Shown in pieces: positions 1 through 25,208 of a DNA stretch of 25,208 bases (positions are counted from its first letter, which is position 1; each line of letters opens with the position of its first letter). The position numbers were made by a program, and so were the translations under genes. Origin of the DNA: a virus; IMG/VR virus record IMGVR_UViG_3300030108_000403, positions 1 to 25,208 of that record; one strand, 5' to 3'. Under the pieces are notes generated by a model that worked only from the letters and a program-made list of their open reading frames with translations, was not told the origin of the DNA and searched no databases.

Positions 1-1150
1 TAGCTCTGAGTTTTGCTCTGATCTTAGCATCAGTCACCAAGCTTAGATTGTCAGCGGCAGCGGGTCTTTCTTCTACAAGTGCTACCCCGCTATTATTAAC
101 ATTTACGTTGACATCACCGTTTGAAGTTGCATTCCTACTAATATCAGGATCATTTGCAATCATTCTCCAATATCGTTCACGAATACCGGGTATTTTACCT
201 ATATTACGAAACATTTTTTTATCAACCTTTTCGTTCTCACGGGCATCAGGCGGATAAAAAATAGGATTAAATCTAGACCTACCATCTTGTGATACGCTTT
301 TAGTTTTGTTATAATAGTCTGTAACTAGAGCGTTAATGAAAGCAGTCGTATCTCTTTTAAACTCTGGATCAGAAGACATTTTTTCAGTGACCCTTGCAAA
401 AACTGCGGGGTTTTCTAATTTTAAATTAAGTTCTGCAAGAAGTTGCTCTGAATTACCTGCTGTTGTTATTCCGGGTTTTTCAGTATTATAGGAACCCTCA
501 AGAACGAAATCATCTAGTCCCTCTGCATCTTCTTCTTCTGACTCACCTAGATTAAGAAATCTATACTGGTATTTGGCCGCTTCTGCTTTCCTTAAAAGGG
601 CAGCATTTCTACGTTTAGCACCTTCAATATCAAGTCTATTTTGCATCTCCTCCCGTCTTAACTGTGCCTCTAGCTTATCTCGTGCCTCTGCATCAGCCGA
701 CCTCAATGCGGCTATATCTACGTCCGCATCTGTTTTTAACACCGCTACATCTTTAGCACCTTCAGTGCGTATTTGCGCCGCTTCTGTCGTTGCTCCTGCT
801 CTTGTTTTAGCCGCCGCTTCTGTTGCTCCTGCTCTTGTTTTAGCCGCCGCTTCTGTTGCTCCTGCTCTTATTTCAGCAACACCTGTTTGTGTTTCTCCTC
901 TAGCCTCTTGAACAGCAAGCTCTCTTTGCTTAATTAAATCTTGTTTTTGTACTTCTAAATCTCGGTCACGTTCATATTTTATACGGGCTTTTTCTGCCTC
1001 CAATATAGCATCTCGCCTAGCTTTTCGAGTTTCATAAGCTCTTTCTTCTATACGCGCAGCTTTCTCTTTTTCTTCTTGACGTTCTTCATCCGCAAGTTCA
1101 CTATAACGTCTGGCGGCTCCTCCAAGGGCTGCAGCAAGAAATAAAACCAT
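1..1150 (-). CDS. Coiled-coil protein, probable virion/ejection protein (C-terminus cut by window)
   Basis: This reading frame is open from the ATG at 1150-1148 to the window edge, giving 383 codons with no stop. A GGAGG ribosome site lies about 6 bases before the ATG. The start MVLFLAAALGGAARR is a short hydrophobic stretch. Residues 16-197 are almost unbroken charged helix rich in E, K, R, A and Q, with a tandem 11-residue repeat near residues 95-125. From about 200 onward the protein changes to mixed sequence with an acidic patch (ESEEEDAEG) and a region rich in F, Y and R. It begins 2 bases after the stop of the 202-residue gene, so it belongs to the same operon. I do not recognise a family. 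A long alpha-helical protein at the end of a podovirus structural operon fits an internal or ejection protein, but that is inference from position and composition. Confidence 0.8.
   Translation of the reverse strand, partial: MVLFLAAALGGAARRYSELADEERQEEKEKAARIEERAYETRKARRDAILEAEKARIKYERDRDLEVQKQDLIKQRELAVQEARGETQTGVAEIRAGATEAAAKTRAGATEAAAKTRAGATTEAAQIRTEGAKDVAVLKTDADVDIAALRSADAEARDKLEAQLRREEMQNRLDIEGAKRRNAALLRKAEAAKYQYRFLNLGESEEEDAEGLDDFVLEGSYNTEKPGITTAGNSEQLLAELNLKLENPAVFARVTEKMSSDPEFKRDTTAFINALVTDYYNKTKSVSQDGRSRFNPIFYPPDARENEKVDKKMFRNIGKIPGIRERYWRMIANDPDISRNATSNGDVNVNVNNSGVALVEERPAAADNLSLVTDAKIRAKLRA
792..869 (-). repeat. 33-bp in-frame tandem repeat inside the coiled-coil gene
   Basis: Two identical 33-base units (792-824 and 825-857) are followed by the first 12 bases of a third copy (858-869). 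On the other side a diverged copy carries an extra triplet, so the reading frame is kept throughout. Each unit encodes 11 residues of the pattern RAGATEAAAKT. Perfect nucleotide identity between the units suggests recent duplication by slippage or recombination. Confidence 0.9.
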
Positions 1151-1152
1151 AT

Positions 1153-1761
1153 CTATACCTCCGTATCCATAAAGCTTTTAGGCATGTTATTCATGAACTC
1201 CTCTAGCTCCATGTCTTCAAAATCTTGTTGCTGTAGTCGAAGACCCTCAGTTACAGCTTGATAGTTATCGGGCCGCATTTGTTTCATAACTTTAAATACT
1301 GTTTCTTCTGGAATAGCACCCCGTTCTTCTTGATCTTTTGGGTGGCTATTGTATATAGTTGCAGGAATATCTTCTTCTTGTGCCATAGACATAAAATACA
1401 TGGACAGAGGTAACTTTATTAACTCTGCAGTATCTACACTCCATGTGCCTGTAGTAAACCCTCCAAATGAAATAGTATTTACTAATGCTTCAATTGGAAC
1501 ACCCATCCACATTAACTTTTTAAACTCTTCTTTTCCTACAGGATTGTTCTCTATTTTTTCAATTGTAAAATCAAAAGCCTCTACGGGATCAGCTATTCTT
1601 GCAGGTCTTTCCCAATCCCATTCTCCCGGATGGTCAGTCCAACTTTGACCCGGAATGGGGGCATCATAAAAATCTATATCCTTTGGTCTTTTTGTAGGAT
1701 TACCCTCTTCTTCCATTCCACCTAATAAGGCGTTTAAATTTATACTTTGTTTATAAGCCAT
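1153..1761 (-). CDS. Conserved-looking phage protein with PGQSWTDHPGEWDWERP motif, probable virion protein
   Basis: This is a 202-residue acidic protein starting at ATG 1761. An AAGGA ribosome site overlaps the upstream stop (TAAGGA). Near residue 37 it carries a Pro/Trp-rich motif (PGQSWTDHPGEWDWERP) followed by a helix of the type DPVEAFDFTIEKI. From memory, similar PG.S.T..PG...WE.P segments occur in structural proteins of marine phages, but I cannot verify this here. A hydrophobic stretch near residues 95-130 (VNTISFGGFTTGTW, LIKLPLSMYFMSM) is too mixed to be a clear membrane anchor. The C-terminus is acidic. It sits between two other proteins of the late operon. The function is unknown; minor virion protein is the best guess. 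Confidence 0.85.
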   Translation of the reverse strand: MAYKQSINLNALLGGMEEEGNPTKRPKDIDFYDAPIPGQSWTDHPGEWDWERPARIADPVEAFDFTIEKIENNPVGKEEFKKLMWMGVPIEALVNTISFGGFTTGTWSVDTAELIKLPLSMYFMSMAQEEDIPATIYNSHPKDQEERGAIPEETVFKVMKQMRPDNYQAVTEGLRLQQQDFEDMELEEFMNNMPKSFMDTEV

Positions 1762-1770
1762 GGCTAATCC

Positions 1771-2544
1771 TTATGCTCTAGTTCTTACAGGATTAATGCG
1801 AAGTCTCTCCGCTCTAGGGGTTATTTTTTGTGCAATCTGAAATCTTCTTGCCACGTCTTCTGCTGAACGTGATCGTACTCTGTTAGAGTTGTAGCCCCCC
1901 GCAACTAAATTTCTTAAAGCATTTTTACTTGCTTGTGTCCTTACCGCATCTGCTTGTGAGGCTCTTTGTTGACGTATACCAAGTCCACTAGGTGGTGTTG
2001 TTCTTCCCGGAGTTTTAGGTCGGGAACGTCCGGGTTTTCTTCTAGCTTTTTGTCTAGCTTTTGCACCTTGCACTAACTTTCCAAGTATGCTTCCTCCAGC
2101 CCTTTCTTCATCTAACTGTCTTACCTTTTCTCTCATTCCAAAATAGTTATCCTCTAGATAACTAATATCCTCAAGAAAATCACTGTCTACAACTCCTCGC
2201 TGTTGTAAAGGTAGAGCAACATCTAGATAAGGGTCGGCACCCATGGACATAAAAGATAAATTTTCTTTGCCTTGAAAATCTCTGTTTGCGTCAAAATCTA
2301 CCTCTATTCTTTCTTGAAGAACCGGATTATCATAAATATCGCCCTCAAAAAAATTAATCCCACTTCCTTCCGTGTTTTGAAAAAACGGGTCCCAAGGGCT
2401 AACATCAGTGCCAAATTCGGCTGGGACCTCTACTGAACCTCCTGTACCCGGAGAGTACCCCCCAAATTCACTGATAGGATCACTTATACCCCCAAGATAA
2501 CTTTGATGTTGATTATATAGAGGGTTGCCAAAGTTATATGACAT
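1771..2544 (-). CDS. Hypothetical protein with acidic N-half and Arg-rich C-half
   Basis: This is a 257-residue protein starting at ATG 2544, with AAGGAA about 8 bases upstream overlapping the preceding stop. Residues 1-75 are Gly/Pro/Tyr-rich (NFGNPLYNQHQSYLGG at the start). Residues 60-150 are acidic and end in a short helix (MREKVRQLDEERAGG). From about 159 to the end the chain is strongly basic, with RRKPGRSRPKTPGR near 168-181 and many scattered Arg. The bipolar charge suggests contact with packaged DNA or another nucleic acid inside the virion. No domain is recognised. Its place among helical proteins at the operon end fits a minor or internal virion protein (inference). Confidence 0.82.
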   Translation of the reverse strand: MSYNFGNPLYNQHQSYLGGISDPISEFGGYSPGTGGSVEVPAEFGTDVSPWDPFFQNTEGSGINFFEGDIYDNPVLQERIEVDFDANRDFQGKENLSFMSMGADPYLDVALPLQQRGVVDSDFLEDISYLEDNYFGMREKVRQLDEERAGGSILGKLVQGAKARQKARRKPGRSRPKTPGRTTPPSGLGIRQQRASQADAVRTQASKNALRNLVAGGYNSNRVRSRSAEDVARRFQIAQKITPRAERLRINPVRTRA

Positions 2545-2556
2545 AGTTGTGCTTCC

Positions 2557-3960
2557 TTAACTAAAAAGTTGTTTGATATCATCAAAGACTGTGGTCATAA
2601 CAGCATCACCTATTGATGAAAACGTATCTACTAATACTTCCGTTTCGTACATTTCTTTACGAAACTCTTGATCTTGACCATACAGGGCTATCTGATGTGC
2701 GCGTTGTGCAGAGTTTTCTACAGAGTTATAAATCCATGAGGCATCATCTCTGTACTCTTGCCATAGTTTGTTTAATTGTTCTTGGCTAATATTTAAAATG
2801 TTTGCTGCGTTAATTCTATTTGTTTCATTTTGTGTAGTCGTATTAGCCGTGTTGATACTTCTACGCCACACAGCGTTTGATTGATTAATTTCTGCAGATA
2901 GCTTAGAGTTAAATGTATCTCTAGCTGCTTGCACTTGAGTAAGAAAACGAGAACCAGTGTTCTCGCTGTCTGCGTTAAACTCACGTATGGCAGCTAATCT
3001 GTTTGAGTTAGCATTATCAATCTGCACTCCCATCTCTGTGTAGAATTGATCGACCTGCATTTCCGATTTAGCATTAAACTGTCTTACAGCATTTTGTTGT
3101 GCGGAGTCTGATACTAGCTTTTGATACTTTGACTGTAGATCAATAGTTTGTAGCTGTTGCTCTCCAGTAAGATTTTGTATGTCCATCTTTAAAAAGCTTT
3201 GCGCGTTGTTTACTGCAGTTTGTAAACGTGCGCTAAGATTAGCCTTGTCCATAGAGGCATAAGTCATGGCATTCTGTAGAGCGGTTTGTTGTTTGTTATT
3301 TAGATTCTGAGTTTGTATTGCAGAGTATCGTGCAGCATCAGCAGCAGCGATTGGAATACCTGACTCCATGATTGACTGTTGTATCGCTGCAGCAGCCATA
3401 GAGGATGCCCCCAGCCCTCTCTGAGCCATTATAGCTGTGACCTTGCGAACCGCTGGCGCTGCCCATGCAGGGGGAGGCTTGCCCTCTTCTAGAGTCTTAA
3501 ACAACTCTCCCATTTGGTATTGAACAGTGGCTCTCTCATCAAGTTCTTCAGTTTGTGCCTGTGCTATAGACTCTGCAGAAACTGCACCTTGTATGTCTCC
3601 TATAAGAGATTGACTAGACACTTGACCTTTTGCAGCCTCAAACTCTGGTGTGTTTGAATCCACAAACGCTTGAACTTCTGAAGCCTGTGCGCCAGATGGT
3701 TTTGGAACTTCTAGTCCGGTCTCTGATAAAAGAGATGTAGGAGCCTCTCTTACAGGAGCAACTTCAGGAGCGTCGATTATTTCTCCCGGTTGCTCTTGTT
3801 GAAGAGTAGGAGCAATAATTCCAGCAGAGGGCAGTTGTGGCTCTTGATCTCCAATACCAGCTTGCTCTTCTACTTTTTGAACGGTCTCTGAAGTTCTTTG
3901 ACCTCGCAATCTTTGCGTAGGATCTTCAGACTCTTGCTCTACAGTTTCTTGCTCTGCCAT
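2557..3960 (-). CDS. Long alpha-helical protein, putative internal virion/ejection protein
   Basis: This is a 467-residue protein starting at ATG 3960, with AAGGA about 9 bases upstream. Residues 1-140 are acidic and rich in E, Q, P and S, probably disordered. Residues 140-440 are helical and rich in A, N and Q, with the segment VTAIMAQRGLGASSMAAAAI near residues 172-191. A small-residue RG.GASS.AA.A motif before a long Gln/Asn-rich helix is a pattern I associate with podovirus internal or ejection proteins (T7 gp14-like; recalled, not checked). Many N, Q and T residues with few aromatics in the helices fit a chain that must be threaded through the tail. The next gene starts 12 bases after its stop. 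The assignment is tentative. Confidence 0.83.
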   Translation of the reverse strand: MAEQETVEQESEDPTQRLRGQRTSETVQKVEEQAGIGDQEPQLPSAGIIAPTLQQEQPGEIIDAPEVAPVREAPTSLLSETGLEVPKPSGAQASEVQAFVDSNTPEFEAAKGQVSSQSLIGDIQGAVSAESIAQAQTEELDERATVQYQMGELFKTLEEGKPPPAWAAPAVRKVTAIMAQRGLGASSMAAAAIQQSIMESGIPIAAADAARYSAIQTQNLNNKQQTALQNAMTYASMDKANLSARLQTAVNNAQSFLKMDIQNLTGEQQLQTIDLQSKYQKLVSDSAQQNAVRQFNAKSEMQVDQFYTEMGVQIDNANSNRLAAIREFNADSENTGSRFLTQVQAARDTFNSKLSAEINQSNAVWRRSINTANTTTQNETNRINAANILNISQEQLNKLWQEYRDDASWIYNSVENSAQRAHQIALYGQDQEFRKEMYETEVLVDTFSSIGDAVMTTVFDDIKQLFS

Positions 3961-3963
3961 GTT

Positions 3964-4131
3964 TTATTCCTTATTTGTGAACAAATCCTCGGCCTGTTCT
4001 TTATTTTCGTACTCAGCTAACTTTTGACTAACCGTGACTAACTTTGCCTCTAGCTCTGCACTCTTAGTCATTGCAACATCACGCTGACGTACCAGCACCT
4101 TCATTAGATTTTCTGTAATATTAAGTTCCAT
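3964..4131 (-). CDS. 55-residue coiled-coil protein
   Basis: The start chosen is ATG 4131, with GAGG about 9 bases upstream. The open frame extends to 4197, but only by a run (VALCYWFLGSGPC) that overlaps the holin-like gene and has no ribosome site. From the ATG the product begins MELNITENLMKVL and is a single charged helix with heptad-like Leu spacing (SAELEAKLVTVSQKLAEYEN), ending in an acidic tail. It overlaps the end of the holin-like gene by 11 bases, so translation is probably coupled. Its position directly after a holin-like membrane protein could mean a lysis role, but there is no signal peptide or lipobox, so it is not an obvious spanin. The function is unknown. Confidence 0.75.
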   Translation of the reverse strand: MELNITENLMKVLVRQRDVAMTKSAELEAKLVTVSQKLAEYENKEQAEDLFTNKE

Positions 4132-4318
4132 TCTTTTTCCTCTTTCTTTCTCTAAGCATGGCCCAGAGCCTAAAAACCAATAACACAGAGCCACCAACTA
4201 ACATAAATAGTTGAAGGCCCTGCTCCACCCACTGTAACCAAATAGGCGTAGATACTAAACTAGTAGAAAGTGCAGTATCTGTTATATTTTTTATTTTTTC
4301 AGTCGTTTTTAGGTCCAT
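4121..4318 (-). CDS. Small membrane protein, putative holin
   Basis: This is a 65-residue protein starting at ATG 4318. An AGGG lies 9 bases upstream. A polar helix (residues 1-20) and the segment PIWLQW precede one clear membrane helix at about 33-53 (GLQLFMLVGGSVLLVFRLWAM), followed by a very basic tail (RERKRKK). One short membrane span with a strongly charged cytoplasmic tail, in a product under 70 residues, is the usual plan of small phage holins. Holins make lesions in the inner membrane that release or activate the endolysin. The only lysozyme domain in the window lies far upstream (15,320-16,645), so this is not a compact lysis cassette. A near-consensus promoter abuts the start codon. 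Confidence 0.7.
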   Translation of the reverse strand: MDLKTTEKIKNITDTALSTSLVSTPIWLQWVEQGLQLFMLVGGSVLLVFRLWAMLRERKRKKNGT

Positions 4319-4321
4319 AGT

Positions 4322-4350
4322 ATTATACCCTGTTTAAAAGAAAAAGTCAA
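4322..4350 (-). promoter_or_regulatory. Near-consensus sigma70-type promoter
   Basis: Read on the minus strand, TTGACT (4350-4345) is followed by exactly 17 bases and then TATAAT (4327-4322). It matches the bacterial sigma70 consensus in 11 of 12 positions and lies in one of the few intergenic gaps (4319-4355). The TATAAT ends 3 bases before the ATG of the holin-like gene, so a start site at the usual distance would fall at or just inside that codon. It could give a leaderless or ATG-less transcript that mainly feeds the 55-residue gene and the genes after it. Confidence 0.7.
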
Positions 4351-4355
4351 GATAT

Positions 4356-4649
4356 TTATTTGTTTAGTTGTTGTTTTATAAAGTCTATTTCTGCTTTTAT
4401 ACGTTCTATTTCTCTAGTCCTGCGCTCTACTATATCAGGACTCATCATACCAACTAATACATTTACTCTGTTTGATAGTGTATCTACTGTAGCATCTAAT
4501 TTATTTACTCTGACATCTAAGTTACGAATGCGACCCTCTGCATCCTCTAGATGCTCCATCATATTCTTTATTTGATTTTTAGCTATCGCTGCAGCAGATA
4601 CAACGGATACAAGCATACCTCCTATGGTGACAAGTAAAGATACATCCAT
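4356..4649 (-). CDS. Membrane-anchored coiled-coil protein (possible lysis or envelope protein)
   Basis: This is a 97-residue protein starting at ATG 4649, 2 bases after the stop of the PP-loop gene. The N-terminal segment LLVTIGGMLVSVVSAAAIA (about residues 5-23) is a single membrane anchor or uncleaved signal. The rest (28-97) is a long coiled coil (MEHLEDAEGRIRNLDVRVNKL onward, ending EIDFIKQQLNK). An N-terminal anchor plus coiled coil resembles inner-membrane spanin subunits and some small holin-associated proteins. No outer-membrane partner lipoprotein is visible next to it. It sits directly upstream of the promoter and holin-like gene, so a lysis role is reasonable but not proven. Confidence 0.75.
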   Translation of the reverse strand: MDVSLLVTIGGMLVSVVSAAAIAKNQIKNMMEHLEDAEGRIRNLDVRVNKLDATVDTLSNRVNVLVGMMSPDIVERRTREIERIKAEIDFIKQQLNK

Positions 4650-4651
4650 AA

Positions 4652-5533
4652 TTACTCTACACGCTCACCATTTTCATCAAGAACAACTTCAGGCCCCCAT
4701 GTGTCATCTGCATAGCCTTCTTTCCAGAGAGGATAGCTCATGGGTTCATCCATAAGCTCTCCAAATTTTGTGTATGGGTGGCCTCTATATTCATAAGTTT
4801 TTGGATCAGCTTCATTTCTGTATTTTCCATATGAACCGTGTTTTGCAAATATGTCATCTAATTCTGCACCTGATAGGTCTGGTTGTGCATTACGCACTCC
4901 TATATATCCACAAATTATACAAGACCACTTCATATTTTCAGCAATATCACAATCACATTCTACATCTGATATAGCGTGTAACTCTGCAGGTATAGATTCA
5001 AGTTGTTCAAAACGACCCGACAGTGTGGCTGAAATAGCGTCCCAATCAATAGGATATTCTATAGGGTCTAGTGTTCGTGATCCGCCAAATATAACTTGCA
5101 TTCCGTCTCGTGAAAAATAGTTATGAAAAAGCGGTATCTGATCTATACAGGTGTTTTCCAATGACACGCCGGGAACAAAAATGTCTGGTGTATACTCATC
5201 TATTATATTTGAATAGCCTTGGTATCTAGCATGTAAAATTCCGTAGTCTAGAGTATTAGAAAATCCGGCTCGAATTGGACGTAAGTCTTCAAAAACAACA
5301 GGCCAATCAGATTTTATTTCAAAAGTAAAATCACGCACATTACTCTTTAACCAATCAACTTTAGCATTTGCTATTCGCGTTTCACGGCTTTGTCTCCAAG
5401 GATCACGGGGTTTGTTAACCCAACTTTCTTTTGCATATATTGCTATAATGTCGTGTGACGTTTCAGATAAAAATCTGTGCAAAGCGTATGTGCTATTTAC
5501 ACCGCCAGAAAAAGGTATAAGAACTTTACTCAT
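4652..5533 (-). CDS. PP-loop ATPase family enzyme, QueC-like (adenine nucleotide alpha-hydrolase fold)
   Basis: This is a 293-residue protein. ATG 5533 overlaps the preceding TAA (TAATG). It opens VLIPFSGGVNSTYALHRFL. SGGVNS at residues 9-14 is the PP-loop that binds ATP pyrophosphate in QueC, ThiI, NadE, GuaA and PAPS reductases, but the usual Asp of SGGxDS is Asn here. Residues 115-130 (PDIFVPGVSLENTCID) resemble the second conserved strand of the fold. Cys193, 195, 205 and 208 (CDC, then CIIC followed by GYIGVRN) form a compact cluster near where QueC has its zinc site. QueC makes 7-cyano-7-deazaguanine, which some phages put into DNA. At 293 residues it is longer than usual QueC (about 220-230), and no QueD, QueE, FolE or transglycosylase is in view. 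PP-loop enzyme is firm; substrate unknown. Confidence 0.8.
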   Translation of the reverse strand: MSKVLIPFSGGVNSTYALHRFLSETSHDIIAIYAKESWVNKPRDPWRQSRETRIANAKVDWLKSNVRDFTFEIKSDWPVVFEDLRPIRAGFSNTLDYGILHARYQGYSNIIDEYTPDIFVPGVSLENTCIDQIPLFHNYFSRDGMQVIFGGSRTLDPIEYPIDWDAISATLSGRFEQLESIPAELHAISDVECDCDIAENMKWSCIICGYIGVRNAQPDLSGAELDDIFAKHGSYGKYRNEADPKTYEYRGHPYTKFGELMDEPMSYPLWKEGYADDTWGPEVVLDENGERVE

Positions 5534-6330
5534 TAACTTGTTGCTCCGTTATATGTTCCTCCGCCACCTGTTGTAACGGTAAGTCCTCCCTTATTTACAG
5601 CTTTTCCTGCAGTTCCTCCGGGTCCTCCGGGTCCTCCTGCTCCTGTAGCCCAACTAGGATAGTTACCTGAAGGTGGTCCTGCACATATAGGATAAGGTCC
5701 ATATGTACCTGCTGAACCTGATGAGCCTGCTGATCCATTCTGTCCTACACCACCTGCTGATCCTGCTGAACCTGCACTACCATTACTACCTGTTACAGAT
5801 GGGTTACCACAACTTTCAAGATTACCATACTTGTTATAACTTGGAGTATAAGTTCTACCAGCAGCACCAGCACCACCGCCACCACCGCCGCCTCCGCCAC
5901 CACCAGATACTGTACCTTCATTGTTTACTACATAAGTACCAGTACCACTAGATATTTCAAATTTAATAGCATCACCGCCAGTTCCTCCAGTTCCGCCTGT
6001 TCCTCCGGGTCGTCCAGTAGAACCTGTAGAACCTGTAGCGCCAACTTGACCACGAACAGTTGCACCACTCGCAACATTAATAGTTAGTGGGCTAGCTGCA
6101 TTAAGTGCGCCTGTAGTAAGCGCCACTGCACCAGTACCACTAGAATTAAATACAGAAACACCGCTTGCTATATTTACAACTATTGGAGTAGTATCCGTGC
6201 TTGCGTTATAGCCTGCAGCCGTTGCCAGAGTAAGAACATTAACTGAGTTAACATTTGATGTAACATCCAAAACTATTTCTCTTGAGGCTGCGCTAGAGCC
6301 AAAGCCTAGAACCTGATATCCAAAACTCAT
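5533..6330 (-). CDS. Glycine-rich tail-tip protein, probable receptor-binding adhesin
   Basis: This is a 265-residue protein starting at ATG 6330, with GGAG about 8 bases upstream. Residues 1-95 are beta-rich and Ser/Thr/Val-rich. Residues 96-119 are collagen-like or polyglycine triplets (GATGSTGSTGRPGG, then repeated GGT). Residues 143-153 are eleven Gly in a row. Residues 180-207 are GSAGSAG-type repeats, and 231-239 is GGPGGPGG. Such alternating Gly-rich runs with short variable loops are the hallmark of polyglycine-II sandwich adhesins (the phage S16 gp38 type) and related Gly-rich fibre tips. It follows the long fibre gene directly, as a tip adhesin or fibre partner would. Two Cys (174, 216) lie in the loops. 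It is coupled by TAATG to the PP-loop gene. Confidence 0.8.
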   Translation of the reverse strand: MSFGYQVLGFGSSAASREIVLDVTSNVNSVNVLTLATAAGYNASTDTTPIVVNIASGVSVFNSSGTGAVALTTGALNAASPLTINVASGATVRGQVGATGSTGSTGRPGGTGGTGGTGGDAIKFEISSGTGTYVVNNEGTVSGGGGGGGGGGGAGAAGRTYTPSYNKYGNLESCGNPSVTGSNGSAGSAGSAGGVGQNGSAGSSGSAGTYGPYPICAGPPSGNYPSWATGAGGPGGPGGTAGKAVNKGGLTVTTGGGGTYNGATS

Positions 6331-6342
6331 ATCTTACTCCAG

Positions 6343-8565
6343 TTAAGCGTCGTTAGCTGCATCAGTTGTAAAGAATAGTTTTATACCAATTAACCGTGCG
6401 TCTTCTGCCATATCATCATTACTGTCAGAAACGTCTCTAAATATTCTAAAGAAACACATATCTCCAGCGGCAGGACTTCCTGCAACTGTTATTGCACCAC
6501 TCTCTGCAGTTACACAAAGATCCTCTGCAGCGCCTAGAGCATCGTCTGTTACAACCACCGCAGTGCCGTATGCAACATCAATAGTATCGTTATCAGAGAC
6601 TGCTACGCCCTGCAGACCCCAAGCAACACCATCTGTATCTGTTGCGGCAGTTGTCCAGAAAGCTTGGAAAGTAACCGTGCCTTCATTCCAACTTTTTGGA
6701 AATGCAATTTGAAACTGAGCATGTTCATCTGACGAGGCATCAAAGTCTAGAACATTCATGTCAGGACGGCCAGAGGTTGTCTCTGCTGTGGCTAGTGCTG
6801 CACATCCGTTTGATGCAGTTGGACTCATAGCCGCTGCAGGTACAAAGATAGTTTCTTTACCTGCCGTCTTAATTGCTGCACTTGAAACTGTAGGGGCTTG
6901 TGAAAAGTCAACTACACCTCCAGAGGAGATTGATATTGCATCTGTATCTGATGCAGAGCCAATAGTACCAGCATCAGGAATAGTTAAACTAGTTCCTGTA
7001 AGTGCTAGTGTTCCGGCGCTAGAGGGCAGAGTTACTGTAACATCCGCCGTAGATGCAGGGCCAATCAGAGTAACAGCATTTGTACCATTGTCACTGTCTT
7101 CAAAAAACTTTACAAAGCCAGCACTGGTTGCGCCGTTTTTAAGGTCAGCACCTGCGTTAATTACAGGAGTTGTAAGTGTTTTATTTGTTAGTGTGTCTGT
7201 TGATACCAAGGACACCAAAGTTGAACTAGAACCTGCAGGTAACAACATAGTGTTAGTAACACCAGCAGAGTGGGGCTGTGCTTGTAGTATCTGACCATGT
7301 GTATTGACCTCACAGTTTAACTGTATAGCACCAGAGTTGCTGTTGCCTAGCACTGTAAGATGCCCTGTGCCTTTTGCTTCTAACTCAAGGTCAATGTTTG
7401 AGTCGTCACCAGTTGCAGATAACTTAGGTGCGTTGCCTGTGGCTGCGTTTGTTACGTCAAACTGGTTGACTGCAGAAGAAGTGGTTTGGAAAATAATCTG
7501 TTCGTTGCCATTTTCATCTGCAATAAAATGTGCATCATCAATAAGAATGTTATGAGAATTAGTGTCTAAATTAGCGCCCAGTTGTGGCGAGGTATCTTCA
7601 ACAATATTGCTAAGGCCAGATGATGTGGCAAGACCTGCAGTTAAAGTGGACTTTGTAATTTTCTTTAGACCGCCTCCAGAAGTGTCAACAGCAAGAAGAA
7701 CATCATCATCCGCAACGCTGGATATTTCAGACAGAGAACCTACAGCAACAGAATTAAAGTTTGAGCCGTCTGCAATAAGTAGATTGCCTGAAGTGTTTGT
7801 TCCCATAGTGATATCATCACCAGTGACGGTTAGATCACCAGAGATGACAAGGTTGCCTGAAGAGTCTAGTGTAAGGGCGGTGCTAGTTCCTATAGCACTG
7901 GTGCCAATCTTGAACTTGTCACTGTCTCCATCATCTATACCCATCGTGAACGTCTGTGTTCCAGACAAGGCAAAAGCTAAGAAGGGATCGCCATCAGTTG
8001 CTGTGTTATTTATAATTAGCCCTGTAGTTCCTCCTGCACCGCCAAGAGTTAGGCTAGTGTCCGCTGCGTGAGTAAGAGTGATATCGTTATCGGAACCAAA
8101 GCCAAGAACTGCACTATCACTATCCAGCTTCAGATCATTGCTAACTGTAACTGCAGTAGAGGCGTTCATATCAATTGTTGCTTCACCATCAATACGCAGA
8201 ACACCATCAGAGCTTTGCTGAATAAAGCTAGCAGTATCTCCAAACTGTATCTTTTCTGTAGTAGTCAGCAAAATGTCATCAGAGAACTGAAAGTAATCCT
8301 CATCTTCCATCCACGTTAACACACCATCTGATGTATTTGCATTAAAGGTTATAGCTATATCTGTATCAGCACCCGTACCAAAAGTGATGGTGTTGCTCAA
8401 CAGTTTTTCAATAGCACCGCCTTCACCATCAGTGCCGTCATGCTGGTGGCCCCCTGTCTCAAAAGCAGCGTCAATCGCGTTAAACTCTGTAGTAAAGTCG
8501 GAAGCCTGAATGACTTCGCCATCTACAAAGTTAGTGGGGTCAGTTTTATTATATGCTGTACCCAT
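6343..8565 (-). CDS. Tail fibre protein
   Basis: This is a 740-residue protein whose ATG 8565 overlaps the nozzle stop (TAATG). Residues 1-55 contain GEVIQASDFTTEFNAIDAAF then GGHQHDGTDGEGGAI, a fibre N-terminus pattern common in marine phages. The long middle (about 60-570) is made of short beta repeats rich in G, T, S and D (ITFNANTSDG, LTVTGDDITMGTNTSGN, TLTNKTLTTPVINAG), as in trimeric beta-helical fibre shafts. The C-terminal 165 residues form a separate beta domain (ETIFVPAAAMSPTASNGC through FDASSDEHAQF to LIGIKLFFTTDAANDA). I recall that ending from many uncultured marine phage fibres. It should attach to the tail and, with the Gly-rich protein after it, contact the host. Confidence 0.9.
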   Translation of the reverse strand: MGTAYNKTDPTNFVDGEVIQASDFTTEFNAIDAAFETGGHQHDGTDGEGGAIEKLLSNTITFGTGADTDIAITFNANTSDGVLTWMEDEDYFQFSDDILLTTTEKIQFGDTASFIQQSSDGVLRIDGEATIDMNASTAVTVSNDLKLDSDSAVLGFGSDNDITLTHAADTSLTLGGAGGTTGLIINNTATDGDPFLAFALSGTQTFTMGIDDGDSDKFKIGTSAIGTSTALTLDSSGNLVISGDLTVTGDDITMGTNTSGNLLIADGSNFNSVAVGSLSEISSVADDDVLLAVDTSGGGLKKITKSTLTAGLATSSGLSNIVEDTSPQLGANLDTNSHNILIDDAHFIADENGNEQIIFQTTSSAVNQFDVTNAATGNAPKLSATGDDSNIDLELEAKGTGHLTVLGNSNSGAIQLNCEVNTHGQILQAQPHSAGVTNTMLLPAGSSSTLVSLVSTDTLTNKTLTTPVINAGADLKNGATSAGFVKFFEDSDNGTNAVTLIGPASTADVTVTLPSSAGTLALTGTSLTIPDAGTIGSASDTDAISISSGGVVDFSQAPTVSSAAIKTAGKETIFVPAAAMSPTASNGCAALATAETTSGRPDMNVLDFDASSDEHAQFQIAFPKSWNEGTVTFQAFWTTAATDTDGVAWGLQGVAVSDNDTIDVAYGTAVVVTDDALGAAEDLCVTAESGAITVAGSPAAGDMCFFRIFRDVSDSNDDMAEDARLIGIKLFFTTDAANDA

Positions 8566-10094
8566 TACATTCTACCTCCCGGTGTAAATTCTAGTGAAAA
8601 GCCTTTTATTGTGTATGTTGGATTTGTGCTGCTATCGTCAAATCTTACAGCAACAGCAAAACCAGAACCTTCTACAGATTGTCTATACAAAGGTGTATAC
8701 GCTTCAGTGCCGTACTCTGCAGTTGCGTATGAACTTGTTCCGTAAAAAGCTGCGCCCTGCGGGTTTGCAAGATCATAAGCTGCAGGAGTGGCTGCAGTTA
8801 CATCGCCATAGTCATATATCAAACTCATATCTACGTCTGTTACAATGCCTGTTGGGTCATAATTTAGAATAATTCTTTGCATATTTTTTCTTATGCCAAC
8901 ATCACCCATATTGTAGTCAGTGGTTTGATATCTACAGACTATAGCTGTTCCGTCAAAGTCCACGCCACTCTCTTGTTGAAAAACGTATCCGTTATCAAAA
9001 CCACCATGCAATACCTTTTCAACATCAGAGATATCACCAAAGGCTGCAGATGCAGGTTTTATGCCTTTTATATCAGCGTACTCCCAAGCAATTTGTCCTG
9101 TAGATGTGTTGCGTTTTAAAACAGCGGCTAAACCTAAAGACACCGCGTCAGTATCGCCAGACGTTGGATAAAACAATCTGTATTGTGATTTTGACTTAAT
9201 AACTAACGAAGAAATATTGCTTATTTGGTTTGCTGATAAACCGTTAAGCCTTGCCTGAACCTGCTTAGATATCGTGCCAAGTTCTGTATCACCAATCTTT
9301 TCAGTACCAGCAACAGTTCTAAGCCCGTCAGGTGCAAGGTAGATAAGATCACCTCCTATTTCCTGTATGCTAAATCTAGATAGACATCCTATATTTCTTG
9401 CAACAGGTTGCAGAACAAAATCTGAAACACTAGAACCTGCTAATCTAAATATACTGTCTTTACAAAATATAACTAAAGTCTCACGAAACTGTTTCATACC
9501 AACAATTTCATCGCCTACGGATATCTGTCCTGCGCCAGATGCTGCACTAAAATCATTCTCGCTGTACGGGGCGCTAAACTGTATTATCTGGCGGTTGTTT
9601 GTCATGCCAGAAAAGAACAGGTGGTTTTTATGCTCAACTACAACTTCTGGCGCTGTTGGTTTAGTCCCTGCGCCTGAACCCGCACCACCAGTTAAGGCCG
9701 TATAGGTGCTGCCATCAAAGATAGCTGCATCATTAACTCCGTCTGCCATCGCAATCTTCTCAGTGCCTGTCCAGTTGTACACTGAAAAAGTGTACCTTTC
9801 TGCACTGGTGCGATTAGTCACAAAGTTTGTCCACCCAGAACCTGTGCTTGTTGCAACATTTGCACCTCTGGCTGCAACAACTTTATCTTGAAAAATAGCT
9901 ATGCCTAACACTCCACCAGAACCTGACAACTGATTGCTATCAAACTTTGTAAACCCTTTTAGTTTAGAGTACCCACCCTCAACAGCAGGTTCAAAGTTTT
10001 GTAATACAGTGGCCTCTCCCGGCTGCATGACAAAGATGCTTTTGTCGAGAACAAGACCACCGTCACAGTTTACAGGTAAAGCTTGTGCTGGCAT
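8565..10094 (-). CDS. Tail nozzle / tail tubular protein B-like
   Basis: This is a 509-residue protein whose ATG 10094 overlaps the adaptor stop (TAATG). It begins with a beta strand followed by DKSIFVMQPGEATVLQNFEP and GGYSKLKGFTKF. This opening (all positions covered, then xPGxAxxLxNxxP and a GYRxxxGF-like turn) is typical of the beta-propeller nozzle proteins of short-tailed phages (T7 gp12, P22 gp10 types). Repeated blade-like segments follow, such as VLGIAIFQDKVVAARG, KIAMADGVNDAAIFDG and HKNHLFFSGMTNNRQIIQFS. The length is somewhat under T7 gp12. It sits between the adaptor and the fibre, the expected order for head-to-tip assembly. The nozzle forms the distal tail tube. Confidence 0.87.
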   Translation of the reverse strand: MPAQALPVNCDGGLVLDKSIFVMQPGEATVLQNFEPAVEGGYSKLKGFTKFDSNQLSGSGGVLGIAIFQDKVVAARGANVATSTGSGWTNFVTNRTSAERYTFSVYNWTGTEKIAMADGVNDAAIFDGSTYTALTGGAGSGAGTKPTAPEVVVEHKNHLFFSGMTNNRQIIQFSAPYSENDFSAASGAGQISVGDEIVGMKQFRETLVIFCKDSIFRLAGSSVSDFVLQPVARNIGCLSRFSIQEIGGDLIYLAPDGLRTVAGTEKIGDTELGTISKQVQARLNGLSANQISNISSLVIKSKSQYRLFYPTSGDTDAVSLGLAAVLKRNTSTGQIAWEYADIKGIKPASAAFGDISDVEKVLHGGFDNGYVFQQESGVDFDGTAIVCRYQTTDYNMGDVGIRKNMQRIILNYDPTGIVTDVDMSLIYDYGDVTAATPAAYDLANPQGAAFYGTSSYATAEYGTEAYTPLYRQSVEGSGFAVAVRFDDSSTNPTYTIKGFSLEFTPGGRM

Positions 10095-11464
10095 TAAACG
10101 GCTCTCATGTAATCTTTTTGGTTGGTTAGCTCAGTTCTCATTCTACGCACTCCGTTCTCATAGTCACGGAAAGCAAACTGTGCTGCCTGATCATTACCGC
10201 GTAATATATGTATGTAGTATTTTACACGGGACACGATAACATCATGATATCGAGAAGGTATTTTTGGTGTGTCTGTAAAAACAGTTAGTTCTGGAGACGA
10301 GTCGTAAAAATCAAACTCAACATCGTATTGTGTATTTTCAGGTATAGGCGTAATACCAAAAGCATTATCATTTTTAACACGATATACACATTGAGGAGCG
10401 GTAAACCCATCATCGGGTGAGTTAAGGGCTAAGAACTCATTCTCTCTGTATGATGTATGATAGCGACCTCTACCCTCATGGTATTCATCAATTGATTTAT
10501 ACTCTAATGTTTTTGCAGACGCATCATCCTCAAACATCTCAACAAAGTCTATGTCTAAGTTTGTTGATGCAGTGTTACTAAGACTAATAAAAGTCTGCTG
10601 CGTAGATGCAGTAAATGTAGCTGTTTTAATCTCACCGTTACCAACATTGTCTATAGTAAACGTGGTTGATAGATCAGAGTCCTTGTCACTGCTAGAACCT
10701 GCAAACACGTTTAGTGTTTCTGACGTTGATGAGATAGTGCCAGATGCAATTCTTGCAGTAATTCTGTACACTCTGTTTTCAACGGTGGGCAATGCTTGAT
10801 CTACACAACCAGCGTTCAAACGCAAAACACCCGCCGCATAAGTTCTGCCGCTTACAGAGTTGCTTAGTGCGGGGGTGCCAGATGTGCTTGTTCCTGCAGG
10901 ATCAGAGCTTCTGCTATCCCAGTATGACCCTAGAGTAAAAGTCTTATCAAAGTTACCTTGTCTAATTAGGTTTTGTGGGCGTAGAAAGAATGTGTCATAA
11001 TCTACATCAGTGCAAAATGTTATATCTCCTGACGTAGCGGTAAAAGTAGAGGATACGCCCGTAAGAGTTTCTGCAGACTGAAACGTGCCTTCAATCGGTT
11101 CTATGAGCATAAACTGTTCGTTAGTATGACCGCCGTGAGGTGGCACTCTACGCAGAATGCCTTTTGCAGACGAGGTGCCGCCTGTAATCATTTCGTTAGG
11201 AGTAAAACCCCCACTAACACTAGATACCTCTACCTTTATAGGATATGTGTATTTGCCTCTGCCACCAAACAGGGTATAGTTTGCGCTAAGAAAGTTCCAA
11301 GGCCACTGTATATACTCAGTCTCAATGTCTCGTATAGCTTTGTTTATAGCTCTTTTAGTCGTGGTTTGAATACCGCGTGTCCCTGACAAACCCGCTGCAG
11401 TCTCTGCAATCGTAGTCTCATTGAGGTCCAGTAGCACGGCGTTTATAAGTTCTACATAATTCAT
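10094..11464 (-). CDS. Tail adaptor / tail tubular protein A-like, with inserted beta modules
   Basis: This is a 456-residue protein starting at ATG 11464. Residues 1-60 are the helical start of head-to-tail adaptors (YVELINAVLLDLNE, then DIETEYIQWPWNFL). The C-terminal 60 residues carry the matching helices (PSRYHDVIVSRVKYYIHIL, AFRDYENGVRRMRTEL). In between lie two extra regions. At about 85-148 two copies of a GE.(I/L)TG.(T/S)S pattern occur (NEMITGGTSSAKG, AETLTGVSSTFTA). At about 163-312 a jelly-roll-like block starts NLIRQGNFDKTFTLGSYWD and contains RVYRITARIASG and LNVFAGSSS, resembling carbohydrate-binding modules. Simple adaptors such as T7 gp11 (about 196 residues) lack these. The adaptor ring joins portal and nozzle; the insertions would project outward (inference). 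Confidence 0.85.
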   Translation of the reverse strand: MNYVELINAVLLDLNETTIAETAAGLSGTRGIQTTTKRAINKAIRDIETEYIQWPWNFLSANYTLFGGRGKYTYPIKVEVSSVSGGFTPNEMITGGTSSAKGILRRVPPHGGHTNEQFMLIEPIEGTFQSAETLTGVSSTFTATSGDITFCTDVDYDTFFLRPQNLIRQGNFDKTFTLGSYWDSRSSDPAGTSTSGTPALSNSVSGRTYAAGVLRLNAGCVDQALPTVENRVYRITARIASGTISSTSETLNVFAGSSSDKDSDLSTTFTIDNVGNGEIKTATFTASTQQTFISLSNTASTNLDIDFVEMFEDDASAKTLEYKSIDEYHEGRGRYHTSYRENEFLALNSPDDGFTAPQCVYRVKNDNAFGITPIPENTQYDVEFDFYDSSPELTVFTDTPKIPSRYHDVIVSRVKYYIHILRGNDQAAQFAFRDYENGVRRMRTELTNQKDYMRAV

Positions 11465-11476
11465 GGCTTGCCTAAC

Positions 11477-11833
11477 TTATGCTTGGTTGGCTAAGAAGAG
11501 TTCGTCTACCGTTAGAACTGCTTCTATCCGATCAGCAGTCCCTGCAGTTAGCTTGATAGCATCACCCTCGTTAAGATTTAGCTCTAGCAACAAAAGCAGG
11601 TGGTCATTTGCTGCTATGCTTTTACTGCCTAATAATTTAAAAGTTGCACTAGCACTTGCATCTGTAAACTCTAAGGTTACAGGCGTAGCGTTACCTGAAG
11701 TTTCACAAATCTGTATAGTTTTTAAAACAGCGTCGTGACCCGCAGGTACGGTATATACAGTCGTTTGATTAGTGCTGTTAAGAGCAACCGCTGCGTTACG
11801 AAGTCGTACTGCTCTGGCTAGTGTTGAGGTCAA
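11477..11833 (-). CDS. Small beta-rich structural protein
   Basis: This is a 118-residue protein. The frame has no early ATG or GTG; the start is TTG 11833, which overlaps the preceding TGA as TTGA, with AGGA about 8 bases upstream. After a short helix (TLARAVRLRNAAVAL), the rest alternates beta strands (TTVYTVPAGHDAVLKTIQIC, TPVTLEFTDASASATFKLLG, RIEAVLTVDELFL). This looks like one beta-sandwich domain of the kind used in small capsid or tail decoration proteins of marine podoviruses. It lies just before the adaptor gene and is probably part of the virion. No enzyme motif is present. Function is inferred from fold impression and context only. Confidence 0.8.
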   Translation of the reverse strand: MTSTLARAVRLRNAAVALNSTNQTTVYTVPAGHDAVLKTIQICETSGNATPVTLEFTDASASATFKLLGSKSIAANDHLLLLLELNLNEGDAIKLTAGTADRIEAVLTVDELFLANQA

Positions 11834-12159
11834 GAATCTAGTCCTTTAATTTTTTTCTTTTGCGGAATAAAATCAAAATCTCCTCCAATAGCTGCTACAC
11901 ATTCTATCGAAGGATTTACATCTGCAACACCTGCTAAAGTAAAAGTTCTAGTTTTTGGATTTATATACATAGTAAAATTTACAAAAAACTCTCTATCTCT
12001 AAATTTAAGTGTAGCAACTTCTCCATGTTGTGCAGCTTGCTTTGCAAGAGTGCCGAGTGGAAAGCACATAGTGCCAAAGGTTTGAGCTTTAACAAAAGTC
12101 ATACCACAGAATAAAATACCAAAAATATACAGTGAAAATAAAACTAATCTCACTATCAT
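11830..12159 (-). CDS. Small exported protein with signal peptide
   Basis: The start chosen is ATG 12159, which shares its A with the upstream TAA (TAATG); a TTG-initiated extension to 12171 adds only four residues and is unlikely. The 109-residue product has a clear signal peptide (VRLVLFSLYIFGILFCG, cleavage likely after VKA at residue 25). The FC in the signal is not a proper lipobox. The mature part of about 84 residues has two Cys (32 and 87) that could form a disulfide in the periplasm, and the segment YINPKTRTFTLAG. A small exported phage protein with N-P-x-T-x-T-(F/W)-T and a late Cys is a pattern I recall from many marine phages, role unknown. It is coupled on both sides, to the oxygenase and to the beta-rich protein. 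Confidence 0.82.
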   Translation of the reverse strand: MIVRLVLFSLYIFGILFCGMTFVKAQTFGTMCFPLGTLAKQAAQHGEVATLKFRDREFFVNFTMYINPKTRTFTLAGVADVNPSIECVAAIGGDFDFIPQKKKIKGLDS

Positions 12160-12794
12160 TACATACCCCAAACTTTCTTTAAATACGTTTGAACTAATGT
12201 TGACTTTGTAAACATATCTTTCTGTGCTTTCATAAGGTAAGCATTTACCTCATACATATTTTGTAAAATGAAAGATTGTTCATATGACACATTAGAAGAC
12301 ATCCACCCTATTATGTTTTGTCTAAATCCCTTAGTGACCTTTTCTACACCATGTGGATATATTATAGGAAAGATCACAGCTTCACCTGCGTTTAACTTCT
12401 TACCTATTCTTCCTACTGGTGTGGCTAAAGTAAACTCTCCCCCTTCATAATCATCTGTCAGATTTATGCTCCAGCCATAGTCAAAAAATACGTTGTTTGA
12501 TTTTGGCTGCGCTTTAAAAGCGTCTACGTGTAAATCGTAGTAATCACCCTCAAGATACTTGTTATAAAAATTTACTGATACTCTGGTAGGACAATACACG
12601 CTGTCTATGTAGTGTGTATCGTACAGCTTATCTGTGATTAGCTTCCTTACCTCGTCTGGGACATTCTTTGACTCTTTATTACTTTTTATGTCCTCTAGAT
12701 CAGGAGCAGTATCTCCCCCATTCTTAAACGTGTTTGAATCAATCTTATCCAAACAAAAATTTACTTCGTCTTCAGTTAGTAGCTTGATAAACAT
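12159..12794 (-). CDS. 2-oxoglutarate/Fe(II)-dependent oxygenase (prolyl 4-hydroxylase/PKHD type)
   Basis: The start is ATG 12794, with GGAGGT directly upstream; the frame can be extended to a TTG at 12809 that overlaps the ribosome site, so that is rejected. The 211-residue product has the double-stranded beta-helix motif set: Y-D-L-H89-V-D91 (iron ligands), then GGEFTLATPVG, then PIIYPHGVEKVTKGFRQNIIGW with the third iron ligand His148 and Arg158 for 2-oxoglutarate. This matches PKHD-type hydroxylases (PiuC and viral P4H-like proteins), which hydroxylate proteins or other substrates using O2 and 2-oxoglutarate. Length is close to that of PiuC. It follows the hairpin that closes the capsid module and is coupled to the exported protein. 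The substrate is unknown. Confidence 0.9.
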   Translation of the reverse strand: MFIKLLTEDEVNFCLDKIDSNTFKNGGDTAPDLEDIKSNKESKNVPDEVRKLITDKLYDTHYIDSVYCPTRVSVNFYNKYLEGDYYDLHVDAFKAQPKSNNVFFDYGWSINLTDDYEGGEFTLATPVGRIGKKLNAGEAVIFPIIYPHGVEKVTKGFRQNIIGWMSSNVSYEQSFILQNMYEVNAYLMKAQKDMFTKSTLVQTYLKKVWGM

Positions 12795-12830
12795 ATGTAC
12801 CTCCGTCAATTCAATATCAAAGCAAGAAGG

Positions 12831-12855
12831 GTGGGGTTTTTAAAAGGAACCCCAC
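12831..12855 (-). terminator. Hairpin downstream of the capsid genes, possible weak terminator
   Basis: On the minus strand GTGGGGTT and AACCCCAC form a perfect 8-bp stem around a 9-base loop (CCTTTTAAA). It sits 17 bases after the decoration gene stop and 37 bases before the oxygenase ATG. The downstream flank is CCTTCTTGC, not a solid T run, so termination would be partial; RNA processing or stabilisation is the alternative. The position parallels the terminator that follows the T7 capsid gene. Confidence 0.6.
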
Positions 12856-12871
12856 AAAACCTTTAGTACAA

Positions 12872-13351
12872 TTACGTACCCGACGAGTCCGTAGCCGCTT
12901 CTGTTAGCGGGTTGCGCGAAATGTCAACCATGCAAACGTGAATGCGGAAACGTGCAGCACTTTCACCTGTTGAGCCGCCATCAAGGATGAGGGCATCAAT
13001 CGTGTCAGCACTGGTAAAGATACGAGCGTTGGAACCAGAAGCGCCTACAGCGGCTTCTAGGAATGGCGTAAAGCCAGCAGCAAGCGCAGAACCGTCAACA
13101 AAACAGTCTACGTCACCGCCAGTTACACCAACGTCCAGCGTGATCTGACCGTTACCACGCGCTTCAAGAACTTCAAGCGCACCAGCAACAATCATGGTAT
13201 CCGCAGGAACATCGACCAACTGGACGACATCTCCACCTGTACCGCCATCGGCAGTATCGTGGACCTGCGAAGTGACCACATAAGGGGTAGGCATCCGTGA
13301 AGGATGACCAACGGTTCCACCGCCATTGATGGTACGATCAATAGTAGCCAT
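12872..13351 (-). CDS. Probable head decoration protein
   Basis: This is a 159-residue protein starting at ATG 13351, with AAGGGAGGG about 8 bases upstream, a strong site. It begins ATIDRTINGGGTVGHPSRMP and continues as alternating beta strands rich in G, V, D and T (TSQVHDTADGGTGGDVVQLV, GNGQITLDVGVTGGDVDCFV, SAARFRIHVCMVDI). The gene starts 14 bases after the major capsid gene and shares its richer G+C and C-ending codons, which suggests equally high expression. A small beta protein made in quantity right after the coat protein is most likely a head decoration or cement protein. A head-fibre or capsid-stabilising role is the alternative. I do not recognise the exact family. Confidence 0.8.
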   Translation of the reverse strand: MATIDRTINGGGTVGHPSRMPTPYVVTSQVHDTADGGTGGDVVQLVDVPADTMIVAGALEVLEARGNGQITLDVGVTGGDVDCFVDGSALAAGFTPFLEAAVGASGSNARIFTSADTIDALILDGGSTGESAARFRIHVCMVDISRNPLTEAATDSSGT

Positions 13352-13365
13352 GATTCATCCCTCCC

Positions 13366-14340
13366 TTAGCTGTAGTCTACAATGCCGAGAACAAGTGACT
13401 CAGGGCGCAGGACTTTACGTCCATACACATGAAGACCACGAACAACGTCTGCAAACGCATCGGGGTCACGAATCACTTCAGTCTTAGCAATTGAGTTAGC
13501 GGTTGCACAAGCGGAGATGTGACCAGCGAGAACTACGTTCTCTCCAGAACCAACGCCAGAAACCGAAACCATGTCCGTGGTAGTCGTAGCATCAGCCGAC
13601 TGCCGCAGAGCATTGGATTTGTAAAGCGTGAAGCCCATAATCTTCTGGTTCGTTACCAGACCATTACGTAGCGGTGACGTATCATCGCCAGTAATCTGAA
13701 CTTCAACGATCTTTGCACCTGCTTTGTACAGGTTCTCATAGACACGGGGAGGTGCTACAAACCAACGGTTCTCTTCAGGAACGTCTTGCTCATCGAGCTT
13801 ACGAGCCATAAGAGCCATTAGGTTTACAACATCATCACCAGCATCAGAACCTGCAACTGTAACAGGAGTACCAGCAGTACCAAGGTTAGAATCCGTTTCA
13901 ATAGAACCGGAAGCACCTTTAATACCCGCGCCATCAAGCATAGCTTGAAGCACGTTTTTGTCGTAGTTACGCTTCAAGGAGAAAGCACCTGAAGAGGTAG
14001 CCATCGCCTCAAAGTTAACATGCGATTGACGCTCTTCGATATCATCGACTTTGAACGCAAACGCTTGAGCCTGATCTACTTCCAGAGTAATCTCATCGTC
14101 AGCCAGATCCTGCGGAGTAACCACAGCACCACGGGTGTACGCTGAGATGGAGACAGTAGGTTCTTTAATAATACGAACCGTGTCACCATAATTCTCAATC
14201 TCCCCGGCGTAGTCAGTGTTCGTGATGTCTTCAACAACTGACGCACGGCGGAAAAATTTAAGAACCTTCTGGCTATAGATTTCGGCTTGGAAATTACCGG
14301 ACGGTAGGTTACCGTATCCGGCGGATACACCAATAGCCAT
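13366..14340 (-). CDS. Major capsid protein (HK97-fold type expected)
   Basis: This is a 324-residue protein starting at ATG 14340, with AAGG about 8 bases upstream. It opens MAIGVSAGYGNLPSG, then AEIYSQKVLKFFRRASVVED, the N-arm and first helix pattern of many phage coat proteins, followed by GEIENYGDTVRIIKEPTVSI (a beta hairpin like the HK97 E-loop) and QAQAFAFKVDDIEERQSHVN (spine-helix region). Later segments EENRWFVAPPRVYENLYKAG and MGFTLYKSNAL are standard coat-protein signatures. It lies directly after the scaffold gene and before the decoration gene. The DNA is visibly richer in G+C and C-ending codons than its neighbours, as expected for the most abundant virion protein. Length is normal for podovirus coats. 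Confidence 0.93.
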   Translation of the reverse strand: MAIGVSAGYGNLPSGNFQAEIYSQKVLKFFRRASVVEDITNTDYAGEIENYGDTVRIIKEPTVSISAYTRGAVVTPQDLADDEITLEVDQAQAFAFKVDDIEERQSHVNFEAMATSSGAFSLKRNYDKNVLQAMLDGAGIKGASGSIETDSNLGTAGTPVTVAGSDAGDDVVNLMALMARKLDEQDVPEENRWFVAPPRVYENLYKAGAKIVEVQITGDDTSPLRNGLVTNQKIMGFTLYKSNALRQSADATTTTDMVSVSGVGSGENVVLAGHISACATANSIAKTEVIRDPDAFADVVRGLHVYGRKVLRPESLVLGIVDYS

Positions 14341-14363
14341 TTCCTTAACCTTTCTCTATAAGT

Positions 14364-15224
14364 CTAGCCATTTACGATACGTCCCTCCGCATTAGCTAAG
14401 TCAAGCTCTGTTTCAAGCTTGGCAAACTCATGCGGTTTGAGCTTACGTATCTCTGAGGTAGTCCAAACCTTTTTATTTGCATCAGAGTCTGTAGAGATAG
14501 AAACTGTATTAGTTCTAGTAACTGCCTCTGCAGCTTCTGCAGCCTTTTTCTTTTTAGGCCGACCTACCTTTTTTGTTTTGCCAATATCGGCTTTGTACAA
14601 GTCTAGAACTCGTGAAGCCCACTGAACATCATCAGAGTTTTGAGTGATACCTTCTGCAATACTAGGTGGCTGCTTACCCAACCAATCTTTAAATTCATCA
14701 GACTTTTTAAGCTCTGAAAAATCTGGGTGCAGTGCTAATAGTTGCTGATACGCACTTTTTTGTTTTAACTGCTGTTCTTGTTCACTAAGTCGGCTAACTT
14801 CTTGTCGAAGTTCAGACAACTCTTTTTCATTATTTTTAGCAGTCATTGCTTGAACTACGTTATATACGTCAGGATAATTCTCTCTGAAGTTTTCAATATC
14901 CACATCATACTCAGGCTCTTCTGCCTGTTGTGGTTGAGCTAATAGTTGCTCACGTTCCTCTTTCCACTCATGGAGTTTGGAATCATAATGTTTCTTCAGA
15001 TCATCATAACGCTTTTTGTAATCATGCTCTTCAGTCTTAATCTCCTGTTTTTCTTCAGTGGAGACTAAAATGCTTTCCTCATCATTTTGTTCTGTGTCGT
15101 TCTGATCTTCTGGGGTAGCTTCCGTTTCTTCTACAGGGTCTTCAGCATATACTTCGGCTCTGTAGCTTCCACGATAAGGGCCTGAAAAATCTTGTTCTGT
15201 TTTGTCTTGTACTTCTTTAGTCAT
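14364..15224 (-). CDS. Capsid scaffolding protein
   Basis: This is a 286-residue protein starting at ATG 15224, with a strong AAGGAGG site. The first 65 residues are highly acidic (DPVEETEATPEDQNDTEQND), followed by charged helices (KKRYDDLKKHYDSKLHEWKE, ELSELRQEVSRLSEQEQQL). Near residue 226 there is a basic patch VGRPKKKKAAEAAEAV, and the C-terminus (ELDLANAEGRIVNG) carries the helix that in podovirus scaffolds binds the coat protein. Acidic, helical composition directly upstream of the major capsid gene is diagnostic. The protein would direct procapsid assembly and leave before or during packaging. No protease domain is evident. Confidence 0.9.
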   Translation of the reverse strand: MTKEVQDKTEQDFSGPYRGSYRAEVYAEDPVEETEATPEDQNDTEQNDEESILVSTEEKQEIKTEEHDYKKRYDDLKKHYDSKLHEWKEEREQLLAQPQQAEEPEYDVDIENFRENYPDVYNVVQAMTAKNNEKELSELRQEVSRLSEQEQQLKQKSAYQQLLALHPDFSELKKSDEFKDWLGKQPPSIAEGITQNSDDVQWASRVLDLYKADIGKTKKVGRPKKKKAAEAAEAVTRTNTVSISTDSDANKKVWTTSEIRKLKPHEFAKLETELDLANAEGRIVNG

Positions 15225-15304
15225 TTTTCCTCCTTGCGGGGCCTCAATGGGGTAGCCGCAGTTGGGTTAGTCTGGCAGGGCCGCTGACTAGCGGGTAGCT
15301 GCAT
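15221..15304 (-). other. GC-rich leader with a 27-codon ORF overlapping the scaffold start
   Basis: The gap before the scaffold gene holds a complete 27-codon frame from ATG 15304 to TGA 15223-15221, overlapping the scaffold ATG as ATGA. The peptide begins MQLPASQRPCQ and ends LRPRKEEK. No ribosome site precedes its ATG (the upstream bases are pyrimidine-rich). The DNA is much more C-rich than its surroundings and can fold: CCGCT/AGCGG around AGTC (15294-15281) and TGCGG/CCGCA enclosing a 16-base loop (15260-15235), ending at the AAGGAGG of the scaffold. A near repeat GC(A/G)GCTACCC occurs twice (15302-15293, 15259-15250). A structured 5' leader or a leader peptide are both possible. Confidence 0.5.
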
Positions 15305-15319
15305 TTTAAGAGAAGAAGT

Positions 15320-16645
15320 TTATTCGCTACTAAACTGATCGAATAAAATCTTTCTTTCTCCTCCTCTTTTTTCCTCAATCTTTTCCATGTTTGTTAGTTG
15401 TGGCTCAGAAAGAGGTAACTTTATTCTTGCTATAGCATCTCTCGCTCTTTCCATTCGAGCGCGTATTCCCTCTCTATTTCTATCTCTAGCTCTCTTATAC
15501 TCTTGATGCTTTAAATATTCGTCTGCTGCCTCTGAATATCTTCCCTCATTAAGTAATCTTACCGTATCTTTACTTCCTGTAGCAGTAAGACTGCCACGAA
15601 AAAATTCTGAGAATATGGGAACTTGTATATCTAGAGGTAAAGAATTAAAAGGTTTTATTTGCTTTCTTATCTTAGGAAGACGTTTTCTTATGTCTTCAAC
15701 TAACATTACTCTAGCTTCTTCGCGAGTTGCTGTATCACCTATTTTAACACCCTCAGTACGGCCATGACCTACAGTTAATCTATCTTTAATATCGGTAGGT
15801 TTTTTAGCTTCAGGTAAATAGCCCTCGTCTTTTATTAATTGGTCTATGAGAGCATTTATAAGATTTTGCTCATCTGTTTGAGGAAATTCTAAGTCAACTT
15901 CAATACGATCTCCACTTGCAGCCCTTACAGGAACCTCTTTGTCCACTGAAGGCTCTTGTTTCTCTGCTAGTTTCTTTTCAGTTTTTTCTTGAGCGTTGTC
16001 TCTCTTATTTATTTTTTCAAGACGATCATAGCCTATGACTTTGGCTAATACTTCAGGTATAATTACTTCACCGTTACTCACTGCAACATCTGTGTCAGTG
16101 GCTTCATTGTCACTGTCTGATTTTTTAACACCTACTATAATTCCTACATCTATATCTTCAGCTTCTTTAAATCCTAATTCTATAGCTGTTCTTTTAGCTT
16201 TTTCTAGCATTTGTTTTATATCATCAAAACCTGTAAAATCAGCCGCTGCTTTGTTAATGACAAAAGAGCCACCCGTCTCACCATCACCGCCTGTCATCTC
16301 AGATTCAATATCGTCATCAACTCCAGAATCACCTTTTCCGGGTACGTTCAACAAACCAGCCATCTGTTTAAGAGTTTCCCCGCTAACCTCTGGCGTGCCT
16401 CCGGGTGCTAATTGTTCCATCTGTTGATCCATAGGAGATTGCTCAGGCATGACAGGCTGTTCAGGCATAACCTCTTGTGGAGCAGGTTGTTCACTAAATT
16501 GTTGAGGATCAACCTCTACACCAAAAGTTCTTAAAACAATAACTAGTTCAGTATCATTTAACTTTTCCATAGCAGATACTGCGATAGTTCTTTCTTCTTC
16601 AGGCAAAGCTAAAAGATTAGATTCAACTTCTTGTGCTGTTATCAT
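15320..16645 (-). CDS. Structural protein with C-terminal T4-type (GH24) lysozyme domain
   Basis: The start chosen is ATG 16645, with AGGAG 12 bases upstream; a TTG frame to 16690 lacks a ribosome site. The 441-residue product has three parts. Residues 1-120 are acidic and rich in P, E and Q. Residues 124-215 contain GGSFVINKAAADFTGF and DTDVAVSNGEVIIPEVLAKV, a module I recall from other marine phage proteins. Residues 262-410 match T4 lysozyme: KDEG with Glu274, Asp285, then LTVGHGRT with Thr291. The Asp-to-Thr spacing equals that of T4 Asp20 to Thr26. Later SEFFRGS, LLNEGRYSEAADEYL and NREGIRARMERARDAI also fit GH24. It cleaves peptidoglycan, either as a virion-borne entry enzyme (favoured by its place before the scaffold) or as the endolysin. 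Confidence 0.82.
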   Translation of the reverse strand: MITAQEVESNLLALPEEERTIAVSAMEKLNDTELVIVLRTFGVEVDPQQFSEQPAPQEVMPEQPVMPEQSPMDQQMEQLAPGGTPEVSGETLKQMAGLLNVPGKGDSGVDDDIESEMTGGDGETGGSFVINKAAADFTGFDDIKQMLEKAKRTAIELGFKEAEDIDVGIIVGVKKSDSDNEATDTDVAVSNGEVIIPEVLAKVIGYDRLEKINKRDNAQEKTEKKLAEKQEPSVDKEVPVRAASGDRIEVDLEFPQTDEQNLINALIDQLIKDEGYLPEAKKPTDIKDRLTVGHGRTEGVKIGDTATREEARVMLVEDIRKRLPKIRKQIKPFNSLPLDIQVPIFSEFFRGSLTATGSKDTVRLLNEGRYSEAADEYLKHQEYKRARDRNREGIRARMERARDAIARIKLPLSEPQLTNMEKIEEKRGGERKILFDQFSSE

Positions 16646-16683
16646 TTTTAAAATTACTCCTAGAGCTAACCCTAAAGTTAGTG

Positions 16684-18948
16684 TTACCAAATGTCGTCGC
16701 CTTCAGGATCGCCAAACCCAAAGCTTTCAGCGGCTTCTGCAGATGCGGCTGCATCTGTGCCTGTGACTGCATCCCTTGCTTCCTCCATTTCAAATGCTAA
16801 TTGCTCTTGCATGGCAAAGTCTGGGTCGCGACTTGAATCAAGACTAACTCTTCCAACTAATTCTGGATTTTGATTTGCCGATCTAGTCATACCTAATCTA
16901 TCGAATATATCTATTGTGTGATTGCTAGGGTTAGGCTTGTTATAATCATCAAGTATAGATTCACCTACTGCAGCAAAACTACCCGGAACATTAGTGCCAC
17001 CTAAGCCTTGTAAATCCAACTCAAGAGCATAGTTGTAATTCTTTTCAGCCTGTGCAGCATAATAGCCATAACTGCCAAAAACAGGTTGAGCAAGTTTTGC
17101 TATTGAACCTCTAGCTATACCTACAGCTATTTGTGCATTTTTAGCGCCTGAACTTAATGCAGCATTATTGACTGCTTGTGCATATTCTGTGGCACTAAGT
17201 TTTCCCGCTGCAAAAGCCGCGTCTGCCTTATCTAACGCTTCTTTCGTAGCAGCGCCATAATCAGCGAAAGCCATGTCTGTTTCATCTATGAAGCTCTTAT
17301 CAAATTCATCTTCTAAACCTAGTTGTGAAATAGATAAAGTGTTCGTAGAATCAAAACCAATATTCATATTGTCAGAGAGTGTAGAAGCGTAACTTTGCGC
17401 TAATTCAGGATCAGTTTGTACAGCTTGTGATAAACCAGTTACCGCTATATCAATGTTTGCTCTCTGTTCATTAGCTACTTCTGGATCAACATCAAGAAAC
17501 ATATCAATAGGTGACAGACTATTCATTGGTTGTTCTGCAAAAGGATCGAAAGTTAAACTTACGCCATTTATGTTAGCATTCATAAGACCTGAAAAACCAA
17601 CGCCTAGTGATGTAACACCTAAATCACGGGCTTCGTTTGGAACGGATAACTGACCAACTGTGCTTGCCGTAACTGAATCCCACGCATCATATGAAGCAGC
17701 TTTAGAAAAATCTGAAAGTTGGTTAATGCCTCTATTAGAATACAGATTAGATGCACGTTGCACAAAACCCATTGGGCCGGGAACTAAAGACGTAAGTATT
17801 GTTAAATACCCCGGATTTGTGCTTACTTCTAAAGTTTTTGCATCAAATACATTCCCCTTAACAGAAACAGGGTTTTGTATATCAGGACCGTATGCTATAA
17901 AATTTCCTAAAGTATTTGTTGCAGAGTTTATAGTTTCTACAGGATTAGCAGCAAACTCTTCAATAAAATTTCCAATACGATCAAAGAAATTTGTAACCTC
18001 GTTTGGAATGGCAGTTATGTCAAAACTGTTAAGTCTTGAAAGAGTATTAGCAGCATTTAAGCCTAAGTTACCAAGAGCAGCTAATGTGCTTGGATCTAAT
18101 AAATTTAAATTAGGATTATTTATAGCTCTTGAGGCAGCACCTAAATTTGAATATATGTTTACAGCCGTGTTTGTATTTGGGCCTGCTACTCTAGCTTGAC
18201 TTAATGCCGTTGCTTGGGGGTCAATGTTTCCCCGAAGACCTGCCATCGCTAAATCAGGAGCAATTCCAGCTAAAGTATCTCCCGCTGCGGTGCGACCCGG
18301 AGTCCCCTGTTGTGTCGTAGCAGCCTCTTCAGCAAAATCTATATAGCTTGCAGTTCCAGCTTGAGTAGCATCTGAACCAACAAAAGATCGTGTGTTAAAG
18401 CTTTGAACATTAGATTCGCCTATACCAGCAGTGGCAGCAGGACTCAACGGCTCAGTCTGTGGATTGTTTCTTAAAAAATTTAAGTACAAACTATCTACAG
18501 GCGCTGTTCCGGGTAACCCTCCAAGAGCTAATCTTTGTCTGCTAAGTTTACTAAAGTCTGTTGAATATGCTTCTACTTGAGAGGGAGTGTATGAGAATGC
18601 CTCTTCAGGTGTGGTATTTATTGGATTAGAGTTTATACGAGAGATAGAATCAAATAGCTGAGAATCATCATCAAAAAGAGACACTGCAGCATTTGTATCT
18701 CCATTTGCTGCTTGCTGAAGAGCCACAAAAGTTTGAATCGCTTCTTGATCTTCAGCGTAATCGTCTTCTAAACCATACTCCGCTTCGTACTCTAAAGCAG
18801 CTTCAGGATTGCCGCTTGCTATAGCACCTACAGCTTTAGTAAAGTCTTGTTTTCTTCTGCTTCTTCTACGCAGTTCAAAAGGATCAAGTTCAACAGCAGC
18901 CTTCTCTCCAACCTCAATGGTGCTTGGAGCTATCTCTAATTCAGACAT
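16684..18948 (-). CDS. Large hypothetical protein, putative internal virion protein
   Basis: The start is uncertain: ATG 18948 is used, giving 754 residues beginning MSELEIAPSTIEVGEKAAVE; GTG 18972 would add eight residues and overlap the preceding small gene. Neither has a good ribosome site, so coupling to that gene is likely. Residues 10-60 are charged (FELRRRSRRKQDF), and the rest is rich in A, N, S and L with no recognisable domain. There are mildly hydrophobic helices near the middle (SVKGNVFDAKTLEV, TILTSLVPGPMGFV) and an acidic end (GDPEGDDIW). A large helical protein between portal and scaffold is not part of the standard T7 or P22 order, and an ejection or inner-core role is the best guess from size and position. 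Confidence 0.8.
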   Translation of the reverse strand: MSELEIAPSTIEVGEKAAVELDPFELRRRSRRKQDFTKAVGAIASGNPEAALEYEAEYGLEDDYAEDQEAIQTFVALQQAANGDTNAAVSLFDDDSQLFDSISRINSNPINTTPEEAFSYTPSQVEAYSTDFSKLSRQRLALGGLPGTAPVDSLYLNFLRNNPQTEPLSPAATAGIGESNVQSFNTRSFVGSDATQAGTASYIDFAEEAATTQQGTPGRTAAGDTLAGIAPDLAMAGLRGNIDPQATALSQARVAGPNTNTAVNIYSNLGAASRAINNPNLNLLDPSTLAALGNLGLNAANTLSRLNSFDITAIPNEVTNFFDRIGNFIEEFAANPVETINSATNTLGNFIAYGPDIQNPVSVKGNVFDAKTLEVSTNPGYLTILTSLVPGPMGFVQRASNLYSNRGINQLSDFSKAASYDAWDSVTASTVGQLSVPNEARDLGVTSLGVGFSGLMNANINGVSLTFDPFAEQPMNSLSPIDMFLDVDPEVANEQRANIDIAVTGLSQAVQTDPELAQSYASTLSDNMNIGFDSTNTLSISQLGLEDEFDKSFIDETDMAFADYGAATKEALDKADAAFAAGKLSATEYAQAVNNAALSSGAKNAQIAVGIARGSIAKLAQPVFGSYGYYAAQAEKNYNYALELDLQGLGGTNVPGSFAAVGESILDDYNKPNPSNHTIDIFDRLGMTRSANQNPELVGRVSLDSSRDPDFAMQEQLAFEMEEARDAVTGTDAAASAEAAESFGFGDPEGDDIW

Positions 18949-18961
18949 TTGACTTTGTAGG

Positions 18962-19201
18962 CTAGTTACCACTTCTACTATATTCTTTCTGTTGTGTGTT
19001 AACTTGCGTCTTCAGGGATAGAAGGTGATCCACCACTTGCACCTTGCCCTGCAGCAAGCGCATCTCTGAGTCCGATTTCTCCACCACCAGCAGGGCCTGA
19101 TTGCGCTCCTTCAGGTCCTTGAGGTAAGTCTCCAGACTGTCCCATGCCGCCGGGTTGTTGACCAGCGGCAGCAGGGTCTGACATGTTTCCTTGTTGAGCA
19201 T
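18962..19201 (-). CDS. 79-residue helical protein overprinted on the portal 3' end
   Basis: This frame starts at ATG 19201 inside the portal gene, with GAGAGG 6 bases upstream, a better ribosome site than several accepted genes here have. It overlaps the portal by 203 bases in another frame and ends 37 bases beyond the portal stop. The product reads as an ordinary amphipathic protein (LLPLVNNPAAWDSLETYLKD, then MRLLQGKVQVVDHLLSL). The form (NNP..W..L..YL, a helix, then a G+.QV...L..L end) recalls small proteins encoded after portal genes in other podoviruses (from memory). The overlapped portal end is low-complexity G/Q/P sequence, as expected if this frame carries the constraint. Function unknown. 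Confidence 0.72.
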   Translation of the reverse strand: MLNKETCQTLLPLVNNPAAWDSLETYLKDLKERNQALLVVEKSDSEMRLLQGKVQVVDHLLSLKTQVNTQQKEYSRSGN

Positions 19202-21095
19202 TTAATCCTCTCAATACCTCTGCAAAGATTTGTGCGTCGTTGATGTCGTTTACCAACAAATCAGGATCAATGTCCTGTGCAATAGCTAACTCCCGTACAA
19301 GGTTTGGAATCTTGATAAATGGAGCAAGCATTGGATTTGCCACTGTTTGTAGAAGCGCGGTTAGACGCTGACTGCGAACCTCTTTCTGCATAACTGCAGC
19401 GGTCCCTTGTGGCTTAATCTCCAAATCTCCCTGTATCTCAGGACGGTCCTCAGTAAACTGCATATTCCAAAAGAACATGTATTCACCAAGTGGCTTGAGA
19501 AGAAAATCGTCAATGTTTTTTATTACAGTTTTTACACTGAGGTTAGCTCCGCCCAGTAGCATACTTAGCCCTGCAGCGGTACGTCCTGTACCAGACACAC
19601 CTGTTTGCCCGTGCATGATGCTAGGCAGTCCAGTTTCTTCGTCGGCTAACTGTCGTGCAGCCTGATACATCTGTATGTTTTCACCAGCGGTGTTTGGAAA
19701 CTTTACAGCGTTGATAGCTGTACCAGTAACACCGGACTGTCGCCTAAACACCTTACCCGGATAGATATCATAGTTCTGTCCCGGTACAAGAGATGCCTCA
19801 TCTACATCAAATACTACGTTACCAGCTAATGCTAAGTTGTCAATAGCCATTCTTACATGACCATTCATTAGTAGTTGAGCATCTTCCATATTCTCTGGTA
19901 TACCAATGCCAAACAACTGATATGGATTAATTTCATACGGCGTTGCAAAGAAAGGTATACGATAAGGCACAAATGGGTTGAGGACTAATCGTAAAACCTC
20001 ATTACCACAGACCCACACATTAACAGGAACCTCTGCAAGATCGCTAAACTCTATAGGTATGCCCATCTCTTCTACAAGCTTGCTATCCATGTTACCCCAA
20101 AACTCAAGCACCTCGTACCTGTCAACAGCAGCAAGATCCTCTAAGCTCTCTGCACGAATAGTATCTTCAAAGTATTTATCCGTGTAGTTAGGACCAGCAT
20201 TTAAACAAGTTGCAATAGCTTCTGGGTTAAAAAACGGCTTGTCCATCAAGTCTCGCATTTGTGACCTGTTAAGACGGTGACGTTGAATTACATAGGAACA
20301 ATCATCCACACTAGTAGCGGTGGGGTCTGGGTAAAAGTTCCAACATGAAACTGACTCAAGGCGTGGTACAAGTTTTTTGTAGGGAGAGTAATTCTTATCG
20401 TTATCCCACCTGTGTAAAGTTTTACTTTCATTTAGTGGTCCTTTTACAATGCCCGTGCCAAGAAGAGCGCACTCAAATAGTGAATGACGCAATATGTTTG
20501 TGGCGTTGTTCTCATGTAACTGATCATGAATGAGCTTTTCCATGAGACGCGCTGTTTCGCGTGAAGGAGATATCTGAGGTTCACCCAAACGACTTGGGCC
20601 TTCTTCCAGATCAATACCCTCATATTTATCGGCTAGTCCTGCTAACGGAGAAGCCTCAGTGGCTCCCGGTGGTAAATCACGGCCATCGCCGGGAAAACCA
20701 TAAGGGTCCATCATAGGCTCTTCTTGTTGTTCCTCTGGCATCGGGTTTTGGCTGAGATGCGCGAACTCTGCAACACCTTCAGGCACAGGGCTAGGCTCAA
20801 CCACGATTGGGAACTTTTTGTTAGCAAAAAGCACGTCAATCATTTGCCCGTAAGCAGCAAGAACTTTTGTTTTGGTAATCTTAACAAAAACTCTACTGTT
20901 CTCAGATTCACGAAACTGAGTTGTAGAATCGTAGATACCTCTAAAGTTTTTGTAGGCTTTTAGCCAGCGTTGTTCATGCTGGTAACGACCATGCTCTGCT
21001 TCTTCAAACTTAGATTTAACAGTACCAACTACGTTTGTAGAAGCTTCATCGACAAAGCCCACCGCTGCGGCATCGCCTAAAGGTGAATCCTCCAT
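18999..21095 (-). CDS. Portal protein
   Basis: This is a 698-residue protein starting at ATG 21095, with GAGG about 8 bases upstream. Helical segments KSKFEEAEHGRYQHEQRWLK and RVFVKITKTKVLAAYGQMID open the fold. The middle has SVSCWNFYPDPTATSVDDCS and a tyrosine/proline-rich wing (PFVPYRIPFFATPYEINPYQ). Residues about 484-545 (DEETGLPSIMHGQTG, then GRTAAGLSMLLGGANLSVKT) are the conserved stem and tunnel-loop region of large podovirus portals. Twelve copies form the ring through which terminase packs DNA. The length is in the range of P22-type portals (about 700) rather than T7 gp8 (about 536). From residue 632 the sequence is G/Q/P-rich, low-complexity and overprinted by another gene. Confidence 0.93.
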   Translation of the reverse strand: MEDSPLGDAAAVGFVDEASTNVVGTVKSKFEEAEHGRYQHEQRWLKAYKNFRGIYDSTTQFRESENSRVFVKITKTKVLAAYGQMIDVLFANKKFPIVVEPSPVPEGVAEFAHLSQNPMPEEQQEEPMMDPYGFPGDGRDLPPGATEASPLAGLADKYEGIDLEEGPSRLGEPQISPSRETARLMEKLIHDQLHENNATNILRHSLFECALLGTGIVKGPLNESKTLHRWDNDKNYSPYKKLVPRLESVSCWNFYPDPTATSVDDCSYVIQRHRLNRSQMRDLMDKPFFNPEAIATCLNAGPNYTDKYFEDTIRAESLEDLAAVDRYEVLEFWGNMDSKLVEEMGIPIEFSDLAEVPVNVWVCGNEVLRLVLNPFVPYRIPFFATPYEINPYQLFGIGIPENMEDAQLLMNGHVRMAIDNLALAGNVVFDVDEASLVPGQNYDIYPGKVFRRQSGVTGTAINAVKFPNTAGENIQMYQAARQLADEETGLPSIMHGQTGVSGTGRTAAGLSMLLGGANLSVKTVIKNIDDFLLKPLGEYMFFWNMQFTEDRPEIQGDLEIKPQGTAAVMQKEVRSQRLTALLQTVANPMLAPFIKIPNLVRELAIAQDIDPDLLVNDINDAQIFAEVLRGLNAQQGNMSDPAAAGQQPGGMGQSGDLPQGPEGAQSGPAGGGEIGLRDALAAGQGASGGSPSIPEDAS

Positions 21096-21111
21096 GGACT
21101 TTCCTCTTTAC

Positions 21112-21324
21112 TTAGTAGTCTTTTTCGTCAGCCATGCGGAAGACTGCCGGATCGACCGTATTGGTCGCTTGACGAGGCATGTCTACCTGCAGCGCGTCAC
21201 GATCAATTGGGCCAATAAGCATTTGATCAAGACCTTCACGGTAGAGAGAACTTTCAGCGGCTTCGCTGAGTTCACCCTGCTTGCTCATCATACCCATAAT
21301 GTAATCTGCTCCATACGCTTTCAT
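21112..21324 (-). CDS. Small hypothetical protein between unknown structural protein and portal
   Basis: This is a 70-residue protein starting at ATG 21324, with AAAGGAA about 8 bases upstream. The frame is intact and spaced normally, 17 bases after the 602-residue gene and 16 bases before the portal. The sequence begins KAYGADYIMGMMSKQGE and ends DPAVFRMADEKDY. It has no membrane segment, signal or metal motif. The spacing and ribosome site support a real gene. A small head-completion or assembly protein is possible from the context next to the portal, but nothing in the sequence proves it. Confidence 0.75.
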   Translation of the reverse strand: MKAYGADYIMGMMSKQGELSEAAESSLYREGLDQMLIGPIDRDALQVDMPRQATNTVDPAVFRMADEKDY

Positions 21325-21341
21325 AGGTTTTCCTTTCTATG

Positions 21342-23150
21342 TTATTGGTTCATAAAAGAGGTTCTGCTTTTTACCTCTTCTATAGCTCTTCCCATGACTT
21401 CAGTCTCTTCAGGGATGAGTTCCTCTCTTTCAGCATCCTCTAGGGATTTTCTGACTATTTCATCATATCTTACTTCTGCAGGCGTACTTCTTGCCGTTGG
21501 AGTTGATGAAAGAACATAATCTATTACACTAAATAAGCCCCCCAAAAAACCACCAGCAGCAGGCCCAACGGTTCTCAAAGTTCTTTTACTAAACGCTCCT
21601 CGCGGAGTTTTTCTCTTCTTACGACCATCTTCCGGCTGTTCAAAGTACTCTTTCCGTAGTTTTTTTAATTCTTCTTGTGCCTCTTTTGTTTTTTCTCTTG
21701 CCTTAACCTTTGGTGGTAGTTTTGGTTTTTCTTCTGTTTTAACCACCTCTTTGGTAGGAGGGGGTATTAATTTATCAGGTGCAGAGATAGGTGTTATATC
21801 ATTAACGACAGATATAGCCGCTGCAGTGTTTGCATTTTTAAATATTTCACGGGTATCTACGTTTAGTTTACCTGCTTTTTCTTCATTAAGAGTATATTTA
21901 AACGGAGCTACACCAGATGGCTCAAACACAACTTTTCCCGTTCTTTCATCTCTACCAACAGGCACAGACAGACCGCCGTTATTAATTTGAGACAGTGTAG
22001 GCTGGTCTCCTTGGACTAACCCCTCCCCCGGAAACTTTTCTAGCTCAGTCCCCATAAACTTAGCACCTAGCATGGTGCCTCTTGATTGTGATCCTTCCTC
22101 ACCCGGAATTAGTTGGTCTCCTGTAGGATTAAAAGTGCCGTTGTTCCTAATATACTCTCTTTTTGTTTCAAGAAGATTAGGATCAGCATCTATTAAAAAC
22201 CCGCTTTGATGCAAAGCGTGCGATAAAACTCTAGCGTTATCTTCTATGGACTGTGATGCTGTTAACATCTGTGGAAACATCTGCTCTAGGCCAGTTCTTA
22301 GTTGAGTTATAAAAGTGTAATACTGGTCTGGAGATAGTTTTTTAGATTTAAAAGCTCTTTGTACTTCAGCAGAATTAGGCAGACGAGGCAAAAATTTGCT
22401 AGGGCTTTCCTCCATGTAAGCTTTATAAGCGTTTACTTGTGATGATGCCTCATAGCCGGCCCTGCCCACAGATCGCACATCCGACTCTACTGCTACGAGG
22501 GCATCATGTAGTAGCTTTATTTTTATTAATGGGCCTACAACAGGGCTAGAAAAACTAGGCACCTTTTTTAAAACATCTATCTCGTCTAATGTAAAACCTG
22601 CCTTTTCTAACACTGAGGGGTTTGCAGGACTTAAATTTACGGTATTATTTTTAGATTCTTCTTTCATCAACTCTATAACAAGACGAGCGCCTTCTTCAGT
22701 AATATTTAAAGGCGCAACAGGAGAGTTTGCAATCGCAGTTCTTACAGGGAGACCTGAGAACACACTGTTTACGTTTCTTAAATCCTTTTCTGCAACGGAC
22801 GGAGTTGCACGACTAACTGCTTCTCTCATGCCAGCGGAAGAATCAGGCTTAGGAAATCTAAACTTTCCATCCTCTCCCTTTTCAGGAAACTGAGGTAAAG
22901 TGCCTTTTTCTCTTCTCCCTTCAGGAAGACCCAGAGCATCCATATCTGTAAACTCTGTTGGAGAATCAATACCAGCCGCTCTAGCATCTACAATAAAATC
23001 CATGACATTATCTTTTGTCAAGGTTCTACCCATGTTTTTACGGAGTGTTTCTAAGTCGTTATCTGTAAGCACCAAACGCCCCTCTGACAATATGCCACTA
23101 ATTGTTGCTTTTATAGCAGCCTGACTTTTTGTTGTGTTCTTTCTTGCCAT
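21342..23150 (-). CDS. 602-residue hypothetical protein between terminase and portal
   Basis: The start chosen is ATG 23150, one base after the terminase stop; a TTG frame to 23174 would overlap terminase without a ribosome site. The product begins MARKNTTKSQAAIKATISG. Residues 15-75 contain TDNDLETLRKNMGRTLTKDN, helical and charged. The central part is helical (LHDALVAVESDVRSVGRAGY, DQYYTFITQLRTGLEQMFPQ). Near residue 455 a Lys/Pro/Glu-rich linker begins, then RKKRKTPRGAFSKRTLRTV and a small hydrophobic glycine stretch (GPAAGGFLGGLFSVIDYVL, about 535-553), which could touch membrane. The tail is acidic. I do not recognise the family. Such a gene between terminase and portal is not in the T7 order; a minor virion protein is the likeliest role. 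Confidence 0.8.
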   Translation of the reverse strand: MARKNTTKSQAAIKATISGILSEGRLVLTDNDLETLRKNMGRTLTKDNVMDFIVDARAAGIDSPTEFTDMDALGLPEGRREKGTLPQFPEKGEDGKFRFPKPDSSAGMREAVSRATPSVAEKDLRNVNSVFSGLPVRTAIANSPVAPLNITEEGARLVIELMKEESKNNTVNLSPANPSVLEKAGFTLDEIDVLKKVPSFSSPVVGPLIKIKLLHDALVAVESDVRSVGRAGYEASSQVNAYKAYMEESPSKFLPRLPNSAEVQRAFKSKKLSPDQYYTFITQLRTGLEQMFPQMLTASQSIEDNARVLSHALHQSGFLIDADPNLLETKREYIRNNGTFNPTGDQLIPGEEGSQSRGTMLGAKFMGTELEKFPGEGLVQGDQPTLSQINNGGLSVPVGRDERTGKVVFEPSGVAPFKYTLNEEKAGKLNVDTREIFKNANTAAAISVVNDITPISAPDKLIPPPTKEVVKTEEKPKLPPKVKAREKTKEAQEELKKLRKEYFEQPEDGRKKRKTPRGAFSKRTLRTVGPAAGGFLGGLFSVIDYVLSSTPTARSTPAEVRYDEIVRKSLEDAEREELIPEETEVMGRAIEEVKSRTSFMNQ

Positions 23151-23151
23151 A

Positions 23152-24924
23152 TTAGTAACCAAAGGTAGAGTCAAAAGGTTGTGGCTTTGCTTCTTTCATC
23201 TTATTCATCATAGAGTTGATGGTTAGATGTCCTCTTGCACGAGTCATACACATGTACCGCAAAGCGTCGTAAGCATGGTCGTCTGCTTTTGTATCTACAT
23301 CTTCAGGGTTTGTTTTTGACAAAGGTAACCCTGAGAGAGTGCGTATTAGATGTGTGCAGGTTGAAAGTATTTTTATTTTTGGTTCTTTTGTAAACTCATC
23401 TATCTGCAAACGTCTGTGTAGTTCTAGCTTACCTGCAATCCTGTTTCTATCTGATGGAGTAAACCTAGCTCCACAGCGTATAAGAGTTTCAGCAATTGAA
23501 GGTCCAGTGCCTGTCCTGTTCCAACAGGAGGAGTCAAGCACTGAGTAGTACATACCGGGATCACCTCCCTCAAGATTTACAATTATATTGGCTAGAGTTT
23601 CTGCAGTCTGCCCCTTGCCATAAAACTCTCTGTAAATCCAAAGTGTATCATCCCAATCAACTGCGCCCCACAGGACACAAGAGGGGGCGGCATACCCGTA
23701 ATCTGCTGCACGAAGGCGTAACCAGCCTTGGGGTATTTGCGCCTGTGAGGCTTCCACAACGTGAGTGTTGCGGGAAAACTCTGGGAACGCCGCTCCCTCT
23801 GCGACATCCCAATCCCCTTCTAGAAGCCGTCTTCTTTCAACCTCTGGGAGCGACCTCAACATGGCTTCATATTCGCCAGTTTCAGCGAGGTAGGGGTTAT
23901 CGGTCAAACGCGCCGGAATGAATTTACGAAGAAACAGCGGCTGACCTGCTTTACCGTTTGTTGCTGTATCAGGCCACAAAAGAGCGTTACCTGTGTCAAC
24001 ATCGGTAGCTGCAAAAGGTGTATTAGGCGGTGCAGGATCAATGTACATCTTCTTGACCCACCAGCCACCTACCCCTCCGGGGTTTCCCGTGCAGCGCATG
24101 TATGCACTAATCTGCGGGTCCGTTGTACGAAGTCTGGAACGCAGATACTCCCATACGTAGGGAGTTGGGTAGTGTGTTATCTCGTCAATACCAATCCAAG
24201 TAAAAGCCTGACCTTGGTAGCGTGTTACGTCCTTGTCCTTGTCTAGGTAAGAGAACCATGCCGTGGCTCCTGACGGAAACTGCCACATAGCCTTTGATTC
24301 TCTAAATATTGCACCGGGAAAAGCTTTTGGATAGAGTTGTTTGCTTTTGTCAACCAGTTCCGTAAGTTCATCTAAAGTGCGCCTAATGATAAGGGCGCGG
24401 TGGTTAGGATTGTTACAATAACGAAGGAGATCAGCAAGAAGAGCATAAGACTTGCCCCCGCCAGCAGCGCCACCGTAAAAAACGTCCCTCTCAGGACTCG
24501 CCAAAAAGTCAGTTTGGGGTCCATCATTTGGTTTGAAGATAACTTCTGCTTCATCTTCGACTAATTGTCTTACTGGTTTTGGTACATTTTGTAGTGTAGT
24601 GTCTTCAATAACCTTAGCACCATTCTTGTTAAACAGGGCTTGTTCAACTTTCTTGATGCTCTCTTTTTTTTGTTTTGCCTTTGATGCTTTCTTCTGTGCT
24701 TTCTTCTTAGCCCTGTCTGCATTGCGTACTGCAGCGGCTGAAGCCCGTCGCGCTCTTTCTTTTGCAGAGACGCGGTAGTTGCCCTTCTCACCCTCGGCTA
24801 ACTTGGGACGGCCACGCTTACGCTTGACAGGCTCTTCTCTTACGTCAGCTTTATCCACCAAAGGCAGGGGGCTTTCTTCTAATGTTTTTCTTGTGCCTTC
24901 GCTCTGGTGATCTAAATCGTCCAA
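23152..24924 (-). CDS. terL: Terminase large subunit (packaging ATPase/nuclease) with basic N-terminal extension
   Basis: This is a 590-residue protein. The ATPase half has Walker A GGAAGGGKS (151-159), Walker B WIGIDE (243-248) and coupling motif RCTGNPGG (277-284). The nuclease half has Asp408 (AADYGY), Asp464 (VLDSS) and Asp549 in KADDHAYDALRY, the usual metal-binding acidic residues. It drives DNA into the head and cuts concatemers. No ATG lies near the start: TTG 24924 has AAAGG about 8 bases upstream; GTG 24858 is an alternative that would be coupled to the 45-codon ORF. Residues 1-135 are extra compared with typical TerL; they carry an AT-hook-like KRKRGRPKL (34-42) and Lys/Ala/Arg-rich helices (56-95). 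No separate small terminase is seen in the window. Confidence 0.93.
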   Translation of the reverse strand: MDDLDHQSEGTRKTLEESPLPLVDKADVREEPVKRKRGRPKLAEGEKGNYRVSAKERARRASAAAVRNADRAKKKAQKKASKAKQKKESIKKVEQALFNKNGAKVIEDTTLQNVPKPVRQLVEDEAEVIFKPNDGPQTDFLASPERDVFYGGAAGGGKSYALLADLLRYCNNPNHRALIIRRTLDELTELVDKSKQLYPKAFPGAIFRESKAMWQFPSGATAWFSYLDKDKDVTRYQGQAFTWIGIDEITHYPTPYVWEYLRSRLRTTDPQISAYMRCTGNPGGVGGWWVKKMYIDPAPPNTPFAATDVDTGNALLWPDTATNGKAGQPLFLRKFIPARLTDNPYLAETGEYEAMLRSLPEVERRRLLEGDWDVAEGAAFPEFSRNTHVVEASQAQIPQGWLRLRAADYGYAAPSCVLWGAVDWDDTLWIYREFYGKGQTAETLANIIVNLEGGDPGMYYSVLDSSCWNRTGTGPSIAETLIRCGARFTPSDRNRIAGKLELHRRLQIDEFTKEPKIKILSTCTHLIRTLSGLPLSKTNPEDVDTKADDHAYDALRYMCMTRARGHLTINSMMNKMKEAKPQPFDSTFGY

Positions 24925-24988
24925 GAGTTTTACCTTTGTGAAATATTACTTTAGCGTTTCCGCTAGCTTTTCTTTTCTTTGCTGCCAT
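24851..24988 (-). CDS. 45-residue very basic protein, coupled upstream of terminase
   Basis: ATG 24988 shares its A with the preceding TAA (TAATG), the same coupling used by several other pairs in this operon. The frame runs 45 codons to TAA 24853-24851 and overlaps the terminase start region in another frame. The product begins MAAKKRKASGNAKVIF and ends RRKPPAFGG; 16 of 45 residues are Lys or Arg. Apart from coupling there is no clear ribosome site. It could be a small nucleic-acid-binding protein or a leader that sets terminase translation. If it is not real, the coupling would have to be chance. Function unknown. Confidence 0.5.
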   Translation of the reverse strand: MAAKKRKASGNAKVIFHKGKTLGRFRSPERRHKKNIRRKPPAFGG

Positions 24989-25208
24989 TACTTTAACTTT
25001 GGTTTACGAACTCCGCCGCCTTTTGCGTATGGTTTTACTTTGCCACCCTTTGCAAACCTACCTGTAAATCTAGCCCCAACATAACTGGAACCGCTCTCTG
25101 GGTCGTATCTTCCTTGAACACCTGCTGAACCTTTTAGCCCTCCAAACTCAACAGGTTCTTGAAAGGATGCTCCCACAGCGGGTCGTCTTCCCCGTTGCAC
25201 ATCTTCAA
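24988..25208 (-). CDS. Small Gly/Lys-rich protein (5' end cut by window)
   Basis: The frame is open to the window edge. A GTG at 25200 is the only usable start inside the window, and the true start may lie beyond it. From that codon there are 70 residues. They include EFGGLKGSAGVQGRYDPES and GARFTGRFAKGG and end KPYAKGGGVRKPKLK. Small proteins ending in Lys/Gly-rich AKGGGVRK-like tails are, from memory, frequent just upstream of terminase genes in marine podoviruses. The function is unknown. Its TAA overlaps the start of the 45-residue ORF, and terminase follows. Confidence 0.65.
   Translation of the reverse strand, partial: EDVQRGRRPAVGASFQEPVEFGGLKGSAGVQGRYDPESGSSYVGARFTGRFAKGGKVKPYAKGGGVRKPKLK

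Follow-up and report, generated by a model that had tools for sequence, protein, structure and literature searches.

In this report, we describe a protein of a marine podovirus that is predicted to adopt the PP-loop (ATP-pyrophosphatase) fold and that belongs to an undescribed viral family of such proteins. Its gene directly follows that of a glycine-rich adhesin, and within the data examined the two are inseparable. The reading that we favor, tentatively and as something close to an even proposition, is that the protein is a dedicated, ATP-dependent adenylating enzyme of the upstream adhesin, which it most likely modifies. The basis for this view is the predicted fold, an intact and selected ATP loop, the fixed gene pair, the co-variation of its two members, and purifying selection. 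A more specific version is put forward with greater reserve: the receptor-binding protein may be chemically finished by its own Asn-type PP-loop enzyme, for example through amidation of the tip or conjugation of a small molecule, and such a system would constitute an undescribed class.

The gene and its genomic setting

The window, i.e. the whole 25.2-kb stretch of DNA that was analyzed, is a fragment of a marine podovirus of the HMO-2011 type, whose 509-residue tail protein has 46% identity with its counterpart in Puniceispirillum phage HMO-2011. A sister contig of 36.5 kb encodes endonuclease I and a PolA that contains a zinc insert of DnaJ type. A DnaJ-type CXXCXGXG zinc domain inserted into PolA (L005:8886-10424) is a feature of HMO-2011-type phages. 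Within the head-tail gene block of the window lies a 216-residue ORF with a TTG start (12159-12809, minus strand) whose matches are a phage “ferrochelatase” and the C-terminal portion of phrog_61 (2OG oxygenase); in HTVC033P, a gene at another place is annotated as a putative ferrochelatase.

Table 1. Features of the locus (window coordinates)
Feature	Position	Strand	Basis or remark
Focus gene: PP-loop (ATP-pyrophosphatase-fold) protein, 293 aa, ATG start	4652..5533	-	sequence, predicted model, fold matches
PP-loop SGGVNS, residues 9-14; Asn for Asp apparently fixed in the family	5492..5509	-	sequence, family alignments
Cys cluster C193-x-C195...C205-x2-C208, zinc-ribbon-like, kept in only part of the family	4910..4957	-	sequence, alignment
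Gly-rich adhesin, 26% Gly, obligate upstream partner, 1-nt overlap with focus gene	5533..6330	-	
GGAG, Shine-Dalgarno-like, within adhesin gene, 10 nt 5' of focus ATG	5544..5547	-	sequence
740-aa tail fiber gene, first of the fiber - adhesin - PP-loop cassette	6343..8565	-	
97-aa membrane/coiled-coil ORF, hydrophobic N-terminus	4356..4649	-	2 nt downstream of focus gene

The original prediction described the ORF, its translational coupling, the SGGVNS loop, the Cys cluster, and a membrane coiled-coil gene downstream, and all of these statements about the sequence are correct. The coupling is visible as a TAATG junction, in which the adhesin stop codon (TAA, 5535-5533) shares a base with the ATG of the focus gene (5533-5531), and as the GGAG that precedes this ATG. 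Relatives of the 97-residue ORF occur downstream in some related loci only, where they start a lysis-like block; this ORF thus falls outside the conserved pair. Farther downstream, a small transmembrane ORF (4121-4318) and a short coiled-coil ORF (3964-4197), both on the minus strand, are conserved in several related podovirus contigs in the manner of a lysis cassette.

The PP-loop gene is under purifying selection. The sister contig holds a copy with 97% identity, and dN/dS between the two copies is 0.15; of four other pairs of family members, three gave ratios of 0.05-0.12 and the remaining one, a close pair, gave 0.31. The sister copy, the many homologs, and the low dN/dS together show that the gene is more than a chance ORF.

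A fixed pair of adhesin and enzyme

Of about 150 copies of the PP-loop gene in a first data set, 90 directly followed the adhesin, and in 72 a member of the tail fiber family preceded the adhesin. An initial adhesin scan was swamped by glycine repeats, and the reverse scan was performed with the N-terminal domain of the adhesin as query. It yielded 64 adhesin loci; the PP-loop gene came next in 56, and the other eight stop at a contig edge. Thus, the pairing holds in all 56 adhesins with enough downstream sequence (31 non-redundant pairs). The one-base overlap is found in 26 of 36 non-redundant pairs. Across these 36 pairs the two proteins co-vary (Mantel r = 0.44, P = 2e-4), and in a subset of 22 that includes the fiber, the adhesin-enzyme correlation is 0.52 versus 0.20 for fiber and enzyme; part of this co-variation may reflect shared phage ancestry. 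The original prediction had called the enzyme a lone one, a misleading description of what is half of a fixed two-gene unit.

The genes downstream of the pair vary. Further, the isolates HMO-2011 and HTVC033P have other fiber sets at this locus, and none of their genes in the stretch compared is annotated as a PP-loop gene. Given the fixed pairing, the variable downstream genes, and the different fibers of related isolates, the fiber, adhesin, and enzyme genes look like an exchangeable host-recognition cassette.

Most non-truncated adhesins contain about 20-28% Gly, with GGGGGG and GGAGGAAG motifs. They have two variable loops with one conserved Cys each and invariant Gly columns around these loops; Lys167 is almost invariant, a stretch at the C-terminus is conserved, and the N-termini are diverse (MSFGY, MLMPS, MALQS, MTMFS). 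No relatives of this family are recorded among isolates. Glycine-rich motifs that frame variable loops are also characteristic of PGII-type tips, for instance those of gp38 and Pam3 gp24 (PMC12892980, PMC9608196), and from this shared plan we infer that the adhesin is probably structurally akin to them. One adhesin ORF, at a contig end (L197:4950-5603), has over 40 glycines in a row, possibly an artifact of assembly or sequencing.

An altered PP-loop in an undescribed viral family

AlphaFold2 with a 64-sequence alignment gave a confident model (pLDDT 90.4, pTM 0.88); prediction from the single sequence was uninformative (pLDDT 32). The model shows a strand (residues 3-7), a loop, and a helix (12-24), as the PP-loop/HUP fold requires. 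NcsA, TtuA, LarE, argininosuccinate synthase, and YcfA are among the Foldseek matches listed, the first three being the best in the PDB. The VIA-align Z-scores are 10.9 for QueC (3bl5), 10.8 for Cap9-CdnD (9nto), 10.7 for ThiI, and 10.4 for LarE; differences below 1 count as ties, and these four thus tie as nearest. Among viral models, the best is that of one uncharacterized marine-virus protein (TM 0.81), followed by two unnamed ones and then by much weaker phage QueC annotations. The PP-loop fold, which the original prediction had proposed, is therefore established as far as prediction allows, and the subfamily is not fixed by these comparisons.

Taken alone, the window protein has no credible match in Pfam, PHROG, NCBIfam, PADLOC, or the PDB sequences, and searches with three different family members found no relative among 50,697 isolate-phage records. 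Relatives were first found via synteny and then by alignment-based scans of IMG/VR. Two such scans returned 199 and 150 loci, many of them on redundant contigs, and 80 of each were used. The one match among the genome contigs (L004) was rejected as a chance one, since it lies inside an alpha-2-macroglobulin-like protein (identified by eye). The resulting 64 members are 22-60% identical to the window protein. Outside the ATP loop, the alignment conserves R67, F69, D117, G122, E126, N127, G173, R174, Q177, D226, and G236, as would be expected of a catalytic pocket. An uncharacterized protein from an uncultured marine virus, A0A0F7L8F1 (BFVD; TM 0.81, 34% identity), is likely a member of the family, and the uncharacterized A0A1B1ITW1 (BFVD) is among the closest entries to it.

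PP-loop ATP-pyrophosphatases carry Asp in the motif SGGxDS; here the position is Asn, as the original prediction noted, and the substitution is shared across the family. Two of the family scans used the PP-loop itself as the search pattern, and the count of Asn from them is consequently biased. The adhesin-based scan was blind to the PP-loop gene, and in it all 56 loci (31 non-redundant) read [ST][GS]G[VI]NS. The loop is kept in all 31 non-redundant pairs, once as an SSG variant, and Asn is present in every one. Asp is found only in an SSSSDS paralog group in T4-like contigs. We take Asn to be a family signature, not a lesion. Decay of the gene was considered and rejected, for the loop is intact and dN/dS is well below 1. 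A fixed Asn, an otherwise intact loop, and dN/dS values mostly of 0.05-0.15 argue instead for a working, altered site.

Family members also occur away from this adhesin. T4-like marine contigs carry two or three members in tandem or nearby, between virion structural genes, and these members do not adjoin the Gly-rich adhesin described here (paralog sets at L128:4812-10807, L110:4104-10810, and L120:3233-9051). Their neighbors are an asparagine-synthase-like (AsnB-like) amidotransferase (Pfam 2e-10), an Asp/Asn beta-hydroxylase (1.2e-7), and glycosyltransferase-like ORFs, which were judged by eye and have no Pfam match. Further PP-loop proteins stand beside the paralogs, one with SGGIDS...GGGGDELF at L128:11283-12242 and an AsnB-like amidotransferase at L147:4576-5892, so that several PP-loop genes share one cluster in these phages. 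A paralog with the degenerate SSSSDS loop follows a glycosyltransferase-like ORF with a 38-nt overlap and is possibly a degenerate partner subunit.

Relationship to QueC

The original prediction had termed the enzyme QueC-like. This holds insofar as QueC is among the nearest folds, but the protein does not appear to be a canonical QueC. The PF06508 (QueC) model found no match in the window, nor across 15 viral records even at E 1, while controls were detected. The signatures of QueC include YxQxHxxE, VPxRN, YPDC, and a C(x)8CxxCxxC zinc site (PMC13329287). The first three are absent from a 48-member alignment, in which GxSLENT takes the place of VPxRN; of the QueC signatures, the family has just the P-loop, and this with Asn instead of Asp. 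A weak match to the PHROG “QueC-like” profile (phrog_1550) is seen in 19 of the 48 members, with a best E of 1e-4.

The Cys cluster is present as had been described (193/195/205/208), but it is no defining feature of the family, and its spacing is unlike that of the QueC zinc site. At least four Cys occur in this region in 31 of 64 members and zero to three in the others; no column is invariant, the best being 80% and 78% Cys. Judging from the alignment, the cluster is dispensable and has been lost in several lineages.

No other deazaguanine gene had been noted nearby, and this observation extends to the additional ~18 kb of the sister contig and to 19 more viral records. PTPS/QueD, TGT, FolE, and a second QueC were not found in as many as 21 viral records, while control genomes were detected. 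Five of the records approach or exceed 50 kb; the records may be fragments, and a host could supply precursors. The suggestion that the enzyme modifies DNA is thus unsupported, no TGT/DpdA-type partner having been found.

Function of the pair

How might such an enzyme serve an adhesin? It would bind ATP through SGG[VI]NS and turn a carboxylate, whether on a small molecule or on the adhesin itself, into an acyl-adenylate. The activated group would then be transferred to the adhesin, or the adhesin amidated, late in infection, and the outcome would be a finished receptor-binding protein. The strict pairing suggests that the role concerns the adhesin, whether as target or as beneficiary, and not DNA or a free small molecule; of the options raised in the original prediction, recruitment for a new role is the one that survives. 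Two precedents make this mechanism reasonable: Cap9 attaches a deazaguanine N-terminally to the product of the neighboring gene (PMC11996544), and QatC is proposed to modify QatB likewise (PMC13279940). The adhesin pair has neither the N-terminal Gly motif nor the deazaguanine recognition, and the chemistry and the site would therefore have to differ from those of Cap9 and QatC. The lack in the adhesin N-termini of the Gly2 found in Cap9/QatB substrates speaks against modification, as does the presence of T4-like members away from this adhesin, and with Asn in place of the PP-loop Asp, catalysis could be weaker.

Fiber-assembly chaperones, too, are typically encoded in strict pairing downstream of their partner, and Tfa-type proteins fold or trimerize other fibers. 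The protein could accordingly be an assembly chaperone that retains the PP-loop fold and ATP binding, performs little or no chemistry, and folds or trimerizes the Gly-rich adhesin, a notion that we regard as rather unlikely but still a serious competitor. The position directly downstream of the adhesin is that of known fiber-chaperone pairs, and in Pam3 the glycine-rich fiber gp24 is paired with the chaperone gene gp25 (PMC9608196). The substitution of Asn for Asp could signify ATP binding without turnover. A chaperone would account for the obligate pairing and the co-variation equally well, but not for the enzyme-like conservation of a pocket-like residue set outside the ATP loop, nor for paralogs in enzyme clusters apart from the Gly-rich adhesin; this T4-like neighborhood favors an enzyme over a pure chaperone. 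Further, the PP-loop fold seems unrelated to those of the described fiber chaperones, Mu Tfa and Pam3 gp25, the latter a beta-sandwich with a helical trimerizer (PMC9608196). Neither fold appears among the structure matches listed, an absence that does not amount to exclusion.

The fixed pairing would also be explained if the enzyme altered the host surface glycan bound by the adhesin, so that progeny would not re-bind debris and sister phages would be excluded. SGG[VI]NSxY resembles the SGGxDSxY of the N-sugar amidotransferase cluster of PF06508, which includes WbpG (PMC13329287), and glycosyltransferase-like genes adjoin the T4-like paralogs. We nonetheless consider this role improbable, given the late operon position after a structural adhesin, podovirus members with no adjoining sugar-pathway partner, and no similarity to the NCBIfam amidotransferase models.

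The main idea of the original prediction, an enzyme of deazaguanine or other nucleobase chemistry with DNA, RNA, or a free small molecule as its substrate, could draw on the proximity of the QueC fold and the weak PHROG matches; with the QueC motifs absent, the pathway genes not found in up to 21 viral records, and no need for such an enzyme to follow an adhesin, it now seems very unlikely. Least probable of all is a sulfur-transfer (thiolation) enzyme like LarE, NcsA/TtuA, MnmA, or ThiI, which the best Foldseek matches, one member's match to Pfam ThiI (2.7e-4), and what we take to be a resemblance of the family's SLENT to the SLGQ region of ThiI would suggest, but for which no Cys is conserved throughout (the Cys region of some members lacks them altogether), making sulfur transfer via the protein's own cysteine unlikely.

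Significance and comparison with known systems

Adhesins set the host range of phages, and engineered versions serve diagnostics and therapy. Were a large group of marine phage adhesins to depend for activity on an encoded ATP-dependent enzyme, their heterologous expression would fail without that enzyme. Host recognition would then have a chemical layer that has so far gone unnoticed, and protein modification by QueC-like enzymes (Cap9 and, as proposed, QatC) would extend from bacterial immunity to phage virions. In the literature, we recognized no work that links PP-loop proteins to tail fibers.

The known systems each share some features with this pair. QueC (PF06508) has the PP-loop fold, is the top, if tied, structural match (3bl5, Z 10.9), and has a C-terminal Cys cluster, as do most members; the present family differs in having SGGxNS rather than SGGxDS, in the missing QueC motifs, and in the absence of pathway genes. 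The thiolases LarE, NcsA, TtuA, ThiI, and MnmA are alike in fold, with near-equal Z-scores and the best Foldseek matches, whereas the family has no conserved catalytic Cys or Fe-S triad. The WbpG-type N-sugar amidotransferases (PF06508 cluster 5) share the SGGx[D/N]SxY loop signature; they differ in their Cys motif and its order and in their glycan operon, and their models do not recognize the family. Cap9 of type IV CBASS and QatC of qatABCD are likewise QueC-like PP-loop enzymes in a fixed operon with a protein partner, proposed in the latter case. The partner here is instead a virion adhesin without the N-terminal MGxS motif, and the family has no CDG-recognition motif, defense genes, or PADLOC match. 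The adhesin, for its part, follows the plan of the gp38-type PGII adhesins (S16, PP01) and Pam3 gp24, with glycine-rich motifs framing variable tip loops, but it is always followed by a PP-loop gene rather than by a Tfa-type chaperone.
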